DNA of 64,000 nucleotides from Winogradskyella wichelsiae (GTDB lineage Bacteria; Bacteroidota; Bacteroidia; Flavobacteriales; Flavobacteriaceae). The stretch covers positions 744,001 to 808,000 of the forward strand of contig NZ_JABFDJ010000002.1 of assembly GCF_013403925.1 (NCBI RefSeq), written 5' to 3'. Under the pieces are notes generated by a model. The model searched no databases, was not told the origin of the DNA, and saw nothing but the letters and a program-made list of their open reading frames with translations. Positions 1-64,000 of this stretch are shown one piece after another. Each line of letters opens with the position of its first letter. The stretch's first letter is position 1. A program made the translations under genes and the position numbers.

Positions 1-2342
1 CATTTGTTAATACTAATGATACTAGGTTATATCAATGGAGAGTCGATTTTTATCGATTAGATTATTCTACAGGGTCAACTTTTGAAACAGCTATACCAAC
101 TACAGCATCATTTGGTAATGGACAGACAAGAGGTTTTAGAATGGCGGCGCTAAGTTTAGAGGATTTTGGTATTAATGTATCAACTACAGCAGCCGCTTAT
201 GAAAATATTAATAGTATTGATAATATCAATATGGGAGCTGGTGGGTCTTCAGATATGTCTTTTATGGCTTATAACAAGTCTGCATTTGATATTAAATCTC
301 CGGTGATTGATAAATCTCCAGTTTCAAGGTTTGTTTGTAGGTTTCCATCAAGTGAATTTGTTTTCACTGCATTAGGGGATATAGATGGTGCCCCAACTGG
401 CGATTCGAAAGAATTAATTACCTATACATGGTTTAAAAATTATACAGAGTTATCAGAAACATCAAATACATTTACCATACCTGCTGGATTATATAGCGCA
501 GATTTAGACGATACAAGTTACCGAGTTAGGGTTGCAAACGGCTATGGTGCTGTAGATTTACCTTTTACAATTACTGAAGGAGGTACACCCGCTTATTGGG
601 ATGGTACAAACTGGGTTTTGCCTACAGTTTATACAGACAATAATATTTCTGTTCCTGATGGAGATCGTAGTTTAAGATTTACAGCTGTATCTAATGACTT
701 AGAAGTTATAGGAGCTATTGAAGGTGTTGAAGGATGTGATTGTGTAGTTTCAGCGGGGCAAAATGTAACAATTGGTGAAGAATATGCAATGACACTTTAT
801 AATTCACTTACGGTAGAGGAGGAGGTTGCTGCAACTACTGTAGATGGTGTTGCCGTTGATGCTATACCTGCTGCTACCTTTACTATAGAAGATGATGCTA
901 GTCTAGTACAAATTAATGATGTAGAAAATAGTGGAGAAATTAAAGTAAAACGAGCATTGGATGCAAGTGAAATTAACCAATATGATTACGTGTATTGGGC
1001 ATCTCCTGTAGCAAATTTTAATATCTCACAAATTTCTAACACACCAACATACCAGTGGAGTGTAAATGCAGGAAATACTGATTCAGGTGTAGGGAATTGG
1101 GTATCTGCGGCTAACTCTGTAATGAACCCTGGTGAAGGTTATATTGTTAGAGTGGCTAATGCTCAATTAAGTGGTTTTACAACGGAATTTTATGGAGAGC
1201 CAAATAATGGACCATTTACTATTGGTGTTGAAAAATCGGATTTATATGAAAGTATGGATTATAATAATAGTAGTTGGAATTTAATAGGTAATCCTTATCC
1301 ATCAGCTATAGATGCTGAAACATTCTTAACTGTAAACACCAATATTGAGGGACGTGTAGATATCTGGACTCATGATACAGCATTGTTTTCAACTGTAGGT
1401 GCTGCTGACCCCTTTTATGATGACTTTGGGGTTAATTACGGAAATCAGTATATCACTTTTAATAGTACGGGGACTTCAACACCAGATCCATCTAATACAT
1501 TTGATGGAAAGATTGCTTCAGGGCAAGCCTTTTTTGTAAGAGTTGAAGATACTTCAACAAGTCCATCTTCTGTTAATTTCACTAACGCTATGCGTCATGA
1601 TAATGAATTTGCTCATGATAACTCACAATTTCACAGAAATAGTGGGGAAAATGCAGGAAGTACAGAAAAACAATTAGTTTGGTTAAGTTTAGCTAATGAA
1701 AACAACCATGCTATAAGCACATTAATAGGCTATGCAGAAGGTGCTACTGAAGGAAAAGACAGACTTTACGATGCATATACTAATAATGAAGGCTTTAATT
1801 TATATTCTCTAATTACAGAAGACGAAAAATTAGTGATTCAAGGATTGCCATTACCATTTGTAGATACTAATACAGTACCTCTAGGTGTTGAGTTAACACA
1901 AAGTGGTATTTATACTGTTGCTATAGGTAATGTAAAAGGAAGTTTATTTGAAGGAGAGAGAGGACAAGGTATTTACTTAGAAGATACTTACAATAACGTG
2001 GTTCACGATTTAAGAACAGCACCTTATACGTTTACAGGAGAGCAAGGTATATTTAATGACCGTTTTATTTTAAGATATACAGAGTCTGTTACACTTTCTG
2101 TTGAAGAGATTTCTAACACTAATACATTTGCATATATTAATGATGCTATGTTCTATGTTAAGTCTTCTACAGCAATTGAATCAGTAGAGATATATGATAT
2201 AAGTGGTAAGCAAATTACGAACTACACATCAAATGATAATAGCGATTCTTTTAGTACAGAATTTAACTTTACTAAAGGTGTATATGTAGCAGCCATTACA
2301 TTAGAGAATGGAAGTATCGTAACTAAAAAGTTGATTAACTAA
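1..2342 (+). CDS. T9SS type A sorting domain-containing secreted protein (5' truncated by window)
   Basis: The reading frame is open from base 3 up to the first internal Met at 141, without a stop, and the extra 46 codons read as ordinary protein. The gene therefore begins before the window, and the Met at 141 is not its start. The visible part is rich in Asn, Ser, Thr and Gly, as in extracellular beta-sandwich proteins. It has few Lys and almost no Cys apart from one CDC. The last ~75 residues form a T9SS type A sorting domain: a VEIYDISGKQI-like strand followed by a short KGVYVAAI..GSIVTKKLIN tail. This implies export across the outer membrane and surface attachment or release. No catalytic domain was recognised; large adhesin-like cell-surface proteins of flavobacteria look like this. 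A strong terminator follows 29 bases after the stop. Confidence 0.85.
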   Translation, partial: FVNTNDTRLYQWRVDFYRLDYSTGSTFETAIPTTASFGNGQTRGFRMAALSLEDFGINVSTTAAAYENINSIDNINMGAGGSSDMSFMAYNKSAFDIKSPVIDKSPVSRFVCRFPSSEFVFTALGDIDGAPTGDSKELITYTWFKNYTELSETSNTFTIPAGLYSADLDDTSYRVRVANGYGAVDLPFTITEGGTPAYWDGTNWVLPTVYTDNNISVPDGDRSLRFTAVSNDLEVIGAIEGVEGCDCVVSAGQNVTIGEEYAMTLYNSLTVEEEVAATTVDGVAVDAIPAATFTIEDDASLVQINDVENSGEIKVKRALDASEINQYDYVYWASPVANFNISQISNTPTYQWSVNAGNTDSGVGNWVSAANSVMNPGEGYIVRVANAQLSGFTTEFYGEPNNGPFTIGVEKSDLYESMDYNNSSWNLIGNPYPSAIDAETFLTVNTNIEGRVDIWTHDTALFSTVGAADPFYDDFGVNYGNQYITFNSTGTSTPDPSNTFDGKIASGQAFFVRVEDTSTSPSSVNFTNAMRHDNEFAHDNSQFHRNSGENAGSTEKQLVWLSLANENNHAISTLIGYAEGATEGKDRLYDAYTNNEGFNLYSLITEDEKLVIQGLPLPFVDTNTVPLGVELTQSGIYTVAIGNVKGSLFEGERGQGIYLEDTYNNVVHDLRTAPYTFTGEQGIFNDRFILRYTESVTLSVEEISNTNTFAYINDAMFYVKSSTAIESVEIYDISGKQITNYTSNDNSDSFSTEFNFTKGVYVAAITLENGSIVTKKLIN

Positions 2343-2370
2343 TAGAATAATTAGTTTAACCATGTAAAAA

Positions 2371-2403
2371 AGCCCTTAGTTAAAATAACTGAGGGCTTTT
2401 TTT
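2371..2403 (+). terminator. Rho-independent terminator after T9SS protein
   Basis: Inverted repeat AGCCCTTAGTTA / TAACTGAGGGCT (one G-T wobble) with a 3-base loop, followed by a seven-T run. It lies 29 bases after the stop of the secreted protein. Confidence 0.9.
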
Positions 2404-2432
2404 GTTTGGTGTTGTACTAAATCTAGTTATCT

Positions 2433-2609
2433 CTACTTCTGTTTTTTATACATTAAAAAGAGATTAACAGTAGCAGCAATAATAACAACTATGGCCAAAT
2501 AACTTAACCATTCCATAGAGGTATCATCACTTAATAATCATGAGGTTAATAATAATACCATCGCTATAATTGTAAGCACAGGGCTTAGAGCTTCTCTTTT
2601 AAATTTCAT
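2433..2609 (-). pseudogene. Small two-helix membrane protein interrupted by an in-frame TGA
   Basis: One base after the trpS stop, an ATG at 2609 opens a 59-codon frame that is closed by TGA at codon 24 (2538-2540). The same frame then continues for another 34 sense codons to TAG at 2433. The first part (MKFKREALSP..) holds a hydrophobic stretch. The second, with its own ATG at 2516 (MEWLSYLAIV..), holds a clear ~20-residue transmembrane helix followed by a basic YKKQK tail. The simplest reading is one two-TM protein with a TGG-to-TGA nonsense change. Alternatives are two separate mini-proteins of 23 and 27 residues, or a sequencing error. Family not recognised. Confidence 0.45.
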
Positions 2610-2610
2610 T

Positions 2611-3585
2611 TTAATAACCGACTCTTTCTCTTACGCGTTTTAATACGGCATCAGCAACCAACTTAGCCTTCGCTGCTCCAACAGCTAAAGCAGCATCAAT
2701 TTCTTCAAGATTATCCATGTAATAATGGTAACGTTCTCTTTGTTCTGCAAAACGTTCTAAAACCAATTCGTATAAGGCTTGTTTAGCATGTCCGTAACCG
2801 TAGTTTCCGCCTTCATAGTTTGCTTTCATGGCTGCAAGTTGTGCTTCTGAAGCTAATAAGCTATAAATAGCAAAACAATTACAGGTAGACCATTCTTTTG
2901 GTTCTTCGAGTGGTGTGCTATCCGTTTCGATCGACATTATTCTTTTGCGTAGTTGTTTGTCTGGTAAAAAGATATTGATAAAATTACCGCGACTCTTACT
3001 CATTTTCTCACCATCAGTTCCTGGTATAAGCATGCCATTTTCTAATATTTTTCCTTCAGGTAAAACAAAAGCGTCGCCCATTTTAGCATGAAAACGAGAA
3101 GCGACATCACGTGTCATTTCAATATGTTGTAATTGATCTTTTCCGACCGGAATGATATCTGCGTCATAAATTAAAATATCCGCAGCCATAAGCATTGGGT
3201 AGGTAAATAAGCCAGCATTTACATCTTCTAAACGATCGGCTTTGTCTTTAAAGCCATGAGCTAAGGTTAAACGTTGGTAAGGGAAGAAACAGCTTAAATA
3301 CCAAGATAATTCCGTTACTTGTGGAATATCACTCTGTCTGTAAAAGACGGTTTTTTCAATATCTAAACCGAAAGCAAGCCAAGTTGCAGCAACAGAATAG
3401 GTGTGATTTCTTAATTCTTCAGCATCTTTAATTTGTGTTAAAGTGTGCAAGTTTGCGATAAATAAAAACGAATCGTTTTTAACATCGTTTGCCATTTCAA
3501 TTGCTGGTAAAATAGCCCCTAATATATTTCCTAAATGAGGCGTTCCTGTGCTTTGTACTCCTGTTAATATTCTAGCCATACTCAT
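2611..3585 (-). CDS. trpS: Tryptophan--tRNA ligase
   Basis: Class I aminoacyl-tRNA synthetase that charges tRNA-Trp with tryptophan in the cytoplasm. The class I signature is TPHLGN (15-20) and the second signature is KMSKS (194-198). The 324-residue length is typical of bacterial TrpRS. The start could be Met1 or Met3 (MARIL..), which differ by two codons. A TACCTTTG -7 box (3629-3636, minus strand) sits about 45 bases upstream, giving a short leader. plsC is divergent on the other side of a 107-base gap. A small interrupted ORF follows one base after the stop and would be cotranscribed. Essential housekeeping gene; identification is firm. Confidence 0.97.
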   Translation of the reverse strand: MSMARILTGVQSTGTPHLGNILGAILPAIEMANDVKNDSFLFIANLHTLTQIKDAEELRNHTYSVAATWLAFGLDIEKTVFYRQSDIPQVTELSWYLSCFFPYQRLTLAHGFKDKADRLEDVNAGLFTYPMLMAADILIYDADIIPVGKDQLQHIEMTRDVASRFHAKMGDAFVLPEGKILENGMLIPGTDGEKMSKSRGNFINIFLPDKQLRKRIMSIETDSTPLEEPKEWSTCNCFAIYSLLASEAQLAAMKANYEGGNYGYGHAKQALYELVLERFAEQRERYHYYMDNLEEIDAALAVGAAKAKLVADAVLKRVRERVGY

Positions 3586-3628
3586 TTCTCACAAAAGCGA
3601 GAATCTCTTTAATTGTTAAACGAAAAAA

Positions 3629-3636
3629 CAAAGGTA
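3629..3636 (-). promoter_or_regulatory. -7 box of trpS promoter
   Basis: Minus-strand TACCTTTG matches the Bacteroidetes TAnnTTTG element and lies about 45 bases before the trpS start. No TTTG is seen at the expected -33 position, so this is a partial match. Confidence 0.45.
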
Positions 3637-3692
3637 AATTTTTTAGTAGAACTATAAGTAGCCATTTAATTTAATTAACTAGTTTTGGTACC

Positions 3693-4436
3693 ATGGCAAT
3701 TATTAAATATCTATTCTGGCTTTTGTATCGTATTTGGTTCTATATTTTAGTAGCTATTCCGATTATTATTATGTTTCCTCTACTAATTATTTCAATTTTG
3801 AGGGAGCAGTGGTATCCTTATTTTTTTAAGCTTGCCCGTATTTGGTCTAAGTTTATTTTAATAGGAATGGGATTTGGGTACAAAATTAAAAGAGTCGAAG
3901 TTCCCGAACAAAATGAGAGCTACATGTTTGTAGCTAATCATACCTCTATGGCCGATATTATGCTGATGCTAGTAGCGGTGAAAAATCCATTTGTATTTGT
4001 TGGTAAAAAAGAATTGTCCAAAATTCCGTTGTTCGGGTTCTTTTATAAACGAACTTGTATTTTGGTAGATAGAACAAGTGTTAAAAGCAGGCAGGCTGTG
4101 TTTTTGCAAGCACAAAGACGATTAAAACAAGGTTTGAGTATTTGTATTTTTCCTGAAGGAGGAGTTCCAGAAGAGGATATTTTGTTGGATGATTTTAAGG
4201 ACGGAGCATTTCGTTTAGCTATTAATCATCAAATACCAATTGTTCCAATTACATTCTATGATAATAAGAAGCGTTTCTCTTATACTTTTTTTAGTGGAAG
4301 CCCTGGAAGAATGCGTGCTAAAATTCATAATTTTATTCCAACAGAAGGGTTGACTATAGTAGAAACAAAATCTTTAAATAAAGAGGTGAGGAGTTTAATA
4401 CTAGAAGAATTAAATACTAATTTAATGAAGAAATAG
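3693..4436 (+). CDS. plsC: 1-acyl-sn-glycerol-3-phosphate acyltransferase (PlsC/LPLAT family)
   Basis: Transfers an acyl chain to lysophosphatidic acid in phospholipid synthesis at the inner membrane. The acyltransferase motif I (HxxxxD) is NHTSMAD at residues 82-88, and motif III is FPEGG at 153-157. One or two N-terminal hydrophobic helices (about 5-35) anchor it, as is usual for PlsC. Length 247 residues, normal for the family. A TAGTTTTG element ends only 5 bases before the ATG, which would give a nearly leaderless transcript if used. It is monocistronic, with a perfect hairpin terminator downstream. Other LPLATs (for example ornithine-lipid acyltransferases) share these motifs, so substrate is inferred. 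Confidence 0.88.
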   Translation: MAIIKYLFWLLYRIWFYILVAIPIIIMFPLLIISILREQWYPYFFKLARIWSKFILIGMGFGYKIKRVEVPEQNESYMFVANHTSMADIMLMLVAVKNPFVFVGKKELSKIPLFGFFYKRTCILVDRTSVKSRQAVFLQAQRRLKQGLSICIFPEGGVPEEDILLDDFKDGAFRLAINHQIPIVPITFYDNKKRFSYTFFSGSPGRMRAKIHNFIPTEGLTIVETKSLNKEVRSLILEELNTNLMKK

Positions 4437-4614
4437 AAGAAAGTTATTCTAATGATTATAAGTATTTTGGTAATATCAAAATTTATAATTTAATCTTATT
4501 TGAGATCAATATTTAAATAAAAAGGTGTTCTATAAAGCCTGTTCTTAGTGTAAATTATAATTAATTTTATTTTTTAGATGTGAAAAAGATAATAGGTTAA
4601 TACTTGAAAACGAA

Positions 4615-4643
4615 AAAATCCTGAAATTTAATTTCAGGATTTT
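4615..4643. terminator. Bidirectional terminator hairpin
   Basis: Perfect 13-bp inverted repeat AAAATCCTGAAAT / ATTTCAGGATTTT with a 3-base loop. It is A-flanked and T-flanked, so it can end transcripts from plsC (+) and from the receptor operon (-). Confidence 0.8.
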
Positions 4644-4672
4644 AACACTCAGACTAAGAGTTTTAATGAAAG

Positions 4673-4703
4673 GCTTTAATTTTAAATTAAAGCTATTTTT
4701 TTT
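4673..4703 (+). terminator. Second hairpin with T-run
   Basis: GCTTTAATTT / AAATTAAAGC palindrome followed by a T-rich run (4695-4703). AT-rich, so weaker than the hairpin just upstream; probably a back-up terminator on the plus strand. Confidence 0.45.
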
Positions 4704-4706
4704 ATT

Positions 4707-6038
4707 TTAGAACATCCCTATAAAGTGGCTACCTTCTGTATTAATAAGTGTTGCCCCTTTTGTAGTTATGCCTGTTTCTGTGTCTATAACATAAATGTTT
4801 CCATTTTCTCCTACTGGTGCTTGAGTTACGTATATTTCTGTTCCATCAACAACAAATCCTTGGTATTGAAATAAGTAAAAGTCTGGGTCATATGGAATGT
4901 CAGTTATTTTTTGTGCTGTCTTTGCGTTTAAATCGACAAGGGCAAAAAATCCTTGAGCTCCAGCGACACCTTCAGCAGAACTAGCATCACGGTAAGCTAC
5001 TACAGCTTTTCCAAAAGCAGTAGGCCTCCAGGCAAGAATATAAGAATCTTGAACACCTAACGCATCATCTAAATTAAAATCATAGGTATCATCGTATTGA
5101 TTATTTGAATCAATTTTTAATATATGAGAGCCTTCTGGATCACTTTGATTTGCTTGATAAACACTTCCGTTGTATTCAAAAGAATTAATGCTACGGTATC
5201 CATTAGTATTACCATTGCTTATTGTAGACGTAATTACAGTTGGGTTTAATAAAGAAGGATAATCTAATACAATAGTTTTAGATCCTAAAATTTCAAAATC
5301 ACTATCACTTTCTGTAGTTGCAGGATCAAGCTTACTTAAGCGCGCTCCAATATATAATTTATTTCCAGCAGCATTAAGTGTAGGCATGTCAATTCTAGAA
5401 ATATAATAACCTTGCGCTTCTTCTTCAGGACTTAAAGGGACGCTGTGTTCTTGAAACTCGTTGATTAAAGAATTTTGCAAATCTAAAGTTACGACACCTA
5501 TTGTAGCTTCTGTACGTGTATAATTACCTTCTGCATCGAATTCGTTTTCTGTGTTTACATATACAGCTGAACCTGTTTGATCACCATCAAATAATTTAAT
5601 CCACCTAGGAGCAGTTCCTACATAAGGGGCAATGCTTATTTCTGACCCCGTCTGAGTAAAGCTATTACCACCTCCTACTGTATATTTTGTATAATTACCT
5701 CCAGTATCACCAGCGTAACTAATGTTAAATATGGTATTACCATCTTCAGAAGATTGTAAACGAGCTGTTCTGTTTGAAGGTGCAATAAAACCATTTTCAA
5801 AAGGGTCAATAGACACTGTTGGGTCTTTTGCATCTGCACTGCTTACAGAGTAAATTAAAGTTCCTCCATTACCGTCTCCAGCAACATCTCCCATTTTTGC
5901 TGCCGCTACAGTAATATATCTACCTTCTTCTAGAGTTCCACCATCATTAGATGTATTTGTATCATCATCACTACAACTAAATATTAGTAATAATGCACTA
6001 AAAGCAAAAAACTTAAGGTTTAAAAATTGATTTTTCAT
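4707..6038 (-). CDS. DUF4374-like lipoprotein, partner of the TonB-dependent receptor
   Basis: A lipoprotein signal peptide ends in LLIFSC, with the lipid-bearing Cys at about residue 22, followed by an Asp/Ser/Thr-rich tether. The remaining ~410 residues are repeated beta strands resembling a beta-propeller, with phrases such as TIVLDYPSLLNPTVITST typical of DUF4374-like proteins. It lies 12 bases after the receptor gene in the same direction, so the two form an operon. Family knowledge: DUF4374-type lipoproteins sit beside siderophore or ferric-uptake receptors in Bacteroidota, suggesting a periplasmic or surface accessory to iron-complex uptake. Biochemical activity is unknown. Confidence 0.7.
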   Translation of the reverse strand: MKNQFLNLKFFAFSALLLIFSCSDDDTNTSNDGGTLEEGRYITVAAAKMGDVAGDGNGGTLIYSVSSADAKDPTVSIDPFENGFIAPSNRTARLQSSEDGNTIFNISYAGDTGGNYTKYTVGGGNSFTQTGSEISIAPYVGTAPRWIKLFDGDQTGSAVYVNTENEFDAEGNYTRTEATIGVVTLDLQNSLINEFQEHSVPLSPEEEAQGYYISRIDMPTLNAAGNKLYIGARLSKLDPATTESDSDFEILGSKTIVLDYPSLLNPTVITSTISNGNTNGYRSINSFEYNGSVYQANQSDPEGSHILKIDSNNQYDDTYDFNLDDALGVQDSYILAWRPTAFGKAVVAYRDASSAEGVAGAQGFFALVDLNAKTAQKITDIPYDPDFYLFQYQGFVVDGTEIYVTQAPVGENGNIYVIDTETGITTKGATLINTEGSHFIGMF

Positions 6039-6050
6039 TTGTATTAATTT

Positions 6051-8471
6051 TTAGAAATTTTTAATAAAATAATTTAGTTTTAAATAAAAAGCGCGTCCTG
6101 GTTTTTGAACCGATAGGTTGTCATACACAGGTTTGTCAAAGATGTTTTTAATGTCAAAACTCATCACTAATTTCTGGTTTGGAAACGTGTAGCTAAAGCC
6201 AAAGTCTTGAGTTAATTGTTGTGGTACTTTAAAAAAATCATCACCAACGGTATTTGATCCTTGAGGTACTAAGTACGAGAAATCATCTGTAAAGTAGGTG
6301 GTGTAAAATAGGTTTAAAGTCGATTTTTTTTGAATTAAATCTTTAAGTGAATAGCGTAAACTTCCATTCATTGTTAGAAATGGTGTATTCGGAATAGCGA
6401 TTTCTGTGCCGTTTACTGTTTCTGTAGTTAAATCAAAATGAGAGACGTTAAAATTAAGACCAAAATTGTTGTTATAGGTGTAATCTAGTTGTGCATCTAT
6501 CCCTTTAGATTTAGCATTGCCTTGATTAACATATAATATTAATTCGTCATTTACATTGAGAGACGTTTCTATCGGTAAACCAATCCTATCTGTAATATTT
6601 CGTGTAAATAGATTTGTTGAGATGGCAAATTTGTGTTTTTTAATTTTGAAATTTCCAAACCTAAAACCTAAATTAATGTTGTTACTAAGCTCTGGTTTAA
6701 GACTTGGGTTTGCAACAACATTATCTCCATCATTACCAAAGACCTCGGTCTCGTTTGGTAATCGTATTGCTTTTTCTGCTGAGGTTAATATCGTTATGTT
6801 AGGTTTAAGTGCATAGGAGGCTGCAAATCCATAACCTTCATATTTATTGTTACTCTGTACGATTTCGTCTACAATGATATCATTCCCATTGCTATCGGTT
6901 TCTATAGCCGGATCTACACTAATAGTTTTTTGCCTATAGTGTTTCCCAAATAAATTGGCTTTTAGTTTGTTTTCAATAGCGCTCAATTCATAGGTTAAAG
7001 AGTATATGTTTTTATACAAATCTCTTGTTCCTTTAAATGTGTTTTCTAATACGGATTTTAGTTCATCACTATCTTCTCTGTCAATGCCACTGTAGACATG
7101 GTTTAGTAATATTTTATGATTATTATTTATAGTGTAAGATACTCCAGTTCTAATAGATGAAACTTTTCGTTTAATAGTTGCTAATGTTGGTCCACCTTCT
7201 TGTTGAGAACCCCAAGTATATTGATATTCATCTCCTCTAAAATCCGTTGCTCTTTCTCCGTTCCAGCTGTAGGCCCAAGCGACTGTATCGTTTACTATTC
7301 GGTTTCGGTTTCCATACAAACCATTAACTGTAACGTCTAGTCCCTTAGTTAATAAATCTTTCTTTTGATAATTTAAAGTTCCTAGCAAAGCATCTGATTC
7401 CAAAAATCTTCCATAATATGGGGTAATTGTCATAAAGGCACCATGCTGTACTTCTTTGTAATCATCAGAACCGGTTATACCTACAAAAAATTGATCTGCC
7501 CACTTTACATCGGTATAACCAATTTGTGCCATACCGCCAGTAGATCTGTAGGCATCGTTAAATCGTTTTGCCGTAATTGGAGTTTGTACACCTCCTAAGC
7601 CAGTAGTAACGACACTTCTTCCCGAAACCTCATAATCGTTATCTGAATAATTATGAAAACCAGAAGCTTTAATAGTTAATCCTGTTTTTTCAAAACGATA
7701 TAGGGCGTTTACGCTGGTTTGAAAAGTATTAAATGAACCATAAGAAACAGAGGCGTTTAAACTATTTTTAATACTTTTTTGAAGTACTATATTAATAGCT
7801 CCACCTAAAGCATCATCTGCTAAATAACCAGGAACAACACCTTTGTAGACTTCAATATTTTTAATCATGGAAGGTGGAATACTATTTAGATTAAATGAGG
7901 AGCCATACATAGAAATAGGAATTCCATCTATAAAAATTCGTACAGCACTACCAGATAAACCATTTAAACTATATTCTACGTTAGAGCCTAAACCTCCATC
8001 TTGTCTAATTTTGACTCCTGCTGTTGTGTTTAGGATTTCGTTAAGCTGAATGTTTCTTTGACTAATTTCTTTTGTTTCAATAACATTGACAGCAAAACCT
8101 TTATCTTCTATTTGTCGTTTTTCGGTTTTTGTTTTTACTACAACCTCTTGTAGATCTTGGTAATCTGTTAATTCTAAAACTATGGTAGTCGTTTCAGAAT
8201 CTGAATTTAATGTTATAGATTTTGTTACGCTCTTGGCATTAATAGAATATATTTTAAGGGAATAGTTACCATGTGGTATATCTGCAAAGGCGAATTCACC
8301 ATTAACTCCTGCAGATGTTTCTTTTTTTAAGAATTCGTTTTCAATAGTTACAGATACACCCAGAGACGGTTGATTATTATCAAACATTATATAGCCAGAA
8401 ATCCGACCTGTTTGAGCTACAAGACCATAACTGAAACTTAATGCAATTAAGAGGAGTATTGATTTATTCAA
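6051..8471 (-). CDS. TonB-dependent outer membrane receptor with N-terminal carboxypeptidase-like domain
   Basis: A signal peptide (1-20, ending VAQ) is followed by a carboxypeptidase-regulatory-like beta-sandwich (about 22-105), a plug domain (about 115-235, with DGIPISMYGS and NIEVYKGVVPGYLADDALGGA) and a 22-strand-type barrel ending in an aromatic-rich LKLNYFIKNF strand. Length 806 is normal for FecA/CirA-like ferric siderophore receptors. The start is TTG at 8471, supported by an excellent promoter about 12 bases upstream of it; no ATG is available. Cotranscribed with the DUF4374-like lipoprotein. Likely function is TonB-driven import of an iron chelate; the substrate cannot be read from sequence. 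Confidence 0.88.
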   Translation of the reverse strand: MNKSILLLIALSFSYGLVAQTGRISGYIMFDNNQPSLGVSVTIENEFLKKETSAGVNGEFAFADIPHGNYSLKIYSINAKSVTKSITLNSDSETTTIVLELTDYQDLQEVVVKTKTEKRQIEDKGFAVNVIETKEISQRNIQLNEILNTTAGVKIRQDGGLGSNVEYSLNGLSGSAVRIFIDGIPISMYGSSFNLNSIPPSMIKNIEVYKGVVPGYLADDALGGAINIVLQKSIKNSLNASVSYGSFNTFQTSVNALYRFEKTGLTIKASGFHNYSDNDYEVSGRSVVTTGLGGVQTPITAKRFNDAYRSTGGMAQIGYTDVKWADQFFVGITGSDDYKEVQHGAFMTITPYYGRFLESDALLGTLNYQKKDLLTKGLDVTVNGLYGNRNRIVNDTVAWAYSWNGERATDFRGDEYQYTWGSQQEGGPTLATIKRKVSSIRTGVSYTINNNHKILLNHVYSGIDREDSDELKSVLENTFKGTRDLYKNIYSLTYELSAIENKLKANLFGKHYRQKTISVDPAIETDSNGNDIIVDEIVQSNNKYEGYGFAASYALKPNITILTSAEKAIRLPNETEVFGNDGDNVVANPSLKPELSNNINLGFRFGNFKIKKHKFAISTNLFTRNITDRIGLPIETSLNVNDELILYVNQGNAKSKGIDAQLDYTYNNNFGLNFNVSHFDLTTETVNGTEIAIPNTPFLTMNGSLRYSLKDLIQKKSTLNLFYTTYFTDDFSYLVPQGSNTVGDDFFKVPQQLTQDFGFSYTFPNQKLVMSFDIKNIFDKPVYDNLSVQKPGRAFYLKLNYFIKNF

Positions 8472-8488
8472 GATACCTGTTTTTTTGG

Positions 8489-8519
8489 CAAATTTAACCT
8501 TATTTAGACTAAATACAAA
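8489..8519 (-). promoter_or_regulatory. Consensus Bacteroidetes promoter of the receptor-lipoprotein operon
   Basis: Minus strand TTTG (8519-8516), exactly 19 bases, then TAAATTTG (8496-8489). This matches the TTTG / TAnnTTTG sigma-A promoter of this phylum. Predicted start of transcription is near 8484, leaving a leader of about 12 bases before the TTG start codon. Confidence 0.8.
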
Positions 8520-8769
8520 TAAAGAGGTGATTATTTTTTGTTCTATTTATTATATGTCTTCTTTTCTTTTTTAGAACTTATAATTAATTGAATATTAGAG
8601 GTTTATAGCAGCTTTCTCTTTGTTTTATTGTGTAGTAATAGAAGCGAAAAGGGAGATTGTTAGATAATGTGCTATTTTATAAATTTGGTTTCAAGGTTAT
8701 CTAACTTTTTAATGATTAATAATATAATTTAGAATCTTACATTAAGATTAGTAATGGTATTAAATGAGA
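8520..8769. other. Intergenic region, nothing recognised
   Basis: AT-rich spacer between the receptor promoter and the recA terminator. No ORF with plausible composition, no strong hairpin and no repeat was seen. Confidence 0.5.
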
Positions 8770-8798
8770 AAAACGCTCTGAAACCTTCAGAGCGTTTT
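8770..8798. terminator. Terminator downstream of recA
   Basis: AAAACGCTCTGAA / TTCAGAGCGTTTT, a 13-bp perfect inverted repeat with a 3-base loop, A- and T-flanked. It lies 44 bases beyond the recA stop on the minus strand. Confidence 0.85.
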
Positions 8799-8841
8799 AA
8801 ATTTTATGATATAATAAGCGTGAGTATTTTAAATTAGAGAT

Positions 8842-9846
8842 TTATTTATTCTCATTAATTAATGCTCTTACTTTAGCTTCTAATTCATCCATAAGATCTG
8901 GATTGTCTTTAATAATCATTTTTACTGCATCACGTCCTTGTCCTAGTTTTGTGTCACCATAGCTAAACCATGATCCACTCTTTTTAACAATTTCATGATC
9001 TACAGCTAGGTCTAAAACCTCTCCTACTTTAGAGATGCCTTGGCCATACATAATGTCAAATTCAGCCAATCTAAATGGTGGTGCAACTTTGTTTTTAACT
9101 ACTTTAACACGGGTTTTATTACCTAATACGTTACTATCACTATCTTTAATTTGTGTAGATCTTCTAATATCTAAACGAACAGAAGCATAAAACTTTAAGG
9201 CGTTACCACCTGTTGTTGTTTCTGGGTTACCGAACATTACTCCAATTTTTTCACGTAATTGGTTAATGAAAATTACAGTACAATTTGTTTTACTAATAGA
9301 AGCTGTTAATTTTCTAAGTGCTTGAGACATTAATCGTGCATGTAATCCCATTTTAGAATCTCCCATTTCACCTTCAATTTCACTCTTTGGTGTTAAGGCC
9401 GCAACAGAATCGACAACAACGATGTCAATAGCACCCGATCTAATTAAATTATCAGCAATTTCCAGTGCCTGCTCACCATTATCTGGTTGAGATATAATTA
9501 AATTGTCGATATCAATTCCTAATTTTTCAGCATATGTTCTATCAAAAGCATGCTCTGCGTCAATAAAAGCAGCAATGCCTCCTGCTTTTTGAGCTTCTGC
9601 AATAGCATGAAGTGTTAAGGTTGTTTTACCTGAAGATTCTGGACCGTATATTTCAATAACACGACCTCTTGGGTAACCGCCAACTCCTAATGCAATATCT
9701 AATCCTAATGAGCCAGAAGAGATAGCTTCAACATCTACCACAGCTTGATCGCTCATTTTCATTACTGTTCCTTTCCCGTAAGCCTTATCTAACTTGTCTA
9801 AAGTTAATTTTAAAGCTTTTAATTTTGCGTCTTTTTCACTACTCAT
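8842..9846 (-). CDS. recA: Recombinase RecA
   Basis: DNA strand-exchange ATPase for homologous recombination and SOS induction. Walker A is GPESSGKT (68-75 of the form chosen here), followed by the conserved VVVDSVAAL Walker B and the [17 protein letters not shown] stretch of loop 2. A longer frame starts at 9873, but family members normally begin [25 protein letters not shown] -7 box at 9885-9892 would put the transcript start only about 7 bases before the upstream ATG. I therefore chose the Met at 9846, giving 334 residues. It is a single gene with its own terminator. Confidence 0.95.
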
Positions 9847-9884
9847 ATGTTCTTTTTTCTTAGAATTCTTCATTAATTATTATT

Positions 9885-9892
9885 CAAAAATA
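9885..9892 (-). promoter_or_regulatory. Putative -7 box of recA
   Basis: Minus-strand TATTTTTG fits TAnnTTTG and lies about 40 bases before the chosen recA start. No TTTG at the right -33 distance, so moderate support only. No SOS-box-like palindrome was recognised. Confidence 0.4.
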
Positions 9893-10192
9893 CCACTTAT
9901 TTTAATTAATAACATTTCTCGTTTCAAATTACTACAAATGAAAGTTATGTTTTTTTGCCATTTATTTTAATGCGGAAGTTATAAATCTTCAATTCCATTT
10001 GGTATGTGAGGTGAAAATCAATTTTTACATCTACTAAGTGAAAATGAAAATAATTGCTCTGATTAAATTTAAAGAGTCAATTGGTTTTCGACTTTTAAAT
10101 TTTTAAGTAATGTATTTGGTGTTTCAGTTGCTGTTAAATCCTCTGTGACTGTTAAACCGATGTAGATTAATTTTTAAGTTAGTAAGTTAATC
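9893..10192. other. recA-trhO intergenic region without ORF
   Basis: Three hundred bases without a credible reading frame. A plus-strand terminator closes the region although no plus-strand gene lies upstream, so a short untranslated RNA is possible (see findings). Confidence 0.35.
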
Positions 10193-10224
10193 AAGCACTA
10201 TGAGATATTCTTAGTGCTTTTTTT
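10193..10224 (+). terminator. Orphan plus-strand terminator
   Basis: AAGCACTA / TAGTGCTT with an 11-base loop, followed by a T-run to 10224. The nearest upstream gene (recA) points the other way, so it terminates an unseen transcript. Confidence 0.6.
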
Positions 10225-10256
10225 GTGCTTCAGTATTTCGTTTTCGTTAAAAATGA

Positions 10257-10264
10257 TACCTTTG
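10257..10264 (+). promoter_or_regulatory. -7 box of the trhO-trhP-ferredoxin operon
   Basis: TACCTTTG lies 37 bases before the trhO ATG and matches TAnnTTTG. The -33 region (TTTCG) is only a partial match. Confidence 0.5.
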
Positions 10265-10301
10265 CGGCTAATTATTCTTTAACCTTAAAAATTAGTATAG
10301 C

Positions 10302-11375
10302 ATGCAACTGTACAATAACTTAAGTGCTAAAGAAAGAGCAGAACTTATTGAACAAGCGGGAAAAGAACGCTTAACAATCTCTTTCTACAAGTACGCCAAA
10401 ATTAATAATACCGAAATTTTTAGAAATCACTTATTTCTTGCTTGGGATCAATTAGAGGTCTTAGGTAGAATCTACGTGGCAACCGAAGGGATTAATGCCC
10501 AGCTGTCTGTACCTGCAGAAAATTTTGAAGCTTTCAAAAATCATTTAGATACCATTACATTTTTAGAAAATGTAAGATTAAATATCGCTGTAGAGCACGA
10601 TAATTTTGCCTTTTTAAAGTTGAAAGTCAAAGTCCGTAAAAAAATAGTAGCAGATGGTTTAAACGATATGTCTTTCGATGTTACCAACAAGGGTGTTCAC
10701 GTCAATGCTGAGAAATTTAATGAACTCATTGAAGATCCAAACACGGTTTTGGTAGATATGCGTAATCATTATGAAAGCGAAATTGGTCATTTTAAAAATG
10801 CAGTGACACCAGATGTCGATACTTTTAGAGAATCTTTAGATTTAATTGAAGAAGATTTAAGAGAACATAAGGAGGACAAGAAGTTAGTAATGTATTGTAC
10901 AGGCGGAATTAGATGTGAAAAAGCAAGTGCATATTACAAACATAAAGGCTTTAAAAATGTATTTCAGCTCGAAGGTGGTATTATTAATTACGTGAGACAA
11001 ATTGAAGCAGAGGGTTTAGAAAATAAATTCTTAGGCAAAAACTTTGTATTCGACGAAAGACGATCAGAGCGTATCAGTGAAGATGTAATTGCTAATTGTC
11101 ATCAATGTGGTGAGCCTGCAGATTTACATACCAATTGTGCTAATGAGGCTTGTCATTTATTGTTCATTCAATGCGATTCTTGTAAGGAGAAAATGGAAAA
11201 CTGTTGTTCTACTAACTGTATGGAAATAAACAGATTACCACACGAAGAACAAAAAGCACTTCGAAAAGGACAGGGGAATAGTAATGATATTTTCAAAAAA
11301 GGAAGAGCAGATCATTTGCCATTTAAAAAGGACTTGAGAAATATTTTTGAGACTTTGAAAACAGATAAAATCTAA
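10302..11375 (+). CDS. trhO: tRNA uridine-34 hydroxylase TrhO (rhodanese-like)
   Basis: Oxygen-dependent hydroxylation of U34 to 5-hydroxyuridine in tRNA anticodons, as known for E. coli TrhO (YceA). An N-terminal acylphosphatase-like region (about 25-115) precedes a rhodanese domain (about 140-240) with the active loop CTGGIRCEKA (catalytic Cys199, second Cys205). A C-terminal Cys-rich segment (CHQCGEPADLH..CHLLFIQC..CENC-like pattern) probably binds zinc. Length 357 agrees with the family. It is the first gene of a three-gene operon; the U32 gene starts 6 bases after the stop. Confidence 0.92.
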   Translation: MQLYNNLSAKERAELIEQAGKERLTISFYKYAKINNTEIFRNHLFLAWDQLEVLGRIYVATEGINAQLSVPAENFEAFKNHLDTITFLENVRLNIAVEHDNFAFLKLKVKVRKKIVADGLNDMSFDVTNKGVHVNAEKFNELIEDPNTVLVDMRNHYESEIGHFKNAVTPDVDTFRESLDLIEEDLREHKEDKKLVMYCTGGIRCEKASAYYKHKGFKNVFQLEGGIINYVRQIEAEGLENKFLGKNFVFDERRSERISEDVIANCHQCGEPADLHTNCANEACHLLFIQCDSCKEKMENCCSTNCMEINRLPHEEQKALRKGQGNSNDIFKKGRADHLPFKKDLRNIFETLKTDKI

Positions 11376-11381
11376 ATTCCG

Positions 11382-12626
11382 ATGCAAAACATTGAATTAA
11401 TGGCACCTGCCGGTAATTTTGAGTCCTTGCAGGCAGCTTTAGATAACGGTGCAGATTCTATCTATTTTGGAGTAGAGCAACTTAACATGAGAGCGAGAGC
11501 TTCAGTTAATTTTACTCTAGATGATTTACAAGAAATCGTAAAACGTTGCGAAGCCAAAAACGTTCGAAGCTACCTTACTTTAAACACCATAATTTATGAT
11601 CACGATTTATCGATTGTAAAAACCTTGATTAAAAAAGCAAAAGAAGCTAATATTACTGCTGTTATTGCTATGGATCAAGCGGTGATTGCTGTGGCAAGAG
11701 AACATGGTATGGAAGTGCATATTTCTACCCAAATTAATGTCACTAATATTGAAACCGTAAAATTCTACGCGCTTTTTGCAGATACTATGGTGTTAAGTAG
11801 AGAGTTGAGTTTACGTCAAGTAAAGCACATTACCGAGCAAATTGAAAAAGAACAAATAAAAGGCCCTTCTGGAAGATTGATAGAAATTGAAATTTTTGGT
11901 CATGGTGCACTTTGTATGGCTGTTTCAGGTAAATGTTATATGAGTTTACATTCTAGTAATTCTTCAGCAAATAGAGGGGCTTGCAAACAAAATTGCAGAA
12001 AAAAATATACCGTTATTGATCAGGAAACTGGTTTTGAAATGGAATTAGATAACGAGTATATCATGTCGCCGAAAGATTTGTGTACTATCGATTTTTTAGA
12101 TGAAATTGCTGAAGCTGGAGTTAAGGTTTTAAAAATTGAAGGGCGAGGTAGAGCACCAGAATATGTCGCTAAAGTTATTAAATGCTACCGTGATGCCATA
12201 GATAGTGTTGCAAACGACACTTACAGCAAAGAAAAAGTGATTTCTTGGATGCAAGATTTAGAAAAAGTCTATAATCGAGGTTTTTGGAGTGGTTACTATT
12301 TAGGTCAGAAATTAGGTGAATGGAGTACGGGTTCTGGGTCTCATGCTGTGCAGAAAAAAGTATATTTAGGTAAAGGCACACATTTTTATCCGAAAGCTAA
12401 AATTGGTGAATTTAAAATTGAAGCTTATGATATTACAGTTGGTGATACTGTTTTAGTAACTGGGCCAACTACAGGTGCTAAAGAAATGGAAGTAACTGAA
12501 ATGATGGTGAATGATTTAAAATCTGAAAAAGGAAGCAAAGGAGATGTGATTACCATTCCTTTAAACTTTAGAATCAGGGCTTCAGATAAATTGTATAAAA
12601 TTGTAGAAAATAAAGTTGAAGCTTAA
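11382..12626 (+). CDS. trhP: U32-family tRNA hydroxylation protein (TrhP-like)
   Basis: Peptidase-U32-family protein; characterised relatives (E. coli TrhP/YegQ, B. subtilis TrhP) make 5-hydroxyuridine at tRNA U34 using prephenate. The family signature spans EIFGHGALCMAVSGKCYMS, with Cys178 and Cys185. Two more cysteines (201 and 205) follow; such a Cys set is expected to hold an iron-sulfur cluster. A TIM-barrel-like N-terminal half is followed by a C-terminal beta domain. The 414-residue length is in range. It is preceded by trhO, whose product makes the same modification by another chemistry, and its stop overlaps the start of a ferredoxin. The relative RlhA (23S rRNA hydroxylation) is a less likely alternative given the trhO neighbour. 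Confidence 0.82.
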   Translation: MQNIELMAPAGNFESLQAALDNGADSIYFGVEQLNMRARASVNFTLDDLQEIVKRCEAKNVRSYLTLNTIIYDHDLSIVKTLIKKAKEANITAVIAMDQAVIAVAREHGMEVHISTQINVTNIETVKFYALFADTMVLSRELSLRQVKHITEQIEKEQIKGPSGRLIEIEIFGHGALCMAVSGKCYMSLHSSNSSANRGACKQNCRKKYTVIDQETGFEMELDNEYIMSPKDLCTIDFLDEIAEAGVKVLKIEGRGRAPEYVAKVIKCYRDAIDSVANDTYSKEKVISWMQDLEKVYNRGFWSGYYLGQKLGEWSTGSGSHAVQKKVYLGKGTHFYPKAKIGEFKIEAYDITVGDTVLVTGPTTGAKEMEVTEMMVNDLKSEKGSKGDVITIPLNFRIRASDKLYKIVENKVEA

Positions 12627-12856
12627 TGGTGATTGTAACCTTGCAACGCAAAAAATGTATTGGCTGTAATTACTGCGTAGAAATGGCACCAAGTCAATTT
12701 CAGATGTCAAAGAAAGACGGAAAAACAGTTTTATTAAATACCAATGAAAAAAAAGGCTTTTATACATTGAAATCAAACGATTATACAATTTTAGAAGCTT
12801 GTGAAAATGCATCCAAAGCTTGTCCTGTAAATATCATTTCTGTAAAGGTTAATTGA
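12626..12856 (+). CDS. Single-cluster ferredoxin
   Basis: A 76-residue electron carrier with CxxCxxC at Cys11/14/17 and a distal CP pair (Cys66-Pro67), the pattern of a one-[4Fe-4S] ferredoxin. An extra Cys59 may form a disulfide or a vestigial second site. The start codon overlaps the trhP stop by one base (TAATG), implying translational coupling. This makes it the probable electron donor or cluster partner of the U32 hydroxylation protein; that link is inferred from context. It is last in the trhO-trhP operon. Confidence 0.85.
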   Translation: MVIVTLQRKKCIGCNYCVEMAPSQFQMSKKDGKTVLLNTNEKKGFYTLKSNDYTILEACENASKACPVNIISVKVN

Positions 12857-13014
12857 TTGTAAGTACACGGTTTTAATAGAGTTTTGGATTCCTATTATAT
12901 TGTAATAACAAATCAGATTTTAGCTAACTCAGGAAATAATCTTATCTTTACTCATTAATTATTTACGAATCCTCTATTTAGGCTTATGTGGTCTAGATTT
13001 AATATATAAATTTT

Positions 13015-14241
13015 ATGGCTTGTAACAGTTGCTCAACTGGTAATGATGGCCAACCAAAAGGATGTAAAAGCAATGGGACTTGTGGCACAGATAGCTGCAA
13101 TAAACTTACTGTTTTTGATTGGTTAGCTAACATGTCGCTTCCTAACGGACAACAGCCTTTTGTAGGTGTTGAGGTACGTTTTAAGAACGGCAGAAAACAA
13201 TATTATAAAAATACAGAAAACCTCACTTTAAGCATCGGTGATATTGTGGCAACACAAGCTAAATCAGGTCACGATATCGGAATGGTTACGCTTACTGGAG
13301 AATTGGTAAGCATACAAATGAAGCGTAAGAAAGTAAGACTTGACGACGCAGAAAATGTTCTAAAAATATATCGAAAAGCATCTCAAAAAGATATTGATAT
13401 TTGGTCTGAAGCTAGAGATAGAGAAGAGCCAATGAAGGTTAAGGCACGTCAGTTTGCTATAGACTTAAATCTGAAAATGAAAATTTCAGATATTGAATTT
13501 CAAGGTGATGCAAGTAAAGCTACGTTTTATTACACAGCAGAAGAACGCGTAGATTTTAGAGAACTAATTAAAGTTTTTGCCCGTGAGTTTAGAACACGTA
13601 TAGAAATGAAACAAGTTGGTTTTAGACAAGAAGCTGCAAGACTTGGAGGTATTGGTTCTTGTGGTAGAGAGTTGTGTTGCTCTACTTGGTTAACTGATTT
13701 TAGATCCGTAAGCACATCAGCAGCACGTTACCAACAATTATCTTTAAATCCGTTAAAACTTGCAGGACAATGTGGAAAGCTTAAATGTTGTCTTAATTAC
13801 GAGTTAGATGCCTACCTAGATGCCTTAAAAGCATTCCCAAAGTCAGATGTTAAGTTGTATACAGAGAAAGGAAACGCAGTTTGCCAAAAAACGGATATTT
13901 TTAAAGGTTTAATGTGGTATGCTTATGAAGGCGAATGGATGAATTGGCATATTATCACTACAGAACAAGCCAATGAGATTATTGATAAAAATAAGAAAAG
14001 AGAAAAAGTAGCAAGTCTCGAAATGTATGCTGTTGAGCATATACAAGACACTAAAACTGAATTTGAAAACGTTGTTGGTCAAGATAGTTTAACACGTTTC
14101 GATAATCCAAAGTCGAATAAGAAACGTAAAAACAGTAGGAATACTAAAAACAGTAACAGTACTAATAAGAATAAATCTAGAAATAGAAGCCGTGATCAAA
14201 GTTCTAATGCAAAGCCAAAGCCGAATGCAAAGAAAAATTAA
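13015..14241 (+). CDS. ricT: RicT/PSP1-domain iron-sulfur protein
   Basis: Homolog of B. subtilis RicT (YaaT), a subunit of the Fe-S Ric complex that promotes RNase Y-dependent mRNA maturation there; the role in Bacteroidota is not established. An N-terminal Cys-rich motif (Cys3, 6, 17, 23, 28) could bind a cluster. The PSP1 core follows, with the hallmark CGRELCCSTWL (about 215-225) and CGKLKCC (about 251-257). The last ~60 residues are a low-complexity Lys/Asn/Ser/Arg tail, probably RNA-binding or disordered. Its 3' end overlaps the gldH start by 17 bases, so the two are coupled. Confidence 0.9.
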   Translation: MACNSCSTGNDGQPKGCKSNGTCGTDSCNKLTVFDWLANMSLPNGQQPFVGVEVRFKNGRKQYYKNTENLTLSIGDIVATQAKSGHDIGMVTLTGELVSIQMKRKKVRLDDAENVLKIYRKASQKDIDIWSEARDREEPMKVKARQFAIDLNLKMKISDIEFQGDASKATFYYTAEERVDFRELIKVFAREFRTRIEMKQVGFRQEAARLGGIGSCGRELCCSTWLTDFRSVSTSAARYQQLSLNPLKLAGQCGKLKCCLNYELDAYLDALKAFPKSDVKLYTEKGNAVCQKTDIFKGLMWYAYEGEWMNWHIITTEQANEIIDKNKKREKVASLEMYAVEHIQDTKTEFENVVGQDSLTRFDNPKSNKKRKNSRNTKNSNSTNKNKSRNRSRDQSSNAKPKPNAKKN

Positions 14242-14728
14242 GGGGTTATTTATTGTAATAATAGGTTGTTTTTTTGTGGTAAGTTGCGATTCTAATGCTG
14301 TTTTTGATAATTACAAATCAATATCTAAAGGGTGGCATAAAGATTCTATAGCTTCATTTAATTTTAAAGCTCCAGATACCATAGAAAATTATAATTTATA
14401 CGTCAATCTAAGAAATACAAATGCCTATAAGTTTAGTAACTTATTTTTAATCGTAGAATTAGATTATCCTAACGGAAAAGCGGTTAAAGATACTTTAGAG
14501 TATAAAATGGCAGCACCTAATGGTGAGTTGCTAGGAACAGGTTTTTCTGATTTAAAAGAAAATAAATTGTGGTTTAGAGGTTTTAACAAGCCATTTAAAT
14601 TTAACGAAGAAGGACAATATAAGGTTAATATTCAACACGCCATGAGAAACAATGGTGATGTTAATGGAGTAGAGTATTTAAAAGGAATAACAGAAGTTGG
14701 GTTTAGAGTAGAAAAAGCTCAAAAATAG
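14225..14728 (+). CDS. gldH: Gliding motility lipoprotein GldH
   Basis: Component required for Bacteroidota gliding and T9SS function, a lipoprotein of the cell envelope. The longest frame starts at 14192, but the signal peptide begins naturally at the Met at 14225 (MQRKIKGLF..). This gives a 167-residue precursor with lipobox VVSC and acylated Cys at about residue 21. The body carries the NFKAPDTIENYNLYVNLRN region typical of GldH. It overlaps ricT by 17 bases and is followed after 5 bases by a class A penicillin-binding protein, so all three are one transcript. Its presence supports gliding ability and matches the two T9SS cargo proteins in this window. Confidence 0.92.
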   Translation: MQRKIKGLFIVIIGCFFVVSCDSNAVFDNYKSISKGWHKDSIASFNFKAPDTIENYNLYVNLRNTNAYKFSNLFLIVELDYPNGKAVKDTLEYKMAAPNGELLGTGFSDLKENKLWFRGFNKPFKFNEEGQYKVNIQHAMRNNGDVNGVEYLKGITEVGFRVEKAQK

Positions 14729-14733
14729 TAAGT

Positions 14734-17091
14734 ATGGCAAAAAAGAAAACAGTAAAATCTAAATCAGAAACATTAGGTTTTGCAAAATATGTACGTTGGT
14801 TTTGGATTCTATTCATAGGTGGTATTTCAGCAATTGTATTATTATTTTTATTCGCGTCTTGGGGGTTTTTAGGTGAAATGCCCGATTATACCAGATTAGA
14901 GAATCCTGAAACAAATTTAGCTTCAGAAATTATTTCTTCAAATGATGAAACACTGGGTAAGTTTTATTTTGATGATAATAGAACCCCAATTGGTTTTAAT
15001 GACTTACCAAAAAATTTGGTAGATGCATTGGTTGCAACAGAAGATATACGATTTTACGAGCACTCCGGTATTGATGGAAGAGGAACTTTAAGAGCTATTT
15101 ATAAATTAGGTGCTGGTGGTGGAGCAAGTACTGTTTCTCAGCAATTGGCAAAAAATTTATTTACAAAACAGGTTTCTTCAAATATTGTAGAGCGGCTTTC
15201 TCAAAAAGTAAGAGAGTGGGTTATTGCTATCCGTTTAGAGCGTCAATATACAAAGGAAGAAATCATTGCTATGTATTTTAACATTGTTGATTTCAACAAC
15301 AACGCAGATGGTATACGTAGTGCTTCTAGAATATATTTTGGCAAAGAGCCAAGGGATTTAGATATTAAAGAATCTACGATGATTGTTGGGATGTTAAAAA
15401 ACCCTTCGTTATATAATCCTAGACCTCAAAAAAACCCCGTTGGTGTTAGAAATAGACGGAATGTTGTTTTAGCTCAAATGGCTAAATATGATTACATCAC
15501 TGAGGAGGTAAAAGATTCTCTTCAAAAAACAGAATTAGATTTAAACTATTCACCAGAATCACATCGCGAAGGTATTGCTACTTATTTTAGAGAGTATCTG
15601 AGAGGTTTTATGAAAGATTGGGCTAAAGAAGAAAAGAATATGAAACCAGATGGTAATAAATATAATTTATATACCGATGGTCTTAAAATCTACACAACAA
15701 TAGATTCTCGAATGCAGAAATATGCCGAAACTGCGGTTGAACAGCATATGTCCAAATTACAAGCAGAGTTTGATAATCAAAATACACCAGATCGTAATAA
15801 AACAGCACCGTTCTTAGATCTAAGAGAGTCTGAGGTTACAAACCTATTAAATGACGCGATGAAACGTGGTGAGCGTTGGAGAATACTTAAGAAGCAAGGG
15901 AAATCTGATAAAGAGATTCGTGCCTCATTTGATAAACCAATAGATATGAGGGTTTTTAAATGGGTTAACGGTAAGGCTAGTGAAGTAGATACGGTAATGA
16001 AACCAATTGACTCTATGCGTTATTATAAATCATTTTTACGTACAGGGATGATGTCAATGGAACCACAAACTGGGCACGTTAAAGCGTGGGTTGGTGGTAT
16101 AGATTATAGAAATTTTCAATACGATATGGTGAAGCAAGGGAAGCGTCAGGTGGGGTCAACCTTTAAACCTTTTGTTTATGCTACTGCTATAGATCAATTA
16201 CAATTATCACCATGCGATTATTTCCCAAGAACACAAATTACTATCGCTGCCAATAAATTTGGAAATCCAAAACCTTGGACAACCAAAAACTCCGATAACA
16301 ATTATTCAGGGGAGCAAACGCTTAAAGATGCTTTGGCAAGTTCTACAAACACTGTTACAGCAAGGTTAATGAACGAAATAGGACCTCAACCTGTTGTAGA
16401 GATGGCTAAGAAATTAGGGATTGAACAAGATATTGTGCCTGTACCAGCAATTGCTTTAGGTACAGCAGATATTAGTGTATATGAGATGGTAGCTGCCTAT
16501 TCTACATTTGCAAATAAAGGAGTGTATAACAAGCCTGTGATGGTAACACGTATTGAGGATAAAAACGGAACAGTTTTATATCAAGTAGCACCAGAAAGTA
16601 AAGATGTATTGAGTGAAGAAGTTGCTTATGTTACCGTAAATCTGATGGAAGGGGTTACACAAGCAGGTTCAGGTAAAAGACTTAGACATGATTCTGATTA
16701 CTTAAAAAACACCAAAATGTATAAAGAAGTTATGACGGGATATCCTTATAAACTTTCAAATCCAATAGCTGGTAAAACAGGAACAACCCAAAACCAAAGT
16801 GATGGTTGGTTTATGGGGATGGTACCAAATTTGGTAACAGGTGTTTGGGTTGGAGCAGAAGATAGAGCTGTACACTTTAGAAGCATTACTTACGGTCAAG
16901 GTGCATCTATGGCATTACCAATTTGGGGACTTTACATGAAAGCTTGTTATGCAGATGAAACTTTAGATGTATCTACAAGTAGTTTTGAAAAACCAAGAAA
17001 CTTATCTATTAATATAGATTGCACTGCTAAAGATGAAGGAGATATAGGTGGGCCTAGTAATCCTGAAGATGGTGTTGATTTCGATTTCTAA
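14734..17091 (+). CDS. mrcA: Bifunctional penicillin-binding protein 1A (class A PBP)
   Basis: Peptidoglycan glycosyltransferase and DD-transpeptidase anchored in the inner membrane. A short basic tail and one TM helix (about 22-45) are followed by the GT51 domain with EDIRFYEHSGID and GASTVSQQLAKNLF. The transpeptidase has SxxK at Ser475-Lys478 (GSTFKPF), SxN at Ser537-Asn539 (SSTNT) and the KTGTT box at Lys681. Length 785 is normal. The acidic C-terminus (DEGDIGGPSNPEDGVDFDF) is a flavobacterial feature. Transcribed with ricT and gldH, linking cell wall growth with envelope machinery. Confidence 0.95.
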   Translation: MAKKKTVKSKSETLGFAKYVRWFWILFIGGISAIVLLFLFASWGFLGEMPDYTRLENPETNLASEIISSNDETLGKFYFDDNRTPIGFNDLPKNLVDALVATEDIRFYEHSGIDGRGTLRAIYKLGAGGGASTVSQQLAKNLFTKQVSSNIVERLSQKVREWVIAIRLERQYTKEEIIAMYFNIVDFNNNADGIRSASRIYFGKEPRDLDIKESTMIVGMLKNPSLYNPRPQKNPVGVRNRRNVVLAQMAKYDYITEEVKDSLQKTELDLNYSPESHREGIATYFREYLRGFMKDWAKEEKNMKPDGNKYNLYTDGLKIYTTIDSRMQKYAETAVEQHMSKLQAEFDNQNTPDRNKTAPFLDLRESEVTNLLNDAMKRGERWRILKKQGKSDKEIRASFDKPIDMRVFKWVNGKASEVDTVMKPIDSMRYYKSFLRTGMMSMEPQTGHVKAWVGGIDYRNFQYDMVKQGKRQVGSTFKPFVYATAIDQLQLSPCDYFPRTQITIAANKFGNPKPWTTKNSDNNYSGEQTLKDALASSTNTVTARLMNEIGPQPVVEMAKKLGIEQDIVPVPAIALGTADISVYEMVAAYSTFANKGVYNKPVMVTRIEDKNGTVLYQVAPESKDVLSEEVAYVTVNLMEGVTQAGSGKRLRHDSDYLKNTKMYKEVMTGYPYKLSNPIAGKTGTTQNQSDGWFMGMVPNLVTGVWVGAEDRAVHFRSITYGQGASMALPIWGLYMKACYADETLDVSTSSFEKPRNLSINIDCTAKDEGDIGGPSNPEDGVDFDF

Positions 17092-17181
17092 AAGTTATTA
17101 GCGCTCATTATCTATTTAATGATTTTTAATTATTGATTTGGTGCTGATTTTTGTATTTTTAAAATGCAAAAATTAGTACCT

Positions 17182-17883
17182 ATGATTAATAAGAAAGTAG
17201 CTAATATCTCTGAAGCACTTAAAGGAGTTTCAGATAATATGACCTTTATGTTCGGTGGTTTTGGGCTATCTGGAATTCCAGAAAATGCCATTGCCCAACT
17301 CGTAAAACTAAATATTAAGGGGTTAACCTGTATTTCTAACAATGCAGGAGTTGATGACTTTGGCCTAGGTCTATTATTACAGCAAAAGCAGGTCAAAAAA
17401 ATGATTTCATCTTATGTAGGAGAGAATGACGAGTTTGAACGTCAAATGCTTTCTGGGGAATTAGATGTTGAGTTAATTCCACAAGGAACCTTAGCTGAGC
17501 GTTGTAGAGCTGCGCAATCGGGTTTTCCTGCTATCTACACACCCGCAGGTTACGGTACAGAAGTGGCCGAAGGAAAAGAAACTAGAGAATTTGATGGAAA
17601 AATGTATGTCTTAGAACATGCTTTTAAAGCCGACTTTGCTTTTATTAAAGCTTGGAAAGGTGATGCAGCAGGAAATTTAATCTTTAAAGGTACTGCTCGA
17701 AACTTTAACCCCAATATGTGTGGTGCTGCCAAAGTAACTGTCGTTGAAGTTGAAGAATTAGTTCCGGTTGGAACATTAGACCCTAACCAGATACACATTC
17801 CTGGAATATTTGTTCAACGTATTTTTCAAGGTGAAACATATGAAAAACGGATTGAACAACTTACAATAAGGCAAAGAGCTTAA
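17182..17883 (+). CDS. scoA: 3-oxoacid CoA-transferase subunit A
   Basis: Alpha subunit of a succinyl-CoA:3-ketoacid (acetoacetate) CoA-transferase, used for ketone body, leucine and butyrate-type catabolism. The N-terminal CoA-binding fold shows [16 protein letters not shown], and the [15 protein letters not shown]-like stretch and [15 protein letters not shown] are typical. The frame opens at 17164, but family members start [15 protein letters not shown], so the Met at 17182 is chosen (233 residues). The B subunit lies 79-90 bases downstream in the same direction. Confidence 0.9.
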
Positions 17884-17943
17884 AGCTTGTCCTTCTTGTT
17901 AAGGCGGGCTTTAGCAGCTAGAGTTATAGAATTAATTAAATAG

Positions 17944-17968
17944 ATTTCTGCTTTCGCAGGAATGACAG
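17944..17968. repeat. Short palindromic repeat upstream of scoB
   Basis: ATTTCTGC-TTTC-GCAGGAA followed by TGACAGA resembles the widespread TTCCTGCGAAAGCAGGAA-type intergenic palindrome. It occupies the end of the scoA-scoB gap and supplies the ATG at 17962 that lengthens the scoB frame. Confidence 0.5.
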
Positions 17969-17973
17969 AAAAT

Positions 17974-18627
17974 ATGTTAGACAAAAACGGAATCGCAAGA
18001 CGCATTGCACAAGAAGTTAAGGATGGTTATTACGTGAACCTAGGAATAGGTATTCCAACTTTGGTAGCCAATTTTGTTAGAGATGATATTGAAGTTGAGT
18101 TTCAAAGTGAAAACGGAGTCTTAGGTATGGGGCCATTTCCTTTTGAAGGAGAAGAAGATGCTGATGTAATTAATGCGGGTAAGCAAACAATAACCACATT
18201 ACCAGGTGCATCTTTTTTTGATTCAGCAACAAGTTTTGGAATGATTAGAGGGCAGCATGTAGATTTAACGATTCTTGGTGCAATGGAAGTCTCTCAGGAT
18301 GGTGATATAGCAAACTGGAAAATTCCTGGAAAGATGGTAAAAGGAATGGGCGGTGCTATGGATTTGGTGGCAAGTGCAGAAAATATTATTGTTGCTATGA
18401 TGCATACTAATAGAGCTGGTGAATCTAAATTATTGAAAGAATGCACTTTACCGTTAACGGGTGTAGGCTGTGTAAAGAAGATTGTTACAAACTTGGCAGT
18501 TATCGAGGTTACAGCTAAGGGGTTTAAACTCTTAGAACGGGCACCAGGAGTTTCTATAGAAACCATTAAATCTGCTACTGAAGGGGAGCTAATTATTGAA
18601 GGTGAAATTCTAGAAATGAATATCTAG
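17974..18627 (+). CDS. scoB: 3-oxoacid CoA-transferase subunit B
   Basis: Beta subunit carrying the catalytic glutamate of the CoA-transferase, here in the FQSENGVLGMGPFP motif. NLGIGIPTLV near the N-terminus and GGAMDLV..A are the other landmarks. A longer frame begins at 17962, but its first four residues are encoded by a repeat element. The family start is MLDKNGIARRIAQE, so I place the start at 17974 (217 residues). With scoA it forms the heterodimer or heterotetramer converting acetoacetate plus succinyl-CoA to acetoacetyl-CoA plus succinate. Confidence 0.92.
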   Translation: MLDKNGIARRIAQEVKDGYYVNLGIGIPTLVANFVRDDIEVEFQSENGVLGMGPFPFEGEEDADVINAGKQTITTLPGASFFDSATSFGMIRGQHVDLTILGAMEVSQDGDIANWKIPGKMVKGMGGAMDLVASAENIIVAMMHTNRAGESKLLKECTLPLTGVGCVKKIVTNLAVIEVTAKGFKLLERAPGVSIETIKSATEGELIIEGEILEMNI

Positions 18628-18864
18628 TTTATTTCATTAATTAAATTTAAGCTACTATTTTATAGTAGCTATTTTTGTAAGTAATATCTTAATAATATTT
18701 TAAAAAAGTTAAAATTTTATGTATTACAACGATTTATAATGTATTTAAGCAGATTATTTTAAAAATAAGTTTCATATTGTAGTCACGAAACAAACAAAGT
18801 ATTAACCGAAGTTACCATAAACTTAATTTCCTTTTTGCCCCAAACCGACATTGAAATACTGCTT

Positions 18865-18990
18865 ATGAAAACTAAATCAAATTTATCCAAACCTACTTTT
18901 ACTGAGAATCACGAATTTTCGGTATTGGAAAACACATTAGAATTAATTTCAAATGTGCTTAAATTAACTAAAAAAGTGTTCATGCTATAA
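18865..18990 (+). CDS. Hypothetical 41-residue protein
   Basis: ATG at 18865 opens a 41-codon frame (MKTKSNLSKPTFTENHEF..) with Lys/Ser/Thr-rich start and a C-terminal amphipathic segment ending KVFML. The stop overlaps the end of the convergent ABC gene by 6 bases. No domain or family recognised. It is the only plausible frame in the 357-base scoB-ABC gap; the rest (18628-18864) is AT-rich with nothing else seen. It could be random. Confidence 0.35.
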   Translation: MKTKSNLSKPTFTENHEFSVLENTLELISNVLKLTKKVFML

Positions 18991-20676
18991 TCCCTTTGGG
19001 ATAGCATGAATAAGCTTTTTAGTATAGGCTTGCCTCGGTGAAGCGTATATGGTATCTGCATCTCCGATTTCTTCAATTTTTCCTTTATTCATTACTAATA
19101 ACTGATCTGCCATATATTTTACAACGGCTAAATCGTGTGATATAAATATATAAGTAAATCCAAATTGTTCCTTTAAATCATTTAACAAGTTTAAAACCTG
19201 AGCTTGAACAGAAATGTCTAATGCAGAAACAGACTCATCACAAACAATGAGCTGAGGTTCTAAAGCGATAGTTCTAGCAATACCTACGCGTTGACGTTGA
19301 CCTCCCGAAAATTCATGAGGATATCGATCAAAAGCAGAAGCGTCTAAACCTACTTTTTCTAAAATTTCAATAACTTTTTCTTTGCGTTCTTTATTTGAAG
19401 TTCCAATATTATGAACCTTCATTGGTTCTAAAATAGCATTACCAACGGTTAACCTTGGATTGAGCGAAGCAAATGGATCTTGAAATATAATCTGAATATC
19501 TTTTCGTAGCGTTCGCATTTCCGAAGTATTCAAATTTATAATGTCTCTTCCTTTATATAGTATTTGTCCAGAAGTGGCTTTATCTAGCTGTAAAATAGCA
19601 TTTCCTAAAGTTGATTTTCCGCAACCAGATTCGCCAACCAAACCTATAGTTTCTCCAGGGTAAACTTTAAAGCTTACACCATCTACGGCATTAAATGGTT
19701 TATCTTTAGAAAACCACCCGCTTTTAGATATGTACGTTTTTTCAACGTCAATAACTTCTAATAAAGGATCTTGTGCGTATAATTTTTTGTGGTTTTTAGC
19801 TCTATCTAATTCAGAAATAATAATTTTACTTACACTATTATTCATGAAATCTGAGATTGTAGGTAATTGTTTCAACCTAAAATCTGTTGATGGTCTAGCG
19901 GCAATTAATGCCTTGGTGTAATTGTCTTTTGGCTGATTAAAAATTGTTTCAGTAGTACCTTGTTCTACAATTTCACCTTTATACATTACTAAAACACGAT
20001 CGGCCAATTCAGAAACTAAAGACAAATCATGAGAAATAAAAAGTACACTCATTTTTGTTTCAGTTTGAATCGTTTTAAGCAATTCTAAAATTTCTTTTTG
20101 AACGGTAACATCTAATGCAGTTGTAGGTTCGTCTGCAATTAGTAATTTTGGTTTACAGGCAATTGCCATAGCAATCATAACGCGTTGCTTTTGACCACCT
20201 GAAATTTGATGAGGATAGGCTTTATAAATTCGTTTGGGATTAGGTAATTTTACTTTATTAAAAAGATTTAGAACTTCAGTTTTAATTTCTGACGTAGATA
20301 ATTTAGAATGTTGTTTTAAGATTTCTTCAACTTGTTTACCACAACGCATAGATGGATTTAAAGAACTCATGGGTTCTTGAAAAATCATGGCAATTTCTTT
20401 TCCTCTTATGGTTTGAAAGGCTTTATCTGATAGTTCAATTAGGTTCTTATCTTCAAATTGAATAGTACCTGATGTGATTTTCGAAATCTTTTTGGGTAAT
20501 AATCCTATTAAAGCTAATGAAGAAATCGATTTACCAGAACCAGATTCGCCAACAACAGCTACAATTTCATTTTTATTTATATGAAACGAACTATTATTTA
20601 TAATCTGCTTTTCAATTTTATCTTTAAAAAACGAAATATTTAAACCTTCAACTTGAAGTAATTTTTGATTTGCCAT
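18985..20676 (-). CDS. Double-cassette peptide ABC transporter ATP-binding protein (DppDF/YejF type)
   Basis: A single chain carrying both nucleotide-binding domains of a dipeptide/oligopeptide importer. Domain 1 has Walker A GESGSGKS (43-50), signature ISGGQKQRV and Walker B LLIADEPTT. Domain 2 has Walker A GESGCGKS (about 346-353), signature FSGGQRQRV and a Walker B with CDESVSALD. Each domain is followed by the oligopeptide-type C-terminal extension, seen as PRQAYTKKLIHAIP at the end. Length 563 is typical of fused forms such as YejF and GsiA. The permease and binding-protein genes are not adjacent here, so partners are encoded elsewhere. Confidence 0.92.
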   Translation of the reverse strand: MANQKLLQVEGLNISFFKDKIEKQIINNSSFHINKNEIVAVVGESGSGKSISSLALIGLLPKKISKITSGTIQFEDKNLIELSDKAFQTIRGKEIAMIFQEPMSSLNPSMRCGKQVEEILKQHSKLSTSEIKTEVLNLFNKVKLPNPKRIYKAYPHQISGGQKQRVMIAMAIACKPKLLIADEPTTALDVTVQKEILELLKTIQTETKMSVLFISHDLSLVSELADRVLVMYKGEIVEQGTTETIFNQPKDNYTKALIAARPSTDFRLKQLPTISDFMNNSVSKIIISELDRAKNHKKLYAQDPLLEVIDVEKTYISKSGWFSKDKPFNAVDGVSFKVYPGETIGLVGESGCGKSTLGNAILQLDKATSGQILYKGRDIINLNTSEMRTLRKDIQIIFQDPFASLNPRLTVGNAILEPMKVHNIGTSNKERKEKVIEILEKVGLDASAFDRYPHEFSGGQRQRVGIARTIALEPQLIVCDESVSALDISVQAQVLNLLNDLKEQFGFTYIFISHDLAVVKYMADQLLVMNKGKIEEIGDADTIYASPRQAYTKKLIHAIPKGL

Positions 20677-20710
20677 AAGTAAATGTAGTTCTTTTCTTCA
20701 ATAGTGCTGA

Positions 20711-20723
20711 GGTAAAACCGTAA
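20711..20723 (-). promoter_or_regulatory. TTACGGTTTTACC motif (candidate operator)
   Basis: GGTAAAACCGTAA reads TTACGGTTTTACC on the minus strand. The same 13-mer occurs at 49820-49832 beside an inverted partner. Here it lies in the 155-base divergent gap, about 37 bases before a possible promoter (TTTG at 20760-20763, 17 bases, TAGTTTTA) of the subtilase gene. Confidence 0.4.
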
Positions 20724-20831
20724 ACTGATTTTTCTCGTCTAAAACACGATAATATAATTTTTGTTTTAACAAAATTTTAATAGTTTTAATAAACTTAGTG
20801 AGATTTTAACCTTCAAAAATTATGAATTATT

Positions 20832-23800
20832 ATGGTGAAAAATTATTTTAGTAAAGTTTGTGCAGTTTTAATAATGCTCTCTTTTTATCCATTATTTGCT
20901 CAAACTAATTTGCAAAAGAAGCAAATAGTAAGTCGTTACAATAAACAATCAATAGACAATTTAAGTAGTAAATTTAATAAAATTGCTAAAGCTGAGAAAG
21001 CGATTGCTAAACAAATGGCATTAGTTAATGGTTGGCCGCTTATTATTAAAACTGAGGACTCTTATATGGAACTTCAAAAAGTTTCTTCAGAAGGAAAACC
21101 TCTTTATTATAGAACGTTTAACGTTGCAGCGGCTAAATCTACAAGAGTAAATCATTTAAATTCTGGTGGCTCTTTAGGTTTAAGTCTAGATGGGCAAAAT
21201 ATGATTGCCCATGTGTGGGATGGTGGTTTGGCTAGAAGTTCTCATCAAGAGTATGATGGTGCAGGAGGTAATAATCGTTTCTCAATTGGGGATGGTACGA
21301 CAACCTTGAATTATCATTCTGCTCATGTTACAGGAACTATTATTGCATCGGGTGTAGTTGCAAATGCTAAAGGTATGGCACCTCAGGCGAGTGCCGTTGG
21401 CTATGAGTGGAATAATGATCTTTCTGAAGCTACAACTGCAGCAGGAAATGGCATGTTAATCTCTAATCATTCTTATGGTTATGCGGCTCGAAATTCTGCA
21501 GGACAAGCACAATTACCTAGTTATTATTTTGGGGGTTATATTACAGATTCTAGAGATTGGGATGAGCTTATGTTTAATGCACCCTATTATCTAATGGTTG
21601 TAGCAGCAGGAAATGATGGTTCAGATAATTCAGCAAATAGCTCTCCTTTAGACGGAAATTCGTCTTATGATAAATTGTCTGGTCATGCAACCGCAAAAAA
21701 TAATATGGTTGTTGCCAATGCAAACGACGCAAATATTGATACTGACGGAAATTTAGTTAGTGTTATAATTAATTCAAGTAGTAGTGAAGGGCCTACGGAT
21801 GATTATAGAATAAAGCCAGACATTACTGGGAACGGTACATCTGTGTATTCTACATATGATTCTAGCGATTCTGCCTATAATAGTATTACAGGTACTTCTA
21901 TGGCATCACCAAATATTGCAGGCTCTTTATTGTTATTACAACAACATGCAAATAATCTAACCGGTAGTTATTTAAGAGCATCAACACTAAAGGGGCTTGC
22001 GCTTCATACAGCAGATGATGCTGGGTCTAGTGGTCCAGATGCTGTATTTGGTTGGGGCCTAATGAATAGTAAGCGTGCAGCTGAAGCTATTACAAATAAT
22101 GGAAATGAGTCTAAAGTTGAAGAGTTAACACTATCAAATGGTCAGTCTTATCAGATTACAGTAGACTCAGATGGAATTAATGATTTATATGCTTCAATTT
22201 CTTGGACGGATAGAGCAGGTACCGCTACAACAACGGCGAATGCAACTGATTCTAATTTAATTAATGATCTAGATATTAGAGTTACTAAGGGTGGAACAAC
22301 ATATATGCCATGGAGGTTAACAAGTGTAACAACAAATGGGCAAGGTGATAACACTAAAGATCCTTACGAACGTGTTGATGTAGAAAATGCATCAGGAAGT
22401 TATACCATTACAATAACACACAAAGGTTCATTGACAGGCGGAAGTCAAAATTATTCATTAATTGTTACTGGGTTATCAGCAAGTCCAGTGGTATGCAACG
22501 CTACAACACCAACCGGTTTATCTATTAATGGGTTTGGATCTTCAACGGCAACAGTATCTTGGGATGCCGTAAATGGTACGTCTTATGATTTTAGATATCG
22601 TGAGTTAGGAGCATCTGCATGGATTACAACTTCGGTTTCAGGAGCATCAACATCTCTATCTGGTTTGTCTCCAGAAACAGATTATGAAACACAAGTAAGA
22701 AGTGTTTGTAGCGATGCTTCGGTATCTTCTTATTCTAACTCTGTTAATTTTACAACTACAGAAGTACAGCTTAACTACTGCACTTCAACAAGTAGCAATG
22801 TTAATGATGAGTTTATTAGTCGTGTTCAATTAGGTGCTATTGATAATGTTTCTACAGGTCAATTTTATTCAGATTTTACTAATATTTCTACAAATTTATC
22901 TCAAGGGCAAAGTTATACTATAATAGTAACGCCTACATGGACAGGAACAACGTATGCAGAAGGTTATGCTGTTTGGATTGATTACAATAACGACGGTGAT
23001 TTTTTAGATTCTGGAGAACAAGTTTTGTCTCAGTCAGCTATACAAACATCCCCTGTTAGTGGTAGTTTTACAGTTCCTTCTGGAACCTATTCTGGTAATA
23101 CTAGAATGCGTATTTCTATGAGTTATAATGCTACTCCTACCGCTTGTCAATCCTTTACATATGGGGAGGTTGAAGATTATACCGTTAATTTAATATCGGG
23201 AACTCCGGATATAGTAGCACCAGTTATTACTCTGAATGGGGCATCAATAATTAATTTAGAAATTGGTGATACTTATAATGAGTTAGGAGCAACTGCGACT
23301 GATGATATTGATGGAGATTTAACATCCGACATTACTGTAACCGGTGTTGTGAATACTAATATAGCTGGCACTTATACTAAATATTATAATGTAAGCGATG
23401 CAGCTGGTAATACCGCCAATCAAGCAGGAAGAACAATTTCTGTAATAGAATCTTCTGAAGCAACATGTTCTGAAGTTGCCCTTTCAATTACGTTTGACAA
23501 CTATCCTGAAGAAACAGCCTGGAGCGTGAAAGATGCATCTGGTACAATAATAGCATCTGGTGGAACTTATGGGAATCAAGCAGATGAATCTACTTTAAAT
23601 ATTAATGTTGGCTGTTTAGAAGATGGATGTTACGATTTTGAAATTACAGATGTTTATGGGGATGGTATTTGTTGTTCTTATGGTAATGGTTCTTATTCAT
23701 TATCATTAGATACGGGAATTGTATTAGCTTCTGGAGCATCATTTACAAGCTCTGAGACTACTAACTTCTGTTTAGGAGGTGCTAATTCTAATTTTGATGT

Positions 23801-24053
23801 CAATCCTGGAGTAGTATCAGATAATCCAAACCAGTATTTTAAAATACACCCAAATCCTGTTAAGCAGAAACTTAGTATTGATTTACTAGGCTATGAAGCA
23901 CAAACATTTGAAATTAAAAATATGTTAGGTCAAACTATTGTAAAAGGAAGGTATACATCTGTAATTGATGTGTCTAAATTTGATAGTGGTATTTATATTA
24001 TTCAATTGAATATTGGTGATAAGACCAAAGTGAAGAAATTTATTAAAGATTAG
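20832..24053 (+). CDS. Secreted S8 subtilase with FN3, GEVED, DUF5011-like and T9SS sorting domains
   Basis: Extracellular serine protease. Signal peptide 1-23 (LFAQ), then a propeptide-like region. The S8 domain has Asp130 (HVWDGG), His165 (HSAHVTG), oxyanion Asn261 and nucleophile Ser356 (GTSMASP). C-terminal to it come a jelly-roll P-like domain, a fibronectin type III domain (about 555-635), a GEVED domain (YNNDGDFLDSGE..TYGEVEDY) and a DUF5011-type Ig domain (YNELGATATDDIDGDL). A Cys-containing beta domain and a type A T9SS sorting domain (FKIHPNPVKQKLSID..) complete it. The 1073-residue protein is expected on or outside the cell surface, degrading proteins. It is monocistronic, with a terminator. 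Confidence 0.92.
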   Translation: MVKNYFSKVCAVLIMLSFYPLFAQTNLQKKQIVSRYNKQSIDNLSSKFNKIAKAEKAIAKQMALVNGWPLIIKTEDSYMELQKVSSEGKPLYYRTFNVAAAKSTRVNHLNSGGSLGLSLDGQNMIAHVWDGGLARSSHQEYDGAGGNNRFSIGDGTTTLNYHSAHVTGTIIASGVVANAKGMAPQASAVGYEWNNDLSEATTAAGNGMLISNHSYGYAARNSAGQAQLPSYYFGGYITDSRDWDELMFNAPYYLMVVAAGNDGSDNSANSSPLDGNSSYDKLSGHATAKNNMVVANANDANIDTDGNLVSVIINSSSSEGPTDDYRIKPDITGNGTSVYSTYDSSDSAYNSITGTSMASPNIAGSLLLLQQHANNLTGSYLRASTLKGLALHTADDAGSSGPDAVFGWGLMNSKRAAEAITNNGNESKVEELTLSNGQSYQITVDSDGINDLYASISWTDRAGTATTTANATDSNLINDLDIRVTKGGTTYMPWRLTSVTTNGQGDNTKDPYERVDVENASGSYTITITHKGSLTGGSQNYSLIVTGLSASPVVCNATTPTGLSINGFGSSTATVSWDAVNGTSYDFRYRELGASAWITTSVSGASTSLSGLSPETDYETQVRSVCSDASVSSYSNSVNFTTTEVQLNYCTSTSSNVNDEFISRVQLGAIDNVSTGQFYSDFTNISTNLSQGQSYTIIVTPTWTGTTYAEGYAVWIDYNNDGDFLDSGEQVLSQSAIQTSPVSGSFTVPSGTYSGNTRMRISMSYNATPTACQSFTYGEVEDYTVNLISGTPDIVAPVITLNGASIINLEIGDTYNELGATATDDIDGDLTSDITVTGVVNTNIAGTYTKYYNVSDAAGNTANQAGRTISVIESSEATCSEVALSITFDNYPEETAWSVKDASGTIIASGGTYGNQADESTLNINVGCLEDGCYDFEITDVYGDGICCSYGNGSYSLSLDTGIVLASGASFTSSETTNFCLGGANSNFDVNPGVVSDNPNQYFKIHPNPVKQKLSIDLLGYEAQTFEIKNMLGQTIVKGRYTSVIDVSKFDSGIYIIQLNIGDKTKVKKFIKD

Positions 24054-24082
24054 TATCTTTTATAAATGTGTTAGTCTTGAAA

Positions 24083-24110
24083 GGTCCAGGTTTTTAATCT
24101 GGACTTTTTT
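24083..24110 (+). terminator. Terminator of the subtilase gene
   Basis: GTCCAG / CTGGAC with a 9-base loop followed by six T residues, 30 bases after the stop. It sits directly at the 3' end of the convergent exonuclease gene. Confidence 0.8.
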
Positions 24111-24111
24111 A

Positions 24112-24825
24112 TTACACGTGTTTTATTTCGTTATTTTGAAGCAATTGCTCTCCTCGTAATCTTAAAAAGATCTGAGCAACTGCAATAGTATCTTTTTCGC
24201 AATAGATAACAATGCGGTTGATTTCTTTTGTTTTGTAATAGACTTGGTAAACCTCACTACCGTCAATATCATCTTTTGGTGAAGGAATGCCTAAAACATT
24301 AGTCAATAGTTTTAATGAGGTATAAGTTTTATAATCACCAAATTTCCATAATTCTAAAGTGTCTAGGTGTGGCACTTCCCATGGTTTTTTTCCGAATAGA
24401 TTTAGTTTGTCTGGTAATTCTATACCGTGAATAATCATTCTCCTTGCTATATAAGGAAAATCAAATTCCTTACCGTTGTGAGCGCAAAGCAAATGTTTAT
24501 TAGAGTTAAAATGTGTGATGAGTAAGGCTTTAAAGTCAGTTAAAATTTTAATTTCATCTCCATAAAACGAAGTCACTCTAAAGCTTCTAAATTTTTCATC
24601 TGTTATAAAATACCCAACCGAAATGCATACAATTTTACCAAACTCAGCCCAAATACCTGCTCTGTCATAAAATTCTTCAGCAGTAAACTCTTCTTTCCTT
24701 TGGTATCTCGATTTGGCATCCCAAAGGTCTTGTTTTGTACTGTCTAAATCTGAAAAATTTTCTGTTTCAGGAACGGTTTCTATATCTAAAAATAGAATGT
24801 TTTCTAGGTTGAGTTTGTTAATCAT
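24112..24825 (-). CDS. DEDDy 3'-5' exonuclease (predicted PolB-like exonuclease)
   Basis: RNase H-fold exonuclease. Exo I is LDIETVPE with Asp14 and Glu16, Exo II is CAHNGKEFDFPY with Asp122, and Exo III is YCEKD with Tyr208 and Asp212, so all four acidic ligands and the tyrosine are present. No polymerase domain: the protein is 237 residues, as in stand-alone predicted PolB-type 3'-5' exonucleases. It is the last gene of a five-gene minus operon starting at 28148. Role in DNA proofreading or repair is plausible beside ogt, but the substrate is not known from sequence. Confidence 0.85.
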   Translation of the reverse strand: MINKLNLENILFLDIETVPETENFSDLDSTKQDLWDAKSRYQRKEEFTAEEFYDRAGIWAEFGKIVCISVGYFITDEKFRSFRVTSFYGDEIKILTDFKALLITHFNSNKHLLCAHNGKEFDFPYIARRMIIHGIELPDKLNLFGKKPWEVPHLDTLELWKFGDYKTYTSLKLLTNVLGIPSPKDDIDGSEVYQVYYKTKEINRIVIYCEKDTIAVAQIFLRLRGEQLLQNNEIKHV

Positions 24826-24853
24826 TTCTTCTTCCCGAAAAATCGGTAATTTT

Positions 24854-26008
24854 TTAGTTATCTAACATCTTGTAAGCTTCTTCAATATACAAACCGATAT
24901 CATTCGTAAAGCTTCCAACTCCTGCATCGGGTGATTTTTTATGACCTAATCTTACAATAATAACGTTGTCTTCGGGTTGTACAATTACATATTGACCAAG
25001 GTGACCGCGCATCATAAAAAAGTCTTTTCCGATATGGTTTTTTAGCCACCAACCATAACCATATTCTGGACTCTCAGAAAATCTAGGTGTAATAGACTTA
25101 GCAACAAAGCTTGAGTCTAATATTTGCTTGCCATTCCATTTTCCATGGTCTTTAAAAAGTTTGCCATATCTAGCAAAATCTTTAGCGTTACTAGCAATAC
25201 AACAATAGGCTTTTACCAAATCATGATCTTCACTATCTACTTGCCAAAATGTTTCATTTTCTGAGCCTAAAGGCTTCCAAAAGCTTTCTTCTAAATAATT
25301 GTAAACTTTCTTTCCTGTAGCTTTCTCAATTACCATGGCTAACATTTGTGTATCACCGCTTGCGTATTTATAGCGCTTACCTGGTTCTGTTTCCATTTCT
25401 AAACTATTCATAACTTTAGATAAGTCATCATCAAAATAAGCACGTGTTGTAATAGATAAAGGTGAATAATAGGCTTCATCCCAATTGGTGCCAGAAGCCA
25501 TGCTAGATAGATCTCCAACGGTCATTTTTGCAGCTCTTCCATCACAGAACGCAGGTAGGAAATCACAAACAGGTTGGTCTATACTTTTTATATAACCCTC
25601 TTGAATTGCTTTAAACATTAAGCCAGAAACATAACTTTTTGCCATGGAAAAAGAATTTGTTTTAGAGTCTTCATTGAATCCATCAAAATATTTTTCGAAC
25701 CAAATACTATCATTTTTAATTATGACATAAGCAATTGTCCCCCAGTCTGAATTGGCTTGTTTAAGATTTTCTGTTGCTTCAATGGCATTATAATTTTTGT
25801 GATTTGGCCAAGGCATAGGTTCATCACTTGCTGCAATTTCTTGATTATCAAATTCTTTATAATCTTCTAAAAAGGCTGTTTTATGGCCATTCATGTAGAT
25901 GGTTCTTACTGCTTTTATGAGGTAATCTGTATCGGTAGCGTATAAAGCGACTACAACCAAAGCGATTAATATAACAATGAATTTTAGAACGTTTTTTAGG
26001 AATTTCAT
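24854..26008 (-). CDS. Serine hydrolase of the beta-lactamase class C / penicillin-binding family
   Basis: One N-terminal TM helix or uncleaved signal (about 5-23) places the enzyme in the periplasm. The SxxK motif is Ser121-Lys124 (FSMAKSY). A YAS motif follows (GKRYKYASGDT), standing for YxN, and the C-terminal HLGQYVIVQP region replaces KTG. Length 384. Family members include esterases, D-aminopeptidases and carboxypeptidases, and true AmpC activity is unlikely given the YAS. It lies between the exonuclease and DUF4442 genes with gaps of 28 and 13 bases. Confidence 0.85.
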   Translation of the reverse strand: MKFLKNVLKFIVILIALVVVALYATDTDYLIKAVRTIYMNGHKTAFLEDYKEFDNQEIAASDEPMPWPNHKNYNAIEATENLKQANSDWGTIAYVIIKNDSIWFEKYFDGFNEDSKTNSFSMAKSYVSGLMFKAIQEGYIKSIDQPVCDFLPAFCDGRAAKMTVGDLSSMASGTNWDEAYYSPLSITTRAYFDDDLSKVMNSLEMETEPGKRYKYASGDTQMLAMVIEKATGKKVYNYLEESFWKPLGSENETFWQVDSEDHDLVKAYCCIASNAKDFARYGKLFKDHGKWNGKQILDSSFVAKSITPRFSESPEYGYGWWLKNHIGKDFFMMRGHLGQYVIVQPEDNVIIVRLGHKKSPDAGVGSFTNDIGLYIEEAYKMLDN

Positions 26009-26021
26009 TTATAGAGATAGT

Positions 26022-26543
26022 TTATTTATTAGTTTTTCGTTGGGCTAGTTTTTCTTTATAAAACTGTTTGTTAGCGATATAAAGTGTTTTCTTAAAAGTA
26101 GCAATAATATTTTGTTCTTCATCAACAAGATGCATTGTTTTAGTAATGTCTGTTTCTAAATGGGTTGAAATACTTTCTTTTATGTTTACTATTTCTTCTT
26201 CATTAAATGTAAACACACCATAAATTGTTGTTTTTCCAGGTCTTTTGTAACGTGCTTCTACGGCTTTGTCCCAAACAACGTAATCATCACCAAGTATTTG
26301 AATTAATTGTATCATGTAAATTGGGTCTGTAGCAGCAAGCATGCTACCCCCAAATAATGAACCCGCATAATTCCGGTTTCTCCAATTAAGTTTAAGTCTT
26401 ATTTTTACATAGTGTAGATCATCACTTACTTCTATAAGTTTTGCTGTTGTCCGTCTGTACATAGGCGACCAATTAAAACCATACTTATAAATAGTTGAGG
26501 TTTTAAAAAAACGTTTTAAGAATTCGGTAGCAACTTTGTACAT
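26022..26543 (-). CDS. DUF4442 hotdog-fold protein
   Basis: 173-residue soluble protein with the pattern of DUF4442 / YiiD-type thioesterase-like hotdog proteins: a long amphipathic start, LNWRNRNYAGSLFGGSMLAATDP as the helix entering the fold, then four beta strands. Family knowledge suggests acyl-CoA or acyl-ACP thioesterase-like chemistry, but no member-specific substrate can be inferred. It sits 3 bases after ogt and 13 bases before the serine hydrolase, so is cotranscribed. Confidence 0.75.
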   Translation of the reverse strand: MYKVATEFLKRFFKTSTIYKYGFNWSPMYRRTTAKLIEVSDDLHYVKIRLKLNWRNRNYAGSLFGGSMLAATDPIYMIQLIQILGDDYVVWDKAVEARYKRPGKTTIYGVFTFNEEEIVNIKESISTHLETDITKTMHLVDEEQNIIATFKKTLYIANKQFYKEKLAQRKTNK

Positions 26544-26546
26544 AAA

Positions 26547-27020
26547 TTAAAATAAGGATTGTTGTTTATTTTCACTCTCGTGATTAAGCAACCATTGTTT
26601 TCGGTGTAAACCACCTGCATAACCAGTAAGACTTCCGTCGCTTCCAATAACGCGGTGACATGGTATAATGATCCAAAGAGGATTTTTACCATTAGCATTT
26701 GCAACAGCTCTAATGGCCTTTGGATCGCCTAATTGTTTAGATAATTGAAGATATGATATGGTTTTTCCTGGAGGAATATTTTGTAAAAGTTTCCATACTT
26801 TTTTTTGAAATTCAGTGCCTTCAAGATGTAGATTTAAGTTGAATGTTTTTCGATGACCTTCAAAATAATCTTGAAGTTGATTAACACAATTTTCAAGCTC
26901 ATGAGGGATTATAGCAGTGATTTGTTCTTCGGAATTTAATACGCTTACTTGAGAAATACCATTTTTATCTCCAACAATTTTTGTGTAACCTAAGGGAGAA
27001 TTAATGATGCACGAAACCAT
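26547..27020 (-). CDS. ogt: Methylated-DNA--[protein]-cysteine S-methyltransferase
   Basis: Suicide repair enzyme that removes methyl from O6-methylguanine. The acceptor cysteine is Cys121 in IIPCHRVIGSDG. The helix-turn-helix recognition region (TISYLQLSKQLGDPKAIRAVANANGKNP) precedes it. Length 157, the stand-alone Ogt form without an Ada domain. It lies 3 bases from both neighbours of the operon. Identification is firm. Confidence 0.95.
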   Translation of the reverse strand: MVSCIINSPLGYTKIVGDKNGISQVSVLNSEEQITAIIPHELENCVNQLQDYFEGHRKTFNLNLHLEGTEFQKKVWKLLQNIPPGKTISYLQLSKQLGDPKAIRAVANANGKNPLWIIIPCHRVIGSDGSLTGYAGGLHRKQWLLNHESENKQQSLF

Positions 27021-27023
27021 TTT

Positions 27024-28148
27024 TTATTCGTTTTCTTTTTTAGCTTTTTCTTCTATAATCCCTAGTTTTTTTGCTCTAGCTTCCCAGCTTTTTCTCGCGA
27101 GAGATTGTAAATCTGAAACGTTATCACTTTCATCCATTATTTCTAGACCTAATAGGGTTTCAATAACATCTTCCATCGTTACAATTCCACTAACGGAACC
27201 ATATTCATCGACCACTAAAGCCATATGATTTCTGCTTTCTACTAGTTTTTCAAATAATTCAGGAATAGGTAAATTACGTTCAATAACAATGATATTTCGT
27301 TTAAGATCGGATAGTTTTTTAGATCCGTTATCTAAGGCCATCTCTTTAAAAACTTCATCTTTTAAAACTAAGCTTTGAATGTTATCTGCATCACCAGAAA
27401 AAATAGGAATTCTACTAAATCTTAAATTCATATTTTCTTTAAAAAACGCTTCAACCGTCATGTTTTCATCCACAGTTTTCATCACTGTTCTAGGCGTCAT
27501 TACATCCTTAGCAAAAACCTCTTTAAAGGTCAGCAGGTTTTTAATAATCTTACTTTCGTTTTCTTCAAAAACACCTTCTTCATGTGCGATTTCTGCCATA
27601 GCAGCAAAGCTTTCTCTATTTAAAACACTTCCGTGTCCTTTTCCTCCAATGAGTTTTGTTGTTAACTGAAGTAGCCATAAAATACCTGTGTATTTAAGCG
27701 GGAATATTAGAATGTTAAGTGCTTTAGATGTAAAATTAGCCAACTGTTTCCAGTATGTTGCACCTATTGTTTTTGGAATAATTTCTGAAGCAACTAAAAT
27801 TAGAATGGTCATTACGGTAGATACGATAGCTACCATTAAGTCTTCAGTAATAGTAATACCTAAAATAGTTCTTTCTGTGGTGCCATACATTTCAGCATAA
27901 GCCACTTTTGCTTGTACACCAACTAAAATAGCACCAACGGTATGTGCAATAGTATTTAATGTTAGGATGGCAATTAAAGGACGATCAACATCTTTTTTTA
28001 ATTCTTCTAGTTCAGTAGCGTAAACTTTACCTTCTTTCTTTTTAAGATTTATAAACGTAGGAGTTAAGCTTAGTAATACAGCTTCTAAAATAGAACATAT
28101 AAAAGAAAAGAATATGGATATGACAGCGTAAAAAATGAGTAAGCCCAT
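27024..28148 (-). CDS. CNNM (DUF21) and CBS-pair membrane protein, CorC/TlyC-type
   Basis: Membrane protein with a DUF21/CNNM domain (four hydrophobic segments within about 1-165) and two CBS domains (about 215-335, MTPRTVMKTVDEN and DEYGSVSGIVTMEDVIE). Homologs, once called hemolysins, act in Mg2+ or Co2+ export or resistance. The third, CorC_HlyC transporter-associated domain seems absent or very short: the protein ends after the CBS pair with a charged tail (KAKKENE). It is the first gene of the operon. Confidence 0.88.
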   Translation of the reverse strand: MGLLIFYAVISIFFSFICSILEAVLLSLTPTFINLKKKEGKVYATELEELKKDVDRPLIAILTLNTIAHTVGAILVGVQAKVAYAEMYGTTERTILGITITEDLMVAIVSTVMTILILVASEIIPKTIGATYWKQLANFTSKALNILIFPLKYTGILWLLQLTTKLIGGKGHGSVLNRESFAAMAEIAHEEGVFEENESKIIKNLLTFKEVFAKDVMTPRTVMKTVDENMTVEAFFKENMNLRFSRIPIFSGDADNIQSLVLKDEVFKEMALDNGSKKLSDLKRNIIVIERNLPIPELFEKLVESRNHMALVVDEYGSVSGIVTMEDVIETLLGLEIMDESDNVSDLQSLARKSWEARAKKLGIIEEKAKKENE

Positions 28149-28382
28149 TAATAAATAAGAGTTTTAGTTAGGGCTAAGTTACAAAATGAATGTTGAATTT
28201 CAGAGTTATTTTATTTAGCGTAAAACCTCCTTTCTTTTTAAATTAGTAAGTCTTTTAATTTTATGTAATAAAAAAGTAGGATAAGATAATTATTTATGAA
28301 TAAAAAAGAAGGGTCATTAACTTAATTGTAGACACATCCTTTTTTGTAAAAACGACTATCTTCCTAATTAAGATAAGCTAAA

Positions 28383-29249
28383 TTATTTTACATCTAAAAA
28401 TACACCAGCACTAAATGAAGGGTTTGCTGCAATAATTTTTCCGCTTAAAAGAGAAGAATAGTTGAATGAGACACCTAGTTTCTTGTTGATGTAATAAGCC
28501 ACTTCTGCGCCTAAACCAACATATTCTATATTATTAGCAAATATGCTCCCTTGAGAATTTTGAGCATTTAAACTTCCATTATGTAAGGATTGTATGGTGT
28601 TTAGCCTTCCTATTAACCAAAATTTATTTTGAATTAACTGAGTTCCTAATTCTAATCCTGTGGTGAGTTGATCTGAGAAGTTATTGGTTCTATTATTAAA
28701 CCCGAAATAAACTTTGCTGTAAAAAGATTGGTTATATATTTTGAAGGATTTACCTAAGTTAAGCTGCATTAATTGGTTAAATTCTCCGTCACCAGTTTGA
28801 AAACTTCCATCAGATCCACCTTCGCTTTTTCCTGTAGGTAATCCAAATTTTAAAGAAGCAGATAAAGCCCAAGAGTTTTTATTAAAGATGCTGTAGTTAA
28901 CACCTAAATCTATATCTCCAATAGAATTGACCGCTTCACCTTCGGTTAACACTTGTCCTGTTGTTCTTGAAACGGCATCATTTTGAGTTGTTCTAGAAAA
29001 AAAAGGAACATAAGCTATTAAATCCCATTTTTTAGTTAGTCCGTATTGGCCATAAAAGTTGAAATTAAAATTTGTTCTGGTTGCATTTGGGTCTTTTTCA
29101 CCAGTATCTGTATAATGTTCGTCAGATTCTAAATACCAGGCTGAAACTTTATAATAGCCTTTGCCTTTGTCTTTGGTCCATTGTGCAAAAGAATATTGAT
29201 AGCTTAAAAGAAGGATAGCTATTGTTGTGATCAATTTTTTTAATGTCAT
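28383..29249 (-). CDS. Outer membrane beta-barrel protein (transporter-like)
   Basis: Signal peptide 1-22 (YSFAQ) followed by ~265 residues of alternating polar/hydrophobic strands, Asn/Tyr/Phe rich, ending in a valine-lysine terminal strand (SAGVFLDVK). It resembles the outer membrane 'transporter' barrels related to phenol-pathway MetA-type proteins. It lies 21 bases after the DM13 lipoprotein gene, so the two are likely cotranscribed. No specific substrate is evident. Confidence 0.7.
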   Translation of the reverse strand: MTLKKLITTIAILLLSYQYSFAQWTKDKGKGYYKVSAWYLESDEHYTDTGEKDPNATRTNFNFNFYGQYGLTKKWDLIAYVPFFSRTTQNDAVSRTTGQVLTEGEAVNSIGDIDLGVNYSIFNKNSWALSASLKFGLPTGKSEGGSDGSFQTGDGEFNQLMQLNLGKSFKIYNQSFYSKVYFGFNNRTNNFSDQLTTGLELGTQLIQNKFWLIGRLNTIQSLHNGSLNAQNSQGSIFANNIEYVGLGAEVAYYINKKLGVSFNYSSLLSGKIIAANPSFSAGVFLDVK

Positions 29250-29270
29250 TGTAATAATTTAAATATGGAA

Positions 29271-29966
29271 TTAATCTAATATTTCGCCAGTACCTACTTT
29301 TACTCCAAAGGGTTGACACCAATAGAGTAAATACGTATAATCATTAATGTTAGTATCGGGAATGGTGTATGTATGAGCACCATTAAAAACACTAACAGGG
29401 CCAACACTATAAGCTCCAGAAATAGAATTAGGATTGTTGGTTAGATATAAGTAAAGTCCAGGTAAGCTAGTTGTAGCTTGGTAGTCGCTATTAACAGAAA
29501 GCAGTAGATCGTCAGAGTTTTCTTGCTCTTGAAGTGTAAAAGTACCCGTAAGTAAGTAACTACTAGTTGTTGCGATGGTTCCAGCTTTCACAATGGGTTC
29601 TATAATTATAACAGTTCCATCTTCTGTGATGGTTATAGTAAAACTTTCTTCTAAAAAGACATCATTTTCTTGTACAGAAGCAGATATAATGGCGGTTCCT
29701 TCAGAAATAGCGGTTAGAAACCCAGAAGAATTAATGGTTATAATATTTGCGTTTGAGCTGGTCCAAGTTACTATTGCTTCTTCTTCAATTCCTATATTGT
29801 TAAAATATGCAGTATTTAACTGATAAGTTTCAGGAACAGGTAATGAACTGATAGGATTTAAGATTCTTAATTCAGGCTCTATAAAGTCATTAATAATATC
29901 TTCTCCAATACAACTTGTTTGCATAAGGAATAGTGAAACAAATAAAAGCATGTACTTTTTAATCAT
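29271..29966 (-). CDS. Lipoprotein with BIG2-like and DM13 domains
   Basis: Lipoprotein signal peptide with lipobox MQTSC (acyl Cys19). A bacterial Ig-like (BIG2) domain at about 45-110 shows VTWTSSNANIITINSSGFLTA. A DM13 domain follows (about 125-230), ending YWCQPFGVKVGTGEI with the family's conserved Cys217. DM13 has been proposed to take part in electron transfer; direct evidence in bacteria is thin. It is paired with an outer membrane barrel gene 21 bases downstream, suggesting a cell-envelope complex. Confidence 0.75.
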   Translation of the reverse strand: MIKKYMLLFVSLFLMQTSCIGEDIINDFIEPELRILNPISSLPVPETYQLNTAYFNNIGIEEEAIVTWTSSNANIITINSSGFLTAISEGTAIISASVQENDVFLEESFTITITEDGTVIIIEPIVKAGTIATTSSYLLTGTFTLQEQENSDDLLLSVNSDYQATTSLPGLYLYLTNNPNSISGAYSVGPVSVFNGAHTYTIPDTNINDYTYLLYWCQPFGVKVGTGEILD

Positions 29967-30070
29967 AAATAATAATTTTATAGAGTAGTTGTCTTTAAAA
30001 CCTTAAAAGCCTTACAGATAATGTTAAAAAAATACTAATATGTTGTTTTGTAATGCTGAATTAAAACTAA

Positions 30071-30103
30071 AAAACACTCTTATAATAAATATAAGAGTGT
30101 TTT
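30071..30103. terminator. Bidirectional terminator
   Basis: AAAACACTCTTATA / TATAAGAGTGTTTT, a 14-bp perfect inverted repeat with a 5-base loop and T-run. It lies 35 bases beyond the stop of the minus-strand lipoprotein gene at 30138. Confidence 0.85.
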
Positions 30104-30137
30104 TTTACAAGTGTAAATTATAGATTTTGGCAATGTA

Positions 30138-31007
30138 TTATTGTACTTCTATGAAGTCTTTTTGTTCCTTTAAGTGTATAAATTCCCCATTTTTATATTC
30201 AAATTCTCCTTTGTAAGCATAGACTGAATCAATCTGGCAGCAATATGAGAAATCGGTTGCATAGCTATATGATAGTTTATTGGAATTGTTATTATAATTT
30301 AGATATTGCTCTGTTTTAATAAAATGTTCTTGAGACAATGATAATTTTCTGCTAGGATTAAAATTACTGTCATTTTGTATTTCGTTGTATTTCGGATACT
30401 TATAATCAAACTGGTGATAATTTATTTTATTACCTTCAAATGATATTAAAATAGCTGACTTTGTTGTTTCGGAATAAACGGCTGCTGGTCTCCCAAAGCT
30501 TTTTTCCTTTATGAGATATTTTCCATCTGGCATTAGATAAATATTCTCAATATCTGTAAAACCTAAGTTGTTAATTATTTGCCCATTTGCGAATACTATT
30601 TCTGAAACCCAATAAGGATTACAGTATGCACCACAAGATTCTCCACGCCCAACAAATACTTTAAATAGGCTGTCTGGAGAAGCATATACTCTGCCTGCAG
30701 AGATGCCTTTATCACCATCAAAATAATCAGATAGTAATCTTTTAATTTTTAAATTTGAAAAATCAGTATTTATTGTGTCTAACGTTGAGAAGGCTGTTTT
30801 CCTCCAAAAAAGAAGTAAATCTAAAGAGTCCTTATGGGATGTTTTATAGTTTGAATGAATTTCTTCAAAAGGATAGTCTATGAAGGCCTCATTAAGCGAT
30901 TTTTCATAAACCGATAATTCTTTATTCTTTGATTCTTTTTGGTCTTTGCAGCTAAAAAATAAAGCTAAGATTATAAATGCTATCTGTATTTTCCAATTGT
31001 ATCTCAT
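30138..31007 (-). CDS. Hypothetical lipoprotein
   Basis: A 289-residue protein with a lipoprotein signal (LALFFSC, Cys20) followed by a Lys/Glu-rich linker. The rest is a mixed alpha/beta domain with several Cys (GESCGAYCNPYW, DFSYCCQID), which may form disulfides in the periplasm. No family recognised. It starts 7 bases after the Lrp-type regulator stop, so it is probably cotranscribed with it; a strong terminator follows. Confidence 0.7.
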   Translation of the reverse strand: MRYNWKIQIAFIILALFFSCKDQKESKNKELSVYEKSLNEAFIDYPFEEIHSNYKTSHKDSLDLLLFWRKTAFSTLDTINTDFSNLKIKRLLSDYFDGDKGISAGRVYASPDSLFKVFVGRGESCGAYCNPYWVSEIVFANGQIINNLGFTDIENIYLMPDGKYLIKEKSFGRPAAVYSETTKSAILISFEGNKINYHQFDYKYPKYNEIQNDSNFNPSRKLSLSQEHFIKTEQYLNYNNNSNKLSYSYATDFSYCCQIDSVYAYKGEFEYKNGEFIHLKEQKDFIEVQ

Positions 31008-31014
31008 AGGTTGT

Positions 31015-31422
31015 TTAACTTTCTAATATAATATTAGTGTTAGGAACACCGTATTGAGATATGCGTTCTAGAAATGTTATTAGGGCTTTGTTATCTTTAA
31101 AATAACCTAAGATGCATAAGCTGTCTTCACCTGTAATACGATCGCAACGTTCTACTTCATTAATGTATTTAATTTGATTATATGCTGTTCTTATGGTACT
31201 AGATTGATGAATTTTTAAATTGATATAAGCCCTGACAGTAACACCTAATTTGTCGTGATTTAGCTTTAACGAATAGCCTAAAATAAATCCTTTTTTTTCT
31301 AATTGTTTTACACGTTTACCAATGGCCGGAGCTGATAATTCAACAGCTTTACCTATAGTAGCAAATGATTCGCGTGCATTTGTACGTAACATTTTAATGA
31401 TTTTTTGATCAATAGCATCCAT
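31015..31422 (-). CDS. Lrp/AsnC-family transcriptional regulator
   Basis: 135-residue regulator: N-terminal HTH_AsnC (MDAIDQKIIKMLRTNARESFATIGKAVELS.. pattern, with the recognition helix around APAIGKRVKQLE) and a C-terminal RAM ligand-binding/oligomerisation domain (about 65-133, ERCDRITGEDSLCILGYF). Such proteins sense amino acids and usually regulate their own gene. Two TTCGAAA sites and a TATATTTG -7 box lie within 50 bases upstream, consistent with autoregulation. It is followed after 7 bases by an unknown lipoprotein. Confidence 0.9.
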   Translation of the reverse strand: MDAIDQKIIKMLRTNARESFATIGKAVELSAPAIGKRVKQLEKKGFILGYSLKLNHDKLGVTVRAYINLKIHQSSTIRTAYNQIKYINEVERCDRITGEDSLCILGYFKDNKALITFLERISQYGVPNTNIILES

Positions 31423-31428
31423 TTTTTG

Positions 31429-31476
31429 TTTCGAAATTAATTTGTTAATAATTCAAGTGATTCGAAACCAAATATA
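31429..31476 (-). promoter_or_regulatory. Lrp-gene promoter with paired TTCGAAA sites
   Basis: TTTCGAAA (31429-31436) and TTCGAAA (31461-31467), about three helical turns apart, with a minus-strand TATATTTG -7 box at 31469-31476. The arrangement suggests an autoregulatory operator; the link to the regulator is inference. Confidence 0.35.
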
Positions 31477-31504
31477 GGAAAAAGATTCGTTTTAAACTTG
31501 ATGT

Positions 31505-32500
31505 TTATTGGTCGTTTAGTAGTTTTACAACATCTTTAGCAAAATAACTTGCAATAATATCACCACCAGCGCGCTTAATTGCAGTCACTTGTTCCATCAT
31601 CACAGCATCATGATCTAACCATCCTTTTTCAGCTGCAGCTTTTAACATGGCATATTCACCAGAAACTTGATAAACAGCAATAGGGACATTCACTGCATTT
31701 TTAATTTCACGGACAATATCTAGATAACATAATCCTGGTTTTACCATTACAATATCTGCACCTTCTTCAATATCTATAAGGGTTTCACGAACGGCTTCTA
31801 GTCTATTGCCGTAATCCATTTGATATGTTTTTTTGTCTTTTGGCACATCTACCAAATCAACTGGAGCCGAATCAAGAGCATCTCGAAAAGGACCATAAAA
31901 AGCCGAAGCATATTTTGCGGTATAAGCCATAATCCCAGTGTTTTTAAAACCTTCCTGCTCTAGTAACTGACGAATTCTTAAAGTTCTTCCGTCATTCATA
32001 TCGCTAGGTGCAATAAAATCAGAACCTGCTACGGCATGGCTTAATGCCATTTCTGCTAACACTTTAGAAGATTCATCATTTAATATAATACCATTTTCTA
32101 CAATACCATCGTGGCCGTAAACAGAATAAGGATCTAAAGCTACATCTGTCATTACTAGCATGCCTGGACATGCATCTTTTACTGCCTTTATAGCACGTTG
32201 CATTAATCCATTTGGATTTATAGCCTCTGTACCTTTATTATCTTTTAATTTGTCGTCTACTTTAACAAATAGTAAAACAGATTTTAAACCTAAAGACCAT
32301 AGTTCTTTTACTTCTTTTTGAAGTGTATCTAAACTAAATCTATAGTAATTTGGCATTGAAGGAATTTCATCCTTAACACCTTTTCCTTCCACCACAAAAA
32401 GTGGTACTAAAAAATCGTTTGGTGTGATGTAAGTTTCTCTAACTAAACTTCTAATAGCTTCGCTAGTTCTCAGTCTTCTATTTCTTTGTATTGGAAACAT
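31505..32500 (-). CDS. hemB: Delta-aminolevulinic acid dehydratase (porphobilinogen synthase)
   Basis: Condenses two 5-aminolevulinate molecules to porphobilinogen. The two active-site lysines are Lys196 (YTAKYAS) and Lys254 (MVKPGLCYLD), the latter forming the Schiff base. The metal-binding segment reads DVALDPYSVYGHDG (about 119-132), without the three cysteines of zinc-dependent enzymes, so this is the magnesium-type. Length 331 is standard. It belongs to the heme gene cluster but is separated from hemF by an inserted helicase gene. Confidence 0.97.
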   Translation of the reverse strand: MFPIQRNRRLRTSEAIRSLVRETYITPNDFLVPLFVVEGKGVKDEIPSMPNYYRFSLDTLQKEVKELWSLGLKSVLLFVKVDDKLKDNKGTEAINPNGLMQRAIKAVKDACPGMLVMTDVALDPYSVYGHDGIVENGIILNDESSKVLAEMALSHAVAGSDFIAPSDMNDGRTLRIRQLLEQEGFKNTGIMAYTAKYASAFYGPFRDALDSAPVDLVDVPKDKKTYQMDYGNRLEAVRETLIDIEEGADIVMVKPGLCYLDIVREIKNAVNVPIAVYQVSGEYAMLKAAAEKGWLDHDAVMMEQVTAIKRAGGDIIASYFAKDVVKLLNDQ

Positions 32501-32517
32501 GATTATGTTTTTTATAG

Positions 32518-32546
32518 ACCAGTTTGGTTTTAAAAACCAGACAGGT
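32518..32546. repeat. Palindromic repeat, copy a
   Basis: ACCAGTTTGGTTTT / AAAACCAGACAGGT, 14-base imperfect arms. It lies in the hemB-helicase gap and is related in pattern (AGGTTT..AAACC..) to the copies at 35275 and 35727. Confidence 0.5.
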
Positions 32547-32575
32547 TTTTAGTTTAAGTTTTATGATTACTTTTA

Positions 32576-35248
32576 ATGCCTACAAAGTTACTCATTATAA
32601 CCCATTTTATATTGCTAGAAAGCTTAAGACTTTTACAATTTATTTATCCTTGGCGAAGCTATCAGGCAGAACTTTTAAAAGATTTTAATAGTCATATATC
32701 AGATCACCATTTTCATGTTATTGCACCTCCCGGTTCTGGAAAAACCATCTTAGGATTAGAGATCATTAGGAAGCTTGGAAAGAAAACTTTAGTCTTAGCG
32801 CCAACATTAACCATAAGGAACCAATGGGAAAACAGATTGCGGTCTTTTTTTACGAAAAATGCTAATTTCGAAGCTTTTTCTTTCGATTTAAAAGCGCCTA
32901 GCGACATTACTTTCTCTACCTACCAGTCCCTTCATGCCTTTTATAAGGCATTTGAGGATAAAGAAGACTATTATAAATTTTTTAAAAAACATAAGATTGA
33001 AACCATTGTTTTAGACGAAGCACACCATTTAAAAAATGCGTGGTGGACTTGTTTAATGGACTTAAAAAAGAATTCTGATTTCTATATTGTGGCACTTACG
33101 GCTACGCCTCCTTATGATAGTAGTAGGGCAGAGGTTTCTAAATATTTTACTCTTTGTGGTGAAGTTGATGATGAAATTGCTGTTCCAGATTTAGTGCGCG
33201 AAAAAGATTTAAGTCCCCATCAGGATTTTGTGTATTTCTCAAAACCTGAAGATTTAGAGATCAATTTTATTGTAGATTACCGAAGAGATATTGCTAATTT
33301 TAAAGATGAATTATTAAAGGATGAAGATTTTATTTCTTTTTTAGTCAATCATCGTTTTTATAAAAACCCAAATTGGCATCTAGATGAGCTTTATACTAAC
33401 ACCGAATATTTTTCTTCAATTCTCATTTTTTTATATGCTTGTGGATTTGGTATTGATCATCAAAAATTAGAAGTTTTAGGGTTTGCTAAACAAGAAATAA
33501 TTCAGTTTCCTGAACTCGATTTACATTGGCTTGGAATTTTATTTCAATGTTTGTTAGTTTCTGATAGAGAGCAGCTTATTGATAAAGAAGATTATCTTTT
33601 AAAGCTAGAAAAACAATTACGACGACTTCATGTTTTTGAAAAAAAATCAATAGATTTTATAGGTGAACAATTATTGTATAAATCCCTTTCTAACAGTCCT
33701 AGTAAACTTAAAAGTATTGTGAGTATTGTTAACGCAGAACGGGTAAGTTTAAAAGCCGATTTACGATGTGTTATTCTTACAGATTACATTCGGAAAGAGT
33801 TTTTAAATGTTACAGATGAAGGCATAAAGAATATTAGCAAAATTGGAGTACTTCCTATTTTTCAATATGTAAGGCATTATTGTCAAAAACCAGAGGAATT
33901 AGCAGTGCTTTCTGGAAGTATTGTTATTATACATCAGTCTATTTTAGAGATGTTTGAAACGATTGAAGCTTTAGATAGTTTTAGCTTTTTGCCATTACAA
34001 ACAGACGCTTCGTTTTTATTGGTTAGTGCTAAAGGGAAGTCAAATACTTCTATAGTAAGCATCATTACGCAACTTTTTGAAGCCGGATATATTAAAGTCC
34101 TCATTGGTACAAAATCTTTATTAGGAGAGGGTTGGGATGCACCTTCTATAAATAGCTTAATTCTGGCTTCTTTTATAGGTTCGTTTGTGTCTTCTAATCA
34201 AATGCGTGGTCGAGCCATTCGGAAAGATGCAAATCAACCTAATAAAACCGGAAATATTTGGCATTTGGCTTGTGTAGATCCTACAGTTTTAGATGGCGGA
34301 AAAGAAGTCGATACACTAAAACGTCGTTTTGAGGCTTTTGTTGGTGTCACTAATAGTACCATTCCGTTTATTTCAAATGGTTTTGAACGTTTAGATATTC
34401 CTGATGAAATTCCTATAGATACTATTGAAACTTTAAATGAAACTACTTTAAACCACGCAACGAAACGTGTTTTAGTTACTGAAAAGTGGAATAAGGCCAT
34501 TGGAAAAGGAACAAAATTAACCAAAGAGGTTAAGATTTTACATTCTGGAAACCGCCCTTTTCAGGCACAAAAGCAAATCTATTATTTTGATGTGCTTCGG
34601 TTTTTTGTAGTCGAATTATTTTTTACGGTGCTTCTCTTTTATTTTGAATTTGTTGTGGAAAGTTTCCATCTCATTCTGCAACGTGGTTTTTACTACTTTA
34701 TTTATACATTTTTAGCAGCCTTTGTTTTTGGGTTTGGTTACAAGTTTTATAAAGCTTTAAAACTGTATATACGGCATGGTTATCTTTATAAAAAGATAGG
34801 TAAAATGGGATTAACAATTTTAGATACATTGCACGAACTTGGTTATTTAACGTCTAATAGAGACGCTATTAGTGTAAATTCTTATTTATTAGGAAAAGGA
34901 GATGTAGTTTGCAATTTGGTTGGTGCTAATGCTCTTGAAAATTCCTTGTTTGCTAAAGCATTAAGTCAACTTCTAGAACCAATTGAATCTCCTAGATATT
35001 TAATTATTAAAACGAATGTATTACGAAAGCGTTTTGATGTAGAGAATTTTTATCCTGTTCCTGAATTATTTGGTGATAAAAAGGAAAATGCTTTGGTGTT
35101 TCAGAAGCATTGGAATACTTATTTAGGAAAAACAAAACTCTTATTTACAAGAAGTGTAGAGGGGAGAAAGTTATTGTTAAAAGCAAGATTATATCATGTG
35201 TATAATGCTTTTAAGGAAGTAACTAAAGAAGTTATGGTTTGGAAATAG
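32576..35248 (+). CDS. SF2 DEAD/DEAH-type helicase with C-terminal transmembrane segments
   Basis: Superfamily 2 helicase core: motif I APPGSGKT (50-57), Ia VLAPTLTIRNQW, motif II DEAH (147-150), motif III TATPP (175-179), motif V GTKSLLGEGWDAPSIN and motif VI QMRGRAIRKD. This is followed by two hydrophobic helices at about 676-694 and 703-722 and a ~150-residue C-terminal domain that I do not recognise. A membrane-anchored SF2 ATPase is unusual. The gene is alone on the plus strand inside the minus-strand heme cluster and is bracketed by related palindromes, suggesting later insertion. Substrate (DNA or RNA) is not evident; no nuclease or methylase partner lies beside it. The first ~20 residues may be non-native if the start is later. 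Confidence 0.82.
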   Translation: MPTKLLIITHFILLESLRLLQFIYPWRSYQAELLKDFNSHISDHHFHVIAPPGSGKTILGLEIIRKLGKKTLVLAPTLTIRNQWENRLRSFFTKNANFEAFSFDLKAPSDITFSTYQSLHAFYKAFEDKEDYYKFFKKHKIETIVLDEAHHLKNAWWTCLMDLKKNSDFYIVALTATPPYDSSRAEVSKYFTLCGEVDDEIAVPDLVREKDLSPHQDFVYFSKPEDLEINFIVDYRRDIANFKDELLKDEDFISFLVNHRFYKNPNWHLDELYTNTEYFSSILIFLYACGFGIDHQKLEVLGFAKQEIIQFPELDLHWLGILFQCLLVSDREQLIDKEDYLLKLEKQLRRLHVFEKKSIDFIGEQLLYKSLSNSPSKLKSIVSIVNAERVSLKADLRCVILTDYIRKEFLNVTDEGIKNISKIGVLPIFQYVRHYCQKPEELAVLSGSIVIIHQSILEMFETIEALDSFSFLPLQTDASFLLVSAKGKSNTSIVSIITQLFEAGYIKVLIGTKSLLGEGWDAPSINSLILASFIGSFVSSNQMRGRAIRKDANQPNKTGNIWHLACVDPTVLDGGKEVDTLKRRFEAFVGVTNSTIPFISNGFERLDIPDEIPIDTIETLNETTLNHATKRVLVTEKWNKAIGKGTKLTKEVKILHSGNRPFQAQKQIYYFDVLRFFVVELFFTVLLFYFEFVVESFHLILQRGFYYFIYTFLAAFVFGFGYKFYKALKLYIRHGYLYKKIGKMGLTILDTLHELGYLTSNRDAISVNSYLLGKGDVVCNLVGANALENSLFAKALSQLLEPIESPRYLIIKTNVLRKRFDVENFYPVPELFGDKKENALVFQKHWNTYLGKTKLLFTRSVEGRKLLLKARLYHVYNAFKEVTKEVMVWK

Positions 35249-35274
35249 TTTATTAAGGTGTAGACTCAAATAAT

Positions 35275-35310
35275 AGATCTGTTAGGTTTTTTTGAAGCCT
35301 GTAAGGGTTT
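35275..35310. repeat. Palindromic repeat, copy b
   Basis: AGATCTGTTAGGTTT, a short loop, then AAGCCTGTAAGGGTTT, 26 bases after the helicase stop. It resembles copy c (AGACCTGCTAGGTTT..) with several substitutions. Confidence 0.5.
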
Positions 35311-35317
35311 AACTTGT

Positions 35318-35704
35318 TTACTGACTTAAACCTAGGTAAAACCATTGCTCATTTTCTTTTACAAAAGCTGATTTTTCGTGTATAATATCTACTTTTCCAT
35401 TTTCAAAGAAATAAGCATTAAAAGTTACGGTGCCTTCTGTATCGTTTTCCGATCCTTTGGTAGTTTCTAAGACTTCTAATCTAATCCATTGTACCGATTT
35501 TGCCCATTTTACAATGGCTTTTTTCTCTTTTATTTGTCGTGTAGATTTGTGGTGTGTTGCCATTAAATAATCACCATTAGCTAAAACAAATGCGCTATAG
35601 CGAGAACGCATAAGTTGTTCGGCAGTGTCTGTTTTTCCATGGTTTAAATGAAAAATTTCACAGCATTCTTGGTAGGTTTTGTGGTTTCCGCAATGGCAGT
35701 TCAT
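35318..35704 (-). CDS. YchJ-family SEC-C motif protein
   Basis: 128-residue protein opening with a SEC-C type zinc motif (MNCHCGNHKTYQECC) and continuing with the YchJ-like NTF2 domain (AEQLMRSRYSAFVLANGDYL..). The longest frame starts at 35764, but its first 20 residues (MLDLAGLSNLAGLK..) are encoded by palindromic repeat c. The Met at 35704 places the zinc motif at the N-terminus as in the family. YchJ function is unknown; it is small, soluble and widespread. It is downstream of hemF in the same direction. Confidence 0.85.
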   Translation of the reverse strand: MNCHCGNHKTYQECCEIFHLNHGKTDTAEQLMRSRYSAFVLANGDYLMATHHKSTRQIKEKKAIVKWAKSVQWIRLEVLETTKGSENDTEGTVTFNAYFFENGKVDIIHEKSAFVKENEQWFYLGLSQ

Positions 35705-35726
35705 CGTTTGTAATATTACTATTTTG

Positions 35727-35759
35727 AGACCTGCTAGGTTTGATAAACCTGCAAGGTCT
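35727..35759. repeat. Palindromic repeat, copy c
   Basis: AGACCTGCTAGGTTT - GAT - AAACCTGCAAGGTCT. Twelve of 15 arm positions pair. It lies just before the ychJ start and would lengthen that ORF by 20 codons if translated. Confidence 0.65.
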
Positions 35760-35813
35760 AACATAAGTTTATTTAGGGTGTAGTGGTTTTTATTTTAGGT
35801 ATTAAGATGCTTA

Positions 35814-36716
35814 TTATACCCAGCCCACAGGGGTTTGTAACACTTTAATCAGTTTCTCTTCTTCGCTTCCAAGTTCAGGGTTATGATCATAAACCCATTG
35901 CACATGTGGTGGTAAACTCATCAGAATACTTTCTATTCGTCCATTGGTTTTTAACCCAAATAGTGTGCCTTTATCATGTACTAAATTAAATTCTACATAA
36001 CGACCACGGCGTATTTCTTGCCAATCGCGCTGAGTTTTGGTATATTCTAAAGTTTTTCGTTTTTCAACAATGGGTACATAAGCCTCTAAGAAACTATCGC
36101 CTACTTCGGTTACAAAATCGTACCAGTTCTGCATGTCCATTTCTTCGGTAGCTTTGCAATAATCAAAGAATAATCCACCAATACCACGGCCTTCATTTCG
36201 GTGTGCATTATGGAAATATTCATCGCAACGTGCCTTATATTTTGGGTAAAATTCAGAGTTGTGTTTGTCGCAAGCTGTTTTGCATGTCTGGTGGAAGTGT
36301 TTTGCATCTTCTTCAAACAAATAATAAGGTGTTAAATCTTGTCCACCACCAAACCATTGATCTACGATGTTACCTTCCTTGTCATACATTTCAAAATAAC
36401 GCCAATTCGCATGTACTGTTGGAACCATTGGATTTGTTGGGTGTAAGACCAAACTTAAGCCACAGGCAAAAAAATCAGCATCTTCCACTCCAAAATACTT
36501 CTGCATACTGTCTGGTAATTTACCATGAACACCAGAAATATTAACACCTCCTTTTTCAAAAACAGCACCATTTTCTATAACACGTGTTCTTCCACCGCCA
36601 CCTTCTGGACGTTCCCAAACATCTTCTTGAAATTTAACTTTACCATCGACTTCTTCTAATTTAGAAGTGATGGTGTCTTGTAATTGATGTATGTATTTAA
36701 AGAATTTGTTTTTCAA
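35814..36716 (-). CDS. hemF: Oxygen-dependent coproporphyrinogen III oxidase
   Basis: Oxidative decarboxylation of coproporphyrinogen III to protoporphyrinogen IX using O2. Conserved stretches are WERPEGGGGRTRVIENG near the N-terminus, HPTNPMVPTVHANWRYFE, WFGGGQDLTPYYLFEED, and RRGRYVEFNLVHDKGTLFGL towards the C-terminus. Length 300 is standard. It has a 6-base gap from the GNAT gene upstream. An aerobic route to heme is implied; no hemN is seen in this window. Confidence 0.97.
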   Translation of the reverse strand: MKNKFFKYIHQLQDTITSKLEEVDGKVKFQEDVWERPEGGGGRTRVIENGAVFEKGGVNISGVHGKLPDSMQKYFGVEDADFFACGLSLVLHPTNPMVPTVHANWRYFEMYDKEGNIVDQWFGGGQDLTPYYLFEEDAKHFHQTCKTACDKHNSEFYPKYKARCDEYFHNAHRNEGRGIGGLFFDYCKATEEMDMQNWYDFVTEVGDSFLEAYVPIVEKRKTLEYTKTQRDWQEIRRGRYVEFNLVHDKGTLFGLKTNGRIESILMSLPPHVQWVYDHNPELGSEEEKLIKVLQTPVGWV

Positions 36717-36722
36717 AATAAA

Positions 36723-37256
36723 TTATTTATATCGTTCGTATAACTCCATATCTAAAGATTTTTTGTCTTTTGGAGTAAACTCATTTAACAATGTTTTTTG
36801 CCACTTAAAATTATTGTTTAAAGCGACCTTTATACTCGGTAAATTAGTTTTATTTACTATAATTTGAAGTGTTTCTAATCCTAAACGATTAAAAGCATAT
36901 TGAGATAAATGGTGAATGGCTTTAGAGGTTAATCCTTGCGCTGCAAAAGGGTAACCAATGCAGTAGGCAAATTCTCCTTGCTTGATGCCCCAATCGAGTT
37001 CTTTGATGTAAATAAGTCCTGCGAGTTCTCTTGTTTCAGAATGTTTTAAAGTGAAAACAAACGTTGCTTTTTCTTCAAACTGTTTTGTCATCTTTTCAAC
37101 AAATAATTGAGATAAGGTTGGGTTTAGGTTTTGCTCTAAAGTTTTAGGGAAATAAAGTTTTAATCGGTCTTTGTTGGCGATCATGAAATTACAAATTTTC
37201 CACGCATCTTTTTTATGGATGGGATTGATTTCAAAATCATTAAATTTTGCTGTCAT
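36723..37256 (-). CDS. GNAT-family N-acetyltransferase (RimJ/RimL type)
   Basis: 177 residues with the RimJ/RimL fold: INPIHKKDAWKICNFM near the start and the acetyl-CoA loop region GYPFAAQGLTSKAIHHLSQYAF (about 102-123), then LETLQIIVNKTNLPSIKVALNNNF. Acetylates an unknown amine, perhaps a ribosomal protein N-terminus. It overlaps neither neighbour but is 2 bases from the EI24 gene and 6 from hemF, so lies inside the heme operon. Substrate cannot be told. Confidence 0.85.
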   Translation of the reverse strand: MTAKFNDFEINPIHKKDAWKICNFMIANKDRLKLYFPKTLEQNLNPTLSQLFVEKMTKQFEEKATFVFTLKHSETRELAGLIYIKELDWGIKQGEFAYCIGYPFAAQGLTSKAIHHLSQYAFNRLGLETLQIIVNKTNLPSIKVALNNNFKWQKTLLNEFTPKDKKSLDMELYERYK

Positions 37257-37258
37257 CT

Positions 37259-38053
37259 TTATGTATTAAGATGTTTAGGTGTTTCAAAACCATTTGTAGG
37301 CCGAACTATTAGATTTTCACTTTCTAAAAGCTCAACAGTTTTTAATGTGGCAGCTGTTACACTCAATGGCAATACGATAATAACACCAATAAAAGGAATG
37401 AATAAAAATAACATAAAAACAATACCATTTCCTATGGCAACACCTCTATGTTTTCTTACAAACTGTAGACTTTTTTTATACTTAAAATGACGTTCTAAGG
37501 TGTAATCCATATTTCCAAAACCAGCATAGTAAGCTTGCACTAAAAATAATATAATTGTAGCTGCTATATTTCCTATTAGTGGTATAAAATTCAATAATAA
37601 AATAGGAATAGTAACAAGTAGTTCTTTTCCTAAATTTCTAACATTGATACGTATACCTCTCCATAATTGCTCTTGGAAAGAGGTGTTTCGATGACTATGT
37701 CTGTCAACTCCAGTTATGTGTTCTTCAATTTTTTCTGAAACAGGACTCATAAATGGTGAAGATAATGCCATAATGATATGCTTATATAGGATTAAGCCTA
37801 TAGCCACGATCATTATTGCTCCAATAAAGGTCGAAATAGTTGTAAAAGTTTCTTTTCCCCACTCCCAAACCCATGCTTTAGCTATAAAACGTCCCATGTT
37901 ATCTGAAAGACCATAAGCAGATATTCCAATTATGGTAGCAGTAATAATGCTGATAAGCACAGGTATTGCAAAATATTTCCAAAGTTTTAATTTTGAAATT
38001 AAAGCGAAACACCCAGAATAGGCTTTTACACCTCTTAATATGTTATTGATCAT
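37259..38053 (-). CDS. EI24-domain membrane protein (CysZ-like)
   Basis: 264-residue integral membrane protein with four main hydrophobic segments (about 25-50, 70-95, 145-180, 205-235) and the EI24/CysZ pattern (SSPFMSPVSEKIEEHITG, then YYAGFGNMDYTLERHFKYKKSLQFVRKHRG). CysZ relatives import sulfate, but many EI24 proteins have no proven role. It lies between hemE (76-base gap) and a GNAT gene (2 bases). Confidence 0.82.
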   Translation of the reverse strand: MINNILRGVKAYSGCFALISKLKLWKYFAIPVLISIITATIIGISAYGLSDNMGRFIAKAWVWEWGKETFTTISTFIGAIMIVAIGLILYKHIIMALSSPFMSPVSEKIEEHITGVDRHSHRNTSFQEQLWRGIRINVRNLGKELLVTIPILLLNFIPLIGNIAATIILFLVQAYYAGFGNMDYTLERHFKYKKSLQFVRKHRGVAIGNGIVFMLFLFIPFIGVIIVLPLSVTAATLKTVELLESENLIVRPTNGFETPKHLNT

Positions 38054-38129
38054 ATTATAGTTTTATTTAGCGATACTTAAAAGACGCTAATACGTATTTT
38101 AAGTTACAATAATTGAGTAAGTATTAAAC

Positions 38130-39158
38130 TTATTCTGCTTTATATTCTTTAACGGCATCGATAAATGCTTTGGCATTTTCTAAAGGGATGTTGGGTAAAA
38201 TACCGTGTCCTAAATTAACGATGTATTTATCTTTTCCAAATTCGTTAATCATTTGATGTACCATCTTTTTAATTTCAGCAGGTGGCGAAAATAAACGTGT
38301 TGGATCAAAATTACCTTGTAAGGTTATATTTCCTCCTGTTAAGTAACGTGCGTTTTTAGGAGAGCATGTCCAATCAACTCCTAAAGCAGAAGCGCCAGAT
38401 TTTGCCATGGTGTCTAAAGCAAACCAACATCCTTTTCCAAAGGCAATTACAGGTGCATCGTCTTTTAGAGCATCAATAATTTGTTGCATATATTGCCATG
38501 AAAATTCTTGATAATCTACTGGAGATAACATACCTCCCCAAGAATCGAATATTTGTACAGCATTACAACCTGCTTTTACTTTTTCTTTAAGATAAGCAAT
38601 AGTTGTATCCGTAATTTTTTGTAACAATCCATGAGCGGCTATAGGATTTGTAAAACAAAACTCTTTAGCTTTATCAAAGTTTTTAGAGCCTTGTCCTTGT
38701 ACACAATAACAAAGAATTGTCCATGGTGAACCTGCAAAACCAATTAAAGGAATCTCATCATTCAATTTTTCCTTGGTAGCTTTTACAGCTTCATAAACAT
38801 AGTTTAAAGCCACTTTTACATCTGGAACAATAACATTATCGACATCTTTTTGAGAACGAATAGGATTTGGTAAATATGGACCGAAATTTGGTTTCATTTC
38901 TACCTCGATATTCATAGCTTGTGGAATTACTAAAATATCTGAAAACAAAATAGCAGCATCCATACCGTAACGACGAATAGGTTGTATGGTAATTTCACTT
39001 GCTAACTCTGGTGTTTGGCAGCGTGTAAAAAAATCATATTTTGCTTTAATTTCCATAAATTCTGGTAAATAACGTCCTGCTTGACGCATCATCCAAACTG
39101 GAGGGCGTTCTACAGTTTCCCCTTTTAATGCTCTTAAAAATAAATCGTTCTTAATCAT
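38130..39158 (-). CDS. hemE: Uroporphyrinogen decarboxylase
   Basis: Decarboxylates the four acetate side chains of uroporphyrinogen III. The N-terminal signature is [16 protein letters not shown] and the second is [16 protein letters not shown]; the catalytic Asp lies in [12 protein letters not shown]. Length 342 is standard. It begins one base after the trkA stop, so it is in one transcript with the potassium uptake genes and hemA-hemCD. Confidence 0.97.
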
Positions 39159-39159
39159 G

Positions 39160-39876
39160 TTATATATTTTTGTTTCTTAAGTCGTATTCCTCTTGTCCTA
39201 CGCAATAATTCTCTATGTCTTTATTATTTCCATAAACAACTAAAGTGTCATGTTCTTTTACTATAGTCTCTGAATTTATACGACCTATGCTTTCTTTAAT
39301 TATATGTTTTTTACCTATTAAATTATGTTTTTCCCTTTCGCGAATAATAGTAATTAATGTCAGTTTATATTTATTTGTGGTGTCTAATTCTTTTAAAGTT
39401 TTACCAAAGAAATCTTTTTTTGCTTTCACTTCTGAAATGGTGAAATTATTATCTAATTGATAGTTTTCTAAAGTAGATTTAAAATTTAGTTGTTGTGTTA
39501 AGCGTTTTGCAGAATCTTGTTCTGGATGAATAATACTATTAACTCCCATAGCTTCTAAAACAGTATCGTGAATAGGTGAAATGGCACGGCTAATGATTCT
39601 TGCATCGCAAAGTTTTTTAACAATCGCTGTAGTAATAATTGCTGCACCTTCATTTTCACCTATGGCTACAACAACTAAATTTGCATCCTTTAAAGGAACA
39701 GCATCGTAAGCCAATTCATTAGTAGAATCCATACAAATAGCGTGAGAAACTTGGTCTTTTAACCAGTTAATTTTCTCCATTTCTTTGTCTATTACAATAA
39801 CTTCGTTGCCTGTTTCTGTTAGACTTAAAGCTAAAGCATTCCCAAAATTTCCAAGTCCAATAACAATTACTTTCAT
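39160..39876 (-). CDS. Potassium uptake regulatory subunit (TrkA/KtrA)
   Basis: Cytosolic RCK protein: an N-terminal Rossmann NAD/ATP-binding domain ([15 protein letters not shown], with Asp/Glu after the second strand) and a C-terminal RCK_C domain (about 140-235). Single-RCK length (238) matches KtrA rather than the double-length TrkA. It gates the membrane subunit encoded 32 bases upstream. Located between that subunit and hemE. Confidence 0.92.
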
Positions 39877-39908
39877 CTTTATATAATTATATACTCTGTA
39901 AAATAACC

Positions 39909-41660
39909 TTAGTTAATTAAAATATTCTCTTTTGGATACTCGTAAAACTGATGATTTATTTGACGTAATAATCCAATCATTAAGTTAAGCATTCCTATTC
40001 TACCAATAAACATGATTAAAATAATAACATATTTACTGGCTTCGGTTAATGTTGGTGTAAAATTTAAGCTTAAACCGACGGTGCTATAAGCTGAAAAACA
40101 TTCAAAAATAACACTTAATAAAGGGGTGTCTTTCGGTTCAAACATTAATAGTGCCATTACAGCTATACTTATAACTACAAGTGAAATACATAAGATAGCA
40201 AAAGCTCTAGAGGTTGATTCTGAAGAGATTCGTTTTCCAAAAATCTCAATACGAGTCTTCCCTCTAGCTACTGTAAAAATGTTTAACATCGCCAATGCAA
40301 AGGTACTTGTTTTTATACCCCCACCTGTAGATGCAGGTGAAGCGCCAATCCACATTAAGAATATAACAAATAGTAAAGATGGAATAGTCATTTTACTATA
40401 ATCAATAACATTAAAGCCAGCGGTTCTTGGGCTTACAGAATTAAAGGCTGCATTTGTTAATTTACCGATTAAAGTAGGGTGCTCTAACATGGTGTTATTG
40501 TATTCTGAAATAAAGAACCCAGCCCACCCTAATAATAACAAAATAACTGTGGTGTAAATAACTATTTTAGTATTAAGAGTAATTATACTGACACGTTTAT
40601 GTATTATTTTTGCTTTAAATAACTCTAAAACTAAGACTTTGATTTTCTTATAAAAGTTGAAAATAATATTATGACCCAAACCTCCAAAAATAATGAGAAT
40701 CATAATAATCCATTGAAAACCATAATTAAATCGGATGCTCTCTTCAAATAATCCTGATGGAATAATAGAAAATCCTGCATTACAAAATGCAGAGATAGAA
40801 TGAAATACTGAAAAGAAAATTTTATCCTTTATAACAGTATTTTGAATTATGGATGAATAGATGATTATAGCTCCAATAATTTCTAAAGATACTGTAAAAA
40901 TTACCACATTTAATGCGGCTCTAAAAACATCTTTTAGACCATCTTGAGCAATAAAATCTCTGGTGTTTAAGCCTTCTTTAAACGATGAACTTCCTCTAAA
41001 AAAGAAGGCGAAAAAAGAGGTAAATGTTAGAATACCTAAACCACCTAGCTGAATTAAAACTAAGATAATGGACTGCCCAACAATGGTAAAGTCTCTACTA
41101 GTATCTAATACAGCTAAACCTGTAACGCAAACTGAACTAGTTGCTGTAAATAGGGCGTTTGTAAAGCTTATTCCGTTTACTGTTGCACTAGGTAGCATAA
41201 GTAAAAAAGCACCTAAAATAGCTAGAATAAAAAAACTTCCAACAAATACAATTGTTGGATTATAATATACTTCGTAAATGTAACGTACAAAAACCAATAG
41301 TCGTAGAAGGAAATATAAGATAAGACCTAGCTCTAATATTGGTTTTATTTTTTGTAGTATATAATGGTAGTCGTTATGACTATGGGTTATAGCAACGATA
41401 ATTGATGCTATTAATAAGATTGAGATAATTACAACATTTACTAATGCGACCCTTTGATTCTTTTTGCGCTTGTAAACCGAAAGTTTAACAGCATTAAAAA
41501 GAATTAACAGGATGGATAAAGTAATTAAACCAAAGACATGTGGTGATGTAAAATTATCGGTGTGATCATAACCAAAATCAAAAACAATAAAGAACAAAAC
41601 AATAATATCGAAAAACCGATAAATGTAATTAAGCACTGATTGTCTTTCTAGCTTTGACAT
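39909..41660 (-). CDS. Potassium transporter membrane subunit (TrkH/KtrB family)
   Basis: 583-residue K+ channel-like transporter with about ten or more TM helices. The selectivity-filter glycines are in FTATSSVCVTGLAV, FCNAGFS, SPRTAGFN and YSTVGLSLN, the four-loop arrangement of TrkH/KtrB. A ~120-residue N-terminal extension with four extra TM helices precedes the core. It pairs with the RCK subunit downstream. It is placed between hemCD and hemE in the same direction, a link of unknown meaning. Confidence 0.93.
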   Translation of the reverse strand: MSKLERQSVLNYIYRFFDIIVLFFIVFDFGYDHTDNFTSPHVFGLITLSILLILFNAVKLSVYKRKKNQRVALVNVVIISILLIASIIVAITHSHNDYHYILQKIKPILELGLILYFLLRLLVFVRYIYEVYYNPTIVFVGSFFILAILGAFLLMLPSATVNGISFTNALFTATSSVCVTGLAVLDTSRDFTIVGQSIILVLIQLGGLGILTFTSFFAFFFRGSSSFKEGLNTRDFIAQDGLKDVFRAALNVVIFTVSLEIIGAIIIYSSIIQNTVIKDKIFFSVFHSISAFCNAGFSIIPSGLFEESIRFNYGFQWIIMILIIFGGLGHNIIFNFYKKIKVLVLELFKAKIIHKRVSIITLNTKIVIYTTVILLLLGWAGFFISEYNNTMLEHPTLIGKLTNAAFNSVSPRTAGFNVIDYSKMTIPSLLFVIFLMWIGASPASTGGGIKTSTFALAMLNIFTVARGKTRIEIFGKRISSESTSRAFAILCISLVVISIAVMALLMFEPKDTPLLSVIFECFSAYSTVGLSLNFTPTLTEASKYVIILIMFIGRIGMLNLMIGLLRQINHQFYEYPKENILIN

Positions 41661-41718
41661 TTAAATCACTAGGGTTTATTTTAGATCACCTATCCTTAAA
41701 ACAGATGTAAATAGGCTA

Positions 41719-43296
41719 TTAACTATAGTATTCATTCACTAGCTCCACAACACTTTCTACTAAAGGAACTTTTGCTATGCGTACTTCTTTAAAGTGCTTT
41801 TTAGCTTCTGTAGCTGTAGTTTCTCCAATACAAAACGCAATTCCTTTTGCTTCGTTTAATTGTAAGAAACTTTGAACTGTAGATGGGCTGTAAAACATAA
41901 CGCCATCTAAATCTTCTTCAATTTTTTTAGCGTCTAGTTTTGTTTCGTAAGCCTCAACTTCGTTAACTTTAATATTGCTTTTAGATAAAATATCAGGAAT
42001 GGTGTCTAATCTTAAGTTGCTACAAAAGTAAGTAACTTCGGTACCGTCCATAAATTCAGCCATATGCTCAGCTAAATTTTTAGCATAAGATTCATGATGC
42101 TTTACTTTACCTATGCGTTTTTCTACCAAACGTTTGGTGCGTCTACCAACACAATAAATATTTTTGAATTGTAATTCTATAGCAGAGAAGTTAGTCAGTA
42201 AAGCTTCTACAGCATTCTGGCTTGTGATAATAACATTTTCAATCTCATTACGAACGATATTCTTATTTAATCGGTTAGGATTCGTTTTAATATCATCGTT
42301 ACTTACAGGAACAACATTGTCGTGAAACTTAGCGACCTGATCTTTTGTTAATTTTTTAGTTGAATAAATATTAGTGACTTTATCACCTTGACCTAATTCA
42401 TCTATCAAAACTTTTCCTCCTTTACCAATGATATAATCAGCACAGAATTCTGCTAAATTATGATGATTACCAAGAGGAACAACTTTAGAAACTTCGATTT
42501 TTTTAGAACCATCTGTACTTAAAAGAATAGCTTTAAAATTAACCTCTTCGTCTTTAATATAAGCTAAAGCTCCGATTGGTGCAGAACAACCACCTTCAAG
42601 ACGATTTAAAAATTCGCGCTCAATTGATGTGCTTATTTCTGTTTCTTCGTGATTAATTTCTGCACAAATAGCACGGGTTTCTTCATCGGTTTCTAATGCT
42701 GTAATCATTACTGCTCCTTGTGCTGGTGCAGGAATCATCCAATGTAGATTAATCGCGTCTTCAGGTGTAATATTTAAACGCCCTAAACCGGCTCCTGCAA
42801 AAATAGCAGCATCCCAATCTTCGTTAGCGTCTAATTTTTCTAATCGTGAATTTACATTACCACGTAAACCAACTATAGTGTGCGTTGGGTAACGGTTTAG
42901 CCATTGTGCACGACGTCTTAAACTTCCTGTAGCAATAATGGCATTTCTAGCAGATAAAAATTCTTCATTTTTTTTAATAACTAGAGTGTCATTAACATTA
43001 CCACGTTTTAAAACAGCAGCTTGTATAATACCTTTTGGTAAAACAGTTGGTACGTCCTTTAGTGAGTGAACTGCAATATCAATAGCGCCTTTTAGCATAG
43101 CAACATCTAAAGTCTTAGTAAAAACTCCAGTAATTCCCATTTCGTATAAGGGTTTATCTAGAACTAAATCTCCTGTAGATTTTATAGGTACCAGTACGGT
43201 TTTATGCCCCAATCTTTCAAGTTGAGATTGAACGGTTTTTGCTTGCCACATAGCGAGCTGGCTGTCGCGTGTGCCAATGCGAATAATTTTAGACAT
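41719..43296 (-). CDS. hemC-hemD: Fused hydroxymethylbilane synthase / uroporphyrinogen-III synthase
   Basis: Residues 1-~305 are porphobilinogen deaminase: IGTRDSQLAMWQA, GSLRRRAQW, GLRGNVNSRL and the dipyrromethane-cofactor Cys237 in LEGGCSAPIGA. Residues ~320-525 form the HemD fold with VIITSQNAVEALL and DGVMFYSPSTVQSFLQL. One polypeptide thus makes the linear tetrapyrrole and cyclises it to uroporphyrinogen III, which may channel the unstable intermediate. The ATG overlaps the hemA stop by 8 bases. HemD fused to HemC is seen in other lineages, so the fusion is not unprecedented. Confidence 0.95.
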   Translation of the reverse strand: MSKIIRIGTRDSQLAMWQAKTVQSQLERLGHKTVLVPIKSTGDLVLDKPLYEMGITGVFTKTLDVAMLKGAIDIAVHSLKDVPTVLPKGIIQAAVLKRGNVNDTLVIKKNEEFLSARNAIIATGSLRRRAQWLNRYPTHTIVGLRGNVNSRLEKLDANEDWDAAIFAGAGLGRLNITPEDAINLHWMIPAPAQGAVMITALETDEETRAICAEINHEETEISTSIEREFLNRLEGGCSAPIGALAYIKDEEVNFKAILLSTDGSKKIEVSKVVPLGNHHNLAEFCADYIIGKGGKVLIDELGQGDKVTNIYSTKKLTKDQVAKFHDNVVPVSNDDIKTNPNRLNKNIVRNEIENVIITSQNAVEALLTNFSAIELQFKNIYCVGRRTKRLVEKRIGKVKHHESYAKNLAEHMAEFMDGTEVTYFCSNLRLDTIPDILSKSNIKVNEVEAYETKLDAKKIEEDLDGVMFYSPSTVQSFLQLNEAKGIAFCIGETTATEAKKHFKEVRIAKVPLVESVVELVNEYYS

Positions 43297-44536
43297 TATC
43301 TGTAGTTTCTAACTGGAATATTTTTTTGATGAGCTCTATGCTTTCATCAGAAGAATCACTATCTTCTCTTAAGTGGTGTGCAAATTGATTGGTTATTTTT
43401 TGAATAATATTATTACTAATCAATTCGGCCTGATCTTCATTGAAGTCAGCTAATTTTTTGCGTTGGTTGTTAAGTTCAGAATTTTTATAATCTGTTAACT
43501 TATGTTTTATAGCCTGAATGGTAGGTACAAACTTTAAGGTATCTAACCAGGCATTAAAATCGGCTGTGGTTTCAACAATTATTGCTTCAGCATCAGGAAT
43601 AAACGCTTTACGTTTTTCTAAAGTATCATCTGTAATTTTAGCTAAATCATCTAAATGTACTAATGTAATATTAGAGTGTTCTCTAATATCTTCATTTACG
43701 TTTTTAGGAATCGATAAATCTAAAACTAATAACGGTTTTGTAGTCGAAATTAAATCTTTATATACCGTTGGAGTGTGAGCACCTGTTGCTACAATAGCAA
43801 TATCTGAAACGTTTAATTCTTCGGCTAAATTATCGTAATCTTTAACCACAAGATTAAATTTACCAGCAACCTCTTCAGCTTTATCTTTTGTTCTATTGAT
43901 TAAGGTGATGTGAGGATTTTTAGTGTGTTTTACTAAGTTTTCACAAGTGTTTCTGCCAATTTTACCTGTTCCGAAAAGTAGAATGTTCTTTTTAGAAATA
44001 TCTTTTACATTGTTCATTATGTATTGAACAGAGGCAAAAGACACAGACGTTGCTCCCGATGATAATAAGGTTTCGTTTTTAATGCGCTTACTGGCTCTAA
44101 TTACCGAGTTTACTAAACGTTCGGTAAATGAATTAAGTAAATTAAACTTTTTAGAAGCTCTTGCACCTGCTTTAAGTTGAAAGATAATTTCAAAATCACC
44201 TAAAATCTGACTGTCTAAACCAGAACCTACACGAAACATGTGGTTAATGGCTTCTTTGTTTTTATGTACGTAAGCCACCTCCTGAAACTCTTCTACAGTT
44301 CCTTTGGTGTTTTCACATAATAAATGAATCAGTTGAAATGGATGTTCTGCAAAACCGTATAATTCTGTACGGTTACATGTAGAAATCACCAATAGGCTCT
44401 CTATACCATTTTCTTTGGCTTGGGTCAATACGTTTTCCTTAGCGGTATCGCTTAGGCTAAAATGACCACGCACTTCCGCATCAGCTTTTTTATAGCTGAG
44501 ACCTATAGCGTAAAAATATTTGCTTTTGTTATGCAT
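43289..44536 (-). CDS. hemA: Glutamyl-tRNA reductase
   Basis: First enzyme of the C5 heme pathway, reducing glutamyl-tRNA to glutamate-1-semialdehyde with NADPH. Catalytic Cys54 is in ISTCNRTELYG; the Rossmann motif is GTGKIGRNTCENL (about 188-200). The C-terminal dimerisation helix bundle is present. Length 415 is standard. It is the first gene of a long minus operon (hemA, hemCD, ktrB, ktrA, hemE) and divergent from an AraC-type gene. hemL is not in this window. Confidence 0.97.
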   Translation of the reverse strand: MHNKSKYFYAIGLSYKKADAEVRGHFSLSDTAKENVLTQAKENGIESLLVISTCNRTELYGFAEHPFQLIHLLCENTKGTVEEFQEVAYVHKNKEAINHMFRVGSGLDSQILGDFEIIFQLKAGARASKKFNLLNSFTERLVNSVIRASKRIKNETLLSSGATSVSFASVQYIMNNVKDISKKNILLFGTGKIGRNTCENLVKHTKNPHITLINRTKDKAEEVAGKFNLVVKDYDNLAEELNVSDIAIVATGAHTPTVYKDLISTTKPLLVLDLSIPKNVNEDIREHSNITLVHLDDLAKITDDTLEKRKAFIPDAEAIIVETTADFNAWLDTLKFVPTIQAIKHKLTDYKNSELNNQRKKLADFNEDQAELISNNIIQKITNQFAHHLREDSDSSDESIELIKKIFQLETTDNV

Positions 44537-44579
44537 GTGTTGCGTTCGCTCGTTTACCTGACTTTGGAAAGTAACGCCG

Positions 44580-44587
44580 CAAATGTA
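44580..44587 (-). promoter_or_regulatory. -7 box of hemA promoter
   Basis: Minus-strand TACATTTG matches TAnnTTTG, with a weak -33 (GTTG) 21 bases further upstream. Leader of about 40 bases to hemA. Confidence 0.5.
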
Positions 44588-44666
44588 ATTTCGATATTTT
44601 TAAAAAAACAACGCTAGAAGAACTTTAAGTGTCGTTTCGGGTTTTTTAGTCTCATTTTTACCAAAA

Positions 44667-44689
44667 ACATGATAAAAATCATACTTTTG
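44667..44689. promoter_or_regulatory. FNR/CRP-like palindrome overlapping the araC -7 box
   Basis: ACATGAT-AAAA-ATCATAC (44667-44684) has the TGAT-N4-ATCA core of FNR/CRP sites. It overlaps a plus-strand TACTTTTG -7 box (44682-44689) that lies 27 bases before the araC-type gene. The position suits repression of that promoter or activation towards hemA. Confidence 0.45.
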
Positions 44690-44715
44690 TTTATAATCAA
44701 TAGCTTTTAAGCGTT

Positions 44716-45645
44716 TTGTTTAGAACTAATCTAAATAATAGTGAAATGAATTTAGAAAAAACGAATTCAGAAAGTATCGCTAAAGGTACTTTTGAAGAAA
44801 CATATTTGGAAGATGGATTTTTTATATTAACACATAAAAATGAAAATGACACCATTGAAATTCTTGAACGCAAGATAGATAGTAGTTACATTCAATTTCA
44901 TTTTTGTAACAAGGGAACTGCTGCTTTTGTGTTTAATGACGGGCGTTATACTTTAAATATAAACGAAGAAACTTCTTTGCTGCTTTATAATCCAGAACGT
45001 GATTTACCTATCCATCTAGAATTACAGCCTCATTCTTGGTTGGTGTCGTTAGTCATTTCTATTAAAAAATTTCATGGTTTGTTTTCTCAAGATGCTAATT
45101 ATGTGACTTTCTTAATGGATGATAATAAAGATAAAAAGTATTATAAAGATGGGAAAATTTCACCTTCAATGGCTGTTGTTTTAAATCAGTTAATTAGTTT
45201 TAATCTTAATAATTCTATTAAATCATTGTATTTTAAAGGTAAAGCTTACGAGTTGTTGAGTCTATTTTTTAATAGAAGTGAAGATGCAGATATTGAACAA
45301 TGTCCGTTTTTAGTAGATGAGGTTAATGTCGCTAAACTGAAAAAGGCAAAAGATATTATTATTGCTAATATGTCAGAGCCGCCAAGTTTGCAAGAATTAG
45401 CAGATGAAATAGATCTGAGCTTAAAAAAATTGAAAGAAGGTTTTAAGCAGATTTATGGCGATTCGGTTTTTAGTTTTCTATTCGATTATAAAATGGAAGT
45501 GGCACGTAAACTTTTAGAATCTGGTGATTATAATGTAAATGAAGTTGGATTAAGAGTGGGTTACAGCACAGGAAGCCATTTTATTGCGGCTTTTAAAAAG
45601 AAATTTGGGACGACGCCTAAGAAGTATATAACGGCTTCTAGTTGA
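44716..45645 (+). CDS. AraC-family transcriptional regulator
   Basis: 309 residues: an N-terminal cupin-like sensing region (about 30-180) and two C-terminal HTH motifs (about 215-305; LQELADEIDLSLKKLKEGFKQ and VNEVGLRVGYSTGSHFIAAF) ending in FGTTPKKYITASS. A second Met at 44746 (MNLEKTN) is an alternative start. It is divergent from hemA and convergent with the outer membrane barrel gene 36 bases away. Its 3' end is duplicated twice in the next 8 kb. A role in heme/iron or in control of the barrel-GLPGLI genes is inference from position. Confidence 0.9.
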   Translation: MFRTNLNNSEMNLEKTNSESIAKGTFEETYLEDGFFILTHKNENDTIEILERKIDSSYIQFHFCNKGTAAFVFNDGRYTLNINEETSLLLYNPERDLPIHLELQPHSWLVSLVISIKKFHGLFSQDANYVTFLMDDNKDKKYYKDGKISPSMAVVLNQLISFNLNNSIKSLYFKGKAYELLSLFFNRSEDADIEQCPFLVDEVNVAKLKKAKDIIIANMSEPPSLQELADEIDLSLKKLKEGFKQIYGDSVFSFLFDYKMEVARKLLESGDYNVNEVGLRVGYSTGSHFIAAFKKKFGTTPKKYITASS

Positions 45646-45681
45646 AAAGCGAAATGATTAAAAATTACTTAGTTTCTCAAA

Positions 45682-48354
45682 TTACAAGTTATAGCCAACG
45701 CTAAACATAATAATGCGAGGTAAAATATAAGTCTTACTATCTGAAATTAGATAATCAGAAAAACTATTACTTTGTTTAAATTCTTCATTAAATAGGTTTT
45801 GACTCGTGATTTTAAAAGACCAAGCGCTATTCTCTCTTTTGTATGATAAAGATGTATTTGCAATTTGATAGTCGTTTTTTTGAGCCAAATCTTTGTTGTT
45901 ATAAATGTTTTTACTGTATTCAAAATTGAATATAAAACCATCAAGAAAATAGTAATCTATTTTTGAAAAAGGTACTGTAGTTACAAATTTAGAAGTTGTA
46001 CTGTTAGATGTAAATCGACTAATATCCTGTTTTAAACCGATTTCTATGGTTGGAAACTTTTCAAAGAGCGTTTCTAAACCCAATTCATAATTATAACTTG
46101 TATTTCTGTTTGTTTCAATAGTATTATCTACCTCTTGTTTGAAGTTTGACTTGTTGTATCCTACATTAAATTTAGATTTTATGTTTTTAATATCTTTTTC
46201 TAAGTGAATGTTAGCCGTAAAATCTTCAGAAGCGTTATTAAATAGTTTGGCACTTATAAATTGATTAATTTGTTGAGAGACGTTTGGATTGGAAGAATCA
46301 AAAACAACAGTATTCTTTACACCTCTAATTTGCTTGTTATAGCTAATGTTTGCAAACAGCAATAAACCTCTGTACAAGCTAAACCGACTGTATCTTGCGT
46401 TAAGCGAATGAAATAAGTTGTTTTCTAAATTCTCATTTCCTCTAAAAACAGAATTATAAGATTGTAAATAAAACTGATTTGCAAAGCGATTAGTATCAGA
46501 GAATGTTGTTTTTAAGTTGTAATTCAGTTGAATTTTTCTAGATTTATTAAAGTCGATTTTAGCTAAAAAATCTGGTAACACAATCCATTTATTTTTGTGA
46601 ATCTTAGTTTGTTGATTTACGTTCCAATTATAATTGTGTAAAAAGGCACCTTGCTTAAAAGTAAAAATACCTGTTCTAAATTTATAATGTATTCCTGCAA
46701 AGGCATCGTTTAATTTAAAATCTAGATTATTATTGAAACCATCAGATTGAAAATTATTTTCATCGCCATTATCTAATATTTGTTGGTCTGTAGTAAGGAA
46801 ATTCTCTGCTAAAAGTTTATTGCCGAGTGTGGTATATATGTGGTTACTCTTGTTAATTTCCCAGTAATATTTAAAGATACCATCAAAATTTTGCTGTTGC
46901 GTGTCTCTATCTTGGTTAAGACGTATTAAATCTTGACTATTATCTGTTGGAATTAATCCTTGTAGAATTGGATCTTGTGTAGACCAAAAGTTATTTCTGT
47001 CGGTTGAATCGAATACATAATTGATAACAGCTGAAAACGTATGGTGTTTAGATTTTCTTTTGTGCCACTCTACATTTTGGTTTAAAAAAGTAGCCGTTAA
47101 ATTTCTGTTTGTATTTATGTTATTAGTATTGTTTGAGACAATTGTTGCTAAATTATCGTTATTAGTTGTATTTGTTCTTTTTATTTGGGTTCTCGCATGC
47201 CACCATTCTGATGCGTTTGGCACATATTCTAAATTAAGGTTTGTTATACCTAATAAATTTTGAGCATTTGTTTTATTGGTTTTCTCTTCTGTATAGGTTG
47301 TATATTCATTAAAATCCTCAACAAAATTGTTGGTATCACTATCTGAAAGAATTATATAACCAGAAATATCTAATTTTGAGGAAGCTGTTTTAGTAATGTT
47401 TAAAGCACCAAATTTTTGTGTGCTTGTTAAGACATCTCTATTGTCCATAAATTGAGAAAAGTCGCCTCCACGGAAATTAAAATTACCTTTAAAAACAGCA
47501 TTTACACCACCAGAAAAACTAAGATAATCTTTAAAGGACATTGTCTCTTCACCTATGTTATTAATATTACCGATAAAATTTATATTGATTTTTGGTGCAT
47601 AATAAAAGAGGTTTGCACTTGTTTTATAAAAATCGTTATTGCCTATTCCAGCAGATATATCACCAAAAGTAAATCGGTTTTTATCTTTTTTTAGTTTAAT
47701 ATTCATAGCCATTTCATCAGAATCTGTTAAACTCTTTAAAAAGGCGATTTCATTATAATTATCAATGACTTCTATATCTCCAATTGCATTTGCAGGAATG
47801 TTGTTTACGGCTAATTTAGAGTTGCCACCGAAAAATTTTTTTCCATCCACTAGCATGGCAGTAACTTTTTTGCCAAATACAGTTACAGTACCATCTCTAG
47901 ATACTTCTACACCAGGTAGTTTATGGAGAACGTTTCTTAATTTGCGCTCAGACCCATTAACAAATTTATCTGTTTTGTAGGTTGTAGTATCGCCTTTTAC
48001 AGTTATTGGCATTTCTATGACGACCGCACTTAATTGTTCAGTTGATTGTTTTAAAACAATATTCTTTTGAAGCGTTTTTGAGGCTACAAATTGAAAGTTA
48101 GCGGTCTTATATCCTAAATACGAGATACTGATATTTACCGTATCTTCTTTAGTCAATTGTAATTTGTAAAACCCTTCACTATCTGATACTGAAAATTTTA
48201 GATTTTTTGAAATGTCATTAGGCTTAGCTATAACGTTGGCTAGAGATATAGGATTATTGAGACTATCTGTAACTTTCCCTGATAAGGTTATGTTTTGGGC
48301 AAATAAATTGGTAGTAAACAATAATAATAAAATAAAGATATAGTCTATTTTCAT
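45682..48354 (-). CDS. Outer membrane beta-barrel protein with carboxypeptidase-like and plug domains (module 1)
   Basis: Signal peptide MKIDYIFILLLLFTTNLFAQ, carboxypeptidase-regulatory-like domain (about 24-100), a plug-like domain with LRNVLHKLPGVEVSRDGTVT and VTAMLVDGKKFFGGN, then a large Asn-rich barrel ending PRIIMFSVGYNL. This TonB-receptor-related type is common in Bacteroidota beside GLPGLI genes. The longest frame starts at 48399, but the signal peptide begins at 48354, giving 890 residues. A GLPGLI gene and a miniprotein gene lie upstream in the same direction. Substrate unknown. Confidence 0.88.
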   Translation of the reverse strand: MKIDYIFILLLLFTTNLFAQNITLSGKVTDSLNNPISLANVIAKPNDISKNLKFSVSDSEGFYKLQLTKEDTVNISISYLGYKTANFQFVASKTLQKNIVLKQSTEQLSAVVIEMPITVKGDTTTYKTDKFVNGSERKLRNVLHKLPGVEVSRDGTVTVFGKKVTAMLVDGKKFFGGNSKLAVNNIPANAIGDIEVIDNYNEIAFLKSLTDSDEMAMNIKLKKDKNRFTFGDISAGIGNNDFYKTSANLFYYAPKININFIGNINNIGEETMSFKDYLSFSGGVNAVFKGNFNFRGGDFSQFMDNRDVLTSTQKFGALNITKTASSKLDISGYIILSDSDTNNFVEDFNEYTTYTEEKTNKTNAQNLLGITNLNLEYVPNASEWWHARTQIKRTNTTNNDNLATIVSNNTNNINTNRNLTATFLNQNVEWHKRKSKHHTFSAVINYVFDSTDRNNFWSTQDPILQGLIPTDNSQDLIRLNQDRDTQQQNFDGIFKYYWEINKSNHIYTTLGNKLLAENFLTTDQQILDNGDENNFQSDGFNNNLDFKLNDAFAGIHYKFRTGIFTFKQGAFLHNYNWNVNQQTKIHKNKWIVLPDFLAKIDFNKSRKIQLNYNLKTTFSDTNRFANQFYLQSYNSVFRGNENLENNLFHSLNARYSRFSLYRGLLLFANISYNKQIRGVKNTVVFDSSNPNVSQQINQFISAKLFNNASEDFTANIHLEKDIKNIKSKFNVGYNKSNFKQEVDNTIETNRNTSYNYELGLETLFEKFPTIEIGLKQDISRFTSNSTTSKFVTTVPFSKIDYYFLDGFIFNFEYSKNIYNNKDLAQKNDYQIANTSLSYKRENSAWSFKITSQNLFNEEFKQSNSFSDYLISDSKTYILPRIIMFSVGYNL

Positions 48355-48464
48355 TGAAATCACCTTAATTTTTGTCTTAAACTGCACACGCGGGAACATT
48401 CTAATTACTTTTTTAAAAATCGAAATTTAGAATGAAAAATGGATAAGCCAATCTAATTTATTAA

Positions 48465-49205
48465 CTAATTGTTGCCAAATACTTTACGTTTAGCTTTTTC
48501 GATAATTTCTACATATTCTTCATAAGTAACTACCTTTCCTTTCGTTGGAGCTTTTACTTTAACCTTTTTTTTAGGATTAAGTTCTATTTTAGTAACCTTA
48601 AAGGTGGTTTTACCTAGGTCTAATTCTAAAATTAATCCAGGTAAACCATATTCGCCTTTTGGTCCAAAGTTTAAAGGTAAGGCTGGTGCGTACCAAGCAA
48701 TAACTTTGCCTTTACTTCTCGTGGCTTTAAAAGCTGTATAGCCATTTATTATTTTAGATTCTTGTGTTAATTTCCACTCTAAATTTGGATTAGGATAAAT
48801 AAAGCAATCACCTGTAGTTTCACAGTTTTTTATTAAATATTTATCCTCTTTAGTATTATAGTAATATTCATTAGATCCACCTGCACCTGTTCTCGCTATT
48901 TTTTGCCCAAAATCAGTTTCATCTATATTTAAGCTAGTTTCTACTTTGTACAAACCTTCTCCATTATTAAATTCAATGGTCGATAATGTAGGTGTTGTAT
49001 TGAGAAATACTGCATCCATCCCTTGTATCATAAATTCACCTTTCTGCTGTTTGCTTAAAGAGTCTCTTTTTTTTAAGTAATTATCTTTTGCTTTTTTACT
49101 TATTGTAGATTCGTAATGAATAATGCCGGAAAGGTTATCTTGTGCGTTTAAAGTCAATGAAATGACAAATGAGGCAATAACTATTATTGATTTTAAATGT
49201 TTCAT
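48465..49205 (-). CDS. GLPGLI family protein (module 1)
   Basis: 246 residues with a signal peptide (1-21) and the family-naming motif YGLPGLILEL at about 197-206, preceded by the usual AWYAPALPLNFGPKGE stretch. One Cys pair (CETTGDC) may form a disulfide. GLPGLI proteins are found only in Bacteroidota-type genomes, often with outer membrane barrels; function is unknown. It lies between the miniprotein gene (65-base gap) and the barrel gene (110-base gap), all on the minus strand. Confidence 0.9.
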   Translation of the reverse strand: MKHLKSIIVIASFVISLTLNAQDNLSGIIHYESTISKKAKDNYLKKRDSLSKQQKGEFMIQGMDAVFLNTTPTLSTIEFNNGEGLYKVETSLNIDETDFGQKIARTGAGGSNEYYYNTKEDKYLIKNCETTGDCFIYPNPNLEWKLTQESKIINGYTAFKATRSKGKVIAWYAPALPLNFGPKGEYGLPGLILELDLGKTTFKVTKIELNPKKKVKVKAPTKGKVVTYEEYVEIIEKAKRKVFGNN

Positions 49206-49270
49206 ATATTTTTTAAAAAATAATCTAGAGGCTATTAACCTCTAGATATAATTGATATAAGACTTTACGA

Positions 49271-49534
49271 TTAGCAACCTTCCATACATAAAGCATATAA
49301 TGCAGTATAGTTTTCCATTAGTTCTCCACCTGCACCTCTATCGTCGTGGTCTTCGGATATTAATAATGCAACGTGTCTTGCTGCCGCGTTACAATCACTA
49401 GCACAACCAAAATCATCTTCAGATTGTATGGTTTCGTTATTTACTATGGTTTCTTCTTTTTCTATTGAATTAGCATTCATAAAAGTAGCACCTATAGCTA
49501 ATGTAAAAACTAGACTTAAAAATAATTTTCTCAT
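49271..49534 (-). CDS. Secreted twin-CX3C miniprotein
   Basis: 87-residue precursor with a clear signal peptide (MRKLFLSLVFTLAIGATFMNANS). The mature part has exactly four cysteines arranged as CASDC (44-48) and CMEGC (83-87), i.e. two CX3C motifs 34 residues apart, each probably on a helix. This suits a disulfide-stapled helical hairpin or a metal site. The last residue is Cys. No family recognised. A plausible promoter lies 60-90 bases upstream, and the GLPGLI and barrel genes follow in the same direction, so it is probably exported and used with them. It could instead be a modified peptide precursor. Confidence 0.75.
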   Translation of the reverse strand: MRKLFLSLVFTLAIGATFMNANSIEKEETIVNNETIQSEDDFGCASDCNAAARHVALLISEDHDDRGAGGELMENYTALYALCMEGC

Positions 49535-49592
49535 AATTTAAATTGTTTCAATAACCCTAATTTAGTTAAGGTTGGATTAATAATTAATTATG

Positions 49593-49624
49593 CAAAGATT
49601 TTAGCAAAGAGAAAATATAGCAAA
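49593..49624 (-). promoter_or_regulatory. Promoter of the miniprotein-GLPGLI-barrel operon
   Basis: Minus-strand TTTG (49624-49621), 20 bases, then AATCTTTG (49600-49593), one mismatch to TAnnTTTG. Leader of about 55 bases to the miniprotein start. Confidence 0.45.
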
Positions 49625-49793
49625 GTGTGCAAAGAAAAAATAAACCAACGCTGGTTTTTGGTATCAATACCTGTTCAAAAAACGACTTAAATGCCTTTGC
49701 TTTACATTTTTATAATCTTTCGAACAGCGTGAATCTAAAAAAAAAATAGAATAAATCAAATAAAAAATAGGTTTTTTTTTGAAATAAAACCTA

Positions 49794-49832
49794 TTACGGT
49801 TTTTCCGTAATACTACTGTGGTAAAACCGTAA
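49794..49832. promoter_or_regulatory. Inverted TTACGGTTTTnCC operator-like element
   Basis: TTACGGTTTTTCC (49794-49806) faces GGTAAAACCGTAA (49820-49832) across 13 bases. The first copy extends to a local palindrome TTACGG-TTTTT-CCGTAA. The same 13-mer occurs upstream of the subtilase gene at 20711. It is probably a regulator binding site about 170 bases before the miniprotein promoter. The rest of 49535-49975 shows no gene. Confidence 0.5.
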
Positions 49833-49975
49833 GTGCTAACCTAAAATAATTGAAAATTTAACAATTTTAGATTATGATTTTCCTGAGAATTATATTAAAC
49901 AACGGTTAATAATCATTATCATTTCTAATTGGTGTAACACGTTGGTAATATTTATGGTTTAAAGAAAAAACTTAT

Positions 49976-50166
49976 AAGAATTAGCAGATGAAATAGATCT
50001 CAGCTTAAAAAAAATGGAAGTCGCACGTAAGCTTTTAGAATCTTATGATTACAATGTAAACGAAGTTGGATTACGCGTAGGTTACAGCACAGGAAGCCAT
50101 TTTATTGCGGCTTTTAAGAAGAAATTTGGGACGACGCCTAAGAAGTATATAACGGCTTCTAGTTAG
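49976..50166 (+). pseudogene. araC 3'-end fragment, copy B
   Basis: Matches 45392-45645 of the intact AraC-type gene except for a 63-base in-frame deletion (21 codons) flanked by A-runs. A TAA precedes the homology immediately, so only the ATG at 50014 could start it (50 codons). From that ATG the copy differs at 7 synonymous codons and one missense codon (Gly to Tyr), keeping the second HTH intact. This points to past purifying selection in a full-length paralog, later truncated. It ends 3 bases before the stop of the module 2 barrel, just as the intact gene ends 36 bases before the module 1 barrel. Confidence 0.85.
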
Positions 50167-50169
50167 GTT

Positions 50170-50934
50170 TTAGAACCTATATTCTAGTTTTAATAGTACA
50201 TGTCTTGGTAGTAACCTATATTCGGTGGAAGAAGAGCCAATATCGGTTATTGAGAATGTTCTGTATGTTTCAGTATTAAAAAGGTTTTTACCGGTTAAAC
50301 CCAGAGATAGTTTGCTTTTTATGAGTTGGTATCTGGCATCAATATCTAAGAAATAATACGTGTTATCCGTTGTTTGTATATTTCCAAAATAATAACGCTC
50401 AGATTGAAGCTGCACATCAAATTTATCATTGAAAACAAATGTTAAGTCTAAAAAACTTTCATTGTTAGTATAAGCGTTATTAATTGTAGTTTCTATTTCG
50501 TTTGTTGTCCATTTTGTACCTATATGGTAGTTGAAGACACCTTTAAAACCTGAACGTAATTCTATGCCGTAATTATAATTATTAGAGGTTATGGTTCTTA
50601 GGTCTGAATTATTTACAATGTTTTTAAATTCGCTTTTAGAGTAGCCTAAATCTAGTTTTAAATTAGAAGATATAAACTTAAAATAATAATCAAGTTTAGA
50701 ATTTATACTTATAAACGCTCGGTCTTTTATTAGTATTTGTCGCGATTGGGTAAAATTTTGTTCAATATTTGTATTCGTAGAAAAGAAATCGTGATTTTTA
50801 CTGTACAAAATAAATGTATTTGCAAAAAAGCGATCGCTCCAATTACCCAATTGATAATTAAACGACATACTAGAGGCATCTAATTGATTAAAACTACTAG
50901 TGCCAGTAGAAAACGATCTAAAACTAGTAAGCAC
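50170..50934 (-). CDS. Barrel C-terminal fragment (module 2, part 3)
   Basis: 254-codon open frame, GTG first, covering the last strands of the barrel and ending PRHVLLKLEYRF, a typical terminal outer membrane strand. No signal peptide, so it cannot function alone. Confidence 0.6.
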   Translation of the reverse strand: MLTSFRSFSTGTSSFNQLDASSMSFNYQLGNWSDRFFANTFILYSKNHDFFSTNTNIEQNFTQSRQILIKDRAFISINSKLDYYFKFISSNLKLDLGYSKSEFKNIVNNSDLRTITSNNYNYGIELRSGFKGVFNYHIGTKWTTNEIETTINNAYTNNESFLDLTFVFNDKFDVQLQSERYYFGNIQTTDNTYYFLDIDARYQLIKSKLSLGLTGKNLFNTETYRTFSITDIGSSSTEYRLLPRHVLLKLEYRF

Positions 50935-50941
50935 AAAGTTG

Positions 50942-51640
50942 TTATATATCTAAAATTGTTGCATTTGTAGTATTATAAGAATACGATGAAGTAATTTTGT
51001 TTTTATCATTTATTTTCCAATCTAGTCCTATGCTTGGGTTAAGAAAGAAAGGGTTTTGGCTCTCTGAGCTATTCCTGAAGTCTAATTGATTAAAAAGCTG
51101 ATGTATGTTTAATTTTCCTGTGAGTCCAAAATCGCCTATTTTATAACGGTATTTGCTTTTTATATACAAATCATTAACAGTATAGGTGGTATTGTTTTGG
51201 TAATTTATGGGTTGTTCTAAAGTAGTATCATTTTCTAAGATTGAAAACTCAGTATTTAATTTGTCTTTTCGATATTCATTACCAAATTGAAGTTCTAATA
51301 AGTTCCCATTAGGTTTTCTATCTAATAAATGTGCGCTTACACCTGCAAATTGCATTTGGTTAGTGCTTTGTTGTTTTACGTTGTTTGCATTGGTTGCATC
51401 TGGAAATAAATCTTGATAAAAAAATTGGTTGATACTATAATTTTGTGGTGATTTTTCTTGAGTAAAGTGACCTGTAAGTAAAAAGACTTTTTTATCTGTA
51501 AATTTATTGGTGTAATTGATTTTTTGATCAAATAATGTATTTTGATGCTTTAGATTTTCTATTGTAGAATTCTCGTTAAAGATTAAATTAGAGCCATCAT
51601 TATAATTGCCACTATTAAACTTTGTGGTGGCTTCTAACAT
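50942..51640 (-). CDS. Barrel middle fragment (module 2, part 2)
   Basis: 232-codon frame with mid-barrel strands (NQMQFAGVSAHLLDRKPNGNLLE region). Its reading frame is open upstream of the Met at 51640 into break 1, as expected for a piece of a longer gene. It has no export signal. Confidence 0.6.
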   Translation of the reverse strand: MLEATTKFNSGNYNDGSNLIFNENSTIENLKHQNTLFDQKINYTNKFTDKKVFLLTGHFTQEKSPQNYSINQFFYQDLFPDATNANNVKQQSTNQMQFAGVSAHLLDRKPNGNLLELQFGNEYRKDKLNTEFSILENDTTLEQPINYQNNTTYTVNDLYIKSKYRYKIGDFGLTGKLNIHQLFNQLDFRNSSESQNPFFLNPSIGLDWKINDKNKITSSYSYNTTNATILDI

Positions 51641-51702
51641 TTTGGTTTTAGATATGTTGTAAGTTAAATCTAGCTTGCCAAATGCAATTCTTTTTTTACT
51701 TC

Positions 51703-52827
51703 TTAGTTTGTAAAGTTGGTGTTGTTTGCATTGACATTATCAATTTTATTTCTGTAAAAATCGGTTTCATCCCAATTAAAAAAGCCTAATGTTTTTATTT
51801 TTAGTTTCTCAGTAGGATTAAATATAGCATTTAATGAAACCAGTTCTGCATTATTAAAATTGGTTCTGCTACGTTTAAAATTTAAGCTACCAGCAGATAA
51901 ATTCAATAAACTACTAACGTGTTGGTTGTCTCCGATACTTGATGGTTCATTAGAACGAAAAGGTCTAATAAGGTTTTGAATATCTCCTGTGGTATCATAA
52001 CCAACACTGTTGCCATTGGCTAAAAAAAAGTATTTATTTTTTTTACCAAAATTCATAAGGTTGCCCTTTAGTTGGTAGAAACCATCATTACCAATACCTA
52101 ATTCTGCATTACCAAACCAAATACGTTTAGCATCTTCTTTTAGCTTCAAATTTAAAGCTATTTTATTGCTTTCTTCAATGTCTTTTAGTAACCGATTGTT
52201 TGAGTAGCGTTTTAATACCTCAACCTCTTCTATAGGATAGGCAGACATATTTTTTGACAATATTTTATAGCCTTTCTCAAAAAGATCGTCTCCATCAATC
52301 ATAAGTTTCTCAATTTCTTGATTGCCTACTTTAATTATGCCGTTACTATCTACATTTAATCCTGGAATTTTTTTTAATAGGTCTTCTACCGTTTGTTCTG
52401 TGCCATTAGTAAAGAATCTAGTTTTAAAAAGGATGGTGTCTTTAAGGATAGAAATAGGTTTTTCTGCACGGATAATTACTTCTTTTAAATCTATGGGCTG
52501 TTCTTCTAATTTGATATCTAAGTTAAGATGGCTTTGATTTTTTAAAACAGTAATGGAAATGATTTTGGTTTTATAGCCAAGGGAGGAAAACGAAAGTTTA
52601 AAATGACCGTATTGGTTAGTGGTTAATTTATAGTTTCCATTTTGATCTAAAAATGTATATCCAATAGTTGAAGAGCCAAGAGAATCTTTTAGAATGATAC
52701 TTGCTGAAGGAATTGAATTTCCATTTTTTTCTTTAACAAATCCTGAAATAATTGTTTGAGAAAAAATGAGACTATTAAAAGTTAATAAAATAAATAGAAT
52801 TAGTTCTTTTTTTCCTCTTCTTCCCAT
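51703..52827 (-). CDS. Barrel N-terminal fragment (module 2, part 1)
   Basis: 374 codons: signal peptide (LFILLTFNSLIFSQ), carboxypeptidase-like domain, and a plug-like domain with VEDLLKKIPGLNVDSNG and EKLMIDGDDLFEKG, parallel to module 1. The start overlaps the 3' end of the GLPGLI gene by 28 bases. It stops at break 1 before the barrel is complete. If expressed it would be an exported plug without a full barrel. Confidence 0.65.
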   Translation of the reverse strand: MGRRGKKELILFILLTFNSLIFSQTIISGFVKEKNGNSIPSASIILKDSLGSSTIGYTFLDQNGNYKLTTNQYGHFKLSFSSLGYKTKIISITVLKNQSHLNLDIKLEEQPIDLKEVIIRAEKPISILKDTILFKTRFFTNGTEQTVEDLLKKIPGLNVDSNGIIKVGNQEIEKLMIDGDDLFEKGYKILSKNMSAYPIEEVEVLKRYSNNRLLKDIEESNKIALNLKLKEDAKRIWFGNAELGIGNDGFYQLKGNLMNFGKKNKYFFLANGNSVGYDTTGDIQNLIRPFRSNEPSSIGDNQHVSSLLNLSAGSLNFKRSRTNFNNAELVSLNAIFNPTEKLKIKTLGFFNWDETDFYRNKIDNVNANNTNFTN

Positions 52828-53606
52828 TCAAATTTAATTTCAAAACCTGTTCTTAGTGTCTTCATTTGAGTTACTTGGACTCCTTTGGGTAGCTTGCTTG
52901 CCATTTTTTTATACTGATTATCGTTGTTAAACTTTCTATCGGCATATTGTTTTATTGTTAGAGTCTCTTTCCCTTTTAAAATAGGCTTTAAGTCTAAAGC
53001 CGTTTCTTCAGTTTGTTTGATTGAATTTACTTGCCAATGGTAACGTTTAGTTGTGTCATATACTTCCATAATTAGCCCTGGTAAACCACTAAATTTCCAC
53101 GGTCCGTAAGGTAAAGGATACTCTTCCGAATACCATGCAATATAATTTCTACCCCTAAAGTATAAAGTTGCTTTTTTTAAAAGGTACTTATCAAGCATTT
53201 TTTCTTCATCATGAATTTCCCATTTCAATTGTGGGATATTTTCTTCTACTATGAATTGTTCAGAAAATAAATTGATTCTTGATATAAGGGTATCTTTATT
53301 GAAATCTTGGTAAAAAACTTTTTTCTTTCCTGCGGAAAATAAATCATATTCCGTGTTTTCCCCGTCACTTTGTTTTATGCTAGATTCTGTATTTTTCCCG
53401 TACATGAACATGGACTTTTTTCTCGAGCTATCTAAATATAAAATGCCTTTTTGTGTGGTTGGTCTTTCGGTATTAAAGGAGATTGTATATTCTATTTCAA
53501 CATCATAATTAATATTCTGTGCATAGGTAATATGAGTAATGATATAAAAAAGGATTATTGAATAAGAAATTATTTTCATGTAATTTAAACGATTAAGGTT
53601 TGTCAA
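52800..53606 (-). CDS. GLPGLI family protein (module 2)
   Basis: 268 residues, signal peptide at about 10-29 (IIHIT..TYAQ), and the family motif FSGLPGLIMEVYD at about 166-178 after IAWYSEEYPLPYGPWK. It resembles the module 1 protein in layout but is clearly diverged. The frame appears intact although the cotranscribed barrel gene is broken. Its start lies only about 16 bases from araC fragment C, which points away from it. The N-terminus could also begin at the second Met (MKIISYS). Confidence 0.88.
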   Translation of the reverse strand: MTNLNRLNYMKIISYSIILFYIITHITYAQNINYDVEIEYTISFNTERPTTQKGILYLDSSRKKSMFMYGKNTESSIKQSDGENTEYDLFSAGKKKVFYQDFNKDTLISRINLFSEQFIVEENIPQLKWEIHDEEKMLDKYLLKKATLYFRGRNYIAWYSEEYPLPYGPWKFSGLPGLIMEVYDTTKRYHWQVNSIKQTEETALDLKPILKGKETLTIKQYADRKFNNDNQYKKMASKLPKGVQVTQMKTLRTGFEIKFEWEEEEKKN

Positions 53607-53621
53607 TCAGGCGCTTCAATC

Positions 53622-53843
53622 ATTGAAAAAATGAAAGAAGGTTTTAAGTAGATTTATGGCGACTCAGTTTTTAGTTTTCTATTCGATTATAAAATGAAAG
53701 TGGCACGCAAACTTTTAGAATCTGATGATTATAATGTCAATGAAGTTGGGCTAAGAGTGGGTTACAGCACTGGAAGCCATTTTATAGCAACTTTTAAAAA
53801 GAAGTTCTAAGCCTAAGAAGTATATATAGCAGCTTCTAGTTAA
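53622..53843 (+). pseudogene. araC 3'-end fragment, copy C
   Basis: Related to the 3' end of the intact AraC-type gene and retaining the 63 bases missing from copy B. It has a CAG-to-TAG nonsense change (FK-stop-IYGDSV), and a small deletion near the end that turns KKKFGTTPKK into KKKF-stop. B and C therefore decayed independently. Its end overlaps the stop of the convergent small membrane gene at 53840. Confidence 0.85.
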
Positions 53844-54091
53844 CGAAGTAAATTGTTGGTTTTAACTTGAGATAATGCGTAATGTTTTATTAAATAACTA
53901 ACACTTCCTATAAAAGGTAAACCTAAAATTATTGCTACCCAAATTAAAAACTTAAAAGTACTCTCGTTTTTTGATGCTAAAACTAAGCTTGTAATAATCA
54001 TTACGACTAGTAATGTTCCCATAAAAATAATTTGCATTGGTGAAATAAAAAGCATATTTTTTGGTTTAGTTGATTTAAGGTGAAAGTACAA
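53840..54091 (-). CDS. Small two-helix membrane protein (PLDc_N-like)
   Basis: 83 codons with two TM helices (about 18-40 and 48-68). The second, WVAIILGLPFIGSVSYLIKHY, resembles the N-terminal membrane segment of cardiolipin synthase-type proteins (PLDc_N), where small stand-alone forms are common. The Met at 54055 (MLFISPMQ) is an equally likely start, giving 71 residues. It lies 8 bases after the TraB/GumN gene in the same direction. Confidence 0.7.
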   Translation of the reverse strand: MYFHLKSTKPKNMLFISPMQIIFMGTLLVVMIITSLVLASKNESTFKFLIWVAIILGLPFIGSVSYLIKHYALSQVKTNNLLR

Positions 54092-54099
54092 ATTAAATC

Positions 54100-57000
54100 T
54101 TAGTAATCATAATACCCATCACCACCGATAGCTCTAACACGTTGTCTGTCTTTATATATAGCAAGATTTAAGATTTCAGTATACTGCTCTTTTAACTCTT
54201 TTGTTTTGTCTACCATAGTACCATAGGTTTCTGATTGAGAATAGTAATTCACTACCAATTCATTTGGGTTTTTTGGTTTTATAAAAGAGATATAATGTAA
54301 AATCTCTAATTTGCCAGAATACTCATCGTCTTTATCTATTTTAAAGAAATACATTTCTGCATTTTTCCCCTTGTCAGTTGTAAAATCACGTTTAAGAATA
54401 AAAGTAATTGAATCTTTTTCCTTCTCATAATTGGCATCTGATAAGAGTTTAGATTTTGCAAATTGCTGTTGGTTAATTCCAATAGATTTAATTTTGTTTA
54501 AAAGCTTTTCTTCGTCTAATTCTTCTAAAAGTAAATATTGGTTTTCTTCGTTATCTACGAGTATTTCGTTCAGCTTTTCTGGTATGGTTTCTTTTGCTTG
54601 AGATAGTAATACGTAATATTTTACCAAAGCGTAAGCGTCATCTACATTCAATAATTTTTCAAAGAAATCTTTTGCCTTACGTTCATTCCTGTAAGGAAAA
54701 ATTAAGCGTACATAAGTAGATAAATCACTAGAGTAAGTATTGTATCCATAATTATAGTTTCCTAGGTTTCGCTTAATTTCCACTTTAGCGTCATTAATCA
54801 ACTGATTTTTATATTTTTTATATGTTCTTTGTTTTACTAAGCCACTATCTTTTACTTTAGCGAGTAGAGTATATAGTGGTTGTTTGTATTCTTCTATGGT
54901 TGAGTATTCTAGTATTTTGGGAAACAAAGAAGCTTTAAGCGCTAAAGAATCTTTACCGTTGTAATTGTAAAACATGCTGCTAACACTTCCTAAAGGTAAA
55001 TCGCGTTCCATAAGTTCTAGAGCAATTTTATAGGATGCTTTATTATTAGAGTCTAATAAACCTTCTAATATTGAGGTTTGTGTTTGTGGATCGGAGTAAC
55101 TATTAATATATAATTGTTTTATAAAAGGTATATTATTCTTTAAATCTATAGTAATAAGTTGTTCTACAAGATGAGATTTTATGTTTAGACGATCTTTGTC
55201 AAATTGAAAATCTTTTAAAACCGAAATAATGTCTTTGCTGTTGTGTTTTTTGAATTTTACTAAGTCGTAAGCTTCTATAACAATACTGTCATTAGACCTC
55301 AGGGCTTCAAAAAATAAATTAGTTTTATCTTTTAAAACACTTTTGCCTAATAAGGTATCTTTTGGGGTGAAGGAATTATAAAATTCTGTTACAAATTTTG
55401 AAGGCCCACTTATAGAATCAATCAAAGTTTTTAGTTCATACAGAACTCCTTCTTTCAATATATTTTTAACTAACACTTGCTTGGCACTCGCAGAATCTGA
55501 ATATGTAAAATTGTGAGTATAAATAGCACCTGTTTTTGAAGACGAACGATTACCGATATTAAATTTTTTCTCTGGAATATAATAACGCGACATATAATTT
55601 ACTTTCTCTTCTAAGTTTTTCCAAAGGCTATCTGTATTATGAAACATTTGTAAATCGTGAAACTTAGTTCTGGAGACTGTAATTTGTTCGTTAGCATTGG
55701 TAGAATAAACTGTTTCGTTCATTGTTTGCTCATAATCTTTATGCCTTGTGGTATTGTTGTAGTTATAAGGGTTTGGTAATGGCGCTTTTCCGTTGGTATT
55801 TACTGAGAAGTATAGCGATGTATCGATTACTGTTTTAAAATTGGTATAATCGGTTTTGTTGAATTTAAAAGATTTAAAAAAGGCAGTTTTATCGGCATCA
55901 TTAGTACCAACGTAACCTAATAAATAATAACTACCATCTTTTGCTATGGTTTTTAAATGAAGTTTTTTATTTGTTGAAGAGTCTAAAAGGGCATAAGATT
56001 CATAATTCTTGTAATTGCCAGCTTTAAATCCCCCTTTAGCTTCTGAAAGCTTATAGTTTTTATATAAAGCATGATGAAAATATTTAGCTTCAAAGCTATC
56101 TTCTTCAATATAAGAGAGGTCGTTTAATACCGCTTCTTCCAAAAAATAATAGGCATCATCTTTATAACCTTCAAGTAGTTTTTTACCATAATTATTCATG
56201 TTACTAGAGGTATAATAATTAGGAAAATTTACTTGAAATTTTTTTTCTGGAGATACAAATAATTGTGTGGTGTTTGAGAGTGTCTTTAAGTCAATAGAAT
56301 TAAAAACGTCACCTTCATGTTTTAATACAAAATCACTTCGACCTGCAAATTTTATAATAATGATTTCTAAAGGTGTTTCGTAAATATGATATTTCTGAAA
56401 CTCGCCTTTTTTAGTCTTATTAACGATGCTTATACCTGGATAAGGTTTTTTTAATTTATCCTTTTTTATAATATCCCCGGGGATATCTTCATATAGTAGA
56501 TTGTCAATATCTTTTAAGGTGATATTAGATTTTTCGTTTGGTAAATATCTAAAGCGGCTAATTCTATTAATGGTTAAGTAAGCACCATTAGTCATGTCTG
56601 GGTCTAAATAATATTTTTGTCCACCATAAGAAAACTCACGTAATTCATCGTAGGTGTTAATGCTTAAAAACCCATCTGGTGTGGTGTGTTTTTTAAGTGT
56701 TGGCGCTATAAATAAACTGTCTAATTTTGTTTTTTCTGTCTTACTGTAATTAGTTTGTTTAGATATTAGTGCCTCTACAGTATAGCCTCTTTTTCGCAAC
56801 AGATTAATCATGCCTTGGTCACCTGGTAAATGAGCTGCTCCAACACCTGCAAAAACAGACTTGGTTGGCATTAGTTTATCTAAAGAAACCACCATATTTT
56901 CATTACGGATGTAAAGCATGTTTTCTCTAAAGAATTTTGTGTTTACACCAGCTCCAATAGAATCTAATAAATCTAAATTGCGATCGCGATAAAGGTTTTC

Positions 57001-57606
57001 TTGAATTAAATAAGGATTCTCTTGAGCGTATAATTTTTGAATCCACGGCTCTAGTTCTTTTTTGTTAGCATTATAGGCTGCTTTTGTGGTAAGGTATCTC
57101 GATTCTTCTAAGTCTTCTAAAGCATATATTTCTTTGTTATTTTTCTTTCCCGCTTGAAAAATAAACATGTCTAAATAAGTCTCTTCTTCAAAATTATCTG
57201 ACGTATTACTTTTTCTGTATAAATAGGTATTTATAGCGTTATTATCCATTCTTACAGAACCTCTAATTGTCATTTCTTCAGGATGTATTAGCTTAAATGC
57301 ATTGGCATAAAAATCATCATTATAATCGTTGTAAGCAGCTATTTGATTTAACATGGTTGCATGATTAAATTCAGGCCACGTTGTAGGATCAGATTCTAAA
57401 GCAATACAGTCACTTTGGTCTAAAGCTTTATAGAACACATCATCGAGTCTAAAGGCTACTTTTTTGCTGACATGCATTGTGCCATATAGATAAGATGGTT
57501 TTTGTAATCCATTTCCGGTAATCTTCCAAAGTAGACTCTGATATTGTTGTTGTGAGAAAGCAAAAGCGGTAAATAAAACAAGAATTATAGAAGCGGTTTT
57601 TTTCAT
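54100..57606 (-). CDS. TraB/GumN-family protein with a ~850-residue C-terminal extension
   Basis: Signal peptide (1-18, FAFSQ), then a TraB/GumN domain (about 20-285) with its two hallmark motifs GTMH (42-45) and GVGAAHLPGD (about 254-263). Ordinary GumN proteins stop near residue 290-300. Here about 850 more residues follow: a beta-rich stretch (about 300-620) and then an alpha-helical, repeat-like stretch (about 740-1080) resembling HEAT-like pairs. TraB/Tiki relatives include metalloproteases, but bacterial activity is unproven. The exported product presumably works in the periplasm. It is in one transcript with a small membrane protein. Confidence 0.82.
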   Translation of the reverse strand: MKKTASIILVLFTAFAFSQQQYQSLLWKITGNGLQKPSYLYGTMHVSKKVAFRLDDVFYKALDQSDCIALESDPTTWPEFNHATMLNQIAAYNDYNDDFYANAFKLIHPEEMTIRGSVRMDNNAINTYLYRKSNTSDNFEEETYLDMFIFQAGKKNNKEIYALEDLEESRYLTTKAAYNANKKELEPWIQKLYAQENPYLIQENLYRDRNLDLLDSIGAGVNTKFFRENMLYIRNENMVVSLDKLMPTKSVFAGVGAAHLPGDQGMINLLRKRGYTVEALISKQTNYSKTEKTKLDSLFIAPTLKKHTTPDGFLSINTYDELREFSYGGQKYYLDPDMTNGAYLTINRISRFRYLPNEKSNITLKDIDNLLYEDIPGDIIKKDKLKKPYPGISIVNKTKKGEFQKYHIYETPLEIIIIKFAGRSDFVLKHEGDVFNSIDLKTLSNTTQLFVSPEKKFQVNFPNYYTSSNMNNYGKKLLEGYKDDAYYFLEEAVLNDLSYIEEDSFEAKYFHHALYKNYKLSEAKGGFKAGNYKNYESYALLDSSTNKKLHLKTIAKDGSYYLLGYVGTNDADKTAFFKSFKFNKTDYTNFKTVIDTSLYFSVNTNGKAPLPNPYNYNNTTRHKDYEQTMNETVYSTNANEQITVSRTKFHDLQMFHNTDSLWKNLEEKVNYMSRYYIPEKKFNIGNRSSSKTGAIYTHNFTYSDSASAKQVLVKNILKEGVLYELKTLIDSISGPSKFVTEFYNSFTPKDTLLGKSVLKDKTNLFFEALRSNDSIVIEAYDLVKFKKHNSKDIISVLKDFQFDKDRLNIKSHLVEQLITIDLKNNIPFIKQLYINSYSDPQTQTSILEGLLDSNNKASYKIALELMERDLPLGSVSSMFYNYNGKDSLALKASLFPKILEYSTIEEYKQPLYTLLAKVKDSGLVKQRTYKKYKNQLINDAKVEIKRNLGNYNYGYNTYSSDLSTYVRLIFPYRNERKAKDFFEKLLNVDDAYALVKYYVLLSQAKETIPEKLNEILVDNEENQYLLLEELDEEKLLNKIKSIGINQQQFAKSKLLSDANYEKEKDSITFILKRDFTTDKGKNAEMYFFKIDKDDEYSGKLEILHYISFIKPKNPNELVVNYYSQSETYGTMVDKTKELKEQYTEILNLAIYKDRQRVRAIGGDGYYDY

Positions 57607-57799
57607 AATATAATTTAAGCGGTACTTGTAAAGGTATTTAAATCCTTTTAAGAGTTATACAGAATTCGTTAAACTCGATAAAATACTAAAATTAAAACTA
57701 CCTATTTTTTAATTGATAAATTAAAAGTTAACAAAATATTTAAAATAGTAGAATAAATAAAAGCAATACCAACCATTAGAAAGTATTATATTAAGAGTG

Positions 57800-57807
57800 T
57801 ATTTTTG
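57800..57807 (+). promoter_or_regulatory. -7 box of the hemH operon
   Basis: TATTTTTG matches TAnnTTTG, 18 bases before the hemH ATG; no clear -33 TTTG. Confidence 0.45.
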
Positions 57808-57825
57808 TAAGCGAAAAAGAAAACT

Positions 57826-58848
57826 ATGGCAAAAGGAATTTTATTAGTCAATTTGGGTTCACCAGAGAGTCCAAATCCTAAAGATGTTAAGAAATATCTT
57901 GGGGAATTTTTAATGGATGAGCGTGTTATTGATGTACCGCTTTGGGCTAGAACGCTATTGGTAAAAGGTATTATTTTAAATACACGACCAAAAGCATCTG
58001 CAGCGGCATACAAGAAAATTTGGTGGGAAGATGGTTCGCCTTTAATTGTGTTATCTGAACGACTTCAAGAAAAAGTTCAGGAACAGGTAGAATATCCTAT
58101 CGCATTAGCCATGCGTTATGGTAGTATGACGATTAAAAAAGGCTTACAAGAATTAGTCGATAAAGGTGTTGATGAGGTCTTTTTAGTGCCACTATATCCT
58201 CAATTTGCTATGGCAACGACCGAAACTATTTTGGTATTGGCTGAAGAGATAAGACAAGAACATTTTCCTCAGTTAAAATTTTCTGATTTAAAAGCATTTT
58301 ATAATAATCCAGAATATATCGAAGTACTTTCTAATAGTATTTCGAGAAGTATTGAAGGAAAAGATATCGATCATTTATTGTTTTCTTATCATGGAGTTCC
58401 TGAACGACACATTAGAAAAAGTGATGTTACAAAATCGCATTGTAAAATTGATGGAAGTTGTTGTGCAACGGCATCTAAAGCACATGAGTTTTGTTACAGA
58501 CATCAATGTAAAGAGGTAACACGTTTGGTTGGGGAGCATCTTAAATTGAAAGAGGGAACATACTCTACCAGTTTTCAATCGCGATTAGGTTTCGATCCAT
58601 GGTTAAGACCTTATACAGATAGAACCATTGAGCGTTTTGGAAAAGAAGGCATTAAGAAAATGGCTATTGTAACGCCTGCATTTGTTAGTGATTGTCTTGA
58701 GACTTTAGAAGAAATTGCTATGGAAGGTGAAGAGATTTTTCACGAAATGGGAGGAAAGGAATTTTCTACAGTTCCATGTTTAAATGATGATGCCGAATGG
58801 GTTAGTCTTTTAGCAAAATGGATTAATGAATGGGCAACTTCTAAATAG
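57826..58848 (+). CDS. hemH: Ferrochelatase
   Basis: Inserts Fe2+ into protoporphyrin IX (or coproporphyrin III in other lineages). Catalytic His189 is in SYHGVPERH, and the C-terminal acid cluster is represented by CLETLEEIAMEGEE. A Cys set (CKIDGSCC..CYRHQC, about 206-226) in the middle could hold a [2Fe-2S] cluster or disulfides. Length 340 is standard. It heads a plus operon with a MATE transporter (12-base gap) and HemJ, completing the heme pathway that begins at hemA. Confidence 0.96.
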   Translation: MAKGILLVNLGSPESPNPKDVKKYLGEFLMDERVIDVPLWARTLLVKGIILNTRPKASAAAYKKIWWEDGSPLIVLSERLQEKVQEQVEYPIALAMRYGSMTIKKGLQELVDKGVDEVFLVPLYPQFAMATTETILVLAEEIRQEHFPQLKFSDLKAFYNNPEYIEVLSNSISRSIEGKDIDHLLFSYHGVPERHIRKSDVTKSHCKIDGSCCATASKAHEFCYRHQCKEVTRLVGEHLKLKEGTYSTSFQSRLGFDPWLRPYTDRTIERFGKEGIKKMAIVTPAFVSDCLETLEEIAMEGEEIFHEMGGKEFSTVPCLNDDAEWVSLLAKWINEWATSK

Positions 58849-58860
58849 TTAAGTTAATTA

Positions 58861-60213
58861 ATGGCAAAAGTGTCGTCAGAAGAATTAGGAAATCAACCAA
58901 TTGGTCAATTGCTAATTAAGCAAGCTGTGCCCGCATCTATTGGAGTGTTGGTTATGTCTCTAAATGTTGTAGTTGATACTATTTTTGTTGGGCAATGGAT
59001 TGGTGCCATTGCTATTGCAGCTATAAATATTGTATTACCTGTTTCGTTCTTTATTGCGGCTTTAGGAATGAGTGTTGGTGTTGGTGGAGCATCTATTATT
59101 TCTCGCGCACTTGGTGCTTCTAATTACGAGAAAGCTTTAAAAACTTTTGGAAACCAAATTACATTAGTTTTAGTATTAACCACATCTATTGTAGCGCTGG
59201 GGTTATTTTTTGCAGATGATATTATTCTGCTCTTTGGTGGTAAAGGCGAAATTTTAGCCCCTGCAAAAGTGTATTATAAAATTGTGCTTTACGGAATTCC
59301 TATGTTGGCCTTTTCTATGCTTGGTAATAATGTGATTAGAGCAGAAGGAAAACCAAAATTCGGAATGTATGCCATGATGATTCCATCAATTGGTAATTTA
59401 CTTTTAGATTATATTTTTATCAATTTGTTGGGTTACGGAATGGCTGGTGCGGCATGGGCAACAACAATTTCTTATAGTTGCTCATTCTTATTCGTTGTTT
59501 GGTTTTTTAATTCAAAGCATTCAGAATTAAAAATAAGCTTATCACACTTTGGTCTTGATTTGTCTATTGTAAAAGAAATTGCAGCTTTGGGTTTTGTAAC
59601 CTTGGCAAGACAAGCTGTTGTTAGCGTTACATACTTGTTTATGAATAATATTCTATTCAATTTAGGTGGTGCAACTTCTGTTACAGCATATGCTATTGTG
59701 GGTAGAATGTTAATGTTTGCTTTGTTTCCTGTACTTGGTGTAACTCAAGGTTTTTTACCAATTGCAGGATTTAATTATGGCGCTAAAAATTACGAACGTG
59801 TTAGGGAGAGTATTAATATTGCTATAAAATATGCCGCTATTTTAGCCTCTGTAATATTTGTAGTGCTTATGTTGTTTCCTGAGGCAATTACTAGGGTATT
59901 TACTTCAGATTTAGATGTTATAAGACAAACACCTTATGCAATGCGCTGGGTTTTTGCTGCGACACCAATTATAGCATTGCAACTTATTGGTGCTGCTTAT
60001 TTTCAGGCGATTGGTAAGGCCACACCTGCATTGTTACTTACGTTGTCTCGGCAAGGGTTTTTCTTTATTCCGTTGATATTAATTTTACCAAAATTTTATG
60101 GTGAAATTGGCGTGTGGATGTCATTTCCTATTGCAGATGTTTTAGCTACAATTGTAACGGGCTATTTTTTAAATCGTGAAATCCGAAAAAATCTAATCAA
60201 TAAAATAGTTTAA
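58861..60213 (+). CDS. MATE-family efflux transporter
   Basis: 450 residues with about twelve TM helices arranged as two pseudo-repeats. Each begins with the GQLLIKQAVPASIGVLVMSL / IAALGFVTLARQAVVSV type of helix, and a conserved VGVGGASIISRALGA loop lies in the N-half. MATE proteins export cationic compounds with Na+ or H+ gradients. Its place between hemH and hemJ suggests possible tetrapyrrole or metal-related export, but this is inference only. Confidence 0.92.
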   Translation: MAKVSSEELGNQPIGQLLIKQAVPASIGVLVMSLNVVVDTIFVGQWIGAIAIAAINIVLPVSFFIAALGMSVGVGGASIISRALGASNYEKALKTFGNQITLVLVLTTSIVALGLFFADDIILLFGGKGEILAPAKVYYKIVLYGIPMLAFSMLGNNVIRAEGKPKFGMYAMMIPSIGNLLLDYIFINLLGYGMAGAAWATTISYSCSFLFVVWFFNSKHSELKISLSHFGLDLSIVKEIAALGFVTLARQAVVSVTYLFMNNILFNLGGATSVTAYAIVGRMLMFALFPVLGVTQGFLPIAGFNYGAKNYERVRESINIAIKYAAILASVIFVVLMLFPEAITRVFTSDLDVIRQTPYAMRWVFAATPIIALQLIGAAYFQAIGKATPALLLTLSRQGFFFIPLILILPKFYGEIGVWMSFPIADVLATIVTGYFLNREIRKNLINKIV

Positions 60214-60225
60214 ATTAGTGAGCTC

Positions 60226-60774
60226 ATGGAGTATTACCAATATATAAAATCCTTTCATCTTATTTTTGTAATTACATGGTTTGCTGGGTTGTTTTATATT
60301 CCTAGGTTGTTTGTGTATCAAATTGAAGCATCCGATAAGCCTTCACCCGAAAAAGAAATTTTAGGTAAGCAATTAAAACTGATGGCAAAGCGATTGTGGT
60401 TTATTATCACTTGGCCTTCAGCAATTTTAGCGACTTTATTTGCTGTCATATTAATGATTTTAATGCCAAGCTGGTTTCAGCAAAGCTGGATGCATGTAAA
60501 ACTCACGTTTGTATTGCTCTTATTTATTTACCATTATAAAACACATATCTACTTTAAACAACTTCAGAATGACGAGGTAAAAGTGACCTCTAGTTTTATG
60601 CGTATTTGGAATGAAGGTGCAACATTTATACTTTTTGCTGTTGTTTTCTTAGTGATTCTTAAAAGTTCAATTAATTGGATTTTTGGTATTGTAGGTGTTT
60701 TTGTTTTGGGTATTTTAATTATGCTAGGGTTTAAGCTGTATAAAAATATGCGTTCAAAAGATCCTGAAGCTTAA
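60226..60774 (+). CDS. hemJ: Protoporphyrinogen IX oxidase HemJ (CopD-like membrane protein)
   Basis: 182-residue membrane protein with four to five TM helices and the HemJ pattern: SFHLIFVITWFAGLFYIPRLFVY at the start (His11 and the Arg of PRLF), then WMHVKLTFVLLLFIYH. HemJ oxidises protoporphyrinogen IX to protoporphyrin IX in bacteria that lack HemG/HemY. It lies 12 bases after the MATE gene and in the same transcript as hemH, the enzyme of the next step. The UPF0093/CopD-related annotation is a less specific alternative. Confidence 0.88.
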   Translation: MEYYQYIKSFHLIFVITWFAGLFYIPRLFVYQIEASDKPSPEKEILGKQLKLMAKRLWFIITWPSAILATLFAVILMILMPSWFQQSWMHVKLTFVLLLFIYHYKTHIYFKQLQNDEVKVTSSFMRIWNEGATFILFAVVFLVILKSSINWIFGIVGVFVLGILIMLGFKLYKNMRSKDPEA

Positions 60775-60910
60775 AAAAGAGTCTTTATAAAAAAATTTAG
60801 ATTTTTATTAATTTGAAAATTAGACTTACCTGCTTTGGATTGATTATTGCTATCTTTAAGACTTGTAACTAAGAATTAAAAGCCGCCCATTTATATTGGG
60901 TATTTCCATA

Positions 60911-62374
60911 ATGATTAAACGCCTATCCTTAAGAGCCCGAATAGTTTTAAACATGATCCTTTTGGTCTTGTTGGCATCTGGTTTAATTGCAGCAGTAACG
61001 ATTTATCAATATAGTGAAGAGGCTAAAGATTACCATAAAGAACGTTTAGAGCGAAAGGAAAAAGCCATTAAGCAAAGCATTGACTTTGTTATTCGCGAAA
61101 CTACTTATCCTGTAACTACAGAAAATATTCCGCTAATTTTTAAAGATGAAATATTTGAAATAGATGCCATTCATAATCTACAAATTAAACTATACGATCT
61201 CGATGGGCAATTACTAAAAAGTTCTAAACGAACCTTGCAGGTAGATCCAAATGAACGCTGTTTAGATGCTGAAATACTGAATGTTTTATCTAATACTTTA
61301 GAGCATCGTTATGTTTTAAAAAACAAAGTTTCGGGTCATACCTTTCAGTCTTCGTATAGCTATATTATGGACGAAAAGTTTAAAAACATTGCAATTTTAA
61401 ACTTACCGTATTTAGAAAATGATGACTTCTTTAATAAAGAGCTTAAGGAGTTTTTGTTTCGTTTAGCTTATGCTTATTTGGTACTTATTCTTGTTGCTAT
61501 CATTTTTGCTTATTTCATCTCTAAGTTTATTACAAAATCGCTTAAAACGATTAGTGATAAGATGAGTGAAACGCGACTTGAAAAACGTAATAAGAAAATT
61601 GAGATTGAATCTTCTAGTGAAGAAATTGAAACGTTAGTAAATTCATATAATAGTATGATTGATGAGTTAGAGGCAAGTGCTGTAAAATTAGCAATCAATG
61701 AGCGAGAGCAAGCGTGGCGAGAAATGGCAAAGCAGGTAGCTCACGAAATAAAAAATCCATTGACCCCAATGCGATTAACCGTTCAGAGTTTTGAACGTAA
61801 ATTTGATCCACAAGATGAAAATATTCATCAAAAACTTAAAGAATATAGTAATACGCTTATTCAACAAATTGATACCTTGAGTTCTATTGCTTCGGCTTTT
61901 TCTAATTTTGCTAAAATGCCAGCTCAAAAAAGTGAAGTACTTAACGTAGTGCTGATTGTAAAAATGGCACTCGATATTTTTACAGAGGATTATATTGAGT
62001 TTCATTCGGAAGCAGAAAAGATTATAGCAAAATTTGATAGAACTCAGTTGATTAGAGTGGTAACTAATCTTGTTAAAAACGGAATTCAATCCATACCTGA
62101 AACTTCTGAAAATCCAAAAATTGCAGTTCGTGTTTTTAATGAGAATGATAATGTGTGTATTACAGTTGAAGATAATGGATCTGGAATCTCCGAAGAGACA
62201 AAAGCTAAAATATTTGAACCTAAGTTTACTACCAAATCTAGTGGAATGGGGCTTGGTTTAGGAATGGTGAAAAACATTGTAGAAACTTATAAAGGAAATA
62301 TTACCTTTACATCTCAGCTAGGAAAAGGCACTATTTTTACAGTTATATTTCCTAAAAATCAGAATCCTAATTAA
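60911..62374 (+). CDS. NtrY-like sensor histidine kinase
   Basis: Two TM helices (about 10-30 and 185-205) flank a ~150-residue periplasmic sensor region. Then come HAMP, the H-box (MAKQVAHEIKNPLTPM, His278 counted from this start) and the HATPase domain (N-box NLVKNGIQSIPE, G1 VEDNGSGIS, G2 GLGLGMV). No receiver domain. The frame opens at 60896, but the Met at 60911 (MIKRLSLRARI) is favoured because the positively charged start of the first TM helix follows it. No cognate response regulator lies alongside. NtrY-type kinases usually pair with sigma-54 activators; here the partner is unknown. Confidence 0.9.
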   Translation: MIKRLSLRARIVLNMILLVLLASGLIAAVTIYQYSEEAKDYHKERLERKEKAIKQSIDFVIRETTYPVTTENIPLIFKDEIFEIDAIHNLQIKLYDLDGQLLKSSKRTLQVDPNERCLDAEILNVLSNTLEHRYVLKNKVSGHTFQSSYSYIMDEKFKNIAILNLPYLENDDFFNKELKEFLFRLAYAYLVLILVAIIFAYFISKFITKSLKTISDKMSETRLEKRNKKIEIESSSEEIETLVNSYNSMIDELEASAVKLAINEREQAWREMAKQVAHEIKNPLTPMRLTVQSFERKFDPQDENIHQKLKEYSNTLIQQIDTLSSIASAFSNFAKMPAQKSEVLNVVLIVKMALDIFTEDYIEFHSEAEKIIAKFDRTQLIRVVTNLVKNGIQSIPETSENPKIAVRVFNENDNVCITVEDNGSGISEETKAKIFEPKFTTKSSGMGLGLGMVKNIVETYKGNITFTSQLGKGTIFTVIFPKNQNPN

Positions 62375-62481
62375 TTTAGGATATTATAGAAATAAGCAAA
62401 TGGTTGTGTTCTCTTAGAGTTATGCAATTAAATTTTAAATAATAAAATTCCCTCTTCCTTGGGAATAAAAATAAGTTTTTT

Positions 62482-63264
62482 ATGAACTACGAAAATATTT
62501 TATCAGAACATTCTAACGGAATTACAACCATTACAATTAACAGACCTAAAAAATTAAATGCTTTAAATAGAGCTACCATTCAGGAATTACATGATGCTTT
62601 TGAAGCGGCTGATACAGATGGTGATACTAAGGTGATTATTATTACAGGAAGTGGAGAAAAAGCTTTTGTAGCAGGTGCTGATATTAGTGAGTTTGCTGAT
62701 TTTAATGTTGAAGAAGGAGGTGATTTAGCTGCCCAAGGTCACGAGATTTTATTTGATTTTGTAGCGAATTTAAGTACACCGGTTATTGCTGCTGTAAATG
62801 GTTTTGCTCTTGGTGGTGGATTAGAATTAGCTATGGCTTCTCATTTTAGATTGGCAAGTGATAATGCAAAAATGGGATTACCAGAAGTGTCTCTTGGCGT
62901 TATTCCAGGATACGGAGGTACACAACGTTTACCGCAATTAGTAGGTAAGGGGAGAGCTATGGAAATGATTATGACAGCAGGTATGATTGACGCAAATAAA
63001 GCTTTAAGCTACGGTTTGGTGAATCATGTTGTGCCTCAAGAAGAATTATTACCGCTTGCTGAAAAGATTGCTAGTAAAATAATGCGTAACTCTTCTGTTG
63101 CCATTGCTGAGGCTATTGGTGCAATTAACGCTAATTATGATGATGGAGTTAATGGATTTGAAGTTGAAATTGAAGCTTTCGGTAATTGCTTTGGTACCGA
63201 AGATTTTGTAGAAGGTACTACGGCATTTCTAGAGAAGCGTAAGGCGGATTTTCCTGGTAAGTAA
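62482..63264 (+). CDS. Enoyl-CoA hydratase/isomerase family protein
   Basis: Crotonase-fold enzyme: CoA/oxyanion region FVAGADISEF (about 66-75), NGFALGGGLELAMASHFRLAS (about 108-128) and GLPEVSLGVIPGYGGTQRLP (about 132-151), whose glutamates are catalytic in hydratases. Length 260 is typical of 3-hydroxybutyryl-CoA dehydratase/short-chain enoyl-CoA hydratases. It may act with the CoA-transferase genes at 17 kb in acyl-CoA metabolism. A single gene; the exact substrate chain length is not readable. Confidence 0.92.
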   Translation: MNYENILSEHSNGITTITINRPKKLNALNRATIQELHDAFEAADTDGDTKVIIITGSGEKAFVAGADISEFADFNVEEGGDLAAQGHEILFDFVANLSTPVIAAVNGFALGGGLELAMASHFRLASDNAKMGLPEVSLGVIPGYGGTQRLPQLVGKGRAMEMIMTAGMIDANKALSYGLVNHVVPQEELLPLAEKIASKIMRNSSVAIAEAIGAINANYDDGVNGFEVEIEAFGNCFGTEDFVEGTTAFLEKRKADFPGK

Positions 63265-63273
63265 TAAAATAAT

Positions 63274-63328
63274 ATTCGTATAAAATATTATTTAACAACA
63301 TTCTTTTTAGATAATATTTTATACGAAT
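63274..63328. repeat. 18-bp perfect inverted repeat with 19-base loop
   Basis: ATTCGTATAAAATATTAT (63274-63291) is exactly complementary to ATAATATTTTATACGAAT (63311-63328). AT-rich and without a T-run, so not a typical terminator. It begins 9 bases after the enoyl-CoA hydratase stop. Confidence 0.75.
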
Positions 63329-63410
63329 AATATATAGGTGCCATTATTATGAGGCTTGCTATAATAACAGGACTCATAATAGCTAGTTGTATTTTGTAAA
63401 ATTGGTACAT
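63288..63410 (-). CDS. Possible 40-residue single-TM peptide
   Basis: ATG at 63410 opens a 40-codon frame (MYQFYKIQLAIMSPVII..) with one hydrophobic helix (about 8-26) and a basic end (SKKNVVK). It terminates inside the left arm of the 18-bp inverted repeat. Composition fits a small membrane peptide but no homolog is recognised. The rest of the 364-base gap (63411-63565) shows nothing. Confidence 0.3.
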   Translation of the reverse strand: MYQFYKIQLAIMSPVIIASLIIMAPIYYSYKILSKKNVVK

Positions 63411-63567
63411 GTCTTTATATTTTTATTTTTAACAAATATATAGTGTGTTTGAGTAGCTTATAACATCCATATTATCAAATAACTAATCTAAATTAACCTC
63501 TCTAAACATAATGAATTAAACCGAATTTTAATTTTTTAAAAATGGCAAAGTCAGACTTTTTTAAACA

Positions 63568-63599
63568 AAAAAAAGTGGGCTCTCTACAACCCACTTTTT
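63568..63599. terminator. Bidirectional terminator
   Basis: AAAAGTGGG / CCCACTTTT with a 10-base loop, A-run before and T-run after. It lies 30 bases beyond the stop of the minus-strand gene at the right edge. Confidence 0.8.
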
Positions 63600-63628
63600 G
63601 AACTAAATAAACTAATATAAACAACAAT

Positions 63629-64000
63629 CTATATTCTGAAATTCTCGACAAACACTCTGTCATTCGACGTAATTTTGGCTGTGTAACTGCCTTTAAGAGT
63701 TTTGTCTAATTGGTACACACGATTTAGAACCTTACTTCCTTTTACTGTTTCAGAAAGAATTAACTCACCTTCATAGTATAGTTCAACGTTCATATTATCT
63801 GACTCTAAATCTAATTTTGAAATCAAAAGTTTAGCATTCTCATTTCTAACTAAAGGCTTGAAAATTACTTTTCTGCTAGAAGCTAAATAAGATACTAAAT
63901 GGTTTTTTACTTCAATAGTATTAATTTCTATTTCGTAATCTCTGTCTACTTCAACAGTATACTTGCCATCTTTTAATTGTGTAAAATTAAAAAGTGAAGT
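63629..64000 (-). CDS. Hypothetical beta-repeat protein (N-terminus outside window)
   Basis: The frame is open from the stop at 63629 to the window end (124 codons). The apparent start at 63826 is an internal TTG, so the gene begins beyond base 64000. The visible part has two Ig-like beta repeats of about 60 residues that share a pattern (QLKDGKYTVEV.. and QLDKTLKGSYTAKI..), as in exported flavobacterial proteins. Its C-terminus, VFVENFRI, resembles a last strand. It is followed by a strong terminator. No family recognised. Confidence 0.7.
   Translation of the reverse strand, partial: TSLFNFTQLKDGKYTVEVDRDYEIEINTIEVKNHLVSYLASSRKVIFKPLVRNENAKLLISKLDLESDNMNVELYYEGELILSETVKGSKVLNRVYQLDKTLKGSYTAKITSNDRVFVENFRI

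Follow-up and report, generated by a model that had tools for sequence, protein, structure and literature searches.

In Winogradskyella wichelsiae, the 3' terminus of araC, a core gene, has probably acted as a point of insertion and exchange, where cassettes were stacked and displaced araC 3' ends were left downstream. The window analysed here is a 64,000-nucleotide stretch of contig NZ_JABFDJ010000002.1 (positions 744,001 to 808,000). The intact gene (44716 to 45645, plus strand), which would be the recombination anchor, encodes an AraC-family regulator with an AraC-type DNA-binding domain (HTH_18, E = 2.8e-18; HTH_AraC, E = 7.4e-7; both over the Pfam cut-off). Full-length orthologs were found in 67 of 68 Winogradskyella genomes, with hemA and traB or hemH as neighbours. 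ATG 44746 is the probable true start, as the initial codons of the frame overlap a conserved palindrome and this upstream part contains a stop in two loci (L082 and L086). A Fur-box-like palindrome, GTTTAGAACTAATCTAAAT (44718 to 44736, plus strand), lies directly 5' of this start and matches the Fur box of another organism, R. anatipestifer, at 16 of 19 positions. Such a site, with at least 15 of 19 matches, is found upstream of araC in 114 of 116 loci. By this predicted Fur box at its promoter, araC would count as a Fur-regulated gene.

Behind araC lies cassette 1, encoded entirely on the minus strand. It consists of barrel 1 (45682 to 48399; 905 aa, with a CarboxypepD_reg domain and an inferred outer-membrane barrel), GLPGLI 1 (48465 to 49205; 246 aa) and a predicted secreted miniprotein (49271 to 49534; 87 aa, with two Cx3C motifs and a signal peptide recognized by eye), preceded by a paired palindromic site (49794 to 49832, minus strand; TTACGGTTTTTCCGTAA at 49794 to 49810 and a weaker copy at 49816 to 49832, 22 bp off). 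At junction J1 (49975/49976), the right end of the cassette meets araC remnant B (49976 to 50166, plus strand), which covers araC nt 677 to 928 minus an internal, in-frame deletion of 63 bp (aligned segments, nt 677 to 721 and 775 to 928). Cassette 2 follows on the minus strand. Its barrel 2 (50170 to 52827), located by a tblastn search whose query was the open ortholog from genome G003 (889 aa), carries two frameshifts and is left in three open pieces (50170 to 50934, 50942 to 51640 and 51703 to 52827); GLPGLI 2 spans 52800 to 53606. Remnant C (53622 to 53843, plus strand) corresponds to araC nt 706 to 928 at 88% identity and contains several stops. An 83-aa ORF (53840 to 54091, minus strand) resembles PLDc_N at slightly under the cut-off and has relatives immediately 3' of araC in G006, G027 and G020. 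The right core flank is a TraB/GumN-family gene (54100 to 57606, minus strand; PF01963, E = 3e-35), here called traB, which is also the right flank of the empty site. The coordinates given for the araC, barrel and GLPGLI features in a preliminary description of this DNA were confirmed, as was the close abutment of each fragment on a convergent gene: the stop of B is 3 nt from that of barrel 2, and the stop of C overlaps that of the 83-aa ORF.

Both fragments are araC 3' ends rather than unrelated AraC genes. BLAST of araC within the window found C with E = 1e-72 and B with E = 4e-62, far beyond chance, and the araC pieces are 88 to 94% identical. No further match to the araC end was present in the 3.9-Mb genome (E ≤ 0.001). 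The fragments are not assembly artefacts, because their junctions recur in separate assemblies: J1 is seen again in G003 (L036; 89% over 528 aligned columns), and G063 (L035) has the one at C. From the ATG at 50014, B differs from the intact gene at one missense and seven synonymous sense codons, as had been reported, and also at the stop codon. The conclusion once drawn from this, that B had been a complete gene, was not supported: no remnant found extends upstream of about codon 203 to 226. The same comparison between the intact araC of G063 and that of the window gave seven synonymous and no missense differences, so a synonymous excess is also expected from the 3' ends of two working araC genes. 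Constraint on the araC 3' end was rejected as the cause of its similarity, since synonymous diversity was not lower there. Per ten codons, it was 0.34 to 0.47 for codons 221 to 310 versus 0.32 to 0.59 for codons 31 to 220, as calculated from 48 of 68 rows (12 were dropped for another length or lack of a projected start, and 8 for a stop in the projected frame).

Other genomes of the genus contain parts of the array. From B rightward to traB, the window matches the insert of G063 at 95.7% over 4,024 columns; it is thus the G063 locus plus cassette 1, and the older module lies behind the newer one. G063 itself lacks cassette 1 but carries cassette 2 and C. Remnant B borders barrel 2 in the way that intact araC does in G063 and G003. 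In G003, cassette 2 sits on the promoter region of cassette 1, and GLPGLI 2 is preceded by a miniprotein and promoter region that are missing from the window. The right junctions of cassette 2 differ between G063 and G003. Orthologs of barrel 1 (78 to 79%) occur in two other genomes, both at the araC locus, and the cassette 1 miniprotein has a relative in G034 (60%). A further genome, G032, with cassette 2 and no remnant, was considered as a case of insertion ending inside traB and rejected, since its arrangement is accounted for by a later deletion, which fused traB, cut at aa 786, to barrel 2 from aa 104. GLPGLI 2 is missing as well, and G032 is thus uninformative on where its insertion ended.

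The araC end itself appears to travel with the cassette. Among 68 loci, the last 75 nt of araC are common only to the window and G016, and cassette 1 follows in both. In the last 25 nt, G016 and G028 differ at −25, −16, −7 and −2, and G016 always has the base of the window. Identity between G016 and G028 drops from 97.0 to 86.5% at the araC end. Their left flank, at 97%, exceeds two other compared regions (88.2 and 91.6%), so the import may lie on either side.

We then compared the locus across the genus. In 23 of 67 loci, the site is empty: the araC end lies at most 60 nt from traB, and several of these loci have overlapping stops. At least 150 nt of additional, varied DNA follows the araC stop in 27 loci. 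Eight of these 27, the window and seven others, combine the constant 5' anchor with displaced araC 3' ends downstream; the other 19 contain no araC remnant, and their inserts may have arisen otherwise or may have lost it. Outside the genus, 28 loci were scanned, all without an araC 3' remnant. In G003, G022, G020 and G016, the remnant joins traB by a native-type junction, and the intact araC ends differently. The stop of the intact araC is TAA in 20/23 empty versus 12/25 filled sites (Fisher p = 0.006); at empty sites, however, the overlap with the stop of traB could by itself select for TAA. BLAST placed the left borders of the remnants at seven different positions (nt about 673 to 677, 706, 753 or earlier, 776, 853, 878 and 900). 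Later decay or deletions may blur such borders. Nearest-neighbour ranking of the short remnants was too noisy to serve as a sole test, and by it neither remnant nor intact end clustered cleanly with the hemA relatives in L054 and L057. Two inverted matches (30 nt in L079 and 41 nt in L152) were discarded as chance.

These patterns suggest the following history. Incoming DNA consisting of an araC end and a cassette would pair with the resident araC, presumably by homologous recombination and, on one side, illegitimate recombination. The product would retain a whole araC whose 3' end is the incoming one. Behind it would come the cassette and then, displaced downstream, the old 3' end as a remnant. 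The remnant would then provide a second homology arm, through which ordinary homologous recombination could exchange or stack later cassettes. In the window, cassette 2 would have entered first, leaving C as the oldest remnant. Cassette 1, the youngest, would have entered at the border of araC and cassette 2, bringing a right-end junction and a remnant of its own; B would be the hybrid remnant that resulted. The displaced cassette 2 would then have decayed. B is 93.6% identical to the araC end of G063 versus 92.3% to its own, a slight difference that we count against the explanation. Since each insertion would displace the old araC end, the array would record module swapping and not duplicated regulator-operon units. 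The earlier view of the modules as swappable is retained, as is that of the array as a genuine product of the lineage; its junctions recur in G003 and G063.

That earlier account derived the array from an araC-barrel-GLPGLI unit multiplied in tandem, two regulators having decayed later. The shared geometry of the three araC ends agrees with this, as do the presence of two members each of the barrel and the GLPGLI families and the whole second araC copy that does exist next to araC in one other genus (L168, Flaviramulus). However, the barrels are about 25% identical and the araC pieces 88 to 94%, which argues that no such unit was duplicated; the eight Winogradskyella loci with remnants contain 3' ends only; and the G063 insert lacks cassette 1. 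A search of relatives did find a barrel and/or GLPGLI gene beside araC, but in just 7 of 67 loci, the remaining 60 having neither. We therefore consider unit duplication very improbable.

Two other explanations are somewhat less improbable, though both are unlikely. Islands insert at tRNA or guaA ends, and a trans-acting integrase with a specific site at the araC 3' end would fit the preserved araC reading frame and the added DNA behind the stop. Against this, the seven remnant borders reveal no fixed core site, even if decay can blur them, and no integrase or transposase family was found for 37 cargo ORFs among 25 of 30 Pfam families listed (7 of these ORFs come from L148, a locus for which no right flank could be identified). 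Nor did Pfam scans of the cassette genes in the window reveal an integrase. Defence-system cargo was also considered and rejected: PADLOC gave only one weak match (QatA, E = 7e-4), in 1 of the 37 ORFs. Alternatively, the cassettes could be ancestral and the empty sites due to loss by recombination between araC and remnant. The cassettes lie between direct repeats of araC ends, so clean loss would be mechanically easy, and the divergent alleles suggest old age. Yet at araC, type 1 barrels occur in 3 and type 2 barrels in 4 of 68 genomes, the right junctions of cassette 2 are unlike in G063 and G003, and the window array requires a gain regardless. Displacement at the araC 3' end is thus the reading that we prefer.

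The cargo is a recurrent operon of a predicted secreted Cys-miniprotein, a GLPGLI protein and a TonB-receptor-like barrel. In the few cases seen, miniprotein class tracks barrel class. The exact palindrome TTACGGAAAAACCGTAA occurs three times in the 3.9-Mb genome, always preceding miniprotein-GLPGLI operons; at the level of the genus, other genes carry it as well. Cassette 1 has this palindromic control region of its own where araC has the Fur-box-like site. The control site is conserved and common to miniprotein-GLPGLI operons at loci without this araC, which does not support the proposal that each araC serves one operon; AraC may also act on the cassette. GLPGLI 1 and 2 belong to the TIGR01200/PF09697 family (152.7 and 142.2 bits; curated cut-off, 50). 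The miniproteins had no Pfam or NCBIfam match over the cut-off. Apart from CarboxypepD_reg, Pfam gave OMP_b-brl_3 below the cut-off for one barrel 2 piece and no plug model match. A GLPGLI structure model built from only five sequences had low confidence (pLDDT 62, pTM 0.59), and Foldseek matched it to PNGF-II (1.4e-6), LolA (1.5e-3) and RseB (2.2e-3); a PDB sequence search yielded only 7zgn at E = 0.033 and one chance match. In the literature searched, we found no description of a miniprotein-GLPGLI-barrel operon with a palindromic control site and no papers on the palindrome or PF09697; none of the titles and abstract openings dealt with the locus. GLPGLI was seldom named there, and the passages considered assign it no function. 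We infer that GLPGLI and the barrel handle the miniprotein, which would be their surface or secreted partner or substrate. Rather tentatively, the cargo could be an undescribed class of envelope system, in which a dedicated GLPGLI carrier of LolA/RseB-like fold and a dedicated TonB-receptor-like barrel export or display a secreted, Cys-paired miniprotein. Several of these systems would be switched by a regulator through paired palindromes 22 bp apart, and divergent alleles would be exchanged at a core-gene 3' end. If so, allele exchange resembling that of toxin modules is a hint that the system functions in strain-to-strain competition or recognition. The locus brings out a recurrent operon family with its control site, and it offers a model open to testing in a genus of which many species have been sequenced.

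Sequential displacement has been described for the T6SS effector-immunity modules of Vibrio cholerae, in a paper that also discusses Rhs orphan ends (Kirchberger et al. 2017, PMC5361080). As far as the excerpts of that paper go, the two systems share a constant upstream anchor, new modules at the front, displaced pieces downstream ordered by age, and the lack of a known integrase; homology-facilitated illegitimate and ordinary homologous recombination were proposed there, as we propose here. Unlike the T6SS anchor, which is the toxin gene itself, the araC anchor is a core regulator that would act through homology only. The cargo here forms an independent, convergent operon under a promoter of its own, and what is displaced does not represent alternative domains. 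Transfer hotspots without mobile elements recombine at flanking core genes, according to the parts considered of Oliveira et al. (2017, PMC5635113). The araC locus resembles them in its variable cargo between fixed core genes, in that no recombinase was found, and in its break at a flanking core gene. In contrast to those hotspots, single events here would leave araC 3' remnants as scars, from which the order of insertion can be read, and the locus is in this sense a readable record of accessory envelope operons entering a chromosome without a visible recombinase.

The array lies in a Winogradskyella genome of 3.9 Mb. Cassette 1, which comprises barrel 1, GLPGLI 1 and a secreted miniprotein of 87 aa, follows the intact araC (44716-45645). 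After it come remnant B, cassette 2 with barrel 2 and GLPGLI 2, and remnant C; an 83-aa ORF and a TraB/GumN gene close the series. Both remnants are 3' ends of araC only, and 63 bp are missing from within B. The remnant of genome G003 has two copies of AAAATGGAAG, at a spacing close to that of the deletion, and the window's intact araC has another sequence at the first of the two places. Loss between AAAATGGAAG repeats would explain the deletion. The preliminary description had counted seven synonymous codons and one missense codon between the intact end and B; these counts were reproduced, and the stop codon differs silently as well. The further proposal that B was once a complete third gene proved unnecessary: comparing the intact araC end of G063 with that of the window in the same way gave seven silent and no missense differences, so the pattern between the intact end and B reflects two working genes.

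A full-length araC ortholog was found in 67 of 68 Winogradskyella genomes (mostly drafts); the exception, G050, has a distant match only in an assembly that is 79% complete. hemA lies to the left of araC in 66 of the 67 loci (the G044 contig begins at araC), and traB or hemH lies to the right in 66 (the G047 contig ends there). The gap to traB is below 60 nt in 23 loci, 60 to 149 nt in two and at least 150 nt in 23; that to hemH is 60 to 149 nt in 14 and at least 150 nt in four. In several genomes with an empty site, the araC stop codon overlaps that of traB. In other Flavobacteriaceae, hemA was likewise to the left in the loci inspected, and hemH or traB followed within 100 nt in 24 of the 47 loci having the right core gene. 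Since araC is conserved between these genes and the site is often empty, it is no member of a barrel–GLPGLI module. An ancestral araC/barrel/GLPGLI unit, as previously suggested, is at odds with these counts: a barrel and/or GLPGLI gene adjoins araC in only seven loci. The hemH protein of the window (57826-58848) is 100% identical to that of G063 (locus L035) and 73% to that of G003 (L036), although hemA is 94% identical; this is, by these identities, an apparent further recombination break nearby.

A site matching the Fur box consensus ATTTAGAATTATTCTAAAT, as given in PMC5609570, at 15 or more of 19 positions was present at araC in 114 of 116 loci, and lay at −11 to +3 of the projected araC start in 19 of the 20 rows inspected. 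Random 220-nt locus windows reached this score in 40 of 2,000 draws, a number that may include windows overlapping the site. For the Flavobacteriaceae loci examined, the conserved site suggests a putative iron-responsive AraC regulator adjoining genes of heme synthesis. In the window, the conserved Fur-box-like palindrome is at 44718-44736, between hemA and araC.

Behind araC, 27 Winogradskyella loci hold at least 150 nt of varied DNA. Apart from the seven loci with barrel and/or GLPGLI genes, W. marina (G022, locus L054) carries a ParE-type toxin gene, a putative antitoxin and an araC remnant between araC and traB; further cargo comprises a TPR lipoprotein, DUF6705, a second HTH regulator with lipoproteins, and the 83-aa ORF. 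At some filled sites even a 45-aa ORF is lacking. Sequencing errors may account in part for the two frameshifts of the window's barrel 2, for that in barrel 1 of G034 and for that close to the beginning of G063 barrel 2. For 37 cargo ORFs, each of at least 90 aa and taken from Winogradskyella and other genera, the 25 of 30 Pfam families listed included neither an integrase nor a transposase. Displaced araC 3' ends were found in eight of the 27 loci (the window, G063, G003, G022, G020, G034, G016 and G017), as short pieces of 31 to 65 nt in G020, G034 and G017, and their left borders differ; the other 19 had no detectable remnant. No 3' remnant was found in 28 scanned loci of other genera, the remaining 20 of 48 having too short a gap to be scanned. 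In one of the 28, that of Flaviramulus multivorans (L168), a second, nearly whole araC copy (≈ 82% identical to orthologs) lies directly behind araC.

The order miniprotein–GLPGLI–barrel occurs at araC in the window, G034 and G003 (miniprotein frameshifted in G003), and elsewhere in the window's own genome (contig C22, 425-434 kb), G051, G064, G017 and G033. The C22 array (L212, 425312-434232) has miniproteins alternating with GLPGLI genes (one copy broken), an 898-aa barrel at its end and two palindrome pairs. Nine barrels fell into two main classes of 20 to 24% mutual identity, with the G017 barrel at araC apart as a third. Judged by eye on few cases, class 1 is accompanied by acidic, helical-looking, Cys-containing miniproteins and class 2 (G003, G064, G017) by beta-rich miniproteins with a cysteine pair. 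This covariation suggests that miniprotein and barrel are physical partners. The modest predicted structure of GLPGLI 1 (pLDDT 62) is similar to PNGase F-II and, to a lesser degree, to LolA and RseB. We propose a periplasmic role for GLPGLI in handling the miniprotein, which the barrel would carry or display.

The palindrome TTACGGTTTTTCCGTAA lies 259 bp ahead of the start of the cassette 1 miniprotein, and a weaker copy is spaced 22 bp from it. It occurs exactly three times in the genome, always preceding miniprotein–GLPGLI operons whose promoters also share flanking sequence; the reversed pattern gave no occurrence in the same genome. With up to two mismatches there were 10 sites versus four for the reversed control; the 10 include partners at the same 22-bp spacing in front of the other two operons. 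Across the genus, 68 exact sites were counted from the listing, in 45 of 68 genomes. Among 46 inspected outside the own genome, 26 by pattern (27 by eye) were at a tsaE/184-aa gene/ald place, four (three by script pattern) preceded miniprotein–GLPGLI operons (G003, G008, G033, G063), three preceded a barrel gene adjoining lepA and three lay beside a histidine kinase/LuxR-type regulator pair; the rest were at other genes, often for secreted proteins. The palindrome is thus not confined to miniprotein–GLPGLI operons. No such site precedes the triad of G064 or that of G017 (contig C77), and G051 has it only at the tsaE place, not before the triad. At the tsaE/ald place, for example in L245 (1528-1544, one mismatch), the palindrome lies upstream of alanine dehydrogenase; a conserved housekeeping factor may be what binds it. 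In L238, L246, L248 and L262 it adjoins histidine kinase/LuxR-type response regulator genes and, with families assigned by eye, a BlaI-like/M56 pair, a possible candidate for the regulator.

From B to traB, the window equals the G063 insert (95.7% identity), and its B–barrel 2 border matches the intact araC–barrel 2 border of G063 and G003; the window is therefore a G063-like locus plus cassette 1. The junction between cassette 1 and B recurs in G003 with the same promoter region ahead of the remnant, which has a native-type junction to traB, but the body there is cassette 2; bodies were thus exchanged between shared flanks. G016 and the window both carry cassette 1, and of the 68 loci only these two agree over the whole final 75 nt of araC. 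G016 and G028 are 97.0% identical to the left of the araC end (2,661 columns) versus 86.5% to the right (3,693 columns) and 83.2% in the 8,843 columns beyond, with 88.2% in the recA and 91.6% in the trpS region. Because of this step and the shared junctions, left ends are seen as homologous and right ends as variable. We consider it quite probable that the array formed by insertions at the araC 3' end that displaced the old ends. The G063-like cassette 2 locus would have come first, cassette 1 then being added at the araC end. G032 is not counted as support: in this locus (L056) cassette 2 is fused to a shortened traB, barrel 2 and traB forming one long open frame, which a later deletion explains better. 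Homologous left and variable right ends would fit homologous recombination with one-sided illegitimate joining, which we infer here and which resembles the mechanism proposed in PMC5361080 for T6SS immunity arrays.
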